The notes under the pieces are model-generated. The model was not told the DNA's origin, searched no databases, and saw only the letters and a program-made list of their open reading frames with translations. From positions 1 to 43,820 of the IMG/VR virus record IMGVR_UViG_3300032213_000931: a DNA stretch of 43,820 nt. One strand, 5' to 3'. This document shows positions 1 to 43,820 of this stretch, piece by piece. The position numbers and the translations under genes are program-made. This DNA comes from a virus. Position 1 is the first letter of the stretch. Every line of letters starts with the position of its first letter.

Positions 1-17
1 AATCTAGGATTGCAATA
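1..17 (-). promoter_or_regulatory. Fourth copy of the early promoter box, cut by the window edge
   Basis: The box TATTGCAA lies on the minus strand at 17-10, one base after the TAG stop (21-19) of the primase-helicase gene. The same box heads the three other leftward operons (near 4680, 6332 and 7880). ATTGCAAT here is a perfect 8-bp palindrome. The spacer and -10 would fall outside the window, so a further leftward operon presumably begins to the left. That is inferred from the other copies. Confidence 0.5.
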
Positions 18-18
18 C

Positions 19-2064
19 CTATTCGTAAAAAATTACACGTCCCCCTTCGATTTTTAGTGGACCGTCCTTTTCGCGGCTCAAACCGTTGATTGCGCGCACC
101 ACAGACTGGCGACGGATGTCCCGTTTGCCGTCCTCTGGGGCGGGCATAAGCTCCACGGCCTTCTCGACGAGTTCATGTGCGCTGACGCTGTCACGCGAGC
201 CGAACAGGGTCATGACTTCGAGGATGTGATTTTCTACACGTCCACGGCGCTTCGTGCCCTTGCGGTCGGCCGGATCTTCAGTCGGCCTCGACAACTCGGC
301 CTCGACCGCGACGCAGCTGGTGATGGTGTCGCCATCAAAGTCGATGCCCAACTCAATCACTTCGAGCTTGAAGCCCCAGCGGATGCCGTCCTCGCCGTCC
401 TTCATCTTCTCGATCACAATCTCACGCTCGCCGTTCTCGTGGCGTAGCACCTCGATCTGGACGTCGGCTGCGGCCTTCAGGCCTGACCAGCCGCGTGAGC
501 CCTTGCTGAGATCCTTGCCCGCGTGGTGGACAATCAGGATCATCGCGCCGGTGGCCTCGTGCAGCAGGCGGATGTTCGCCAGCACGCGGCCCATGTCATC
601 GGACGTGTTCTCGTTCGCGCCGGGCGAGACCTGCGCCAGCGTGTCAATCACAATCACCTGCGGCGTGCCGATGTTCTTGATCTCGGCAATCACCTCGGAG
701 ATGTCGTCCGCGTCCAGAAAGTTCGGGGCGGCCGTGATTACTTGCATGTTCCGTGCGCCGCGCAGGTCGAAGTCGTGGTGATGGGCGTACGCCTCACCGC
801 GCTTGCCGATCCCCGAACCGCCCTCTGCGGCAATCGTGACAACAAGGCCTTCCTTAGTGCGGCGGCCGCGCCAGTCCCTGCCACGCGCGATTGCGAAGGC
901 GATGTCGAGGGCGACGAACGTCTTGCCAGCGCCTGACGCGCCGAACAGGATGCCCATCTGGGCCTTCGGCAGGACGCCCTTGATTAGCCAGCTCATAGGC
1001 TCGCGCTGGGTCAGGTCGTATATCGGCACAGGGCCGAAGCGGCCGACGCTCTTCTTTGGCAGCTCCGCTTGGATTGCCTCGGCCTTGGCCAGCACTTCCT
1101 CGCGGCTGGGCCCCTCGTACGGGCGATAGCCTGCGTCCTTCGCCATCTTGATGACGGACGCCATGGTGACCTGTCGCTTGCCGGGTGCGGGCTTGAAGCT
1201 CTCCCACTGGTAGCGCAGGCTCTCGGTGCTGGGGTATGTTTCGCCCATGGACGACCAATCGTCCCACAGTTCGAAGCCGTCGTCGTCGCCGTCCGTCTCG
1301 TGGTGCAGGGCCATGCCGACGCGCAGCCACGGCTCGCGGCCCATGCTCGGGTCGAGGACGGCCAGCAGGGCCTCCATCTCGCTGATTGACAGGCCAAGAC
1401 GCGGCTCGCGTCCGGCCATGAAGTCGTCAGGGTCGAAGGTCGCACCGGCCGTCGCGCCGAAGCGGCGCTGACAAAGATCCTGCGTGTGCTGGTCGACGTC
1501 GGCGATGCGGTCCTCATAGCCGAGCATCTCGCACGACGGCAGGATGTTGCCGGTAAAGGTCACGAAGCCGGTCGAGCTGAACGTCTCGAAGCCGAACTGG
1601 TCAGGCGTGGACGCGCTCTTGTGGTTGCCCAGATCGCCCTTCAGCGCGGCGCGGATGCCCTTGCCGCTCGGACTGTACTCGGCGTACGTCCGGTTGACAA
1701 TCTGCTCAATCTCTTTGGGCGTGTTGCCGTGGACGTCGACGCAGTTGTCGAAGTCGAGGAACGTGAACCCGAAGTCGGACAGGGGTGCGAAGCCCACGCC
1801 GTCGAAGCCTGCGCGGATGGCAGCGTCGCGCGCCGCCACGAAGGTGGTCAGCCGGTCACGGTCCTGCGGCCCGCCCTGCGTGCCGTGGCGGCGTGTGCCG
1901 TCGGCCCAGAACGGGATCTTGCGCGGCTTGGCCTCGCCGGTGAAATGCTCGAAGCGCCACATCAACCAGCCGGGCAACTCGCGCAAAGGCTCAGGGACGC
2001 GCACGGCGTGGAGCGATGGCGCTATCGCCGGGACGACGGGCCCAATCGCCCGAACATTATCCAT
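19..2064 (-). CDS. PrimPol / PriCT-2 / RecA-fold helicase fusion (replication primase-helicase)
   Basis: Likely synthesises primers (and possibly DNA) and unwinds the template for phage replication. Numbered from the upstream GTG at 2082 (687 aa), it has an N-terminal primase-polymerase-like half with FLDFDNCVD (about 108-116) and SPSGKGIR (137-144). A PriCT-2-like linker follows at about 230-325. The helicase half has Walker A GASGAGKT (381-388), Walker B VIVIDTL (477-482) and IVHH (517-520), as in RepA/AAA_25 hexameric helicases. The GTG overlaps the methyltransferase stop (GTGA) but has no Shine-Dalgarno. The ATG six codons in (2064) is preceded by GAGGA at 7 nt, so I prefer it (681 aa). 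It is the last gene of the operon from about 4680; the next promoter box begins one base after its stop. No other polymerase is visible in the window. The domain order resembles NrS-1-type replicative PrimPols; domain identity is sure, polymerase activity is inferred. Confidence 0.85.
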   Translation of the reverse strand: MDNVRAIGPVVPAIAPSLHAVRVPEPLRELPGWLMWRFEHFTGEAKPRKIPFWADGTRRHGTQGGPQDRDRLTTFVAARDAAIRAGFDGVGFAPLSDFGFTFLDFDNCVDVHGNTPKEIEQIVNRTYAEYSPSGKGIRAALKGDLGNHKSASTPDQFGFETFSSTGFVTFTGNILPSCEMLGYEDRIADVDQHTQDLCQRRFGATAGATFDPDDFMAGREPRLGLSISEMEALLAVLDPSMGREPWLRVGMALHHETDGDDDGFELWDDWSSMGETYPSTESLRYQWESFKPAPGKRQVTMASVIKMAKDAGYRPYEGPSREEVLAKAEAIQAELPKKSVGRFGPVPIYDLTQREPMSWLIKGVLPKAQMGILFGASGAGKTFVALDIAFAIARGRDWRGRRTKEGLVVTIAAEGGSGIGKRGEAYAHHHDFDLRGARNMQVITAAPNFLDADDISEVIAEIKNIGTPQVIVIDTLAQVSPGANENTSDDMGRVLANIRLLHEATGAMILIVHHAGKDLSKGSRGWSGLKAAADVQIEVLRHENGEREIVIEKMKDGEDGIRWGFKLEVIELGIDFDGDTITSCVAVEAELSRPTEDPADRKGTKRRGRVENHILEVMTLFGSRDSVSAHELVEKAVELMPAPEDGKRDIRRQSVVRAINGLSREKDGPLKIEGGRVIFYE

Positions 2065-2078
2065 GTCGTTATCCTCGC

Positions 2079-3656
2079 TCACAAAACTGAAATCAGGTCA
2101 TCAACGGCGTTGATACGCTCACCAATCCAACGCATTACTGGCACCGCCATACTGTTGCCCAGCGCCTTGTAGCGTGGGCCGTCTGGGCAGTCTGCGGCTT
2201 GCTTCTTGCCCCACGGGATTGCCGTGAAGTTGTCGGGGAAGCCTTGCAGCCGTTCGCACTCGACGGGTGTCAGGCGGCGGACGGTTGAGTTTTGCAGTAA
2301 ACTTGGACCAGAAGACAGACCATCACCGCTTTTTGCGCCAAGGGTCGCAGCGACTTCGCCCGTGACCGTGCCGTTGTATGTGTCCGTGAAGGCTGGCACC
2401 ATGACCCCGTCATGGCGGCCTCCGCTCCCACCCCGTTGTATCGTGCCTGCGAGGTCAACACTGGATGTCAGTTCCTCTGACCACGCGATGGCTGGTTCAG
2501 AGAATATATGCTGATCCTGATTGGTGCTTAACGTGAAGGCCACCTCGTCGGAACCCAGATAGCCCTTGCCGCCGCCCTCACAGCCGCCCCTGACCTTGAA
2601 CGCATGTGCTGCGTCGATTGCCACTGCGTGGTGATCGCCTTTGGTCAGCGTGTACATCGCCTCGCCATCGTGGCCAAGGCCGAGGCCAGTGCTGGCCGCA
2701 GCGTCAGGACTTCTGAACGCGTTCATGCTGTTGATGGGGTACGTAGCCACATACGCCTTTGTGTCTGGCGCGTGATGTGATCCGCTCTGCGTGTTCAAGG
2801 CAGGGCTGATGACTGGAACGATATGATCGAAGTCGCCTTGCACACCACCTTCGCCGGGGCGGCGCGTCCGCAGCGTACCGACAACGTCAGGTTCGTCACT
2901 GGCTGTGCTGGCAATCAGCGCCTCACAGCCCGGGCCGAGGTCAGCGCCAGTGCGCAGCAGCGGGCTGCTGTTGTCGCTGGCAGAGTAGGAGCCGATGCCG
3001 CCGCACTCAAACGTGTCTAAATCAGGTCGTGCCCCTCCGTTGCCGCCACTGCCTTCAGCGCCCGTTGCAGCCGCTCTGGCAACTTCTTGCCGCGTCGGTC
3101 GGCTCGGCGCAGGACGCCCTGACATGCTGTGGCGCTCAAAGAGTACCGCTGCGGCAGGTCGCCAGTCTCCAAGGTATCCGACAACGAACACACGACGGCG
3201 TCTTTGGGCCACTCCGAAGTACTGAGCGTCAAGCACTCGGTAGGCGAGGCCATACCCGAGGTCTTCCAACGCCCCGAGGATGGAACCAAAGTCCCGTCCT
3301 CCGTTCGATGACAGGACACCGGGGACATTTTCCCAGACAATCCAGCGAGGTTGCTCTCTTTGAGCCAGTCGGCAAAACTCGAGCGCAAGGTTACCACGGT
3401 CGTCGTCCAGACCGCCTCGCAATCCTGCGACGCTGAATGACTGGCAGGGTGTTCCGCCGACGAGGAGGTCGATATTTCCATATTGGTTTTTCTCAATCGT
3501 TGTGAAGTCGCCGTGCAATGGCACGTCGGGATAGTGGTGTTGAAGCACAGCACAGGGGAACTTTTCAATCTCCGAAAAGAACGCAGGCTCCCAGCCCATG
3601 TGATGCCAAGCAGAAGTGGCGGCCTCGATGCCGCTGCAGACAGATCCGTAGCGCAT
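2079..3656 (-). CDS. C5-cytosine DNA methyltransferase (Dcm family)
   Basis: Transfers a methyl group from SAM to cytosine C5 in DNA. From the ATG at 3656 (525 aa) the motifs are in order: motif I YGSVCSGIEAAT (3-14), motif IV PCQS with catalytic Cys71, motif VI ENV (109-111), motif VIII QRRRR (151-155). A target-recognition region of about 280 residues follows, then late motifs LTPVECERLQGFPDNF and YKALGNSM near the C-terminus. The long TRD with TYPINSMN and TLTKGDHHAVA is seen in many phage orphan Dcm enzymes. A TTG start at 3692 is possible but would overlap the upstream regulator; the ATG lies one base after that gene's TGA and gives the usual MRYGSVCSG N-terminus. No restriction partner is adjacent, so the role is probably self-protection or marking of phage DNA. 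Specificity cannot be read from sequence. Confidence 0.93.
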   Translation of the reverse strand: MRYGSVCSGIEAATSAWHHMGWEPAFFSEIEKFPCAVLQHHYPDVPLHGDFTTIEKNQYGNIDLLVGGTPCQSFSVAGLRGGLDDDRGNLALEFCRLAQREQPRWIVWENVPGVLSSNGGRDFGSILGALEDLGYGLAYRVLDAQYFGVAQRRRRVFVVGYLGDWRPAAAVLFERHSMSGRPAPSRPTRQEVARAAATGAEGSGGNGGARPDLDTFECGGIGSYSASDNSSPLLRTGADLGPGCEALIASTASDEPDVVGTLRTRRPGEGGVQGDFDHIVPVISPALNTQSGSHHAPDTKAYVATYPINSMNAFRSPDAAASTGLGLGHDGEAMYTLTKGDHHAVAIDAAHAFKVRGGCEGGGKGYLGSDEVAFTLSTNQDQHIFSEPAIAWSEELTSSVDLAGTIQRGGSGGRHDGVMVPAFTDTYNGTVTGEVAATLGAKSGDGLSSGPSLLQNSTVRRLTPVECERLQGFPDNFTAIPWGKKQAADCPDGPRYKALGNSMAVPVMRWIGERINAVDDLISVL

Positions 3657-3657
3657 A

Positions 3658-3894
3658 TCAGATTGTGCTGGGCAAGCTGAGGGTGCGGACAAGATCTGGG
3701 TTCATTGTGTCAGTGCGCGGGATGCCGAACACAGCCTCAAGCATAACGGCGCGCTCGGGTGGCACCCAGCCTCTGGCCTTCCAACTGTAAACGGCCTGAT
3801 GGGTAACCTTCAGGCGCTGGCAGAACTTGACGATACCACCGCCCCGCTCGATGGCGAGGTCAAGGGCGGCGATACGTTCATCTTTGGTGGTCAT
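3658..3894 (-). CDS. Cro/YdaS-like helix-turn-helix regulator
   Basis: 78 aa. The core (about residues 8-55) runs from ALDLAIERGGG through KFCQRLKVTHQAVYSWKARG to PPERAVMLEAVFG, the arrangement of the Cro/YdaS family: a helix-turn-helix with a Q-AVYSWKARG recognition helix, then a Pro-Glu-Arg turn. It is the only recognisable transcription regulator in the window. Its ATG overlaps the stop of the upstream small gene (ATGA), so it is co-expressed with methyltransferase and primase-helicase from the promoter at about 4680. It probably binds phage operators; the TGCAA inverted repeats in the early promoters or the iterons at 7896-8137 are candidate sites, which is inference. Confidence 0.75.
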   Translation of the reverse strand: MTTKDERIAALDLAIERGGGIVKFCQRLKVTHQAVYSWKARGWVPPERAVMLEAVFGIPRTDTMNPDLVRTLSLPSTI

Positions 3895-4082
3895 GCTGCT
3901 ACTTTCGATGTTTCCTGCCTGAAACTCTCTTCTCGGAGGCCCCAGACGCGTGTGATAATCATATGCTCAGTCCTGAGCTGGTTGATTTGGTTGTTGATTG
4001 CGCGCAGCTCAGCTTCGAGCTTGTCGCGCTTGGCGAAGGCCTTGCGGCCCTCTGCGTGGATGGTCTTGAGATCTCGTGTCAT
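3891..4082 (-). CDS. Small coiled-coil protein, unknown function
   Basis: 63 aa. Residues about 12-40 form a charged heptad-like helix (KAFAKRDKLEAELRAINNQI). No known domain recognised. Its stop overlaps the start of the Cro-like gene and its start overlaps the stop of the upstream gene by ATGA, so it is a translationally coupled member of the operon. A GGGGAG Shine-Dalgarno precedes the ATG. Reality is supported by coupling and RBS; function unknown. Confidence 0.65.
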   Translation of the reverse strand: MTRDLKTIHAEGRKAFAKRDKLEAELRAINNQINQLRTEHMIITRVWGLREESFRQETSKVAA

Positions 4083-4309
4083 TTGAAGCGCTCCCCTTTC
4101 TTGCCGATGCGGCCGGTCTTCGGGTTGCGGAAGTGTGCGTCATTGAGCAGGTCGGTCAGACGCTCGATGTGGGTCTTGTGGATGCGGTTCCGCAACTCGG
4201 CCTCTTTCAGCTTTAGCTCAAGCCGAGCGTTCATTGCGAGGGCGTAGTCGGCCTCCGACTTGTAGGCTTCAATCGCCTTGCGTGCGGCCCATGGCCAGAT
4301 GATGCTCAT
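4079..4309 (-). CDS. Small helical protein, unknown function
   Basis: 76 aa. An N-terminal WPWAARKAIEAYKSE is followed by a long amphipathic helix rich in Glu, Leu and Lys, and a basic tail (NPKTGRIGKKGERFK). Start overlaps the upstream stop (ATGA) with GGGAG 7 nt before. No family recognised. The basic tail and helical body could mean nucleic-acid or protein binding, but nothing in the sequence settles this. Confidence 0.65.
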   Translation of the reverse strand: MSIIWPWAARKAIEAYKSEADYALAMNARLELKLKEAELRNRIHKTHIERLTDLLNDAHFRNPKTGRIGKKGERFK

Positions 4310-4620
4310 GCGTACTCTCCCAGTTTTCCGGCGGCGATTGCCTCCTCAATGATGTTGATAAGTTTGGCTGCCAGCTTGTCGTAGCCGACGGCCCAGCCCA
4401 TGGATGCGTAGCGGTGCGCGTCCGTGCGCTCATAGATGTCGAACGAGGTGCCGTGATCCCAGACAACCACGTCGGTCGTCTCGCCTTCGAGGTAAACGTC
4501 GAAGTCGGCAGTCGCGCCTTGCTCAGGCTCGTAGCCGTCCCAGCTGACGGTGATGTCGAGCTTGGTGCGCGCCTTGAGGGCCTTGTTGATCTGGCTTTCG
4601 GTGTATTCAGGGTTGTCCAT
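4306..4620 (-). CDS. Unknown early protein, first gene of the left operon
   Basis: 104 aa from the ATG at 4620 (MDNPEY). An upstream in-frame ATG at 4665 would lie inside the promoter element, so I reject it; AAAGG sits 7-8 nt before the chosen start. The protein is acidic with alternating beta-type segments (KLDITVSWDGYEPEQ, DFDVYLEGETTDVVVWDHG) and a C-terminal helix. I do not recognise the family. It is the first gene after the promoter/leader at 4635-4680. Confidence 0.7.
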   Translation of the reverse strand: MDNPEYTESQINKALKARTKLDITVSWDGYEPEQGATADFDVYLEGETTDVVVWDHGTSFDIYERTDAHRYASMGWAVGYDKLAAKLINIIEEAIAAGKLGEYA

Positions 4621-4634
4621 TTTGGTACCTTTCA

Positions 4635-4680
4635 CGTTGCTGATGCAGCCTTGTGGCAGATGCAATGCAACCTTGCAATA
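4635..4680 (-). promoter_or_regulatory. Early promoter cassette, copy 3 (box, -10, conserved leader)
   Basis: Minus strand: TATTGCAA (4680-4673), 17-nt spacer, CACAAG (4655-4650) as a -10-like hexamer, then after 2 nt the leader TGCATCAGCAACG (4647-4635). The leader is identical over 13 nt to the copy at 7847-7835 and stands at the same distance from the -10. TGCAA-GG-TTGCA forms a perfect inverted repeat over the -35 region. The previous operon's TAG stop lies 2 nt before the box. Confidence 0.65.
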
Positions 4681-4682
4681 CC

Positions 4683-4796
4683 CTATCGATGATTTTCATC
4701 ATCTTTATACTCGTCGATTGCTCGATGCAGCCAATCTCCCACCCAGACTGCGCCCAGCATCAGCAGGATGACACCGATAAAGAGGACGGCCTCCAT
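4683..4796 (-). CDS. 37-aa single-pass membrane peptide
   Basis: The ATG at 4796 overlaps the upstream stop (TGATG). The product begins MEAVLFIGVILLMLGAVWVG, a hydrophobic helix of about 18 residues, then a short polar tail (DWLHRAIDEYKDDENHR). The only upstream purine-rich stretch is weak, so it may depend on coupled translation. It is the last gene of its operon: its TAG stop is 2 nt from the next promoter box. No family recognised. Two other tiny membrane proteins (30 and 42 aa) occur in these early operons. Confidence 0.6.
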   Translation of the reverse strand: MEAVLFIGVILLMLGAVWVGDWLHRAIDEYKDDENHR

Positions 4797-5047
4797 CACG
4801 CGTTGCCTGCTGCGCTGAACATAACCCTGTCCGAGTATGTTCGCACCACAATCATTTGGCCCATGGCTTGGGTAACATCGGCCACATCCGCAAGGTCGTC
4901 CATCGCCATCAGTTCTTTGTACAGCAGCTGGAGCAGGACTTCCGCCCGGCAGATCCGCTCGCTGTCGTCAAAGATGTCCCAGAGGACATCGCCAATCTCT
5001 TGCTTCGCCGTTTCGTACGCTCGATCATAGCGTTCGTCTTCAGTCAT
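4796..5047 (-). CDS. Small acidic helical protein, unknown function
   Basis: 83 aa, MTEDERYDRAYETAKQEIGD onward, predicted mostly helical and acidic in the first half. AAGGG lies just before the ATG. It overlaps the upstream 41-aa gene by 8 nt and the downstream membrane peptide by TGATG. No domain recognised. Confidence 0.65.
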   Translation of the reverse strand: MTEDERYDRAYETAKQEIGDVLWDIFDDSERICRAEVLLQLLYKELMAMDDLADVADVTQAMGQMIVVRTYSDRVMFSAAGNA

Positions 5048-5165
5048 CTTTTTTCCCTTCGATCAGGTGGTTCAGCCCGAGGCGCTTCGCCTCACGCTCA
5101 AGGTGTTGGACCCTGCGCCGAGCCAGCTCCAGCTGCTGGGGCAAGATCCTGATGCGGTACTTCAT
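5040..5165 (-). CDS. 41-aa basic helical peptide, unknown function
   Basis: Open from ATG 5165 to TGA at 5042-5040. The product (MKYRIRILPQQLELARRRVQ then a Lys/Arg-rich helix to KKDD) is basic and helical. GAGG stands 3 nt before the ATG, a tight spacing. It overlaps the next gene by 8 nt, and otherwise this stretch would be the only gap in a gapless operon. No family recognised. Confidence 0.5.
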   Translation of the reverse strand: MKYRIRILPQQLELARRRVQHLEREAKRLGLNHLIEGKKDD

Positions 5166-5185
5166 GTACCTCAGTGCGTCTGGCG

Positions 5186-5263
5186 TCAAAATCGGATCTC
5201 CCCGTCGGCCCAGTCGTAAATATCCCAGCCGAAATTATCTTGCAGGAATTGACGCAGGGTCAT
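5186..5263 (-). CDS. 25-aa peptide, probable minigene
   Basis: ATG 5263 overlaps the stop of the upstream gene (TAATG) and has GGGAG 8 nt before it. The product starts MTLRQFLQDNFGWDIYDWAD and ends GEIRF. Coupling and RBS favour translation. Length and lack of any recognised family keep confidence moderate. Confidence 0.45.
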   Translation of the reverse strand: MTLRQFLQDNFGWDIYDWADGEIRF

Positions 5264-5547
5264 TACCCCTTCTCCCGTATCTCCAGCCCTTGGGCTTTCA
5301 GTGCGGTGCGGATTTCTTCCGCCATGTCTTCGGCATCAGCATCGTAATAACCCATGCTTTCCGCCACCCCCACCAGCGGGTCAGGCTTGGGCTTGGTGAT
5401 GATGAGCGGGTCAAGCATTGCAGCACCCCAACTGGTAACGGCGCAACTCTCAATGACTTTCTCAACCGTATCGCTCACCTCTTGTTTAAAGACACTAAGC
5501 TTTTGCTCGGTGGCTTCGCAGTTTGGACAGTGCTGGGTCTTAATCAT
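5263..5547 (-). CDS. Unknown early protein with an N-terminal CPNC pair
   Basis: 94 aa from ATG 5547, preceded by AAGGAAAGGAAAG. A much longer in-frame extension upstream to 5724 lacks an RBS and overlaps the Cys-rich gene in another frame, so I reject it. The N-terminus MIKTQHCPNCEATEQKL has one CxxC pair; the middle is helical and the C-terminus is an acidic helix (DADAEDMAEEIRTALKAQG). Function unknown. Confidence 0.65.
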   Translation of the reverse strand: MIKTQHCPNCEATEQKLSVFKQEVSDTVEKVIESCAVTSWGAAMLDPLIITKPKPDPLVGVAESMGYYDADAEDMAEEIRTALKAQGLEIREKG

Positions 5548-5563
5548 TTTGCTTTCCTTTCCT

Positions 5564-5770
5564 TTATGTAGCTGAATAGCTTTTGCGTGGGCACATTGGC
5601 GATTGGCACGTTTGCTCACTGGTAGGTGGGCAGATGCAGCCACGCAGCGGTGCAGTATCTTGCTGGCTCCACCGTTCCCGCAGACAGCCAAACTGGGCGC
5701 ACAGGACATTGGCGCAGGGCGCATGGCAGGGTGGTGCTACCCCAAAAGCGGCTAACCATCCTTCAGTCAC
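5564..5770 (-). CDS. 68-aa cysteine-rich protein, possible metal binder
   Basis: GTG start at 5770 with an excellent GGGAGG 5 nt upstream; the start overlaps the previous stop as GTGA. The product carries two Cys clusters: CHAPCANVLCAQFGC (about residues 15-29) and CICPPTSEQTCQSPMC (about 45-60). This spacing suggests zinc or disulphide binding. The stop lies directly before the next gene's Shine-Dalgarno. A 47-codon ORF in another frame lacks an RBS. Function unknown. Confidence 0.6.
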   Translation of the reverse strand: MTEGWLAAFGVAPPCHAPCANVLCAQFGCLRERWSQQDTAPLRGCICPPTSEQTCQSPMCPRKSYSAT

Positions 5771-5949
5771 AGCGACCTCCCAATCTCAATGCCCTTGCGG
5801 ATGCCTTGCTCGACCAGACGCATCCAGACCGTGTGGTCGTATTCGCCAGACATATATAGCGACATTTCTGGGGTATCGCTCTTCGCGGCTTGGTTGGAGC
5901 AGATAGCCCGTGCGGCTTCGCGGATTGTCATATCATCTTCGTTGGTCAT
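5767..5949 (-). CDS. Small early protein, unknown function
   Basis: 60 aa from the ATG at 5949 (MTNEDDMTIREAARAICSNQ). That start overlaps the upstream stop as ATGA and has GAGGA 9 nt before it, so it is better than the ATG three codons earlier. The sequence looks helical with a C-terminal VEQGIRKGIEIGRSL. No family recognised. Confidence 0.6.
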   Translation of the reverse strand: MTNEDDMTIREAARAICSNQAAKSDTPEMSLYMSGEYDHTVWMRLVEQGIRKGIEIGRSL

Positions 5950-6074
5950 CCCCACCATTCCTCTTCCATGCTCTTACGCTCTTCGTCGGTGATGACTGGC
6001 CGGGTGGCGATGAGCCACCCAGTCAGGCCGAGCAGTCCGATGACAATGACGAACAGCAGACGCTCGCCGCTCAT
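5946..6074 (-). CDS. 42-aa single-pass membrane peptide
   Basis: ATG 6074 overlaps the upstream stop (ATGA). The product has one strong hydrophobic helix (LLFVIVIGLLGLTGWLIA, about residues 6-23) followed by an acidic/basic tail (TDEERKSMEEEWWG). Both ends are translationally coupled to neighbours. Function unknown; small early membrane proteins of phages often act on host envelope functions, which is only an analogy. Confidence 0.6.
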   Translation of the reverse strand: MSGERLLFVIVIGLLGLTGWLIATRPVITDEERKSMEEEWWG

Positions 6075-6268
6075 TTGCCGCGTTCCCGCATGGCGACATC
6101 GAAGTCGTGAGCTGCAGTGCGCATGTACTGGCCGATGAAGACGGCGGCGGCTTGGGGTTCGTCCTCTGGCACGATGCCGAAGATCTTTTCGAAGGCTACT
6201 GACGCCTCGTATGCGTATCGGTTGGCCGTCATGTGGGCCTGCTTCATTGCGTCGTCTGGGGTAAGCAT
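6071..6268 (-). CDS. Small helical protein, first gene of the middle operon
   Basis: 65 aa (MLTPDDAMKQAHMTANRYAY onward), with AAAGGAG placed ideally before the ATG. It follows the promoter cassette at 6287-6332. It appears fully helical, without a recognised domain. Confidence 0.65.
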   Translation of the reverse strand: MLTPDDAMKQAHMTANRYAYEASVAFEKIFGIVPEDEPQAAAVFIGQYMRTAAHDFDVAMRERGK

Positions 6269-6286
6269 CTCGTTTCTCCTTTGATG

Positions 6287-6332
6287 CGTTGTTGATGGGG
6301 TCTTATGCCAAGTGCGATTGCACCTTGCAATA
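6287..6332 (-). promoter_or_regulatory. Early promoter cassette, copy 2
   Basis: Minus strand: TATTGCAA (6332-6325), 17-nt spacer, CATAAG (6307-6302), then a leader at 6299-6287 matching 10 of 13 bases of the leaders at 4647 and 7847, at the same distance from the -10. ATTGCA-AGG-TGCAAT is a perfect 6+6 inverted repeat over the -35. The preceding operon's TAG stop (6336-6334) is one base away; TTTTAGCTATTGCAA is shared exactly with the copy at 7880. Confidence 0.7.
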
Positions 6333-6333
6333 G

Positions 6334-6597
6334 CTAAAACTCTTCGCCGCAGGCTTCGCAGAACTCAGCCTCCTCAATCGTGACGGTGAAGCCTGCCTTG
6401 CGCAGGGTGCCGACAGTCAGGCGGTTGGTCAGGATGAGGGATTTCTCCAGCACCTCGCTCAGGCTTTTCTGCGTCTCCCTGTGGGCACGGCGCTCACGCT
6501 CTAACTCGTCGTTGGCGCGCTTGAGCATCTCACTCAGGTTGTCAATCTTCCACTGAAACTCCTCTGGGTTGCCTTCGGGTGTGTCTTCGGTGATCAT
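6334..6597 (-). CDS. Coiled-coil protein with C-terminal Cys pair, unknown function
   Basis: 87 aa from ATG 6597, which overlaps the upstream stop as ATGA; a long upstream extension in this frame is rejected. A coiled coil (about residues 16-55, KIDNLSEMLKRANDELERER onward) is followed by FCEACGEEF with a CxxC pair at the C-terminus. It is the last gene of its operon. Function unknown. Confidence 0.65.
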   Translation of the reverse strand: MITEDTPEGNPEEFQWKIDNLSEMLKRANDELERERRAHRETQKSLSEVLEKSLILTNRLTVGTLRKAGFTVTIEEAEFCEACGEEF

Positions 6598-6827
6598 GGC
6601 TTGTCCTCGTACTTCTGGCGCTCGACCAGCATGGCCTGAGCAACGAAGTAGGCGCTTGCGGCAGCCTCTTCGGGTGTGAACTTGACGCCCTTTGAGCGCC
6701 CAGCCAGCAAGCCGGTGAGCGCCTGCCCAGCGAACCAGTCGCGCAGGCCCATGCCGTCTTGAAACATTTCCCACTCGCCGGGGACGGCTACGGGGAACGC
6801 GCAGATGTCCAGATCTTCTTCAGCCAT
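6594..6827 (-). CDS. Unknown early protein
   Basis: 77 aa, beginning MAEEDLDICAFPVAVPGEWE, with aromatic and helical segments (GLRDWFAGQALTGLL, FTPEEAAASAYFVAQAML). GGGAG lies 8 nt before the ATG. The segment FTPEEAAASAYFVAQAMLVER resembles a short helical motif found in many phage hypothetical proteins; no function is known to me. Confidence 0.65.
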   Translation of the reverse strand: MAEEDLDICAFPVAVPGEWEMFQDGMGLRDWFAGQALTGLLAGRSKGVKFTPEEAAASAYFVAQAMLVERQKYEDKP

Positions 6828-6830
6828 TGG

Positions 6831-6923
6831 TCAGGCTCCCTTCAGTGTCTTGATGATTGCCCAGATGGACAGAACCCCGACGCCCAAAAAGAACGTGGTC
6901 GATGCGATGTGTAAGAGGTTCAT
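6831..6923 (-). CDS. 30-aa single-pass membrane peptide
   Basis: ATG 6923 overlaps the upstream stop (ATGA), and AAGGA sits 6-7 nt upstream. The product is almost entirely one hydrophobic helix (FFLGVGVLSIWAIIKTLKGA) with a Lys-containing end. Function unknown. Confidence 0.55.
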   Translation of the reverse strand: MNLLHIASTTFFLGVGVLSIWAIIKTLKGA

Positions 6924-7183
6924 GCTGCTTCCTTCTCTTGTTGTTGGATGTGTAGTGCCTCGTCGAGCAGCTGCTCGCGCAGCGTGTGCAGCGCGGCCAG
7001 TCGGTCGAAGTGGATGTTGCGGTCTGCGGCACAGGCCAGCGTGTCGCTGGGGTAGTCGCGACCGTTGGGCGTGACCTGCTTGAGCGCCTCGATGGCGTCC
7101 ATCAGGTGGTCCATCGCATTGCGGCGTGGGTTCATGAGGTCAAAGGCGCTGGAGCCGTTGATGTTCAGTGTTGGTCGGATCAT
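6920..7183 (-). CDS. Unknown early helical protein
   Basis: 87 aa, start MIRPTLNINGSSAFDLMNPR; AGGAG is 9 nt before the ATG. Helices include MDHLMDAIEALKQV and a C-terminal coiled-coil-like LREQLLDEALHIQQQEKEAA. Phage proteins with the layout 'short N-terminus, MDAIEAL, PN-RDY, LREQL' are common but unnamed. Function unknown. Confidence 0.65.
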   Translation of the reverse strand: MIRPTLNINGSSAFDLMNPRRNAMDHLMDAIEALKQVTPNGRDYPSDTLACAADRNIHFDRLAALHTLREQLLDEALHIQQQEKEAA

Positions 7184-7186
7184 GGC

Positions 7187-7378
7187 TCAAATCTCCTGTG
7201 TGCTGCTGTGGCCGTGCGCTTCATACGCATCGGTGTCGAAGATAAGTTTGCTGATGTCCTCGCCACGGAGGTCGCGGCACAGCTTGCGGTATCCGCCTTG
7301 GGGCGGATGGTTCTTGGTATCGCGGCGATACACATAGCCCTTCTTGGCCATGTCGTTGCGGATTTGGTCAGTAAGCAT
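7187..7378 (-). CDS. Small basic protein, unknown function
   Basis: 63 aa, MLTDQIRNDMAKKGYVYRRD onward, with AGGAG upstream. The N-terminal half is basic and the C-terminal half polar. No domain recognised. Confidence 0.6.
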   Translation of the reverse strand: MLTDQIRNDMAKKGYVYRRDTKNHPPQGGYRKLCRDLRGEDISKLIFDTDAYEAHGHSSTQEI

Positions 7379-7395
7379 ACTGCTGTCTCTCCTGC

Positions 7396-7578
7396 TTAGA
7401 AGTTGTCGTTGTTGCGAAGTTGGAACATGACGCTGTCGAACTTGCGCTCTTGCTGTTCCGTCAGTTCGGCGGTGTCCAAGAAGCGGTCCATGCTGCGATG
7501 AACCACGCGGGCGCGGTCATAGTCCTTGGCCTCTAGGGCGGCGTTGGCGCGGTTCAGAAGATCATAAAATTGTGTCAT
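7396..7578 (-). CDS. Small helical protein, unknown function
   Basis: 60 aa, MTQFYDLLNRANAALEAKDY onward, helical, with AGGAG 10 nt before the ATG. It begins just downstream (in the sense of transcription) of a GC hairpin at 7608-7623. Function unknown. Confidence 0.6.
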   Translation of the reverse strand: MTQFYDLLNRANAALEAKDYDRARVVHRSMDRFLDTAELTEQQERKFDSVMFQLRNNDNF

Positions 7579-7607
7579 GTTGTGTTGCTCCTGTTGCTGA
7601 TAAGGGT

Positions 7608-7623
7608 GGGGGCCGGAGCCCCC
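7608..7623 (-). terminator. GC hairpin between the first two early genes
   Basis: GGGGGC-CGGA-GCCCCC is a perfect 6-bp stem with a 4-nt loop, located between the stop of the first early gene and the RBS of the next. No T-run follows on the minus strand, so it is more likely an attenuator or mRNA-stabilising hairpin than a full terminator. Confidence 0.35.
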
Positions 7624-7629
7624 GTTGGG

Positions 7630-7815
7630 TTAGGCTGTGATGAACTCTGCGCTTAGCTCTGCGAACAGTGCGTCGATCCGGCGGCGCTTTGCTGATATGC
7701 GGGTTTGGCGGGGCTTGGTGTGCGCGTCATACAGGCCGCACTGCCAGATGGGATTGCCCTCGTCGTCGAAGCGCTTGTTCCACGCACCGCCGCAGTCACA
7801 TTCTTTCTTAGCCAT
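7630..7815 (-). CDS. 61-aa putative zinc-ribbon-like protein, first early gene
   Basis: Starts at ATG 7815 (MAKKECDCGGAWNKRFDDEG), with GGAG 9 nt before; an in-frame extension to 7878 runs through the promoter element and is rejected. A CxC pair near the N-terminus and a single Cys in IWQCGLYD give at most a degenerate metal site. The C-terminus is basic then helical (ISAKRRRIDALFAELSAEF). It is the first gene transcribed leftward from the divergent control region. Function unknown. Confidence 0.65.
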   Translation of the reverse strand: MAKKECDCGGAWNKRFDDEGNPIWQCGLYDAHTKPRQTRISAKRRRIDALFAELSAEFITA

Positions 7816-7834
7816 GATTTTTACTCCGTGTCTT

Positions 7835-7880
7835 CGTTGCTGATGCACTCTCCTAGTCGATGCAATCTGAGGTTGCAATA
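7835..7880 (-). promoter_or_regulatory. Early promoter cassette, copy 1
   Basis: Minus strand: TATTGCAA (7880-7873), 17-nt spacer, TAGGAG (7855-7850, a poor -10), then leader TGCATCAGCAACG (7847-7835), identical to the copy at 4647-4635. TGCAA-7 nt-TTGCA is a perfect inverted repeat. It is the most upstream leftward promoter seen, at the edge of the iteron field. Confidence 0.6.
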
Positions 7881-7895
7881 GCTAAAATGAAAAAA

Positions 7896-8137
7896 GTTTG
7901 CAGCACGTGCATTTTTTTACTCGTGCTGCAAATGCTGCATCGTGATGCGTGCTGCAGGGGTCATTTGCAGCATGAGTAATTTTTTACCAGTACCGCAGAA
8001 ATGCTGAGGTTTTTGGGCATTTGCAGCACGAAAATCGCTTCACGCTGCAAGTCGTGCTGCACGCTGCAGGCAGTGCTGCAGCACCGATGCAGGGTCATAA
8101 ACTACGTTTATGCCCTTCTCGTGCTGCACGCTGCACG
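7896..8137. repeat. Iteron field (GCTGCA/TGCAGC), candidate replication origin or master operator
   Basis: The gap 7816-8245 holds no gene. Within 7899-8135 the hexamer GCTGCA occurs nine times on + (starting 7925, 7934, 7951, 8044, 8056, 8063, 8075, 8123, 8130) and four times inverted (7899, 7966, 8022, 8077). About 0.1 would be expected by chance on both strands. TCGTGCTGCACGCTGCA (17 nt) is directly repeated at 8052 and 8119, with a variant at 7921. GTGCTGCAAATG (7923-7934) is a perfect inverse of 8018-8029, and GTGCTGCAGCAC (8073-8084) is a 12-bp palindrome. A/T-rich tracts lie at 7885-7899, 7911-7919 and 7977-7986. Iterons plus A/T tracts at a divergence point fit an origin or repressor operator; which of the two is inference. 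Confidence 0.7.
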
Positions 8138-8175
8138 GTGCCGATGCTGCGCTGATGCGGTGAAAAATGATGGGG

Positions 8176-8204
8176 TTGCGTATGCTGTGGATCGTTCGTA
8201 TATG
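8176..8204 (+). promoter_or_regulatory. Candidate rightward promoter for packaging and head genes
   Basis: TTGCGT (8176-8181), 17-nt spacer, TATATG (8199-8204) is a sigma70-like arrangement 42 nt before the small terminase ATG. It is the only such pair I noticed between the iteron field and the first rightward gene. Prediction by eye only. Confidence 0.4.
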
Positions 8205-8245
8205 GGTCGGGACTGGAAGCCCTGTCGATATTACGGAGCAAGCAG

Positions 8246-8734
8246 ATGCCATACCCGGCCAAGAAGAACCCCAAGCTCATCGAAGAAGTGCTGTCGCGTA
8301 TCGCGCAAGGCGAGACGTTGGCTGCGCTCGGCCGTGAGTTGGATTTCCATCCGCAGAGTTGGGCTGATTGGATGCGCGCAGACGAAGCCTTGGCCATCGC
8401 GTACGCAGACGCGCGCGACACGGGCCATGACGTCATCGCCGAGGACGCGCTGCGCATCATCGACGAAGAACCAGAGCGCGTGGTGCAGATTGACGAGGAC
8501 GGCAAGAAGTCAACGTCGCGCATCGACAGCGCCGGTGTCGCGTGGGCAAAGAACCGCGCAGAGCTTCGCCTCAAGCTGCTGGCGAAGTGGAACCCGAAGA
8601 AGTACGGCGACAAGCAGACGGTCGACGTCGGCAACAAGGACGGCGAGACGCTGAAGGTCGACAACGGTGTGGACACCGTCGCGCTCACGCTGCAGCTCGC
8701 TGAGGCGCTGCGCGCAAAGGGTGACGACAAGTGA
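8246..8734 (+). CDS. Terminase small subunit
   Basis: 162 aa. Recognises phage DNA and feeds it to the large subunit. An N-terminal helix-turn-helix (about residues 8-45: LIEEVLSRIAQGETLAALGR, then WADWMRADEALAIAYADARD) leads into a helical oligomerisation region. The tail is the characteristic RAELRLKLLAKWNPKKYGDK followed by a polar region. This is the Sf6/terminase-small-like layout. GGAG lies 7 nt before the ATG. It is the first rightward gene and is followed by a coiled-coil ORF and the large subunit. Confidence 0.85.
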   Translation: MPYPAKKNPKLIEEVLSRIAQGETLAALGRELDFHPQSWADWMRADEALAIAYADARDTGHDVIAEDALRIIDEEPERVVQIDEDGKKSTSRIDSAGVAWAKNRAELRLKLLAKWNPKKYGDKQTVDVGNKDGETLKVDNGVDTVALTLQLAEALRAKGDDK

Positions 8735-8904
8735 TCTGGAACCCATGGCGCAAAATCCGCGAACTGCAGGCCGAACTCGACAAGGCGACGCGCGAGCGCA
8801 ATGACTTTGAGTTCGAGCTATCCCGCGCATGTGATCGATACGACAAGGTGCGTGACATGAACACCCAACTGCGCGACGCGCTAAGCCTATATCGGAACGC
8901 GTGA
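8731..8904 (+). CDS. 57-aa coiled-coil protein between the terminase genes
   Basis: Starts with GTG overlapping the small-terminase stop (GTGA), and its TGA overlaps the GTG start of the large terminase in the same way, so both ends are coupled. The product (start IWNPWRKIRELQAELDKATR) is a single charged coiled coil with one Cys. There is no membrane helix, so it is not an Rz-like protein. Possibly a packaging accessory; function unknown. Confidence 0.6.
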   Translation: MIWNPWRKIRELQAELDKATRERNDFEFELSRACDRYDKVRDMNTQLRDALSLYRNA

Positions 8905-10364
8905 CAGACGTCAGCACCCTCCTCGCCCAGCTCAGCCCTGAGCAGCGCGTACACCTCGACTGGCAGCGCCGCTGGCGCGCGACCGCTCGTGCCAATCAGA
9001 TGGTGCCGACGGTCGACTGGAGCGAGTGTGGCTATCTGGCAGGTCGCGGCTTCGGCAAGACACGCGTCGGCGCAGAGTGGATCACGCGCGCCGTGTTCGA
9101 AGATCCGAGCGGCTTCGACAGCTGCGTCATCGCCCCGACCTATCAGGACGTGAAGTTCACCTGCTTCGAAGGCGAGAGCGGCATCCTGTCCGTCCTGCCG
9201 CCCGAGCTACTGGTAGAACACAACAAGTCGGACATGATCATCAAGATGCGAAACGTCGCAGGTGGTGTCAGCACGATACGCGGCTTCACGGCCGAGAAGC
9301 CCGAGCGACTGCGCGGGCCGCAGCACTGTCGCGGCTGGTTCGACGAGCTGGCTGCGTGGCAGTACGACGAGGACACATGGGACATGGCCATGATGGGCCT
9401 GCGTCTGGGCATCAGCCCGCAGGTGCTGTGGACGACGACGCCAAAGCCAAAGGAACTGATCCGCAAGCTCAGTGCGCCCCAGCCGGGTCGGCTCATCGTG
9501 CGGGGCTCGACCTTCGACAACAAGGCCAACCTGCCCGACAGCTTCTTCAAGCAGCTGGAGCAGTACGAGGGCACGACCATCGGCCGACAGGAACTGTATG
9601 GCGAGCTGATCGACCCCGAAGAGAGCGGCATCGTCAAGCGCAGCGACTTCAGGCTCTGGCCTGCCAAGCGCGTGCTGCCGCCGCTGGACTACATCATCCT
9701 GTCCCTCGACACGGCCTTCACCGAGGCAACGTACGACAAGAAGAAGGGCGACGCGGACAGCACGGCCTGCGTCGTGATGGGCAGCTTCCACGACAAGGAA
9801 GGCAACAGCCACCTGATCCTGCTCGACTGCTGGTCGGAGCAGATGGGCATGCCCGACCTCATCAAGCGCGTGAAGAAGGAGCTGAACGTCAGCTACGGCG
9901 ACGATCAGGACACGGCCCTCATCAAGCCCATGTTCGGCAGCGCCAAGCCATTGACGGCAGGCCGCAAGCCAGACCTCTGCCTGATCGAAGACAAGGGCAG
10001 CGGCATCAGCCTGCGCCAGATGCTCGAACGCGAAGGCATCGAGGCGTACGCGTACAACCCCGGCCGCGCCGACAAGCTGGCGCGCCTGCACATGGTCAGC
10101 CACATCTTCGCACGCAAGCGCATCTGGCTGCCCGAGAGCGACAAATATCCGGGCCGCCCACGCACATGGGTCGAGCCAATGTTGGCGCAACTCTGCGCGT
10201 TTACCGGCCCCGGAAGCGTCAAGCATGACGACTATGTTGACGCCATGACGCAGTGCATCAGGCTTTGCATCGACAAAAACCTTGTGTCTGTGCTAAAGAC
10301 TGCCAAACCCGGTGAGGTTCTACGGCCGCCGCCGAAGGTTGTCCCGAACCCGTACGCCACTTGA
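8901..10364 (+). CDS. Terminase large subunit
   Basis: 487 aa DNA-packaging motor with ATPase and nuclease domains. Walker A AGRGFGKT (47-54), Walker B GWFDEL (145-150), coupling motif WTTTPKP (177-183). The RNase H-fold nuclease has LSLDTAF (Asp270), IEDKGSG (Glu363) and HDDYVDA (Asp443/444). Length and motif order are typical of the Terminase_6 group. GTG start at 8901 overlaps the upstream stop; only a weak GGA lies upstream, so translation is probably coupled. Confidence 0.97.
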   Translation: MTDVSTLLAQLSPEQRVHLDWQRRWRATARANQMVPTVDWSECGYLAGRGFGKTRVGAEWITRAVFEDPSGFDSCVIAPTYQDVKFTCFEGESGILSVLPPELLVEHNKSDMIIKMRNVAGGVSTIRGFTAEKPERLRGPQHCRGWFDELAAWQYDEDTWDMAMMGLRLGISPQVLWTTTPKPKELIRKLSAPQPGRLIVRGSTFDNKANLPDSFFKQLEQYEGTTIGRQELYGELIDPEESGIVKRSDFRLWPAKRVLPPLDYIILSLDTAFTEATYDKKKGDADSTACVVMGSFHDKEGNSHLILLDCWSEQMGMPDLIKRVKKELNVSYGDDQDTALIKPMFGSAKPLTAGRKPDLCLIEDKGSGISLRQMLEREGIEAYAYNPGRADKLARLHMVSHIFARKRIWLPESDKYPGRPRTWVEPMLAQLCAFTGPGSVKHDDYVDAMTQCIRLCIDKNLVSVLKTAKPGEVLRPPPKVVPNPYAT

Positions 10365-10375
10365 AGGATTGATCT

Positions 10376-12967
10376 ATGGTCGAAGAAGACGAACTGCCGG
10401 AAGGCGAGATGGTTGAACTGGAGGACGACGCGGTTGACGTCGAGGACACCGAGGACGGCGGCGCTATCGTCACGCTCGACGAGGAAGATCCGGCCGCAGG
10501 CGAGAGCGAGTTCTACGCCAACCTCGCCGAGACCATGCCCGAGCCGGACATGGCGCGGATTGCCAGTCAGTTCCTCGACCTAATCAGCAAGGACAAGGAC
10601 GCGCGCAAGAAGCGCGACGAGCAGTACGAGGAAGGCCTGCGTCGCACCGGTCTGGGCGACGACGCCCCCGGCGGCGCGCAGTTCCAAGGCGCGTCGAAGG
10701 TCGTCCACCCCATGCTGACCGAGGCCTGCGTTGACTTCGCGGCCCGCTCAATCAAGGAACTGTGGCCCGCGAACGGCCCCGTCAAGGACATGGTCGTTGG
10801 CGACACCGACCAGAAGAAGGTCGACAAGGCCAAGCGCAAGTCGGCCCTGCTCAACTGGCAGCTGACCGTGCAGGCACAAGAGGCCCGCGCCGAACTGGAG
10901 CAGATGCTGACCCAGCTGCCGCTCGGCGGCGCGCAGTACCTCAAGCTGGGCTGGGACGACCGTCGCAACCGGCCGAACTTCCTTGCCGTCATGATCGACG
11001 ACATGCTGCTGCCGTACGCAGCGACCAACTTCTACAGCGCGCAGCGCAAGACGCACGTGCAGTACATCACGGCGCTCGATTACCAGCAACGTGTAAAATC
11101 TGGCATGTACCGCGACATCGACCTGACGCCGCCGGGCCTTGAGCCCGAGGCCTCGCTGGCCGAGCAGGCGAACAACAAGATCGAAGGCCGCACCGACACG
11201 AGCTACAACGAGGACGGTCTGCGCACCGTCTACGAGGTGTACGCCATCACGCAGATTGAGGAGGGCGAAGACGCCTCTCCGTACATCATCACAATCGACA
11301 AGTCCTCGGGCAAGGTGCTGTCCATCTACCGCAACTGGGACGAAGAGGACGAAACGCGCGAAGAGATGACGTGGATCGTCGAGTTCCCGTTCATCCCATG
11401 GCGCGGCGCGTACCCAATCGGCCTGCCGCAGATGGTCGGCGGCCTGAGCGCTGCCGCCACCGGCGCGTTGCGTGCGTTGCTCGACAGCGCGCACATCCAG
11501 AACGTGCCGACGATGCTCAAGCTCAAGGGCGGGACGCGCGGCGGCCAGACGCTGAACATCCAGCCGACGCAGGTCGAAGAGATCGAAGGCGGCCTGAACG
11601 TGGACGACGTGCGCAAGATTGCCATGCCGCTGCCGTTCAACCCGCCATCGCCAACGCTGTTCCAGTTGCTGGGCTTCCTCGTCGAGGCAGGCAAGGGCGT
11701 CATCCGCACGTCCATGGAAGATCTGCCAGACAGCCAAGCCAACGCGCCGGTCGGCACAACGCTGGCCCGCATCGAGCAGGGCATGGTCGTGTTCAACGCA
11801 ATCCACAGCCGCCTGCACGACGCAATGGGCCGCATGCTGCGCGTGCTGCACCGCCTCAACGAGATGTACCTCGATGACGAGCGGCTGGAGCAAGAGGCTG
11901 GCGAAGAGCTGGCGTCGCGCGCCGACTTCGAAGGCCCGATGGACGTTGTGCCAGTCAGCGACCCGAACATCTTCAGCGAGGCCCAGCGCTACGCGCAGGT
12001 GCAGGCAGTGGCGCAGCGCGCACAGATGCTGCCGCAGCTGTACAACCAGCGCAAAGTCGAGGAGCGCATCCTCTCCACGCTCAAGATCCCCGACTTTGAT
12101 GCGCTGCTCAACCCAGCCGTCGAGCCCGAGGAACAGAACGCCGTGGACGAGAACGTCGCGGCCGCACTGGGCCGCCCAGTCGTGGCCTTCCCTGAGCAGG
12201 ACCACATCGCGCACATCAAGACGCACCTCGGCTTCATGATGAACCCGATGCTCGGCGCGGGGCCGATGTTCCAACAGACGTTCATCCCCGGCATCATCAA
12301 CCACCTCAAGGAACACGTCGCGCTCTGGTACATGAAGAACACCATGGATCTGGCCGAGAGCGTGGCCGACGTAGACTTTGACGAGTTGGGCCAGCAGGAA
12401 CACAGCGACGAGGACAAACGTGCATTCGACCGCATGTTGGCCGAGGCGTCGATGGTCGTCAGCGAGAAGGCCGGTGCCATCTTCGCCGACTTGCCGCCAA
12501 TCATCGAGCAGGCGCAGCAGATGATCCAGCAGTTCCAGCAGCCGCCCCCGATGGACCCATCGCAAGTGGCCATGCAGACGGCGCAGCAGCGCATGCAGCT
12601 GGACACGCAGAAGATGCAACTCGAAGGTCAGAAGGCCCAGCAGCAGATGCAGCTGGATCAGGCCAACATGCAGATGAAGCAGGCCGAGGCGCAGCAGCAG
12701 ATGCAACTCGAGCAGCAGAAGCTCATGCTGCAGCAGCAACTTGCAGAAATCAACGCGCAGATGGATCAGGCCAAAGCCCAGCAGGACTTGGCCGCGCTTG
12801 CGATGAAGGAAGACCGCGAAGATGCACGCACCGCAGCCGAGCTTCAGGCTCGCGCCGCAATGAACCAAGCCGACAACCAGACGGCCATGACCCTCGCGGA
12901 AATGGAGATGTTGTCTGGCGAGAAAATCGCAGTGTCGACCGGCACTGGGATCAACCCGCAGCCATAA
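10376..12967 (+). CDS. Portal protein with long Gln/Met-rich C-terminus
   Basis: 863 aa dodecameric portal forming the DNA entry channel. An acidic N-terminus (1-45) precedes the core with features of P22-like podoviral portals: FQGASKVVHPMLTEACVDFA, then PLPFNPPSPTLFQLLGFLVE, then NAPVGTTLARIEQGM and HSRLHDAMGRMLRVLHRL. From about residue 715 a long coiled-coil tail repeats QQMQLD/QMQLE, like the barrel of long portals. Located directly after the large terminase, ATG with GAAGGA upstream. A 767-codon antisense ORF over this gene is a compositional shadow. Confidence 0.92.
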   Translation: MVEEDELPEGEMVELEDDAVDVEDTEDGGAIVTLDEEDPAAGESEFYANLAETMPEPDMARIASQFLDLISKDKDARKKRDEQYEEGLRRTGLGDDAPGGAQFQGASKVVHPMLTEACVDFAARSIKELWPANGPVKDMVVGDTDQKKVDKAKRKSALLNWQLTVQAQEARAELEQMLTQLPLGGAQYLKLGWDDRRNRPNFLAVMIDDMLLPYAATNFYSAQRKTHVQYITALDYQQRVKSGMYRDIDLTPPGLEPEASLAEQANNKIEGRTDTSYNEDGLRTVYEVYAITQIEEGEDASPYIITIDKSSGKVLSIYRNWDEEDETREEMTWIVEFPFIPWRGAYPIGLPQMVGGLSAAATGALRALLDSAHIQNVPTMLKLKGGTRGGQTLNIQPTQVEEIEGGLNVDDVRKIAMPLPFNPPSPTLFQLLGFLVEAGKGVIRTSMEDLPDSQANAPVGTTLARIEQGMVVFNAIHSRLHDAMGRMLRVLHRLNEMYLDDERLEQEAGEELASRADFEGPMDVVPVSDPNIFSEAQRYAQVQAVAQRAQMLPQLYNQRKVEERILSTLKIPDFDALLNPAVEPEEQNAVDENVAAALGRPVVAFPEQDHIAHIKTHLGFMMNPMLGAGPMFQQTFIPGIINHLKEHVALWYMKNTMDLAESVADVDFDELGQQEHSDEDKRAFDRMLAEASMVVSEKAGAIFADLPPIIEQAQQMIQQFQQPPPMDPSQVAMQTAQQRMQLDTQKMQLEGQKAQQQMQLDQANMQMKQAEAQQQMQLEQQKLMLQQQLAEINAQMDQAKAQQDLAALAMKEDREDARTAAELQARAAMNQADNQTAMTLAEMEMLSGEKIAVSTGTGINPQP

Positions 12968-12977
12968 GGAGAAAAAC

Positions 12978-13115
12978 ATGGCAAAGGAACCTACCAAGCA
13001 AGCCGACACGAAGGGCGAAAAAGTCCCTGAGACGGCAATCCCTCTGCACAAGAAGCTCGCTATGGGTCAGAACCCTGACACCGGCGCTGGCTCGGGGCCG
13101 AAGACCCCAGCGTGA
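12978..13115 (+). CDS. 45-aa polar peptide after the portal gene
   Basis: ATG 12978 with AAGGAG 7-8 nt upstream; the stop overlaps the next gene's GTG (GTGA). The product is polar, Lys/Thr/Gly-rich and probably disordered (starts MAKEPTKQADTKGEKVPETA, ends GSGPKTPA). Position and RBS support it; function unknown. Confidence 0.55.
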   Translation: MAKEPTKQADTKGEKVPETAIPLHKKLAMGQNPDTGAGSGPKTPA

Positions 13116-13306
13116 GGATCGAGATGTTTCTCCAACGCTTGGAGACAGCGCAGGCCGAGCTTGCGAAAGAAGCGTTGGAGCGACCGTCCGGCCGCGAAGC
13201 CTTCGACTACGGTCGGGCTGTCGGCCTCCATGCTGGCCTTGAGCTTGCGAAGCAGACCATCATCGAGATGGTCGCAGAGCATGAGCGAAAAGGCTTTGAC
13301 CTCTAA
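13112..13306 (+). CDS. Small helical head-region protein, unknown
   Basis: 64 aa from the GTG at 13112 (overlapping the previous stop), or 60 aa from the ATG at 13124, which has GAGG 6 nt before it; both are plausible. Helical, with GREAFDYGRAVGLHAGLELA and a C-terminal AKQTIIEMVAEHERKG. Small proteins of this 'FDYGR..G..AGLE.AK' type are frequent in phage head modules, without known function. Confidence 0.6.
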   Translation: MRIEMFLQRLETAQAELAKEALERPSGREAFDYGRAVGLHAGLELAKQTIIEMVAEHERKGFDL

Positions 13307-13326
13307 CTGCAAAGAAAGAAGCACTG

Positions 13327-13752
13327 ATGCAGGAAATTGCGAATAAGATTGATTTTGGGTACGCGAGCGTCGACGAGGCGTTCCCAGCCTGCGATCCGGG
13401 CGTGCAACCGTTTGGCAGCCGCGTGCTGTGCCAGATCCGCACACCTAAAAAAGAAACCAAGGGTGGGATCATCTTGCCCTCCGATGTTCGGGAGACCGAG
13501 CATTACAACACGCAGGTGGCCAAAGTTATTGGCGTTGGCGCACTTGCCTTCAAGAACCGCAACACAATGGACCCGTGGCCAGAGGGCTCGTGGTGCGAAG
13601 TCGGCGACTTCGTCCGCATCCCGCGTTACGGCGGCGACCGTTGGTCGGTAAAAACACCCGATGGCGATGAGGCCATTGTGGTTATCTTCAACGACCTCGA
13701 TTTGGTTGGCAAGGTCACGGGCGATCCGCTTGCGATCAAAGCCTTCCTGTAA
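13327..13752 (+). CDS. GroES-like co-chaperonin
   Basis: 141 aa Cpn10-fold protein. FGSRVLCQIRTPKKETKGGI (29-48) reproduces the GroES first strand and mobile loop (GGIILP, 47-52, which docks to GroEL). It is followed by QVAKVIGVGALAF, EVGDFVRIPRYGG (91-103) and EAIVVIFNDLDLVGKV. It lies between portal and scaffold, so it likely recruits host GroEL for capsid-protein folding, as T4 gp31 does. No GroEL is visible in the window. Longer than bacterial GroES (about 97 aa) through N-terminal and loop extensions. Confidence 0.85.
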   Translation: MQEIANKIDFGYASVDEAFPACDPGVQPFGSRVLCQIRTPKKETKGGIILPSDVRETEHYNTQVAKVIGVGALAFKNRNTMDPWPEGSWCEVGDFVRIPRYGGDRWSVKTPDGDEAIVVIFNDLDLVGKVTGDPLAIKAFL

Positions 13753-13777
13753 TTGATAAGGCTGAAAGGAGCCGGTT

Positions 13778-14722
13778 ATGAGTAACGATGTACTGACCGA
13801 AAGTGATGATGGCGAAGAGTTCGACATCATCGAAGGTACCCCGCCCGCCGAAGACGCACAGGCCGATGACGCCGATGACGCGGATGATGATGACGGCGAA
13901 GACGAAAGCGACGCGCGCCTTGCCGAAAGCGAGGACGACAGCGAGGACGAGATTACCTCTCAGAACCGCAAGCGTCGTGTAAAGCGTCGCGAAATCCAGA
14001 AGCGCGCCAAGGAGAACGCCCAGCGCGAGCTGGAAATGCTCCGCCACCAGAACGCAGAACTGGCGCGCCGCGTCGCTGCGGTCGAAGGGCACACGCTTCA
14101 CGCCAACGAGCAAGGCATCGACCAACGTCTGCAACAGACGATTGGCGAGATCCGTCAGGCTGAGGCCATCATGGCCCGCGCAACCGAAGCCGGTAACGGC
14201 GAGGACGTCGTGGCCGCGATGCGTATCCGCGACGAGGCCATGTCCCGCGCCCAGCAGCTGCAGTACAACAAGCAGCAGATGGCACAGGCCCGCGAACAGC
14301 AGGCCCAACCCACTGGCGACCCGCGCGTCCAGAGCTATGCTCAGGAGTGGATGCAGGCCAACCCATGGTACGACCCGCGTGGTGCCGACGACGACAGCGC
14401 TGTTGTCAACGCAATCGACGCGGCCATGACGGCGCAGGGTTACGACCCGACGAGCCGTGCCTACTGGGAAGAATTGACTAACCGCGTTGCTGCGCGCGTT
14501 AGCGATGACGGCGGCGAAACCCGCCAATCTGCGCCGCGCCGCAAGGCTCCGCCGCAGGGAAACACCCGTGAACACGCCCCTACTTCGACACGCAAAGAAG
14601 TATACGTGACACCGGAAAGAAAGGCTGCTATGATCGAGGCAGGCATTTGGGATGATCCCGTCGCGCGGAACCGAATGCTCAAGGCGTATCAGGCCTACGA
14701 CAAAAATGGTTCGGCTAACTAA
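13778..14722 (+). CDS. Scaffolding protein (candidate)
   Basis: 314 aa. A very acidic N-terminus (residues 8-58, rich in Asp/Glu) precedes long charged helices (RRVKRREIQKRAKENAQREL, AELARRVAAVEGHTLHA), a PWYDPRG segment and a basic C-terminal region ending in an amphipathic helix (PVARNRMLKAYQAYDKNG). Composition, length and position just before the capsid gene fit an internal scaffold. AAAGGAG upstream of the ATG. Not identified by a specific motif, so the name rests mainly on context. Confidence 0.72.
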   Translation: MSNDVLTESDDGEEFDIIEGTPPAEDAQADDADDADDDDGEDESDARLAESEDDSEDEITSQNRKRRVKRREIQKRAKENAQRELEMLRHQNAELARRVAAVEGHTLHANEQGIDQRLQQTIGEIRQAEAIMARATEAGNGEDVVAAMRIRDEAMSRAQQLQYNKQQMAQAREQQAQPTGDPRVQSYAQEWMQANPWYDPRGADDDSAVVNAIDAAMTAQGYDPTSRAYWEELTNRVAARVSDDGGETRQSAPRRKAPPQGNTREHAPTSTRKEVYVTPERKAAMIEAGIWDDPVARNRMLKAYQAYDKNGSAN

Positions 14723-14737
14723 AAGGAGTATGCCAAC

Positions 14738-15280
14738 ATGGAAAATGAACGTATGGATGACCGCTTGAAGAAGGAACCCGATGTTGCTCGGCGCTCCCGT
14801 GGTATGGAAGACCGTCAGGTCACTGAAGACCGTGGGATTAGCGATGACGACCGACTGGAAATGTTCCGGGCGCAACTTTTTAATGACGCACTGCCTGATC
14901 TACCGAAGATCCCCGGTTATCATGTGTGCTGGCTTACCACGACCAACCCTCGTGACCCTATTCATCGTCGCGTCCAGCTCGGTTACGAGCCGGTCAAGGC
15001 AGAAGAAGTCCCCGGGATGGAGCATGCCTCGGTCAAAACTGGCGAATATGTCGGTATGATCGCGGTCAACGAGATGCTCGCGTTTAAGCTGCCCGAGAGC
15101 CTCTATCAGAGGTTCATGAAGGAAGCTCACCACGACGCACCGTTGCGTGAAGAGGACAAACTGGCTGAAGTTGCGGATAGCATCCGCGCACAGGCAGAGC
15201 AGTCCGGCAGTCGGCTTATTGAAGGGGACGGTATGGATGACTTTCGTCAACACGCGCCGAAGCTGGAGCAATTCAGCTAA
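14738..15280 (+). CDS. Conserved head-region protein, unknown
   Basis: 180 aa. A polar N-terminus precedes a core with PDLPKIPGYHVCWLTTTNPR, GYEPVKAEEVPGM, GEYVGMIAVNEMLAFKLPES and LYQRFMKEAHHDAP. This pattern recurs in environmental podovirus head modules, from my recollection of the family; no function is established. AAGGAG precedes the ATG by 9 nt. It may be a minor capsid or assembly protein. Confidence 0.65.
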   Translation: MENERMDDRLKKEPDVARRSRGMEDRQVTEDRGISDDDRLEMFRAQLFNDALPDLPKIPGYHVCWLTTTNPRDPIHRRVQLGYEPVKAEEVPGMEHASVKTGEYVGMIAVNEMLAFKLPESLYQRFMKEAHHDAPLREEDKLAEVADSIRAQAEQSGSRLIEGDGMDDFRQHAPKLEQFS

Positions 15281-15314
15281 GGCAAACCGCAATCTTTTTT
15301 TAAGGACATAGGAC

Positions 15315-15893
15315 ATGCCAAGCATTGCATCTCCAAATGGTCTTGCACCTGTGAACCATCCTTCGGGCGTCGTGCGTCCGTTTGCGATGACCATTCTCAC
15401 AGGGTACGCATCGACCATTTACCAGAACTCTCCGGTGAAGATCGTTCCTTCTTCGACCGGCGAAGGCACCATCGCGCTCGCCACTGCTGGCGACAGCGAC
15501 GGTTTCATCGGCACCTTCCAAGGTGTTGAGTTCACAGACAGCGACGGTCGCCGTCGCGTGTCGAACAGGTGGACGGCTTCGACTGCCGCCACGGACATCG
15601 TTGCTTATGTAACGATTGACCAGTCGATCACTTACCAGATCCAGTCTAACGCTGCTCTGGCTGTGGCCGACATCGGCAAGCAGTACGACTTCACTGCTCC
15701 TGCGGGCAACACGACCACTGGTCTGTCGTCACAGGCGCTTGACGTCGCCTCCGTTGTTACCAGCGGTGGTACTGCACAACTTCGCCTTATCGGAATTGTT
15801 TCCGGTCCCGACAACAACTGGGGTGACACTTATGTCAACGCTCTCGTGCAGATCGTTGAACATCAGAACACCGCCGTCAAGAACGCTTACTAA
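15315..15893 (+). CDS. Capsid decoration/head protein (candidate)
   Basis: 192 aa beta-rich protein, beginning MPSIASPNGLAPVNHPSGVV, with YQNSPVKIVPSSTGEGTIAL, FIGTFQGVEFTDSDGRR and a C-terminal RLIGIVSGPDNNWGD. Proteins of this 'GDPV...F.GV..G..Y' type usually lie next to the capsid gene of podoviruses and act as decoration or cement proteins. The name rests on context plus overall resemblance. Confidence 0.6.
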   Translation: MPSIASPNGLAPVNHPSGVVRPFAMTILTGYASTIYQNSPVKIVPSSTGEGTIALATAGDSDGFIGTFQGVEFTDSDGRRRVSNRWTASTAATDIVAYVTIDQSITYQIQSNAALAVADIGKQYDFTAPAGNTTTGLSSQALDVASVVTSGGTAQLRLIGIVSGPDNNWGDTYVNALVQIVEHQNTAVKNAY

Positions 15894-15907
15894 GGAGGGC
15901 TTGAACT

Positions 15908-16822
15908 ATGGCTACGCCAATGCGGAGTACCGACTTCCGCTCCATCGTTGAGCCCATTCTGAACGAAGAGTTCAACGGTATCTACGACCAACGCGCTGAT
16001 GAATGGGCGCAGGTCTTCAAAGAGTTCAAGGGTATTCCCCGGAACTACCACGAAGAGCCTGTCCTGTACGGCTTCGGCGCTGCACCGGAACTGCCCGACG
16101 GCATGCCGGTCACTTACCAATCAGGCGGCGTGCTGTTCATTCAGCGCTACGTCTATCGGGTCTACGGCCTCGCCTTCGCCCTGACGAAGGTTCTGGTTGA
16201 AGACGGTGACCACATCCGCATCGGTCAGACCTATGCACGTCACCTCGCCCAGTCGCTGATCGAAACCAAGGAAACCCTTGGTGCGAACATCCTGAACCGT
16301 GCCTTCAATGCTGCCTATCCCGGCGGCGACGGCAAGGAACTGGTTGCCACCGATCACCCGATTGCCAACGGCACCTTCTCGAACAAGCTCTCGACGGCTG
16401 CGAACCTTTCGCAGACCTCACTCGAGCAGCTGCTGGTGCAGATCCGCAACGCTGTTGACAACAACGGCAAGCGCATCCGCCTCACGCCTAAGAAGATCGT
16501 TGTTGGTCCTTCGAACGTGTTTCAGGCTGAGGTTCTCCTCAAGTCTGTCTTGCGTGCTGGCACCGCAAATAACGACATCAACCCGGTCAAATCGATGGGA
16601 TTGTTGGACGGCGGTCAGGCTAACCTTTCGCGTATCACGTCGACCACCGCATGGTGGGTGCAGACGGATGCACCGGAAGGCCTCAAGCTCGCGATGCGTC
16701 GCGGCCTTGAGAAGTCGATGGAAGGTGACTTCGAAACCGACAGCATGCGCTACAAGGCTACCGAGCGTTACGCGTTCGGCTGGACCGATCCGCGCGGCGT
16801 GTACGGCACCCCGGGCATTTAA
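15908..16822 (+). CDS. Major capsid protein (HK97 fold, candidate)
   Basis: 304 aa. N-terminal FRSIVEPILNEEFNGIYDQR, then QVFKEFKGIPRNYHEEPVLY, a core with LAFALTKVLVEDGDHIRIGQ, NRAFNAAYPGGDGKELVATD, a spine-helix region SLEQLLVQIRNAVDNNGKRI and LTPKKIVVGPSNVFQAEVLL. The C-terminal strands (WWVQTDAPEGLKLAMRRGLE, YKATERYAFGWTDPRGVYG) match the HK97-type layout of Mu gpT-like capsid proteins. Strong AAGGAGG upstream. A GC hairpin follows the stop. High expression is suggested by strong codon bias. Confidence 0.88.
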   Translation: MATPMRSTDFRSIVEPILNEEFNGIYDQRADEWAQVFKEFKGIPRNYHEEPVLYGFGAAPELPDGMPVTYQSGGVLFIQRYVYRVYGLAFALTKVLVEDGDHIRIGQTYARHLAQSLIETKETLGANILNRAFNAAYPGGDGKELVATDHPIANGTFSNKLSTAANLSQTSLEQLLVQIRNAVDNNGKRIRLTPKKIVVGPSNVFQAEVLLKSVLRAGTANNDINPVKSMGLLDGGQANLSRITSTTAWWVQTDAPEGLKLAMRRGLEKSMEGDFETDSMRYKATERYAFGWTDPRGVYGTPGI

Positions 16823-16829
16823 TCGGATT

Positions 16830-16847
16830 GGGGGGCTTCGGCTCCCC
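16830..16847 (+). terminator. UUCG-capped hairpin after the capsid gene
   Basis: GGGGGGC-TTCG-GCTCCCC: a 7-bp stem (one G-U pair) closed by the very stable cUUCGg tetraloop, 8 nt after the capsid stop. No T-run follows, so it probably stabilises the capsid mRNA 3' end or acts as a weak attenuator. Confidence 0.45.
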
Positions 16848-16870
16848 AGTCTTCCTTAAAGGAGGAACCC

Positions 16871-17572
16871 ATGGGTAACATTTCGAATACACGCTTTCCG
16901 TACGGCCTGACCAACGTCAGTGAAGTTGACCTGTTCTCGGACATGGTTCAGCCTGACCCGACGTTGTTCCACCAGTACTTTAACGACTTCGACACGTATG
17001 TCGCTGGTGACTGGACTGTCACTGAAACCGACGCTGGTGCCACACAGGCACTGACGGCTGGTGACGGTGGTTTGCTCCTCATCACCAACACTGCTGCCGA
17101 CAACGACCTCGTTGCTCTGCAGAAGAACCCTGCTGCCTTCACCTTCACGGCGGGCAAAAAGACGTTCTTCCGTTGCCGCTTCAAGGTCTCGGACGCAACC
17201 CAGTCGGATATTGTCTTCGGCCTTCAGGTCGTTGACACAACTCCGCTGGACGTGACGGACGGCATCTACTTCCTCAAGGCTGATGGCGCGGCAACTGTCG
17301 ATTTCATCTGCCGGAAGAATGCTTCAACCGGTTCGACCTCGGCTTCGGCTGTGGCGACCATGGCCAATGACACGTTCATTGAACTTGGTTTCTACTATGA
17401 TGGCCAGTCGAAGGTTGCGTACGAAGTCAACGGTTCTGTGCTTGGTTCGCTCGACGCTTCGTCGACGTACCTGCCTGACACAACCTGCACGGTGAGCTTC
17501 GCTTTGCAGAACGGTGAGGCAGTTGCCAAGACCATGACTGTAGATTACGTTTACGTAGCTAAGGAACGGTGA
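16871..17572 (+). CDS. Concanavalin/LamG-like beta-sandwich virion protein
   Basis: 233 aa. After a short N-terminal anchor (MGNISNTRFPYGLTNVSEVD), the body reads like a LamG/concanavalin-type jelly roll: FNDFDTYVAGDWTVTETDAG, then KKTFFRCRFKVSDATQSDIV, FGLQVVDTTPLDVTDGIYFL and DTFIELGFYYDGQSKVAYEV. Placed right after the capsid gene, it may be a head fibre or decoration protein that binds glycans. The fold is inferred from pattern; ligand unknown. Confidence 0.6.
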   Translation: MGNISNTRFPYGLTNVSEVDLFSDMVQPDPTLFHQYFNDFDTYVAGDWTVTETDAGATQALTAGDGGLLLITNTAADNDLVALQKNPAAFTFTAGKKTFFRCRFKVSDATQSDIVFGLQVVDTTPLDVTDGIYFLKADGAATVDFICRKNASTGSTSASAVATMANDTFIELGFYYDGQSKVAYEVNGSVLGSLDASSTYLPDTTCTVSFALQNGEAVAKTMTVDYVYVAKER

Positions 17573-17578
17573 TATAGG

Positions 17579-17635
17579 CTAGGGGCTGCTGGCTGGATTG
17601 GAAGTCTCCAGTCGAAAGGCAGCCCCTAGTTTTTT
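17579..17635 (+). terminator. Rho-independent terminator after the head genes
   Basis: CTAGGGGCTGC (17579-17589) pairs perfectly with GCAGCCCCTAG (17619-17629), followed directly by six T (17630-17635). The interior holds a second small stem (CTGGA/TCCAG). It ends the head-gene transcript 7 nt after a stop codon. Since more structural genes follow without an obvious strong promoter, partial read-through is likely. Confidence 0.85.
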
Positions 17636-17648
17636 CGAGGATGGTAAG

Positions 17649-18056
17649 ATGGCTGACGCAGTAGCAACACAGATTTTGTTTGAAGGCGAGCGCAAGGTCG
17701 TCATGAAGTTCACCGATATTTCCGACGGCACCGGTGAGAACAAGGTGCTGAAGGTTGACGTATCGAGTTTGACCCCGAACGCTTCCGGCAAGGCTTGCGA
17801 TGGTGTGACGATCACGAAGATCCACGCATCGCTCCACACCATGACCGTTGACATGTATTGGGACGCGACCACCGACGTCTACATCCAGACGTTGACGCCG
17901 AACGGCATGTACACCTTCGACTATGAGCCGATTGGCGGCCTGTGGAACAACGCAGGGACCGGCAAGACTGGCGACATTCTCTTCTCCACGCACGAGAACG
18001 CCGCAGGCGCGCGGTACACCATCATCCTTGAGATGGTAAAATCCTACGCCGAATAA
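17649..18056 (+). CDS. Unknown virion-region protein
   Basis: 135 aa from ATG 17649 with GAGG 8 nt upstream; the upstream in-frame extension runs through the terminator and is rejected. Beta-rich: FEGERKVVMKFTDISDGTGE, CDGVTITKIHASLHTMTVDM, then YWDATTDVYIQTLTPNGMYT. Single-domain structural proteins of this type follow capsid genes in many marine phages; no specific role known. Confidence 0.6.
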   Translation: MADAVATQILFEGERKVVMKFTDISDGTGENKVLKVDVSSLTPNASGKACDGVTITKIHASLHTMTVDMYWDATTDVYIQTLTPNGMYTFDYEPIGGLWNNAGTGKTGDILFSTHENAAGARYTIILEMVKSYAE

Positions 18057-18067
18057 AGGGAAGCGAC

Positions 18068-18943
18068 ATGGGCCCGGATTTTGATCTCCGCTTCCTCAAG
18101 GACAAAAGGCAAGTCACCGACGCGGTAATGCTGCCGCAGCGGATCAAGCCCCTCGGCCCACCGCCCAACCAACAACAGCCGCAAGTGCGGGCGCAAGCTG
18201 GCCCGGTGATGTACCAGCAGCCCGCTGGCGCTCCCAATCCGGCCGCGCAGTTTGGCGCACCGCCCTCGCCGCAACAGCCCATGGCAACGCGGTTCGGTGG
18301 TGTGCAAGCTGGCGCTCAGGCCCCCGTCGGCCCCGGCATGGGCGGCATCAACATCAACCTATCCCCATCCGGCGGCTTCCAAGGCGCTGGCGCGAACGTG
18401 AGCATGCCTGCGGGCAAAGGCCAGTTCGACGTGGGCGCGTCGCTCGACGACGCAATGAAACTGCAGATGCTGCAGGCGCGGTACAATCAAGGGCCCGTCT
18501 CGGTCGGCGCTAATTACAGCCCGCAAGGCGGTGCCGGAGCCAACATCGGCTTCCGCAAATCGTTCCAAGAGGGTGGCCTTGCCACCTCACTTCGGACCAA
18601 CCCTGTTGATCGCGAGAGGGACTTAGAGTTTGTCAACACCCGCAACCAGCATATGCGCGAGGTCGTTGGGCGTCCTGCGTACGCAAAGGGCGGCGGTGCT
18701 TGGACGCGCAAGGAAGGCCAGAACCCCGAGGGCGGCCTCAACGCCAAGGGCCGCGCATCGCTGCGCGCTCAAGGGCACGACATCAAACCCCCAGTTTCGG
18801 CCAAGCAGGCCAAGAAATCACCCAAAGCGGCCGCTCGGCGCAGCAGCTTCTGCGCTCGGATGAGCGGCATGCCGGGGCCAATGAAGGATGAGAAGGGCCG
18901 CCCAACGCGCAAAGCCCTGTCTCTACGCAAGTGGGACTGCTGA
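18068..18943 (+). CDS. Pro/Gln/Gly-rich protein with DUF6321-like C-terminus
   Basis: 291 aa. Residues about 30-160 are low-complexity (PPPNQQQPQ, QQPAGAPNPAAQFGAPPSPQ, then Gly-rich). The last 80 residues are conserved: AWTRKEGQNPEGGLNAKGRA, then SAKQAKKSPKAAARRSSFCA and RMSGMPGPMKDEKGRPTRKA up to LRKWDC. I recognise this as the DUF6321-type basic module common in environmental podoviruses and cyanophages. The strongly basic tail suggests DNA contact or packaging with DNA; not shown. Confidence 0.65.
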   Translation: MGPDFDLRFLKDKRQVTDAVMLPQRIKPLGPPPNQQQPQVRAQAGPVMYQQPAGAPNPAAQFGAPPSPQQPMATRFGGVQAGAQAPVGPGMGGININLSPSGGFQGAGANVSMPAGKGQFDVGASLDDAMKLQMLQARYNQGPVSVGANYSPQGGAGANIGFRKSFQEGGLATSLRTNPVDRERDLEFVNTRNQHMREVVGRPAYAKGGGAWTRKEGQNPEGGLNAKGRASLRAQGHDIKPPVSAKQAKKSPKAAARRSSFCARMSGMPGPMKDEKGRPTRKALSLRKWDC

Positions 18944-18944
18944 T

Positions 18945-19112
18945 ATGAGCGACTTAGCTGTCTGGAACAAGAAACGTCCGAAGGATCTCGGTGAGCCGAA
19001 GAGCCTGTCGGCCAAGAAGAAAAAATCTGCCAAGGCGCGTGCCAAGGCGGCGGGGCGTCCGTACCCCAACCTCGTCGACAATATGGCTGCTGCCAGAAAG
19101 AAGGGCAAGTAA
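18945..19112 (+). CDS. 55-aa Lys-rich basic protein
   Basis: ATG 18945 one base after the previous stop. Contains KSLSAKKKKSAKARAKAAGR, then PYPNLVDNMAAARKKGK. Extremely basic; the ending resembles a conserved patch seen beside DUF6321 genes in other phages. Possibly a DNA-condensing virion protein, inferred from charge alone. Confidence 0.6.
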   Translation: MSDLAVWNKKRPKDLGEPKSLSAKKKKSAKARAKAAGRPYPNLVDNMAAARKKGK

Positions 19113-19113
19113 C

Positions 19114-20040
19114 ATGGATGGTTTCAAGAACAGCACTCGCACTCAGTACATGAAGGGCGGATCGTGCGATGGCTACGCCAAGGGCGGCAGCGTCAAGGGC
19201 GCGGCCAAGATTTCGAAGGTCATGGGTGAGTTCAAGCGCGGCGATTTGCACAGCGGCTCGAAGAAGGGCCCTGAAGTGACCAGCAAGAAGCAGGCCACCG
19301 CAATCGCCCTGAGCGAAGCACGCAAGGCCGGTGCGAAAATCCCACAGCCAGTGCAGAAGAAGAGCCTCGGCGGCGTTCTCAAGGCGATGTCGCCTGCCGC
19401 CATGTTGGCCGACAGCAAGGTCGGCAAGGATCTTATGGGCGCAGGCGTCTTTGGCGTTGGTGGCGTCCTGCTCAACCAACTCATGAAGAAAAAGCAGAGC
19501 GGCCAGACCCTGACGCCTGCTGAGAACCAACAGTTGGCACAAGCCCAGCAGGGCCAGACCGCCATGCAGAAGGGCGGCCCAGTCAAGAAGAGCCTCGGCG
19601 GAGCTATGGGTTCCGGCCGCAAGCAGGCCCTCGCGACCCGCGCATCTGCCGCGTCGAACGAAGCCCGTAACGCCCAGATGGCGCGCAAGCCTGCCCCGCC
19701 TAAGCGCGGCCCCGCTGGCGCTGGCTTCGAGGCCAAGCCTATGGTCAACAAGCTATCGGCCGACAAGGTAGAAGCTATGCGGGACCGCATGGCAACGGGT
19801 ATGCGCAAACCTGCCGAGACGTCGAGCGCAACGGACAGCAGCCCAGAGCGGCAGCGCGCCGAGGCAGGCCTGAAGGCCGCCATGCAGAGGGACGCTGAAG
19901 AGCGCAACCCCATGAAGCCGATGGTCATGGGGCCTGCTGGTAAGGGCAGTCGCGACCCGAGGGTGCCGATGGTCAGCGGGCCTCCACCGATGATGAAAAA
20001 GGGCGGCCTTGCTGCCATGCCCAAAGGGAAAAAGTGCTAA
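19114..20040 (+). CDS. Basic protein with DUF6496-like N-terminus
   Basis: 308 aa from ATG 19114; the track-like extension upstream overlaps the Lys-rich gene in another frame. Residues 15-70 (YAKGGSVKGAAKISKVMGEF, then KRGDLHSGSKKGPEVTSKKQ and AIALSEARKAG) match the DUF6496 pattern known from phage proteins. The rest is low-complexity, Met/Lys/Pro/Ala-rich, with a Gly/Val hydrophobic patch (DLMGAGVFGVGGVLLNQLMK) and repeated MxKGG motifs to the C-terminus. Likely a virion-associated protein; function unknown. Confidence 0.6.
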   Translation: MDGFKNSTRTQYMKGGSCDGYAKGGSVKGAAKISKVMGEFKRGDLHSGSKKGPEVTSKKQATAIALSEARKAGAKIPQPVQKKSLGGVLKAMSPAAMLADSKVGKDLMGAGVFGVGGVLLNQLMKKKQSGQTLTPAENQQLAQAQQGQTAMQKGGPVKKSLGGAMGSGRKQALATRASAASNEARNAQMARKPAPPKRGPAGAGFEAKPMVNKLSADKVEAMRDRMATGMRKPAETSSATDSSPERQRAEAGLKAAMQRDAEERNPMKPMVMGPAGKGSRDPRVPMVSGPPPMMKKGGLAAMPKGKKC

Positions 20041-20048
20041 ACAGGGGG

Positions 20049-20092
20049 TGCGGGGGTTCGCGGTTTACGTTTGAGCCCCCGCATGCTATACA
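20049..20092 (+). promoter_or_regulatory. Hairpin overlapping a candidate late promoter before the adaptor gene
   Basis: TGCGGGGGTTC (20049-20059) pairs with GAGCCCCCGCA (20073-20083, one G-U), an 11-bp stem without a T-run. Overlapping it, TTTACG (20064-20069), 17-nt spacer and TATACA (20087-20092) form a sigma70-like promoter. A further 6-bp hairpin (GCTCGC/GCGAGC, 20108-20126) lies in the 63-nt leader before the ATG. Read by eye; the two roles could be alternatives. Confidence 0.4.
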
Positions 20093-20155
20093 ACCAGTGC
20101 CAGAGATGCTCGCTTGCGTTGCGAGCTGCTGAAACGACAAGCAGGCAGGATCTTA

Positions 20156-21142
20156 ATGGCATTTTCGAACACAGTCTCTCAGACCGTATTCAACACCGGA
20201 CGCGTGATCGACAACGCGTACCGTCGCTGCCGCATTCCTGCGCAGATGATTACTTCCGAGTACATCGACATCGCCAAGGATCAACTGTTCCTTATCCTCG
20301 CCGAACTGGCGAATGAGGGCACACCGCTGTGGTGCATCGAGAAGCAGATCTACCCGCTCTACAGCGGCGTTGGTGACATCACAACGGACACCGGCACGGT
20401 CGACATCCTGAACAGCAACCTTCGCTGGTTGCAGCAGATTACGGGCATCAATTACGACACATCAACGTACCGCGAGGTGGACTTCACCGAAGCGACCTTT
20501 GTCACGACCGCAGGCATCAAATGGACGCAAGCTGCGGTTCCAATCTCGCTTCAGCGCAGCGACGACGGCGTGACGTGGACGACCATCCAGACTGAGACCC
20601 CTTCCGCAAGTGCGGGTGAGTGGACTTGGTACGACCTTGAAAGCAGCGTTGCCGCGCGGTACTTCCGCATCTTGGCGACCAGCGGCACCCTCGGCTTTAG
20701 CCGGATTTACCTCGGCAACACGCCGACGGAAATCCCATTGGCGCGCATCAACCGCGACGACTACACGAACCTGCCGAACAAGAGCTTCCAGTCTAATCGG
20801 CCGCTGCAGTACTGGTTCGACCGTCAAGTCAACCAGCCTGTCATGCACCTCTGGCCTGTGCCGAATGACGAGGCCGAGACGTACCAAATCACCCTCTGGC
20901 GGCAGCGCTACATCATGGATGTGGGCACGTTGACGCAAGAGATTGAGATCCCGCAGCGTTGGTACGAGGCGATTGTTTCGCTCCTTGCCGCGCGCGTGGC
21001 CCTCGAAACGGTCGAGGTCGACCCGCAGCTCATCCCGATGCTCGACGCAAAGGCCGAAAGGGCGCTTGCGATTGCGCAGATGGAAGAGCGCGACAACAGC
21101 CCGATGATGATCCAGCCCAACATCGCACCATACACGAGGTGA
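20156..21142 (+). CDS. Head-tail adaptor-like protein with discoidin-like insertion
   Basis: 328 aa from ATG 20156 (AGGA 5-6 nt before). The N-terminal helices (residues 10-60: NTGRVIDNAYRRCRIPAQMI, then YIDIAKDQLFLILAELANEG) and the C-terminal PLQYWFDRQVNQPVMHLWPV with YEAIVSLLAARVAL look like podoviral adaptors (T7 gp11/P22 gp4 role), which join portal to tail. Between them, about residues 105-190, sits a segment resembling an F5/8 type C (discoidin) domain: VPISLQRSDDGVTWTTIQTE then WYDLESSVAARYFRILATSG. A second adaptor-like protein lies at 30535. Confidence 0.6.
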   Translation: MAFSNTVSQTVFNTGRVIDNAYRRCRIPAQMITSEYIDIAKDQLFLILAELANEGTPLWCIEKQIYPLYSGVGDITTDTGTVDILNSNLRWLQQITGINYDTSTYREVDFTEATFVTTAGIKWTQAAVPISLQRSDDGVTWTTIQTETPSASAGEWTWYDLESSVAARYFRILATSGTLGFSRIYLGNTPTEIPLARINRDDYTNLPNKSFQSNRPLQYWFDRQVNQPVMHLWPVPNDEAETYQITLWRQRYIMDVGTLTQEIEIPQRWYEAIVSLLAARVALETVEVDPQLIPMLDAKAERALAIAQMEERDNSPMMIQPNIAPYTR

Positions 21143-21146
21143 GGCC

Positions 21147-21377
21147 ATGGCGAATGAGGGCTTCCTCGACACTCGCGGAAAAGATTGGCTTGGGATTGGC
21201 ATCTGCGACCGGTGCAGCCGTAAGTTCCCAATCGGCGAACTGTGGAGCGACCACAACAACCCAGCCTTGAAGGTGTGCGTCGATGACCTCGATGACTACG
21301 ACCCGTGGCGTTTGCCCGCCAACGTCGAGGACAGCCCTGTGCTGCGCCACCCGCGTCCTGACGAGGCGCTGAGCTAA
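21147..21377 (+). CDS. Small Cys-motif protein, tandem copy 1
   Basis: 76 aa. FLDTRGKDWLGIGICDRCSR has a CxxC knuckle, followed by LKVCVDDLDDYDPWRLP with a third Cys. The next gene has the same order (GIC-xx-C ... VC-D-D ... DPxR), so these are tandem paralogs. A degenerate zinc ribbon is likely; they sit between adaptor and fibre. Function unknown. Confidence 0.65.
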   Translation: MANEGFLDTRGKDWLGIGICDRCSRKFPIGELWSDHNNPALKVCVDDLDDYDPWRLPANVEDSPVLRHPRPDEALS

Positions 21378-21697
21378 TGGCTGTTTTTCTCAACACACGG
21401 GGCCGCCCCTCGCTCGGCATCGGGATCTGCTCGCGCTGCTCGATTAAGATGCCGCTCGACATGCTGAACCCCGACCCGAACTTTCCCGGCCTGCGCGTCT
21501 GCGACAAGGACATGGACCAGTTCGACCCGTATCGCCTTGGGCCACCGCCAACGGATAACATCGTTTTGCCGTTCACGCGGCCTGATACCCCTATCCCGAC
21601 GAACCCTTCTGGTGTAATTACGCAGAACAGCGAGCAGTTCCTCATCACTGAGGACAGCGACGATTACCTGATTTTCTTCGAGGATGATGAGTTTTGA
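21377..21697 (+). CDS. Small Cys-motif protein, tandem copy 2
   Basis: 106 aa, starting by TAATG overlap with copy 1. FLNTRGRPSLGIGICSRCSI and LRVCDKDMDQFDPYRLG match copy 1. It carries an extra C-terminal tail ending acidic (EQFLITEDSDDYLIFFEDDE). Its stop overlaps the TTG start of the large fibre gene. Confidence 0.65.
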   Translation: MAVFLNTRGRPSLGIGICSRCSIKMPLDMLNPDPNFPGLRVCDKDMDQFDPYRLGPPPTDNIVLPFTRPDTPIPTNPSGVITQNSEQFLITEDSDDYLIFFEDDEF

Positions 21698-24600
21698 GCA
21701 ACGTCCCAACAAACCTAATCCCGACCCGCATCACGGGACTGCCAGATTACACGGGGACGAGTACGCTCGGCTACTTCGCCTATGCGCTTGAAGGCCGCAC
21801 GTACAAGGTCCAATTCAGCCAACTCGCGGCGGTCGGCGCGGTGCCTTCGACGCGCGTCATCGGCACGGGCAACGGGCTGGAAGGCGGCGGGGATCTTTCG
21901 CAGAACCGCGTCATCTCGATTATCCCGCACGGCGTCGGCTATTCGCAGCTTGACTTTACGGGCGTTACCGCAGGGACGTATGGCTCGGCCGACACGGTTC
22001 CGTCGCTGACAATCGACGCCACTGGGCGCGTCACGGCGGCCGCCAACACGCCCATCGTCCTTTCGAACTATGTGCCCAGCAGCCGGACGGTTACCGCCGG
22101 TGCGGGCCTGACTGGCGGCGGCCAGCTCAACAACAACATCACAATCGCGCTCAACCCCTCGAACGCGACACCTCAGTCCTTGGGCGCAGCCTCAGCCGGT
22201 ACCGGCACGCAGGCTGCGAGGGACGATCACGTTCACCCTGCGGTGGACCTGACCGATACCTCGGAAACCCAAGGAGTGCTTCCCTTGGGCCGTGGCGGCA
22301 CCGGCGTCGCGCTGTCTCCCGTCGTCGGTGCCGTCATTTACGCGGACAATGACAGCCTCAATCAGACCGTTGCCGGTAACGCTGGCCAAATCCTGAAGTC
22401 CGCTGGCGGCCTCGGCGCTCCGTACTGGGACGACTTGCTCGCAGGCGGCACCGTCACGAGTGTGTCTGTCATCACCGCCAACGGCTTTGCTGGCACTGTC
22501 GCCAACTCGACGACGACCCCTGCCATTACGCTGACCACGACCGTCACGGGCCTTGTCAAGGCAAACGGCTCGGCGCTTTCGGCTGCCGTCGCAGGCACTG
22601 ACTACGTCGCGCCGGGCGCAATCACCACTAGCGGCCTGACCATGGCCACAGCGCGTTTGCTGGGCCGTACAACGGCAAGCAGCGGCGCGGTGGAGGAAAT
22701 CACCGTCGGCACTGGGCTTTCGTTCTCTGCGGGCTCCCTGACGAACTCTGCGCCCAATCAGGTGGTCAGCCTGACCGGCGGCACCGCGATTTCAATCAGC
22801 GGCACGTACCCGTCGTTCACAATCACCAACACCGCGCCAGACCAGATTGTCTCGCTGACCGGCGCTGGCACGACCGTTGTCACCGGCACGTACCCGTCGT
22901 TCACGATTACTTCTAGCGACCAGTATGGTGGCACCGTTACTTCGGTTTCGGTGGTGACCGCCAACGGCTTCGCGGGGACTGTGGCGAACGCCAGCACGAC
23001 CCCCGCAATCACGCTCACCACCAGCGTCTCTGGGCTTGTCAAAGGTAACGGGACCGCACTTTCCGCCGCGATTGCAGGCACCGACTATGTCGCGCCCGGC
23101 GCGTACACGTCCAGCGGCCTGACGATGGCCACGGCCCGTCTGTTGGGGCGCACAACGGCAAGCAGCGGCGCGGCCGAAGAAATCACAGTGGGCACCGGCC
23201 TTTCGCTTTCGGCGGGGTCGTTGACGAACAGCGCGCCTGACCAGACTGTAGTGTTGACTGCCGGTACTGGGATTTCAATCAGCAGCGCGTACCCGAACTT
23301 CACCATCACGAACAGCGCCCCTGACCAAACGGTCTCTTTGACCGGCGCGGGGACGACCGTTGTCACCGGCACCTATCCGAACTTCACGATTACCTCGAAC
23401 GACCAGTACACAGGCACTGTGACCAGCGTCGGCCTGTCCGGCGGCACGACTGGCCTGTCGGTCAGCGGCACGAACCCAATCACCACGAGCGGCACATTTA
23501 CGCTCGGCGGTACGCTCGTCGTTGCCAATGGCGGCACGGGTGCAACGACACTGACCGGCTACGTCAAGGGCAACGGCACTTCGGCCTTCACCGCGTCGGC
23601 CACAATTCCAGCCTCTGACATCAGCAGCGGCGCGGCCCTGACCAAGACCGACGACACCAACGTCACCCTGACGCTCGGCGGAAGCCCCTCGACTGCGCTG
23701 CTCGCGGCCACGTCCCTGACGCTCGGCTGGACTGGCCAGCTCGGTGTGACGCGCGGCGGCACGGGCACTGGCACGGCCTTCACGGCAGGCTCGATTGTTT
23801 TCGCGGGCGCGTCGGGCGTCTACTCGCAAGACAACGCGAACCTGTTCTGGGACGACAGCAACAATCGCCTCGGCATCGGCACAACGTCACCGAGCTATGC
23901 GGTCGAGGTTGCGGGCGACCTTCGCCTTGCTGGCGGCGGGGATCTCCGTTTGGGTTCGGCCACGGGCACAACTGGCACGGCGGGCGATAGTTCAATCTTC
24001 AGCGACGCCAACGACATGTACCTCAACACAGGGAATGCGACCCGTGTGTACATCGCAAATGGCGGCAACGTCGGCATCGGCAACACAGGGCCAACATACC
24101 GGCTCGACGTCTCTTCAGCGGACACAACTGCTAATCTTGGTTATGCTATGCGTATCCGCGCCAACGCGACGGCGGGAGGCGGCACGTTCCAATTCACTGA
24201 CAGCGGTGCTACGGCGCAGTGGGGCTTCTTGGCAGCTACAGCCACCTCGGTGACCTTGGACGCCACCAACGCGAGCATCCTTGCGTTCCGCACCAATAAC
24301 AGTGAACGCGCTCGCATTAGTAGCGGTGGCTTTTTTGGGATTGGGACGAGCGCACCACAGGTCGGTCTCCACGTTTCTTTCGCGGATCAATCGACCAATC
24401 GAGTGCGTCTGCAGAACACTGGTTCTGGCGGCGGCAACTTTGACATCATTGGCGGTCTTGCTGGGGCAAGTAATGCTGGTCTTTCATTCTTTGATGTAAC
24501 CAACTCTGCAACGCGGATGTATATCGACGCCAGCGGCAACGTCGGGATTGGGACAACATCGCCCAACTACAAACTCGAGGTTTACGGCAGCCCTGCGTGG

Positions 24601-25395
24601 ATCAGGAACTTTGCAGGCACGCCGTCATCGCCGACCGAGACACAGGATTGGCCGGTCTCGGCGTTCAACATCGCGTCTTACGGTGACTTCACGCTCCAGA
24701 CGATGCTTGCGTTCACGTTGCCAAATGATGGCAATTACTTCACGGGCTACAGCGTCTGGAACTTCAAACTCGACCAGACCGCAAGTTCGACCACTTCGTC
24801 GGGTGTAGCAGGTATGCAGTTCGGTGGACCCGGCTATCTTTCGTTCATGCCCGGCACCAGTGAAAAAGCGCGCATCACCAGCGGCGGTGCGTTTCTTGTC
24901 GGCACGACGTCGCCCCTCGCCGGTAACACTTCAAACGAGTTTAAGAACACGACTGCGGGCCTGTGGCCGCTCACGCTTAACTGTAATGACCGTGGCCTTT
25001 TGGTTCGTAACTCGGCAGCGGGCAGCGGTTTCTACGCCTACTTTGAATATAACGGCGGGACTAACAACGGGTCGATTTCGTGGTCCGGCGGCACGACTGC
25101 GTACAATACAACCTCGGATTACCGCCTGAAAGAGGTCGAAGGTCCAATCACCAACAGCGGCGCGTACATCGACGCCCTGAACCCAGTGCAAGGTCACTGG
25201 AAGTCTGACGGCACGCGTTTCGTTGGCCTTGTCGCGCATGAGGTTCAGGAAGTCTCCGAGACCCCTGTGGTCACGGGCGAGAAGGACGGCGAGATGATGC
25301 AACAGATGGACTACTCTTCTCCCGAAATTATTGGTAATATGATCGCGGAACTTAAATCACTTCGTGCCCGCGTGGCGCAACTGGAAGGAAAATAA
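21694..25395 (+). CDS. Large tail fibre/spike with S74 intramolecular chaperone
   Basis: 1233 aa. The N-terminus (VPTNLIPTRITGLPDYTGTS) looks like a virion-attachment segment. The body is Gly/Thr/Ser/Val-rich beta structure with two 161-aa repeats (about residues 251-572) and several GIGT-xxPxY/L repeats. The C-terminal 93 residues are a peptidase S74 domain: TSDYRLKE with the catalytic Ser1141/Lys1146 pair, then FVGLVAHEVQEV, then a terminal coiled coil (IAELKSLRARVAQLEGK). The S74 domain trimerises the fibre and cleaves itself before Ser1141. TTG start overlaps the previous stop (GAGGA 9 nt upstream). Receptor binding is inferred. Confidence 0.9.
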   Translation: MSNVPTNLIPTRITGLPDYTGTSTLGYFAYALEGRTYKVQFSQLAAVGAVPSTRVIGTGNGLEGGGDLSQNRVISIIPHGVGYSQLDFTGVTAGTYGSADTVPSLTIDATGRVTAAANTPIVLSNYVPSSRTVTAGAGLTGGGQLNNNITIALNPSNATPQSLGAASAGTGTQAARDDHVHPAVDLTDTSETQGVLPLGRGGTGVALSPVVGAVIYADNDSLNQTVAGNAGQILKSAGGLGAPYWDDLLAGGTVTSVSVITANGFAGTVANSTTTPAITLTTTVTGLVKANGSALSAAVAGTDYVAPGAITTSGLTMATARLLGRTTASSGAVEEITVGTGLSFSAGSLTNSAPNQVVSLTGGTAISISGTYPSFTITNTAPDQIVSLTGAGTTVVTGTYPSFTITSSDQYGGTVTSVSVVTANGFAGTVANASTTPAITLTTSVSGLVKGNGTALSAAIAGTDYVAPGAYTSSGLTMATARLLGRTTASSGAAEEITVGTGLSLSAGSLTNSAPDQTVVLTAGTGISISSAYPNFTITNSAPDQTVSLTGAGTTVVTGTYPNFTITSNDQYTGTVTSVGLSGGTTGLSVSGTNPITTSGTFTLGGTLVVANGGTGATTLTGYVKGNGTSAFTASATIPASDISSGAALTKTDDTNVTLTLGGSPSTALLAATSLTLGWTGQLGVTRGGTGTGTAFTAGSIVFAGASGVYSQDNANLFWDDSNNRLGIGTTSPSYAVEVAGDLRLAGGGDLRLGSATGTTGTAGDSSIFSDANDMYLNTGNATRVYIANGGNVGIGNTGPTYRLDVSSADTTANLGYAMRIRANATAGGGTFQFTDSGATAQWGFLAATATSVTLDATNASILAFRTNNSERARISSGGFFGIGTSAPQVGLHVSFADQSTNRVRLQNTGSGGGNFDIIGGLAGASNAGLSFFDVTNSATRMYIDASGNVGIGTTSPNYKLEVYGSPAWIRNFAGTPSSPTETQDWPVSAFNIASYGDFTLQTMLAFTLPNDGNYFTGYSVWNFKLDQTASSTTSSGVAGMQFGGPGYLSFMPGTSEKARITSGGAFLVGTTSPLAGNTSNEFKNTTAGLWPLTLNCNDRGLLVRNSAAGSGFYAYFEYNGGTNNGSISWSGGTTAYNTTSDYRLKEVEGPITNSGAYIDALNPVQGHWKSDGTRFVGLVAHEVQEVSETPVVTGEKDGEMMQQMDYSSPEIIGNMIAELKSLRARVAQLEGK
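22444..23409 (+). repeat. Two tandem 483-nt repeats in the fibre gene
   Basis: A unit starting GGTVTSVSV (22444) recurs at 22927, and a partial third start (TGTVTSVGLSGG) follows at 23410. The period is exactly 483 nt (161 aa). The units share GFAGTVAN, GTDYVAPGA, GLTMATARLLGRTTASSGA, VGTGLS and VVTGTYP. They can vary fibre length by recombination. Confidence 0.85.
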
Positions 25396-25396
25396 A

Positions 25397-25726
25397 ATGG
25401 CAACAACGTACACTTGGGCTGTCGTGCAGATGGACGCATATCCCGAAGCAGATGGCGACACCGATGTGGTCTTCAACGTCCACTGGACGCTGACCGGCAC
25501 CGAGGCTGGTTTCAGCGGCTCGGTTTACGGCACGCAAACTGTCAGCGCTGACCCTGACGCACCGTTCACGCCCTACGCGGATCTCACCGAAGCTCAGGTT
25601 ATCGGTTGGGTGCAGGCTGCCATGGGTGCGGAAGTCGTTGCGGGCTATGAGGCAAGCGTGGCCCAGCAAATCAATGATCAGGTCGCACCACCAGTTGTCA
25701 CGCCACCTCTCCCATGGAGCGCATAA
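25397..25726 (+). CDS. Small fibre-associated protein, unknown
   Basis: 109 aa from ATG 25397 with GGAAGGAA upstream. One beta-rich domain (TYTWAVVQMDAYPEADGDTD, VVFNVHWTLTGTEAGFSGSV) then a helix (LTEAQVIGWVQAAMG) and a Pro-rich tail. Such proteins routinely follow fibre genes in marine phages and are of unknown function; a fibre-assembly or tip role is conceivable. Confidence 0.6.
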   Translation: MATTYTWAVVQMDAYPEADGDTDVVFNVHWTLTGTEAGFSGSVYGTQTVSADPDAPFTPYADLTEAQVIGWVQAAMGAEVVAGYEASVAQQINDQVAPPVVTPPLPWSA

Positions 25727-25878
25727 TGGAACTGAACCTCAAGCTAACCGTTGAAGAAATCAACGCCGTTCTCCAGACTTTGGGCAACCTGCCTACGTCT
25801 TCTGGCGCGTGGCCTTTGGCCGTCAAGATTAAGCAGCAGGCTGACGCCCAGATGCCGCAACAGGAGCCGACCGAATGA
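25726..25878 (+). CDS. 50-aa conserved small phage protein
   Basis: Starts by TAATG overlap and ends overlapping the next ATG (ATGA). LNLKLTVEEINAVLQTLGNL, then WPLAVKIKQQADAQ. The pattern 'LTVEE.N.VL..LG..P....L..KI..Q' is found in many phages just after fibre genes. Function unknown. Confidence 0.65.
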   Translation: MELNLKLTVEEINAVLQTLGNLPTSSGAWPLAVKIKQQADAQMPQQEPTE

Positions 25879-26237
25879 TCGAGCAACTAATCTCACGCGT
25901 GTTCTACGCCCGCAACGTCGCGCACTTCGAGCATTGGCGCGCGAAGGGCGACGGCAGCTACGCCAAGCACAAGGCGCTGGGCCACTTTTACGACGACATC
26001 ATCGACGCGATTGACGACCTCGTGGAGGCCTATCAGGGTGCGTTTGAACTGATTGGCAACATCCCAGCACCCGAGACGCCCAAGGGCGACGTCCTGAAGC
26101 TGCTGGAGGCCGACGCGGCGTGGGTTGAAGAGCATCACGAGGACATCTGCAGGGGCAACCGCGCAGTGGCTAATTTGGTCGATGGCGTCACGGGCGTGTA
26201 CCTCAGCGCAATCTACAAACTGCGGAACTTGAAATAA
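25875..26237 (+). CDS. Ferritin-like/DUF5856-type helical protein
   Basis: 120 aa all-helical. FYARNVAHFEHWRAKGDGSY, AKHKALGHFYDDIIDAIDDL and EAYQGAFELIGNIP match the DUF5856 pattern, a Dps/ferritin-like four-helix fold with His/Glu/Asp at bundle positions. ATG overlaps the previous stop. Whether it binds metal or is structural is unknown. Confidence 0.65.
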   Translation: MIEQLISRVFYARNVAHFEHWRAKGDGSYAKHKALGHFYDDIIDAIDDLVEAYQGAFELIGNIPAPETPKGDVLKLLEADAAWVEEHHEDICRGNRAVANLVDGVTGVYLSAIYKLRNLK

Positions 26238-26464
26238 TGGACACGAACACCCTCTTCACCGTCCTCGGCTTTGTTATCACGGCTCTCAGCTTCATTGGGG
26301 CCTTAATTACGGTTTGGGTCAACCTGACCAACAAGCTGACGCTGCTTGAGGCGCGTCTCGGCTTTGGCGATGAGAAGTTCAACGCCATCGACAAGAAGTT
26401 CGACGAGGTGATGACGCACCTCCGCAGGATTGAGGACAAATTGGACAACAAGGCGGATCGATGA
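26237..26464 (+). CDS. Single-TM coiled-coil protein (holin or spanin-like candidate)
   Basis: 75 aa. One transmembrane helix (about 8-29: TVLGFVITALSFIGALITVW) and a C-terminal charged coiled coil (FNAIDKKFDEVMTHLRRIED). This layout fits type III-like holins or an inner-membrane spanin subunit. It starts by overlap (TAATG) and lies before two secreted proteins and the endolysin region, which favours a lysis or envelope role. Confidence 0.55.
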   Translation: MDTNTLFTVLGFVITALSFIGALITVWVNLTNKLTLLEARLGFGDEKFNAIDKKFDEVMTHLRRIEDKLDNKADR

Positions 26465-27279
26465 TGAAACGGTTTCTGTTTGGTTTTGTGGCCGCCACTA
26501 GCGCGGCTTCTCTCGTGTTCGCGCAGACAACCCCTGCGCCGGTATCATACGTCTATGACACGACGACCAACAGCACGTCGAACAACACAAATACGTCCAC
26601 CAACACCAATACGAACAACAACACGTCCACCAGCACGTCAACCAATACGAATATCAACCAGAACGTCAATTCTGGCACGATGACGAATAACAATAACAAC
26701 ACGACCACCAGCACGAACGTGAACCAGAATATCAACTCTGGCACGATGACGAATATCAACCAGAACAGCTCGACTAGCACGTCGGTGAACTCGAACTCGA
26801 ACCACAACTACAACAACGACGTGTCGAACTCGACGGTCAACAGCACGACGAACAACGTCAACCAGAACAACAACGTCAACGTCAATGACAGCAAGTCCAC
26901 GAGCTACAGCGAGAGCGTGAACCGGCAGGTCATCGACCAAAACATCAAGTCGCCACCGCCCAGCGCTATCGCGCCAAGCATGATGTCCTACAGCCAAGAC
27001 CTCTGCACCACTGGGCAGTCCGGTGCAGTGCAGACGCAAATCATTGGCCTGTCGGCCGGTCGCACTGTGCGCGACCAAAACTGCGAGCGGATGAAGCTCT
27101 CGAAGACCCTGTACGACATGGGCATGCGCGTTGCCGCCGTGAGCCTTCTGTGCCAAGATCCGCGCGTTTTTAAGGCGATGGAGATGGCCGGAACGCCCTG
27201 CCCGTTCATGGGCGCAATCGGTGAAGCTGCGACAGCGGCATGGGAAGAAAATGCTGACCGCCGCCCCGACGCAGACTAA
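26461..27279 (+). CDS. Secreted Asn/Thr/Ser-rich protein with conserved C-terminal domain
   Basis: 272 aa. Signal peptide (MKRFLFGFVAATSAASLVFA, predicted cleavage before QTTP). Residues about 38-145 are almost only Asn, Thr, Ser and Val, with an imperfect repeat (NINQNVNSGTMTN, NVNQNINSGTMTN). The C-terminal domain has four Cys (LCTTGQSGAVQTQIIGLSAG, NCERMKLSKTLYDMGMRVAA, LLCQDPRVFKAMEMAGTPCP). The C-terminal module is seen in other phages in lysis regions; function unknown. Start may be 26464 rather than 26461. Confidence 0.6.
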   Translation: MMKRFLFGFVAATSAASLVFAQTTPAPVSYVYDTTTNSTSNNTNTSTNTNTNNNTSTSTSTNTNINQNVNSGTMTNNNNNTTTSTNVNQNINSGTMTNINQNSSTSTSVNSNSNHNYNNDVSNSTVNSTTNNVNQNNNVNVNDSKSTSYSESVNRQVIDQNIKSPPPSAIAPSMMSYSQDLCTTGQSGAVQTQIIGLSAGRTVRDQNCERMKLSKTLYDMGMRVAAVSLLCQDPRVFKAMEMAGTPCPFMGAIGEAATAAWEENADRRPDAD

Positions 27280-28687
27280 GCGTCTAATCTCTCTACTGGC
27301 TGCATTGCTGGTCAGTACATCTGCGGCTGCGCAGACCTACGAGCCTGTCTTAGTAACCCCGCAAATCCTCGGCGCTCCCACGACGATGACGCCGCTCAAT
27401 TTGGGGGACGATAACACGCGGAACGTAGCTCTTGGCTTTGATTTCGATTATTGGGGCCAGACATTCTCTGACGTTTGGGTGTCGAGCAACGGCTTTGTGT
27501 CGTTTCAGAGCGGCAATCATCTGTGCTGCAACGGGCAGCCTATCGAAATGGCGCAGCGCAACACCATTTACGCCTACTGGTCGGACCTGATTAGCTACAC
27601 GGGCAACCCATATTATCGCCGCGACGACGGCTCTATCCTGTTCGGCTGGTATGGCGTGAACGAGTATGGCACGAACAACAGCAGCACCTTCGAGATTGGC
27701 CTCTTTGCCGACGGTAGGATACAACTGAACTTCGGCAACCTTGGCTTCTCTGGCTATCGCGACTTTACTGCGGGCCTCACCGGCCCAACTGCGAACGACA
27801 ATATCTCGCTCTTCTATGGGCGCAATCCACAGTTCCTTCAGAACCAGTCTGGCGTCCTGTCGTGGATTACGCCTCAGCCAGAGGTCGTTGACTGCAACGC
27901 AACGCCCATGGACCCAACCTGCCCGCCCGCCGCAGAGGCCATAGCTGATCCTGTGGCCGCGATTGCCGAAGCCGTGGAGCAAAGCGTTGAGCTTGAGCCA
28001 GAGCAAGCATCTCAGGTGCAAGAAATGGCCGAAGCCGCACTTGAGCGGGCGGAAGAAGAAACTGCGGCCACGGAAGCCACAACGTCCGAGGACGAGCCAG
28101 AAGCTGCCGCAGAGGCTGTTGCGGACGAGGGCGAGGCCGACACCGCTGAACGACTGGACCCCGATGAGGTCGCAGCGCTGGCCGCGACGGGGGCAGACTA
28201 CACCGAGAGCGCGCAACAAGACGCCGCCATGCAGGAGGCGCAAGACGCCTCGTCGTCGAGTGCGTTCACCACACAGATGCGCTTCGATACTACGTTCGGT
28301 GGGGCACTTTCTATAGGGCCAACAATATCAGTGGCGCAGAGCGCGTCCCCATTGGACATGGCAATCTCGGGAGGCAGTCCGGTGTCCCTAGCTAATACAG
28401 CGGAAACTCTGGGTCTTAATTCGCCTCCGCCTGTGGTTTCTGCCGCAAACGCGTCGCAGTCCGAAAGTGGCATGTCCGAGGGGCAGGGAGAAACGATTTC
28501 AGCTATGGGTGCCGTGCCGGGCTTCGCTGCGTACACGCAGGCATCCTTACAAGATAGGGCTGACTTTTACGCAGTTCGTGATATATACCGCAACCGCAGG
28601 CTGCGGGACGCGAACTTTGAATTGTATCGCTTGATGCAGACAAACGATGCCCGTTGGCAGGAGATGGTAGATGAGCAGTACAGATGA
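27251..28687 (+). CDS. Secreted protein with nidogen-like beta domain
   Basis: 478 aa from ATG 27251 (GGGAAG upstream; overlaps the previous gene by 29 nt). Signal peptide (LISLLAALLVSTSAAAQ). Residues about 60-205 resemble the NIDO/nidogen-type domain: FDFDYWGQTFSDVWVSSNGF, AYWSDLISY, then FEIGLFADGRIQLNFGNLGF. An acidic Ala/Glu-rich disordered region follows, and the C-terminus ends in a helix with FYAVRDIYRNRRLRDANFEL. Unusual in a phage; it may act outside the inner membrane or on the surface, which is inference. Confidence 0.55.
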   Translation: MLTAAPTQTKRLISLLAALLVSTSAAAQTYEPVLVTPQILGAPTTMTPLNLGDDNTRNVALGFDFDYWGQTFSDVWVSSNGFVSFQSGNHLCCNGQPIEMAQRNTIYAYWSDLISYTGNPYYRRDDGSILFGWYGVNEYGTNNSSTFEIGLFADGRIQLNFGNLGFSGYRDFTAGLTGPTANDNISLFYGRNPQFLQNQSGVLSWITPQPEVVDCNATPMDPTCPPAAEAIADPVAAIAEAVEQSVELEPEQASQVQEMAEAALERAEEETAATEATTSEDEPEAAAEAVADEGEADTAERLDPDEVAALAATGADYTESAQQDAAMQEAQDASSSSAFTTQMRFDTTFGGALSIGPTISVAQSASPLDMAISGGSPVSLANTAETLGLNSPPPVVSAANASQSESGMSEGQGETISAMGAVPGFAAYTQASLQDRADFYAVRDIYRNRRLRDANFELYRLMQTNDARWQEMVDEQYR

Positions 28688-29192
28688 GGAACCCAAGGTC
28701 GCCTTCGACGAGAGCGGCTTCAGCTTCAGCATTGGTAAATTGAGCAGTGGTAAAATCGCCATTATCTTTGCGGCCTTTTCGACAGTCCTTGGTGGGTTGT
28801 GGGCTGGCTTTCAGGTGTACCAGCAGTTTCTGACCATGAAGGAAGTCACAGCGGCTTATGTGCCGCCAGACCTATCGGGCATTGAAAGCCGCATTTCTGT
28901 GTTGGATGAGCGCGTCACGAGCGTCGAGCGTCTGACCAAAATCAACAGCGAAGCCTTGAATTATATGACCGGCTCGATCTCCAGCAGCGTCAGCGGTACG
29001 CGCCAGACGGTTGACGCGGTGTCGAGTAGCGTTAGGAATAGCGACGCGCAGAATATGGCAATGCAGCGCGCTATCATAGAGCAACTGCGCCAGCAGGATC
29101 AGGAGCAGCAGCGTCGGGTCAAGGAACTTGAAGCCCAGACTGCGGAACGTATTCAAAAGACGCTGGCAAACCCGCTGGCCGGAAAGGACTGA
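28671..29192 (+). CDS. Single-TM coiled-coil membrane protein
   Basis: 173 aa. TM helix about residues 28-50 (KIAIIFAAFSTVLGGLWAGF), then an extended coiled coil (ESRISVLDERVTSVERLTKI, later QLRQQDQEQQRRVKELEAQT). It overlaps the previous gene by 17 nt and has GGAG 7 nt before the ATG. The layout fits an inner-membrane spanin (Rz) or holin-antagonist type protein; not proven. Confidence 0.55.
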   Translation: MSSTDEEPKVAFDESGFSFSIGKLSSGKIAIIFAAFSTVLGGLWAGFQVYQQFLTMKEVTAAYVPPDLSGIESRISVLDERVTSVERLTKINSEALNYMTGSISSSVSGTRQTVDAVSSSVRNSDAQNMAMQRAIIEQLRQQDQEQQRRVKELEAQTAERIQKTLANPLAGKD

Positions 29193-29698
29193 TGATGGAA
29201 GATAAATTAATGGATGCGCGCATCAAGGCGCTCTTGTTGGCCGCCCGCACGATGGCGTTTGTCATCTGCACGATTACCATCGCCATGATTGCGGGCCTGT
29301 TCGTGTCGAACGAAATCATCGACAACAAGGACGTGTTCGGCTTGCTGTCGTACGTGATGACCTCGGTTGTCGGCGCTGTGGCTGGTTCCTACGCCACGCT
29401 GATGGGCATGAAGGGCGAGTTGGTTCCGCCACCGCCGGAAGACCGCAATGACCCTGAGCCAGAAGAGCCTGCGCCAGCACCACTGCCGCCACTCGACCTG
29501 ACGCCCGCGATGGAGGCAACAGAGCCTATGGGCCACGAGGGCACGACTGCCGTCGACACGCCAGACCTTCCTGACGACGATGATGACGATGACATGGAGC
29601 CTTGGGAGAAGTATCGCGGTGACCTGCGGTATGACATCAACGGCGACGGCGTGGTTGATGAAAACGACTTTCCAGATTGGCGGAGTGCAGGGAAATGA
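29192..29698 (+). CDS. Two-TM holin-like protein with EF-hand/dockerin-type loop
   Basis: 168 aa. Two hydrophobic helices (about 19-40 and 48-70) fit a small holin. They are followed by a Pro/Glu-rich linker, a run of Asp, and a single canonical 12-residue calcium loop (DINGDGVVDEND, 148-159; ligands D148, N150, D152, D156, D159), as in dockerin repeats or EF-hands. It lies just upstream of the endolysin. Holin assignment is from topology and position; the calcium loop is unusual for a holin. Confidence 0.55.
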   Translation: MMEDKLMDARIKALLLAARTMAFVICTITIAMIAGLFVSNEIIDNKDVFGLLSYVMTSVVGAVAGSYATLMGMKGELVPPPPEDRNDPEPEEPAPAPLPPLDLTPAMEATEPMGHEGTTAVDTPDLPDDDDDDDMEPWEKYRGDLRYDINGDGVVDENDFPDWRSAGK

Positions 29699-30306
29699 GC
29701 CTAATTAATCTACAAAAGAAAATCGGCGTAACGGCTGACGGGGCTTTTGGCCCCGGCACGCTCAAGGCGGCGGCAGCTTACTACAAGCTGTCGCCCAATC
29801 GGGCCGCGCATTTCTTTGCCCAAACGGCGCACGAAAGCGGCAACTTCAAGGCGTTCAGCGAGAACCTGAACTACGGCTGGAAGGGCCTGCGCGGCATCTT
29901 CGGGAAGTACTTCCCGACCGAAGGCATGGCCAAGAACTACGAACGCCAGCCGCAGCGCATCGCCAACCGCGTCTACGCCAACCGCATGGCCAACGGCGAC
30001 GAGGCCTCCGGCGACGGTTGGAAGTACCGGGGCAGGGGTGCCCTCCAACTCACCGGGAAGGCCAACTACCAAGCCTTCGCCGACTATATCGGTCGTCCCG
30101 ACGTGATGGACAACCCAGACCTTGTGGCCGGTGAACTCTGCTTCGAGAGCGCTCTGTGGTTCTTCGACAAGAACAAGTTGTGGGGTATCTGCGATCAGGG
30201 CATCAACGATGCCGCAATCCTCGCGCTGACAAAGCGTATCAACGGGGGCACACACGGCCTCGATGACCGCAAACTGAAGACCAAAAAATACGCCGCTTGG
30301 GTGTAA
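29695..30306 (+). CDS. Endolysin, GH19 (chitinase-like lysozyme)
   Basis: 203 aa peptidoglycan hydrolase. ATG 29695 overlaps the previous stop. An N-terminal short peptidoglycan-binding-like segment (LQKKIGVTADGAFGPGTLKA) precedes the GH19 core: HFFAQTAHESGNFKAFSENL with catalytic Glu47 and candidate second Glu56, then YRGRGALQLTGKANYQAFAD and CFESALWFFDKNKLWGICDQ. No signal peptide or TM, so it needs a holin for export. Confidence 0.9.
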   Translation: MSLINLQKKIGVTADGAFGPGTLKAAAAYYKLSPNRAAHFFAQTAHESGNFKAFSENLNYGWKGLRGIFGKYFPTEGMAKNYERQPQRIANRVYANRMANGDEASGDGWKYRGRGALQLTGKANYQAFADYIGRPDVMDNPDLVAGELCFESALWFFDKNKLWGICDQGINDAAILALTKRINGGTHGLDDRKLKTKKYAAWV

Positions 30307-30316
30307 GGAGATTACC

Positions 30317-30493
30317 ATGAACCTCAAGAAATTGCTTGTCTCGAAAGTCAAAGATGCGGCCCTCAAAGAGGCCACAAATAAAATCATGCCTATGGACGGC
30401 GACGCACCCAAGAAGCTCGGGAAAGGCAAGCTGGCCGCAATCCTTGCCGTCGTCGCTGCAATCGCAGCTGCTATTCCTGAATTGATTAAGTGA
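30317..30493 (+). CDS. 58-aa small membrane protein after the endolysin
   Basis: AAGGAG stands 6-7 nt before ATG 30317. A basic N-terminal helix (MNLKKLLVSKVKDAALKEAT) is followed by a C-terminal hydrophobic helix (LAAILAVVAAIAAAIPELIK). Possible accessory holin or antiholin; only topology supports this. Confidence 0.6.
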   Translation: MNLKKLLVSKVKDAALKEATNKIMPMDGDAPKKLGKGKLAAILAVVAAIAAAIPELIK

Positions 30494-30534
30494 GACGCTG
30501 TTAAATCTCTACAGAACTGCTATAAGGACGGCCT

Positions 30535-31188
30535 ATGGCTACGACGATGACTTTCGAAACCCTGAAGGAGGACGTGCGACGCTACCTTGAGCGTGGTGCG
30601 TCCTATGCCTCGGACCCTGTCGTCTACGAGCAGATCCCGCGTCTGATTAATCTGGCCGAGCGCCGGATTTCGCGCGAACTGAAGATCCAAGGCTTCATCG
30701 CTGTTGTCACAGACACGTTGACGGTCGGGCAGTCGGTCTACCCGAAGCCCGACCGCTGGCGCGACACGGTCTCGATTAACATCGGCACTGGGGCCAATCT
30801 GGCGGATCGCACATCGCTCTTCACCCGCGACTATGAGTACTGCCGCGCCTATTGGCCGAATGAGAGCCAGACGGACACGCCGCAGTTCTACGCCGATTAC
30901 AACTATTCTAACTGGCTGATTGCGCCAACGCCCGATCAGGAGTACCCTTTTGAGGTGCTGTATTACGAGTTGCCCCCGCTGCTCGACGACAGCATCCAAA
31001 CCAACTGGCTGACAGAATACGCACCACAGCTCTTGCTGTATGGCACGTTGCTCGAAGCGACCCCGTTCTTGAAGAACGACGACCGCATCGCAACGTGGCA
31101 GCAGTATTACGACCGCGCCGCTGCGATGCTCAATGGCGAGGATCTTGCAAAGATCCTTGATCGTGCAGCTGTACGCAAGGAGGCATAA
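30535..31188 (+). CDS. Head-tail adaptor-like protein (second copy type)
   Basis: 217 aa. TFETLKEDVRRYLERGASYA, then YEQIPRLINLAERRISRELK and PQFYADYNYSNWLIAPTPDQ, and YAPQLLLYGTLLEATPFLKN match the phage adaptor/gp6-type helical connector pattern. It sits between the lysis genes and the second fibre. With the larger adaptor at 20156 this phage appears to encode two related connector proteins. Confidence 0.6.
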   Translation: MATTMTFETLKEDVRRYLERGASYASDPVVYEQIPRLINLAERRISRELKIQGFIAVVTDTLTVGQSVYPKPDRWRDTVSINIGTGANLADRTSLFTRDYEYCRAYWPNESQTDTPQFYADYNYSNWLIAPTPDQEYPFEVLYYELPPLLDDSIQTNWLTEYAPQLLLYGTLLEATPFLKNDDRIATWQQYYDRAAAMLNGEDLAKILDRAAVRKEA

Positions 31189-31191
31189 GAG

Positions 31192-33384
31192 GTGTCATAC
31201 ACTTCCGTTTTCGGTGGCAACACCATTTACCCGTCCGACGTCTCCTATCTGGCCGTCGCGCTAACCGCCGACATCGAGTTGGAATGGCCCCTCGAAAGCT
31301 CTGGAGAGCTGCCGCCTGCTGCCCGCATCCTCGACGTCACGCCCGACGTTTCGGGTTGGGACATCGTCCTGCCGGACGCCACCCTGACCGGTGCTGGCCA
31401 GACAATCCTCTTCAACAACCTGAGCGGCTCGCGCAGCTTCTTCGTCAAGGACTTCGCAGGCAACACTCTCGCGACTATCGCCTTCGGCGAACAGTGGCAG
31501 GTCTATCTGGCCGCGACCACGACGGCCGCAGGGACGTGGCGCGTCTTCCGCTACGGCGCGTCGACTGCCACGGTGCAGCCGTCCTCGCTGGCGGGCTTCG
31601 GCCTGACCGTCACGGACAGCACGCTCTCGCAGTCGCTGCCAGTCACGACCTTCTCGACCACCGGCATCACGGTGGCCACCTCGAACCGCGCCAGCGCCTT
31701 CGTCTGGAACGCCACCGGTTCAGGTACGCTCAACTTGCTGACCGCCGCGTCGGCCGGAAACAACTTCTTCGTCTTCGTCCGCAACGAGGGCGGCGGCGAT
31801 TTGGTTGTCGAACCGGCTGGATCTGAGACAATCAACAGCGGCGCGAACTTGACGCTGCGCCCCGGCGACAGCGCCACGGTCATCACCGACGGCGCAGAGT
31901 GGTACACAATCGGCCTCGGCCAGCAAGCCGTGTTTGCCTTCGACTACACGTCAATCAGCGTCACCGGCGGCAACTACACGCTCGCCGGATCTGAGCTGAA
32001 CCGCATTGCGTACAAGTTCGTAGGCACGCTTGCCAGCGACGCCTACATCATCGTGCCCCCGACCATCCAGCAATACTGGATTAACAACGCAACGACTGGC
32101 TCGTTCAGCCTCTTCGTCCAGACCAGCGGCGGCACGCCGGTGGAAGTCAATCAGGGCGCGAAGGGCATCTACTACTGCGACGGCAGCGAGCTTGTCCTCG
32201 CATCCGACCCGACTACGCTGACAACCCCGCTAGTTGTTGCCGACGGCGGCACGGGTGCGACGACTGCCTCTGGCGCTCGTCTGAGCCTCGGCATCACCAG
32301 CTTCGCCGACGCAATCGTAACCGCCACAACCGGCGCGAGCGTCCGTACGACAATCAGCGCAGCTAAGTCTGGCGCGAACACGGACATCACGTCCATGGGC
32401 GCGCTGACGAGCATTGTCGGCAACTTGTCGTTGGTAGGTGACGTCCTTATCGGTGGCGGCGGAGATCTCAACCTCTCGTCTGCCACGGGCGGGAATGCTT
32501 CTGGTTTCTACAACGATGCGCAGGATCTCTACATTCGCGTCAACGCGTCTACGCGGGCGTATATCAGCTCCACCGGCCTGTTCGGGATTGGGACAACCGC
32601 CCCAAAGACGCGCTTGCAGGTCACTGCTGGCGGCTTCCTAAACGCCCCTGTTCTTGGCAGCGCGACCGGTGCGCCCTTTTACGTCACGAACTCAGATAGC
32701 GCCTACGGCTTTTTAGTCGGCGTCAACTCGGCTGATGGCCATGCTTTCCTTCAGGCCCAGCGCACTGACGGCACGGCATCTTCGGGCCCAATCACGCTAA
32801 ATGAAGCAGGCGGCAACGTCGGGGTCGGCCGGAGCAATCCGGGACGCAAGTTCGACGTTGAGGGCGGTGGGCGGTTCCTCCAAGACACCGCTGCTACGAC
32901 TGGCGCTATCGTCCTCCGCCAGAACTCTGGTGATACCGTCGGCGGTTTCATCCAGTGGGTCAACAACGCCAACTCGTCCGAAAAGGGCTGGCTAGTTGTT
33001 GACACCAGCAGCAACATGATTTTCGCAACGGGAAGCACCGAGCGGATGCGTATCACGAGTGCGGGTAACGTCGGGATCGGCACCAACTCTCCGTCAACTG
33101 CTCTTCAGGTTGCAGGCACAGTAACAGCCACGTCCTTCTCCGGTGCGGGCACCGGTCTTACCGGCACCGCGTCTAGCCTGACAGTGGGCAACGCGACAAA
33201 TGCCACCAACGCAACAAACGCAACGAACGCTACCAACGCGGGCAACCTCGTCACGACCAACTTCTCCATCGTGGAGAGTGGTGGCTACCTGTACGTCAAG
33301 TACGGCGCGGCTACCATCGTGCGGATTGACAGCACCGGAAACATCGTTGCTGAAGGCAACGTCACCGCGTACGGATCGGTGTAA
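31192..33384 (+). CDS. Second tail fibre protein
   Basis: 730 aa from GTG 31192 with GGAGG 8 nt upstream. The N-terminal half (about 1-345) is a beta-rich module starting YTSVFGGNTIYPSDVSYLAV and including WQVYLAATTTAAGTWRVFRY, common in marine podovirus fibres. The C-terminal half shares motifs with the fibre at 21694 (VADGGTGATTASGARLSLGI, GIGTTAPKTRLQV, NVGIGTNSPSTALQVAG). A short NAT repeat lies near the C-terminus. Unlike the first fibre it has no S74 domain. Confidence 0.8.
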   Translation: MSYTSVFGGNTIYPSDVSYLAVALTADIELEWPLESSGELPPAARILDVTPDVSGWDIVLPDATLTGAGQTILFNNLSGSRSFFVKDFAGNTLATIAFGEQWQVYLAATTTAAGTWRVFRYGASTATVQPSSLAGFGLTVTDSTLSQSLPVTTFSTTGITVATSNRASAFVWNATGSGTLNLLTAASAGNNFFVFVRNEGGGDLVVEPAGSETINSGANLTLRPGDSATVITDGAEWYTIGLGQQAVFAFDYTSISVTGGNYTLAGSELNRIAYKFVGTLASDAYIIVPPTIQQYWINNATTGSFSLFVQTSGGTPVEVNQGAKGIYYCDGSELVLASDPTTLTTPLVVADGGTGATTASGARLSLGITSFADAIVTATTGASVRTTISAAKSGANTDITSMGALTSIVGNLSLVGDVLIGGGGDLNLSSATGGNASGFYNDAQDLYIRVNASTRAYISSTGLFGIGTTAPKTRLQVTAGGFLNAPVLGSATGAPFYVTNSDSAYGFLVGVNSADGHAFLQAQRTDGTASSGPITLNEAGGNVGVGRSNPGRKFDVEGGGRFLQDTAATTGAIVLRQNSGDTVGGFIQWVNNANSSEKGWLVVDTSSNMIFATGSTERMRITSAGNVGIGTNSPSTALQVAGTVTATSFSGAGTGLTGTASSLTVGNATNATNATNATNATNAGNLVTTNFSIVESGGYLYVKYGAATIVRIDSTGNIVAEGNVTAYGSV
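33187..33243 (+). repeat. Short NAT codon repeats in the second fibre
   Basis: Nine-base units encoding Asn-Ala-Thr are iterated five to six times (33187-33243), giving a polar linker near the fibre C-terminus. Confidence 0.7.
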
Positions 33385-33953
33385 TGACGCTCCCGACCAG
33401 CGGCCCGCTGTCGCTCAACGACATCAAAGGTGAGTTCGGGGGCCCGAGTGCCCCTTCGCTTGGCGACTATTACGCTGGGGGCGCTTATGTGCCCGCTGGT
33501 ACCACCGGCACTAACGGTGCTGTGCCCTCATCTGGCACAATCAGCATCTCGAACTTCTACGGCACAAGCGCCGTGATTGTAACTTTCAACGACTTTAGCC
33601 TAAGCGCGTACGAACTCTCGCCAAACGACGCGACCTGCTACTACCGGATCAACAGCAACGGGAGCGTCTACGGGACCAACGGGGGTGTTCCCTTCGACCT
33701 TCTTGAGCAGTGGGTCACCCCGACCAGCTTTGCCAGCGACTATGAGGTCTACGCAACCCTTGTGTCGGGATCTCTGACAAGCGGCACGACTGGCGCATGG
33801 TTGTCCCTCGGAACGACCCGAGATTGGTACGTTCAGGAAACCGCCAATTTCGGCACCGAGACGGCTACGCTGTCGTTCGATGTCCGCAAGATTGGCACGG
33901 CAACGGTCCTCGACACATGGACCGTAACCATTGAGGCAACGGTGGACATCTGA
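33384..33953 (+). CDS. Tail-associated beta protein, unknown
   Basis: 189 aa. The N-terminus LPTSGPLSLNDIKGEFGGPS, then GAYVPAGTTGTNGAVPSSGT and ISISNFYG is a pattern I recall from many phage tail-region proteins. The C-terminal half is an unidentified beta domain. Start overlaps the fibre stop (TAATG). Possibly a fibre-linked adhesin. Confidence 0.6.
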   Translation: MTLPTSGPLSLNDIKGEFGGPSAPSLGDYYAGGAYVPAGTTGTNGAVPSSGTISISNFYGTSAVIVTFNDFSLSAYELSPNDATCYYRINSNGSVYGTNGGVPFDLLEQWVTPTSFASDYEVYATLVSGSLTSGTTGAWLSLGTTRDWYVQETANFGTETATLSFDVRKIGTATVLDTWTVTIEATVDI

Positions 33954-35728
33954 TGGCTGAAAATATCGTCCAGATTAAATCACTCCCCGGCATCAAGCGG
34001 GACGGCACAAAGTTCGAGGGCGACCAGTACGTCGATGGCCAGTGGGTGCGCTTCCAGCGCGGCCTGCCGCGCAAGATTGGCGGCTATCGGTCAATCAACA
34101 AGTTCCTCCAAGGACTGCCGCGCGCACTGCACGAGTACACCCTTGACCTGCTGACCTACATCCACGCAGGCTCGGCCAACCTTGTCGAGCGGTTCTTCAT
34201 TGACGGTGGTTACAACACCAGCGTCATTACTGACCGTACGCCCAGCACGCTGGCCTTGAGCGAGGCCAACCTATGGCAGTTCGACGTTGACACGGCTGCT
34301 GGCTCGGGCCTCCAGATCCTCGCGCAAGTCGCGCCGAACCTGAACTGCATCTGCAACAGCGACGGCGGCCAGCTCTTCACCGGCGACGCCTTTGGCACCT
34401 CCGCGCTGACCGAAGTCACCAACCTTCCAGCAATCTACAGCCTCACAGGCGGCGTTGTCGCCCTGCACCCGTACACGGTGGCCTTCGGCAACGACGGCTT
34501 TGTCATGTGGTCTGTGCCGGGCGATCCGACAGACTTCACTGGATCTGGCGCAGGCAACGCGTACGTCACGGGGCAAAAGATTGTGCGCGGCATGCCGCTG
34601 CGCGGTGGCCCCGGCAACAGCCCCTCGGGCCTGCTCTGGTCGGCCGACAGCCTTATCCGCATGTCCTACACTGGCGACACAACGGCGGCCTTCCAGTTCG
34701 ACACAATCAGTGCCCAGTCGTCCATCCTCTCGTCTCAGTCGCCGATTGAGTACGACGGCGTCTTCTACTGGATTGGCACCGACCGCTTCCTGATGTTCAA
34801 CGGCGTTGTTCGCGAGATCGAGAACAACATGAACATCAACTTCTTCTTCGACAACCTGAACTATGCCCAGCGGCAGAAGGTGTTCAGCTTCAAGGTGCCG
34901 CGCTTCGGCGAGATCTGGTGGTGCTTCCCGAAGGATGACAGCCTCGAACCGAACCATGCTGTAATTTTCAACGTGCGCGAAAACACATGGTATGACTGTG
35001 CGCTGCCGAACGGCGGACGCGGCGCGGGCATCTTCCCTGCAGTTTTCCGCAAGCCGCTCATGTCCGGCGTCGAGCCGCAAGAGGCCACACTGGTCGACGC
35101 AGTGCCCGACGACGAAGGCTCAGGCTACGTCGTTGGCGATGTGCTGACTGTCGTCGGCGGCGAAGTCACGATCCCAGCGCAGCTCACGGTCGAAACCATC
35201 GACACCGGCGGCGAGATCCAGACTGTGAGCGTCTCGAACGCGGGCCTGTATCCCGTGCCACCCGAGAGCCCTGTCACCGTGACGGGCGGCTCTGGCAGCA
35301 GCGCCACGTTCGACCTGACCTTCGTCAACCCCTACAAGTTCTGGGTGCATGAGGTCGGCACGGACGAGGTCGACGGCCTCAACGTCAACCCAATCCAGTC
35401 CTACTTCGAGACGGCGGATCTCTCCCTGCCAGTCATGAGCCAGACCAACCGCGCCATGCAAGTGCTGATGATGGAGCCTGACTTCGTACAGTCGGGCCCG
35501 ATGACGGTGCAGGCCATGGGCCGCGCCAACGCTCGCGCTCCAGAAGTGAACGGTGAGATTAAAACGATTGTCGAAACCCCGCAGACGCCGCAAGAACAGG
35601 TAATTTATTTCAAGGAGCAGCGGCGCGAACTGCGCTTCCGTTTCGAGAGCAACTGTATCGGTGGTGACTACCAGATGGGCCTCGTCCTTGCGCACGTTCA
35701 GCCGGGCGACGGAACGGTGATTGGATAA
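33953..35728 (+). CDS. P22 gp10-like tail hub / DNA stabilisation protein
   Basis: 591 aa. MAENIVQIKSLPGIKRDGTK, GDQYVDGQWVRFQRGLPRKI and GGYRSINKFLQGLPR start a beta-propeller-like body (ALHPYTVAFGNDGFVMWSVP, FDTISAQSSILSSQSPIEYD, WYDCALPNGGRGAGIFPAVF) typical of gp10-like stabilisation/hub proteins of short-tailed phages. About residues 390-455 hold an inserted small beta domain (EGSGYVVGDVLTVVGGEVT, then GGSGSSATFDLTF) that recurs in baseplate and tail proteins. The assignment rests on layout and neighbours. Confidence 0.62.
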   Translation: MAENIVQIKSLPGIKRDGTKFEGDQYVDGQWVRFQRGLPRKIGGYRSINKFLQGLPRALHEYTLDLLTYIHAGSANLVERFFIDGGYNTSVITDRTPSTLALSEANLWQFDVDTAAGSGLQILAQVAPNLNCICNSDGGQLFTGDAFGTSALTEVTNLPAIYSLTGGVVALHPYTVAFGNDGFVMWSVPGDPTDFTGSGAGNAYVTGQKIVRGMPLRGGPGNSPSGLLWSADSLIRMSYTGDTTAAFQFDTISAQSSILSSQSPIEYDGVFYWIGTDRFLMFNGVVREIENNMNINFFFDNLNYAQRQKVFSFKVPRFGEIWWCFPKDDSLEPNHAVIFNVRENTWYDCALPNGGRGAGIFPAVFRKPLMSGVEPQEATLVDAVPDDEGSGYVVGDVLTVVGGEVTIPAQLTVETIDTGGEIQTVSVSNAGLYPVPPESPVTVTGGSGSSATFDLTFVNPYKFWVHEVGTDEVDGLNVNPIQSYFETADLSLPVMSQTNRAMQVLMMEPDFVQSGPMTVQAMGRANARAPEVNGEIKTIVETPQTPQEQVIYFKEQRRELRFRFESNCIGGDYQMGLVLAHVQPGDGTVIG

Positions 35729-35964
35729 TGTCAATCAATCCTGTCGGGATGACTTTACGAGATTGGGCGGATAGTGTAGTGCTGTCTGTCGGAGACGCTT
35801 GGAGTTTTGGCAAGCTAACCGACGAGAGCGAATGGCAAGGGTGGGCCGCAGCATTTTTGCGAGCTTCACCATTTGCGCAGCGCACTGTCCCAGACCCGTA
35901 TCAATTCAACGATTGGCGACAGTGGGCGGAACGCGCCTACCCGATGCTCGAAGGACAAGGCTGA
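35728..35964 (+). CDS. Small tail-region protein, unknown
   Basis: 78 aa (INPVGMTLRDWADSVVLSVG, then PYQFNDWRQWAERAYPMLEG), overlapping the gp10-like stop (TAATG) and the next start. Pattern 'DPY.F.DW..WA.R' is frequent in podoviral genomes beside gp10-like genes. Function unknown. Confidence 0.65.
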   Translation: MSINPVGMTLRDWADSVVLSVGDAWSFGKLTDESEWQGWAAAFLRASPFAQRTVPDPYQFNDWRQWAERAYPMLEGQG

Positions 35965-37301
35965 TGTACTCTGCTAACCGCTTCCCTGTAATGCTCTACG
36001 AAGGCGGGGCCGTGGGCTACGCCGAGGGCGGCCTCCACGACGAGGCGCTTGCGGTCAGGAAGGCCGGTCGAAACGGCGACAGCCGCCTCGTCCACGTCAA
36101 TGACGAAGAGTACGCCGAAATGGTGGCCGAGTACGGCGAGCCTACAATCAACCCCGAAACCGGCATGCCTGAGTTCTTTCTCGGCAAACTCGGAAAAATC
36201 CTCAAGGCGGTCGCCCCTATCGCAGTCAGCTTCATCCCCGGTATCGGCCCCGTAGCCGGTGCCGCTCTGGGCGCAGGCATGGGCGCGCTCAGCGGCGGCG
36301 GCCTTAAAGGCGCACTTATTGGCGGTATCAGTGGCGGCCTTGGCGGCGCAGGTGCTGCGAGTAAAATCGGCGGCACTATCCTCAACAAGGGTGCCTCGGC
36401 AGTCGCGCAAAAGGCTCTAGGCGATGCTATTATCGGCGGCGCGCTCGGCGCGGCTACCGGCCAGAACCCGTTGAAGGCCGCCCTCATGGCGGGCGGCACC
36501 ACGTTCCTGCGCGGTCAGTTTGCCCCTAAAACACCGCCGACAACCGACACGCCGACAACCGCGCCGTCGGATATTCCTACCGCAGCTCCAAAGCAAAACT
36601 TCGTCATGAAACCGGGCGCGTCAATCAGCGGTTCGACCACTGACTATGTGAACAACCTCATTTACGGGGCGAATGCCCCCTCAACACAGGCCGCTGTTAG
36701 CACCACAGCGCCGACCACAGCGCCGACCACAGCGCCCGTTGCGAAGCCGAACTTCTGGAACCGCGACATCGGCTTCCTCGGCAAAGTGGGCACAGACCTC
36801 GGCCTCAAGAACAAGCACGCCGTCCTCGCTGGCGGGTTACTCGCCGCCGGTGCTGCCGAAGCATTGAAGCCGAAGGAAGCTGCCGTAGACGAGGCCGTCG
36901 CTCGCGAAAAGTTCTTCGGCCCATCGTTCAGCGCGACGAGCCCCAGCAGCTTCCGTCTTGCCAGCCTGTCTGGTTCGCCGATGCCCGAAAACATTATGGC
37001 TGATTACGGCAAACGCTACTTCACTGGCTTCGCTGGTGGTGGTGACGTTGACAGCTTTGCCGTTCGCGGCCCCGGCACTGGGCGCAGCGACGAAATCCCA
37101 GCGATGCTGTCCGACGGTGAATATGTTATCGACGCCGAAACGGTCGCACTGCTCGGCGACGGCTCCTCAAAGGCTGGCGCAAAGAAGCTCGACGACTTGC
37201 GCGTCAAAATCCGCAAACATAAGGGTAAGAAGTTGGCAAAGGGCAAGTTCAGCCACGACGCCAAGCCCGCTGACAAATATATGGCCGGAGGGCGCATCTA
37301 A
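35964..37301 (+). CDS. Gly/Ala-rich candidate internal virion protein
   Basis: 445 aa from ATG 35964 (TGATG overlap); a 55-codon upstream extension is out of context and rejected. Residues about 65-190 are hydrophobic Gly/Ala-rich (IAVSFIPGIGPVAGAALGAG, GGLKGALIGGISGGLGGAGA), a common feature of ejected membrane-active proteins. The C-terminus has GPGTGRSDEIPAMLSDGEYV then DAETVALLGDGSSKAGAKKL, a module widespread in phage tape-measure and internal proteins. A three-fold TAPT repeat lies at 36702-36737. Confidence 0.55.
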   Translation: MYSANRFPVMLYEGGAVGYAEGGLHDEALAVRKAGRNGDSRLVHVNDEEYAEMVAEYGEPTINPETGMPEFFLGKLGKILKAVAPIAVSFIPGIGPVAGAALGAGMGALSGGGLKGALIGGISGGLGGAGAASKIGGTILNKGASAVAQKALGDAIIGGALGAATGQNPLKAALMAGGTTFLRGQFAPKTPPTTDTPTTAPSDIPTAAPKQNFVMKPGASISGSTTDYVNNLIYGANAPSTQAAVSTTAPTTAPTTAPVAKPNFWNRDIGFLGKVGTDLGLKNKHAVLAGGLLAAGAAEALKPKEAAVDEAVAREKFFGPSFSATSPSSFRLASLSGSPMPENIMADYGKRYFTGFAGGGDVDSFAVRGPGTGRSDEIPAMLSDGEYVIDAETVALLGDGSSKAGAKKLDDLRVKIRKHKGKKLAKGKFSHDAKPADKYMAGGRI

Positions 37302-38536
37302 TGGCAAAGACTAAGACCCAAACCACGTACACGATGACCACGACGCCGTCGTGGTACAGCAATTACGCGCAGGACATCCTGTCGAACCAGCAGGCCGTCT
37401 CGGCCCGCCCCTTCACGCCGTACGACGCCACCCAGCGCATCGCAGGGTTCACCCCGACCCAACAGCAGGGCTTCGGCATGACGCAGCAGGCGGCGACAGG
37501 CTACCAGCCAACTCTCAACCAGTCACAGAATGTGCTGCAAGGCACGCTGGGCCGCTCGACCCTTAACGCTGCCCAGCCGATGATTAATCAGGCCATGAAC
37601 ACCTCCGCCTTGACGCCTGCCTACGGCGCTTTGGGGCAGGCTGGCCAGATGACGCAAGCCAGCACAGATCCGACTGGCCTCAACATGGCGATGCCCTTCC
37701 TCGGGCAGGCCGCGCAGTCCTCGGCTGCAGGCGTTGGCGAGTTCATGAACCCGTTCATGGAGAACGTGGTCAACCGCTACGGCGAGTTGGGCTCGCGCAC
37801 GCTGCAAGAGCAGCTGATGCCATCAATCATGAACAAGTATATCACCGCCGGTCAGCTGGGCGGCCCAACGCGGCCGGGCACTGGCACGACGGGCGCTCCG
37901 TCGGGCATGATGACGGACGCCGCACGCGCGCTCCGCGACGTGCAGGAAGGTGTTGCCAAGCAGCAACAGCAGGCCCTGTCGCAAGGCTACAGCGAGGCGC
38001 TCGGCGCATCGCAGGCAGAGCGTGCGCGCATGGGCCAGTTGGCCCAGACCGCAGGCAACCTCGGCTTCCAGCAGCAGGGTGTTCTGGCCAACGCGGGTCA
38101 GCAAATGGGCCAGCTCGGTGGTCAGTACGCCTCAATCGGCCAGAACCAGCAGCAGCTCATGTCAACGCTGGCCGGACAGGTCGCGAACATGTACGGTCAG
38201 GACACGGCCAACCAGATGGCCGCATCCGGCCAGTTGGCGCAACTTGCACAGCAGCAACAGCAGCAGGGCCTCGCGGGCGCTCAAGCCGTCACCGGCGTGG
38301 GCAACCAGCAACAGGCGCTGGATCAGGCGCAGCGCGACGCGCAATACCAAGAGTTCCTGCGCGCATCGGGCTACGACCAAAGCCAGATCGATCAGATGAC
38401 AAAGACGTTCGGCGGCGTTGCTGGCGGCGTCCCGCAAGGTCAGGTGTCGCAGCAGACGAACAAGAGCCCGTCGAGCGGCATGCTCGGCAACGTCGCTGGT
38501 GCGGCGCTCACGCTTGCTGGCACTGCAGGGAGGTAA
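37301..38536 (+). CDS. Gln/Gly/Ala-rich candidate ejection protein
   Basis: 411 aa. MAKTKTQTTYTMTTTPSWYS and IAGFTPTQQQGFGMTQQAAT open the protein; the rest is helical with high Gln and Ala (AARALRDVQEGVAKQQQQAL, QLAQLAQQQQQQGLAGAQAV) and a Gly-rich hydrophobic end (MLGNVAGAALTLAGTAG). Ejection proteins of podoviruses often have this composition and position. Inferred. Confidence 0.55.
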   Translation: MAKTKTQTTYTMTTTPSWYSNYAQDILSNQQAVSARPFTPYDATQRIAGFTPTQQQGFGMTQQAATGYQPTLNQSQNVLQGTLGRSTLNAAQPMINQAMNTSALTPAYGALGQAGQMTQASTDPTGLNMAMPFLGQAAQSSAAGVGEFMNPFMENVVNRYGELGSRTLQEQLMPSIMNKYITAGQLGGPTRPGTGTTGAPSGMMTDAARALRDVQEGVAKQQQQALSQGYSEALGASQAERARMGQLAQTAGNLGFQQQGVLANAGQQMGQLGGQYASIGQNQQQLMSTLAGQVANMYGQDTANQMAASGQLAQLAQQQQQQGLAGAQAVTGVGNQQQALDQAQRDAQYQEFLRASGYDQSQIDQMTKTFGGVAGGVPQGQVSQQTNKSPSSGMLGNVAGAALTLAGTAGR

Positions 38537-38539
38537 ATC

Positions 38540-39367
38540 ATGCAATACGCGCTTTCCCCGCAAGACTACGAATTGATGGTGCAGCAGTTCGACGGCGACG
38601 TAGAAGCCGCGAACTCGTTCCTGCGCGAACGTGGGTACGCTATCCCCGGCCAAGAGACTTCGTCGCTGGCCGTAACGCCACCCCGCGAGGGCGGACCTCT
38701 TGAACCGTGGCAACAAGAACATCTTCGCAATATGGAGAGCGGATTAGGCGATGGGGGCACGGGATTTGAGGTGAACGCACCTGCGGACCCCGACGCGGAC
38801 GAGGGAGAAACCTCGGATCTTTCGGTCGATCCGAACAGCCTCGCAGGCGTCCTTGCTGGGCAACGGAAATCAATCGGCGCGTTGTACGACAAGATTACGC
38901 AGAACATCCAGCAGCGTTACCGCAAGCCGGACCTCAACGATTTACTCGTTCAAGTCGGCATGGGCATGCTGTCCCCTCCGGGTGAAGACGACGACGGTGG
39001 TTTCGGCGGCGCTGTGAAGCGCGGTCTGCGCGGCGTTGGTTCATACGCCCAGAGCCTCCGCGCGTACGACACCGACATGAACAAGATGCTCTCGAACCTC
39101 GAGATTGAGAAGGCCAAGCAGATGGCCGCTCTTGAAGGAAAGTATTTGACCGGCGCTGCAGCCGCATTAAAACCGAGACCGCGTCGTACCGCAATCAGTC
39201 CGATTACAGGCGAGGTTGTGGATCTTGACACGGCTGAAGTCATTCAACGTCCAGCCCCAAAGATTGGGACGACCAAAACAGGCCGTGACGGTAAAGTGTA
39301 CATCTTCACTAACGCCACGAAAGACGGTGACGAGTACAACAAGGCCAACTGGCAGGAGGTTCGCTAA
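38540..39367 (+). CDS. Unknown candidate internal virion protein
   Basis: 275 aa, GGGAGG before the ATG. Starts MQYALSPQDYELMVQQFDGD, then an acidic segment, then helical LLVQVGMGMLSPPGEDDDGG, then a coiled segment (NKMLSNLEIEKAKQMAALEG), and a small C-terminal domain ending DGDEYNKANWQEVR. No family recognised; membership of the virion block is by position. Confidence 0.5.
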   Translation: MQYALSPQDYELMVQQFDGDVEAANSFLRERGYAIPGQETSSLAVTPPREGGPLEPWQQEHLRNMESGLGDGGTGFEVNAPADPDADEGETSDLSVDPNSLAGVLAGQRKSIGALYDKITQNIQQRYRKPDLNDLLVQVGMGMLSPPGEDDDGGFGGAVKRGLRGVGSYAQSLRAYDTDMNKMLSNLEIEKAKQMAALEGKYLTGAAAALKPRPRRTAISPITGEVVDLDTAEVIQRPAPKIGTTKTGRDGKVYIFTNATKDGDEYNKANWQEVR

Positions 39368-42135
39368 TGGTACAACAACGCGATCCGTGGGAGCGCCCCG
39401 GTCCCTCGCTCAAAGAGCAAGGGATGCAGACTAATATATCTCAAGGCCAGACCAGCATTCAGCAAGGCCAGACCAGCATCGCGCGCGGGCAGGCAGATTT
39501 GCCGTATATCGCGCCGACTGCACAGGCGCAGCTTGACCGTCTAATCTTGCAAAACGAAGATTTGCAGCGCCAACTCGAAAAGGCCAAGAAGGGCGAACCC
39601 CTTGCTGGCGACGACAAGACGCGCCTGATCACAGACGTCGATGCCTATGAAAAGTTGATGCGGGCCATCAACAAGTTCGACCCAGACTATGTTGGGACGG
39701 TACTTGATTTCCCCGGCGAAATCGAAAACGTCATCCAGAAGCGCGTAAACAGCGACTTCGGGACACCGGGGCAAGCTGATTTTTGGTCTGAGATGAAGTT
39801 TCTCGACATGTTGACGCGGAACAAGTTCTTCGGTGCGTCGCTCACGGGCAACGAAAAGCAGTCCTACGCCGAAACTACCATCTCGCCGGGCGTGACACCC
39901 GAAACGGCTTTGGCCAACCTCAAGCGCCGCGCTGATACCGTGCGTACCGGCATCCAGCGCAACGTCCGCAGCTTGATGGAGGGCGGCTACCGCCCCGCGC
40001 AAATTAACGCTCAACTCGGGGAATACCTCCCCGAACTTAACCCGCGTTGGATGACGAGCGAGAACGAGCGTGCTTTGGCCGCGTACGCCAGCAGCGAAGA
40101 TTACAACCCAGCTGTCTACAAACAGATGATCCTTGAGCTTGGCGACGCCAACGGTCTGCGCCTCGAACCAGCGGCAGCAGAAGCCGCCGCCAACACCGTA
40201 GCCGAAATGCGTGCAAAGGGCCAAACCTCCTTTGGTGGGGCTGCCGTGTACCAAGGACTGGAAAAGCCAGAAGACGAAGCGGCGGCCGGTACAACTGGCA
40301 CCGGCGCGGGTGGCGATGGCACGGGCGGTGACGGCGATGGCCTCGGCTGGGGTGAAACCCTCGGTAGCGCTCTCATCAATCTTCCGCGCAGCACTATGGA
40401 CGAACTGGGCGGCATCTGGGACGCTGTCACGAGCCCCATTCAGACAGCTAAGTCAATCGGCTCACTCGGTGGCGCACTGCTCAGCAAGATGGGCGTGGCT
40501 GACTTCGACGAGAGCAGCGCCGACGCACTGGGCCAGTATTACGCCAACAAGTACGGCAGCATCGAAGGCTTCAAGAAAGAGCTGGCGAACAACCCAGCCA
40601 GCATCTTGGCCGACGTTGCGACCGTGCTTACTGCGGGCGCGGGTACTGTCACAAAGCTCGGCCTTCCGGCCAAGATTGCCAAACTCGGTCGCCGCGCCGA
40701 TGTGGCCCAGCAATTTGTTGGTGCTGTTGCGCGCAACGTCGACCCAATCACGGCCATGACAAACATCGTCACTAAAGCGGTCCCTGCTGCGATTAAGGTG
40801 ACCGGAAAGGGTGCTGGTAAAGTGACCAGCACCGCGCTTGGTATGACGACGGGCGCTGGCGGAGAGAGTATTATCCGCGCGGCTGATGTTGGCTTTGAGC
40901 GCGGCCGCGCTGGCGAACGCACAGCTCGCGAGGTTAACTTTGTCGAGCAGATGCGCGGCGGTGGCGACATTGACGACATCGTCTCGCAGGCGGAAAACTT
41001 GCTGCGCGGCCAACAGGAAGCTGCGTCGCTGGCCTATAAAAACGGCATGGTTGACGTTGCTAGGGACGCTACTCAGCTCAGTTTCGACGGCATCGATAGC
41101 ACTCTCGCCGAGTTGCGCGACCGCGCCTATTTCGGTGATCAGGTCCGTAACCCGACCGCTGCGAAGGTGTACAACGAGATTAAGGCCAAGATTGACGAGT
41201 GGCGCGAGCTAGACCCAGCGCAGTATCACACGCCGGAAGGCATGGATGCGTTGAAGCAAAACATCGGCGGTATTATAGATGGCCTCGCCGCGAACGGTGA
41301 CCGCGCCGCGCTTAGCGTTGCGACTGGCGTCTATAACAAGGTGCGAAACGACATCGCTAAGCAGGTACCCAGCTACGCCAAGATTATGAAGAGTTACGAA
41401 GATGCCGCGAACAACATTCGTGAAATCCGTCGCACCTTCAGCCTGACGCCCAACGCTAATGTCGATACGAAGCTGCGCAAGCTCCAGTCGCTTATGCGCA
41501 ACAACGTGAACACCAGCTACGGCTACCGTCAAAAGCTGGCAGAAGGCATGGGCGCTCCTGAAGGCGCACCGGCGCAAATCAAGGTCACGGGGACGCCGAA
41601 GACCAAGGAAGAGCTTCTTGCTGAATACGCGCCACAGACAGGCGCGGATCTTTTGGACACACTCTCGGCGCAGAACCTTAGTTCGTGGGAGCCTCGCGGT
41701 TTGCAGCGTCTCACAAGCGGCGCGGCGGCGACCAGCGGTATCGCTGGCATCGGCCTCAACATGATCCCAATGTCTTTGGACGTTCCGAGTTACCTGAGCG
41801 GGTATAATCTGGCGGCCATCCCGCTCAGCATGCCGCGCGTTGTTGGCGAGGGTGCCTACTACGCCGGACGCGGAGCTGGCGCGGCTAGTCGTCTTACGGA
41901 CCCAGTAACGTCGCGCTTCGGCAAAACCATCGACTGGCTCGCAGACAAACAGAAAGAATACCGCGACCCGCTAGTCTACGCCGGTTTCGGCGCGCAGAAC
42001 ATCGGAGCGATGCAAGAAGAGCCGACCGTCGTTGACGAGGACGCGGAGTTCTTCATCCTTTCCGACGGCACGAAAATCCGCAAGCCAGTGCAGAAAGCGC
42101 TGGGTGGTCTCACACGTAAGTACGGGATGCGCTGA
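39367..42135 (+). CDS. Large candidate internal virion/ejection protein
   Basis: 922 aa. Gln-rich coiled N-terminus (SQGQTSIQQGQTSIARGQAD, LDRLILQNEDLQRQLEKAKK), helical middle, a Gly-rich linker (TGTGAGGDGTGGDGDGLGWG) and a long helical and hydrophobic C-terminal half (ADVATVLTAGAGTVTKLGLP, AATSGIAGIGLNMIPMSLDV, RGAGAASRLTDPVTSRFG). The alternation of amphipathic helices and hydrophobic patches fits proteins that form the DNA-ejection conduit. No lytic transglycosylase motif seen. TAATG coupled to the previous gene. Confidence 0.5.
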   Translation: MVQQRDPWERPGPSLKEQGMQTNISQGQTSIQQGQTSIARGQADLPYIAPTAQAQLDRLILQNEDLQRQLEKAKKGEPLAGDDKTRLITDVDAYEKLMRAINKFDPDYVGTVLDFPGEIENVIQKRVNSDFGTPGQADFWSEMKFLDMLTRNKFFGASLTGNEKQSYAETTISPGVTPETALANLKRRADTVRTGIQRNVRSLMEGGYRPAQINAQLGEYLPELNPRWMTSENERALAAYASSEDYNPAVYKQMILELGDANGLRLEPAAAEAAANTVAEMRAKGQTSFGGAAVYQGLEKPEDEAAAGTTGTGAGGDGTGGDGDGLGWGETLGSALINLPRSTMDELGGIWDAVTSPIQTAKSIGSLGGALLSKMGVADFDESSADALGQYYANKYGSIEGFKKELANNPASILADVATVLTAGAGTVTKLGLPAKIAKLGRRADVAQQFVGAVARNVDPITAMTNIVTKAVPAAIKVTGKGAGKVTSTALGMTTGAGGESIIRAADVGFERGRAGERTAREVNFVEQMRGGGDIDDIVSQAENLLRGQQEAASLAYKNGMVDVARDATQLSFDGIDSTLAELRDRAYFGDQVRNPTAAKVYNEIKAKIDEWRELDPAQYHTPEGMDALKQNIGGIIDGLAANGDRAALSVATGVYNKVRNDIAKQVPSYAKIMKSYEDAANNIREIRRTFSLTPNANVDTKLRKLQSLMRNNVNTSYGYRQKLAEGMGAPEGAPAQIKVTGTPKTKEELLAEYAPQTGADLLDTLSAQNLSSWEPRGLQRLTSGAAATSGIAGIGLNMIPMSLDVPSYLSGYNLAAIPLSMPRVVGEGAYYAGRGAGAASRLTDPVTSRFGKTIDWLADKQKEYRDPLVYAGFGAQNIGAMQEEPTVVDEDAEFFILSDGTKIRKPVQKALGGLTRKYGMR

Positions 42136-42138
42136 CCG

Positions 42139-42888
42139 ATGAGCGGCAAGAAACAAACCTCTTGGTACGACGACGCGCTCATGGCAGCCAGCCGCCAAGC
42201 CAACAACCTCGTTGGTGCTGCTGCGGATCTGGCTGACCGCTACGGCATCACGCCAGCCAACGCGGTTGCGTGGATTGCCCGCAACGTCGAAGGCCGCTCG
42301 CCCCAAGAAGTTGAGCGCATCCGCCGCAATCTGCAGCCACTGGGCAACAACCGCGCAATCGTGGAAGCTGGCGTGCGGTCGAGCGAAAATCGTTTCCGCC
42401 GTGCTGGCGGTGTCGGCGCTCGTAAGCCGGACGACGTGCAGATGCCAGTGCGATACGCCGCAGCTTTCCACAAACCGCAAGCAATCCCTGCCGCTGTTGT
42501 CCGCGAGACGCCCGGCGCTCTCCGCGCTGTTGGTAACTACTTCCAGCGCAGCACGCCCATGGGCGTTGCGCAGGACGTTGGTAATCTCGCCCGCAGCGGT
42601 TACGAGGCGGTCAGAGACGATCCGTATGGCGCTGTGTTTAACACCTTGTTCTACGGCGCGATGCCTGCACCAGCCGCTCTTACTGATTACGCCCGCATGC
42701 GCGAGGGTTCGCAGATGCTCGATCCCTACGTTGAAGACAACGCTGAAGCGGCTCGGATGCAAGGCATGGTCGACGCGGCCAGTGCGCTGCCGTCTCTTGT
42801 GGTAGTTCCCGGTGTCCGTAACGCTGCCCGTACGGCGACCCGTAAAGCGCGCAGCGCAGCTTTGACGGCCAAGAAGGCCGTTAGATAA
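42139..42888 (+). CDS. Unknown candidate internal virion protein
   Basis: 249 aa helical and Ala-rich, with Arg-rich ends (KQTSWYDDALMAASRQANNL; PGVRNAARTATRKARSAALT at the C-terminus). Short hydrophobic segments (FNTLFYGAMPAPAALTD, ALPSLVVVPG). TAATG overlap with the next gene. No family recognised. Confidence 0.5.
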   Translation: MSGKKQTSWYDDALMAASRQANNLVGAAADLADRYGITPANAVAWIARNVEGRSPQEVERIRRNLQPLGNNRAIVEAGVRSSENRFRRAGGVGARKPDDVQMPVRYAAAFHKPQAIPAAVVRETPGALRAVGNYFQRSTPMGVAQDVGNLARSGYEAVRDDPYGAVFNTLFYGAMPAPAALTDYARMREGSQMLDPYVEDNAEAARMQGMVDAASALPSLVVVPGVRNAARTATRKARSAALTAKKAVR

Positions 42889-43820
42889 TGGGTCGGCTGT
42901 CGAGCCTCGCCGCTAAAGCTGCGCGGAAAGCAGCGCAGGCCGCTAAGAAGCGCGCCGCTCCACCGCCTACGTCCAGCTTCACAGTCCCGAACGTGCGCGC
43001 CGCACGACCCGCGCCTCCGAAGCCTCTCGCGCTCCCTGCGCCGCCGAAGCCCCTCGCGCTCCCTGCGCCGGGGCCGGGGCTGCCGCCCTTCGCTGTCAAA
43101 CCCAAAGGCGGCCAGTGGTGGGTGGATAAAAAGATTATCCACGGAAACAACTCGCCCGAAGCGGCAGCCCGCGAAAGCGCATCATACCTTGACGCAATAG
43201 TCGAAGGATTTGGCGAGGCAGACAGGCCGTTCGCGTCCGCAGACCTTACATCAGCGCCTGTATGGCTTCAACGCGCCCTGACAAAATACTTGAAAAACGA
43301 CTTTGGCACGCCGGGTGATCCGTTGCGCGATCTTGCTGCGCGTGGTTTGCATTACGATGCCCACATGACGCCAGAAGCGTGGGACCGCATGGTTAACAGT
43401 AAGTTGATTAAAAGCCCTATCGGGAATATTCTCTTTCCCCCCAACAGTGCGGGCGGGATGCCGGGCGCAGGAAGCGACTTGCGCGGTGAAGCATTGGCGG
43501 CCATGCCGTGGCTCGCCAAACTTCCTGTGACAGACAACATTTACGGCATCCACCATCAGGGGTTAAACCTCGATCACTTTACGGACGAGCTTTACAACGC
43601 ACTAAATGCTGGAAGCGCGGGTCTCCCACCTAGCCTCGCTGTGCGGCCTGAGAGCCTTGATCGCATGACATTCCCGCAAGCTGCGGAACACGTCGGCAGG
43701 ATTAACCAGTTCCGCGCCAAGGAGATGGAGCGCGTGGCGTTGAGTAAACTCAACAGCCCCGCCGTGCAGACGTTCAAAGAGTACGCCGACGACAACCCAA
43801 TGGGGTTGCGCTGGGTGGAA
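42888..43820 (+). CDS. Start of a large virion-type protein, cut by the window edge
   Basis: Open for 311 codons from ATG 42888 (TAATG overlap) to the edge with no stop. A basic Ala/Lys/Pro-rich N-terminus contains a 9-residue repeat, then a segment (QWWVDKKIIHGNNSPEAAAR; LTKYLKNDFGTPGDPLRDLA) that resembles the front module of the very large internal or polyvalent proteins of environmental podoviruses. Total length unknown; such genes can run several kb. No catalytic motif in the visible part. Confidence 0.55.
   Translation, partial: MGRLSSLAAKAARKAAQAAKKRAAPPPTSSFTVPNVRAARPAPPKPLALPAPPKPLALPAPGPGLPPFAVKPKGGQWWVDKKIIHGNNSPEAAARESASYLDAIVEGFGEADRPFASADLTSAPVWLQRALTKYLKNDFGTPGDPLRDLAARGLHYDAHMTPEAWDRMVNSKLIKSPIGNILFPPNSAGGMPGAGSDLRGEALAAMPWLAKLPVTDNIYGIHHQGLNLDHFTDELYNALNAGSAGLPPSLAVRPESLDRMTFPQAAEHVGRINQFRAKEMERVALSKLNSPAVQTFKEYADDNPMGLRWVE
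43017..43070 (+). repeat. Tandem 27-nt repeat
   Basis: Two copies (43017-43043 and 43044-43070), differing at one position, encode PKPLALPAP twice in the N-terminal linker of the last gene. Confidence 0.8.

Follow-up and report, generated by a model that had tools for sequence, protein, structure and literature searches.

A candidate phage replication origin with an array of short sites that may be read by the C-terminal winged helix of a PrimPol-helicase

Between the leftward early genes and the rightward late genes of the window (the whole stretch of DNA analysed, an IMG/VR virus record of 43,820 bases), a dense array of a short asymmetric site was identified together with a stem-loop. We propose, with a probability of roughly 60%, that this field is the phage replication origin at which a PrimPol-RepA-type helicase would be loaded, with the predicted C-terminal winged helix of this protein reading the sites and its residue 656 helping to set one variable base. 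The features computed in support of this are the array, its conservation, the in-register switching of its sites among relatives, the stem-loop, the predicted fold of the C-terminal domain, the stand-alone copies of that domain and the covariation of residue 656 with the array word. A preliminary description of this DNA had offered two roles for the field, as loading site of the PrimPol-helicase or as operator of a Cro-like protein; the former is retained here, while the latter is not. As far as the literature was searched, the origins and origin-binding parts of PrimPol-RepA-type tailed phages are little described, and no description of such an element was found.

The array and its locus

Coordinates of the features are given in Table 1. 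A search of both strands located 13 matches to GCTGCA/TGCAGC, starting at 7899 to 8130 with the last ending at 8135, irregularly spaced and in both orientations (nine facing right and four left). The small terminase gene begins at 8246, 111 bp downstream of the array. This recount agrees with the 13 hexamers in about 240 nt given in the preliminary description, although its expectation of about 0.1 is too low, approximately 0.27 GCTGCA words being expected per 240 nt. When the window was simulated 60 times with an order-2 Markov model, at most 7 copies of any 6-mer, and 5 of GCTGCA, fell within 240 nt. Over the whole window GCTGCA occurs 51 times against 48.5 expected, so that outside the array it is found at the expected rate. 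The possibility of a restriction-site decoy or a genome-wide word was rejected, as the word shows no avoidance or enrichment in the remainder of the sequence.

Other repeats named earlier were also recovered. The two copies of the 17-nt direct repeat TCGTGCTGCACGCTGCA, at 8052 and 8119, match exactly and the 12-bp palindrome GTGCTGCAGCAC was found at 8073-8084, while the perfect inverse pair reported as 12 nt (7923/8018) is real but was understated in length, extending over 15 nt (7921-7935 and 8017-8031). A further inverted pair of 18 nt (94%) is situated at 7917-7934 and 7962-7979. The field is otherwise unoccupied, as had been stated, with no conserved coding there; the conserved flank that extends the site to CRYG-N-TGCA and the bulged stem-loop at 8091-8116 are features absent from the earlier account.

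Table 1. Features of the window and of the intergenic field, with coordinates on the window

Feature	Position	Strand	Remark
IMG/VR virus record (the window)	43,820 bases
PrimPol-helicase (AEP PrimPol + PriCT_2 + RepA-type AAA_25 helicase), 687 aa	19..2082	-	proposed array-binding initiator
PrimPol-helicase C-terminal domain, residues 598-687, predicted winged helix	22..291	-
Ile656 codon, first position of predicted recognition helix	115..117	-	covaries with array word
Cro/YdaS-like HTH protein	3658..3894	-	binder role not supported
Leftward early genes	1-7815	-
First leftward early gene, 61 aa	7630..7815	-	left border of field
A/T-rich tracts around site 1	7880..7919		sequence, GC 0.33
Array, 13 copies of 9-bp site CRYG-C-TGCA	7899..8135	9 on +, 4 on -	both-strand word search
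Site 1	7899..7907	-	word match; 9-bp extent from copy alignment
Site 2	7922..7930	+	word match
Site 3	7931..7939	+	word match
Site 4	7948..7956	+	word match
Site 5	7966..7974	-	word match
A/T-rich block GTAATTTTTTACCAGTACCGCAGAAATGCTG	7976..8006	+	conserved in several C- and T-type arrays; local GC 0.38-0.42
Site 6	8022..8030	-	word match
Site 7	8041..8049	+	word match
Site 8	8053..8061	+	word match
Site 9	8060..8068	+	word match
Site 10	8072..8080	+	overlaps site 11 within 12-bp palindrome 8073-8084
Site 11	8077..8085	-	left border of stem-loop gap
Bulged stem-loop AGGGTCATAAAC-TAC-GTTTATGCCCT	8091..8116		inside gap between inverted site pair
Site 12	8120..8128	+	right border of stem-loop gap
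Site 13	8127..8135	+	word match
Small terminase (Sf6-type, PF20901)	8246..8734	+	first rightward late gene, right border of field; binder role not supported

GC content falls to 0.33-0.42 in several 40-nt intervals of 7861-8020, compared to approximately 0.6 overall, and the A/T-rich block at 7976..8006 is a possible unwinding element. A minimum of cumulative GC skew had been suggested as a check; it lies away from the array, a result that is uninformative for an incomplete record and for phage genomes, in which skew follows the orientation of the genes. Rfam returned only two weak hits, far below gathering scores.

Site unit and in-register switching among relatives

Relatives were gathered by terminase-based and PrimPol-based scans of IMG/VR. 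Dozens of related phages were found to possess one array at the same place with similar spacing; most relatives with enough flank hold one dense array at the equivalent place between early and late genes, and the long genomes hold one each, which bears out the conservation that the preliminary description had proposed to look for. A consensus derived from 159 copies of 14 GCTGCA arrays and 126 copies of T-type arrays defined the unit as a 9-bp asymmetric site, CRYG-N-TGCA, in which the three bases 5' of the core are kept and the bases 3' of it are not. In the array of the window, N is C in 13 of the 14 RYGNTGCA copies.

Across the relatives the array word is GCTGCA, GTTGCA or GGTGCA (C, T and G arrays), with rarer, unrelated words in fewer phages (GTGACA, CATGG, ACATCTC, ACTGGGG, GGACAT and CCCCTAA). 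Position N is nearly uniform inside an array, with the class base at 131/168 copies in C arrays, 105/130 in T arrays and 35/51 in G arrays. When C- and T-type arrays are aligned, the sites lie in register and their flanks are preserved; in L097, each of the 11 intact sites that align with the window has T in place of C. Arrays also share their spacing pattern (e.g. 56, 22, 12, 7 ... 46, 7). On the PrimPol tree of 28 phages at least nine changes of word were counted, and phages L263 (GTTGCA) and L265 (GGTGCA) differ in their words with PrimPol proteins that are 97% identical. Gene conversion of whole repeat units fits these data poorly because the flanks stay position-specific, while selection by a sequence-specific reader would fit the in-register switching.

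The cultured relatives RW and KcrB (Caulobacter phages, PrimPol 49% identical) were found to have no array, and no such array was present in the stretches searched of the named relatives KcrB, SR18 and Jess A. The PrimPol scan of genome contigs matched one MAG contig, which came without host information.

Some relatives possess additional repeats. A second word, TTACTGGGG, in approximately five copies and with a hairpin, adjoins the array in both L125 (3770-4190) and L127 (1-400), although one of these two phages has GTTGCA as its other word and one has GCTGCA. At the same locus in L118 (1330-1730) the word is GAGATGT/ACATCTC, in approximately five copies that are accompanied by a CTACTATATCTACGATATAG hairpin. 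L286 and L360 contain a repeat of another kind around 5700-5900, with approximately 20 copies of GGCTAC/GCCGTAGC in 200 nt, sitting 4.1-4.3 kb upstream of the PrimPol gene.

The stem-loop

An inverted pair of sites was found to enclose a gap of 41-61 nt in 30 of the 31 arrays examined, and a stem within this gap was identified at p<=0.02 under shuffling in 24 of 30. As 26 distinct stem sequences occur among the 30 arrays, it is the stem that is kept while its sequence differs. With the sites alone held fixed, the arrays show a folding excess over the null sequences on both strands, but this excess is small once the stem-loop is also held fixed (z -1.1 for the window, mean z -1.9). Therefore, the stem-loop is the structured part of the array and the sites behave as sites.

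In the close relatives L248 (2109-2400), L249 (3700-4700) and L010, a stand-alone winged-helix gene either takes the place of the right half of the array with its stem-loop or interrupts it. A different covarying hairpin was observed in these same relatives, CATCATCACTT...AAGTTGATGATG versus CAGCAGCACTT...AAGTTGCTGCTG.

The PrimPol-helicase and its C-terminal domain

The PrimPol gene lies 5.8 kb from the array, and the record of the window is without the early genes beyond it. The N-terminal half of the protein matches solved primases and its helicase half matches RepA of RSF1010 (1g8y, E 3.9e-5, residues 362-528). For the C-terminal domain (the last ~80 aa), AlphaFold predicted the order helix-strand-helix-helix-strand-strand, that of a winged helix, with a pLDDT of 82. 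Foldseek matches to solved winged helices were weak (best E 0.03), and among viral proteins the best matches were to two from phages, 692 and 686 residues long, one of which has an annotation as an AAA-domain protein.

In 17 loci of relatives a homologue of this domain is encoded adjacent to the array by a gene of its own, mostly between the array and the terminase, the corresponding 111-bp slot of the window being without one. A search for class-specific genes returned a G-class family that was later recognised as this stand-alone winged-helix gene; it adjoins the array in three G-class phages and may supply the specificity of G arrays. The preliminary description held the PrimPol-helicase to be without a recognisable origin-binding part, which is probably wrong given the predicted winged helix. 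Such a part is probably present, because the C-terminal winged helix, its stand-alone copies and the tracking of the array word by residue 656 all point to it, and these same comparative data support the role of the field as the loading site of this protein.

In other relatives, the space that separates array and terminase is taken up by a second small family, WTTVKVxADGRxxxKANYWLGWNGxRF (motif ANYWLGWNG). It occurs beside arrays at L131:3475-4281 and L137:2163-2708, in both of which it is fused to the stand-alone winged-helix domain, and also in L027, L016, L009, L100 and L030.

Covariation of residue 656 with the array word

Residue 656 is the variable position x of KRD[x]RRQ and opens the predicted recognition helix. 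Isoleucine was found here in 14 of 15 phages with C arrays and in none of 12 others, in which the residue is Thr (T arrays) or Thr or Leu (G and CATGG arrays). Among 768 columns of the PrimPol alignment this position ranked first for separating C from non-C phages (Fisher 7.5e-7). It also ranked first by phylogenetically independent contrasts, with four in the same direction and none opposite, although the sign test (0.125) falls short of significance.

The link was found by a column scan and then checked on a modest held-out set, which comprised the unused contigs with a clear array among further PrimPol loci fetched with other queries. Ile656 was present in 8/8 held-out contigs with C arrays and 0/3 with non-C arrays; these contigs are partly close to the earlier ones and represent approximately six independent lineages. 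Valine occupies the position in L391 (same record as G024), whose array is a mixture of C and T. Two exceptions were identified, namely C phage G006/L285, which carries Thr656, and L228, which has Ile656 but in which no array was found. Residue 656 does not separate T from G arrays, the recognition helices of L263 (T) and L265 (G) being identical.

A putative mechanism

Taken as an origin, the field would consist of the array of short monomeric CRYG-N-TGCA sites and the stem-loop. The winged helix of the PrimPol-helicase (residues 598-687) would bind the sites and so concentrate the primase-helicase at the array, with residue 656 helping to set the variable base (Ile for C, Thr or Leu for another base). 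Neighbouring A/T-rich blocks, such as that at 7976-8006, would then open, with priming or assembly perhaps taking place at the stem-loop. Origin function, like binding, unwinding and priming, is what we infer from the sequence comparisons. Weighing against this reading are the 5.8 kb between the array and the PrimPol gene, the lack of an array in RW and KcrB and in what was searched of L228, the weak Foldseek matches, the Thr656 of G006/L285, the small number of independent contrasts and the identical recognition helices of L263 and L265. We suggest more tentatively, as a reading that could well prove wrong, that the PrimPol-helicase carries its own origin reader and that, across one phage clade, the array has been re-targeted many times by a simultaneous one-base change in every site together with a change of one helix residue, with the stand-alone copies beside the array adding specificities (e.g. 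GGTGCA) or control.

If true, this would provide a recognisable origin signature and a candidate one-residue specificity switch that is testable in vitro. It would also offer a natural series of origins whose sites have switched in register, relevant to the question of how an initiator can change jointly with a dozen sites, and would suggest that there is selection for divergent origins between co-infecting or parasitising elements.

Alternative explanations

The array could instead be an operator field for another phage regulator, controlling divergent early and late promoters with a specificity that diverges rapidly as in heteroimmune phages. This we consider unlikely. The array does lie exactly between divergent early and late genes, its sites are short, asymmetric and in both orientations, and its rapid change of specificity resembles stoperator/repressor divergence (PMC6550527); the stand-alone winged-helix genes beside arrays could be such regulators. 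However, the slot of the window holds no such gene, and none of 221 gene families compared over near-whole genomes tracks the word, in whole-protein tests that are too coarse to see residue 656. The same holds for whole-protein nearest-neighbour tests of the early genes, equally too coarse for that residue, in which none tracked the word. The Cro-like HTH is identical in T and G phages, and no sigma-70-like promoter was found, by a scan whose reach does not extend to alphaproteobacterial promoters. As for the Cro-like protein (3658-3894) being itself the regulator, as put forward in the preliminary description, it is present in 24 of 34 related records, but its recognition helix is unchanged across phages with GCTGCA, GTTGCA and GGTGCA arrays. 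Between L263 and L265 it differs by one residue, outside the HTH, and between G019 and G022 by four; its operator role is hardly credible. An Xre-type HTH gene of some T phages was rejected as the reader, near-identical copies occurring with other words. This Xre-like early gene was observed at L115:2604-3152, L141:2013-2723 and in relatives, whose array words differ.

Reading of the array by a host DNA-binding protein, with the word following the host, would have a parallel in the dense CtrA-site regions between divergent genes of other alphaproteobacterial phages (PMC9437464), and could accommodate close phages with different words such as L263 and L265. The motif of the array is nevertheless not TTAA-N7-TTAA, at least nine switches would not be needed for a conserved host factor, and it is a residue of the phage's own protein that tracks the word, making this reading improbable. 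An explanation without any sequence-specific reader, in which the copies must pair with each other in RNA or in a cruciform while template switching homogenises them and so yields concerted change, draws on the inverted copies, on the folding excess over nulls on both strands with sites fixed, and on the lack of any one gene family that follows the word in comparisons of whole proteins. In its pure form it was rejected as the folding excess comes mostly from the stem-loop, and we regard it as very improbable, given that little excess remains with the stem-loop fixed, that direct copies also switch (nine plus and four minus in the window), that conservation of the CRY flank is one-sided and that residue 656 covaries. 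It is scarcely probable, lastly, that the array is a packaging site (pac/cos region) bound by the small terminase, even though it adjoins the TerS gene and the 2,940-bp direct terminal repeat of KcrB (L204, 2864-3218) has its end at the corresponding place, inside the intergenic region that separates leftward from rightward genes. L005 (GTTGCA) shares the N-terminal HTH of its TerS with the window (GCTGCA), yet that of L083 (GCTGCA) is unrelated.

Comparison with known systems

Like iteron-type origins, the array packs a short site many times over into a single compact stretch of non-coding DNA. In phage P4 (alpha) and phage lambda (O), a phage initiator acts with iterons, and ori specificity types diverge between related phages; here, in contrast, the iterons lie in an intergenic array far from the gene, and domain order and primase type differ. 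The oriV of IncQ plasmid RSF1010 (RepC iterons, RepA helicase and ssi hairpins for RepB') likewise combines iterons and stem-loop with a RepA-fold hexameric helicase and a primase, and a helicase of the RepA family is present here (1g8y match; AAA_25). However, RepC of RSF1010 binds 20-bp tandem iterons, while the sites described here are 9-bp, irregular and in both orientations; primase and helicase are here one protein with a C-terminal winged helix, with one stem-loop instead of ssiA/ssiB. No Pfam hit to a RepC-like initiator was obtained among 46 early proteins of relative G018.

The PrimPol replicon of pRN1 (ORF904) is similar in that its AEP PrimPol has a winged helix at the C-terminus, that the PrimPol gene has a small repressor gene upstream and that there is a stem-loop, which in pRN1 is needed for replication and conserved in structure but not in sequence (PMC4234260). 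Differences are that pRN1 is without iterons, that its stem-loop lies downstream of its own gene and that an SF3 helicase is situated between PrimPol and winged helix, where AAA_25 (RepA fold) is found here. With short, irregular sites, a helicase outside SF3 and no RepC-like initiator recovered in the search, the array system belongs to neither the RSF1010 nor the pRN1 type.

A precedent for covarying origin modules is provided by the PLE satellites of Vibrio cholerae, in which the DNA-binding domains of the RepA initiator covary with the origin iterons and both are swapped under selection (PMC8263062). In that system the covariation involves the RepA_N domain as a whole, whereas here a single helix residue tracks the word and arrays change in register. 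The stoperators of cluster A mycobacteriophages are also short asymmetric sites of group-specific sequence with monomeric recognition (PMC9283540, PMC6550527), but these are spread over temperate phage genomes, while here there is one compact array per genome with no enrichment elsewhere and no repressor. The CtrA-site regions of alphaproteobacterial phages (PMC9437464), although likewise dense clusters between divergent genes, consist of TTAA-N7-TTAA rather than CRYG-N-TGCA, and the motif described here changes between relatives.

Other observations

In record G046 (L289), the large terminase (40673-42114) was matched only piecewise, with the best match crossing six TGA codons, indicating either frame damage or TGA recoding. 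A gene for a C5 cytosine methyltransferase is situated between the Cro-like and PrimPol genes of the window (2079-3692); it was clustered in only 6 of the 25 phage sequences compared, with the Cro-like gene elsewhere mostly directly before PrimPol. A phage homologue of GapR (PF10073), a host nucleoid protein, was identified at L205:3466-3717 (record G018) with homologues in most relatives, sitting in the replication module and adjoining an Enc34-type ssDNA-binding protein.
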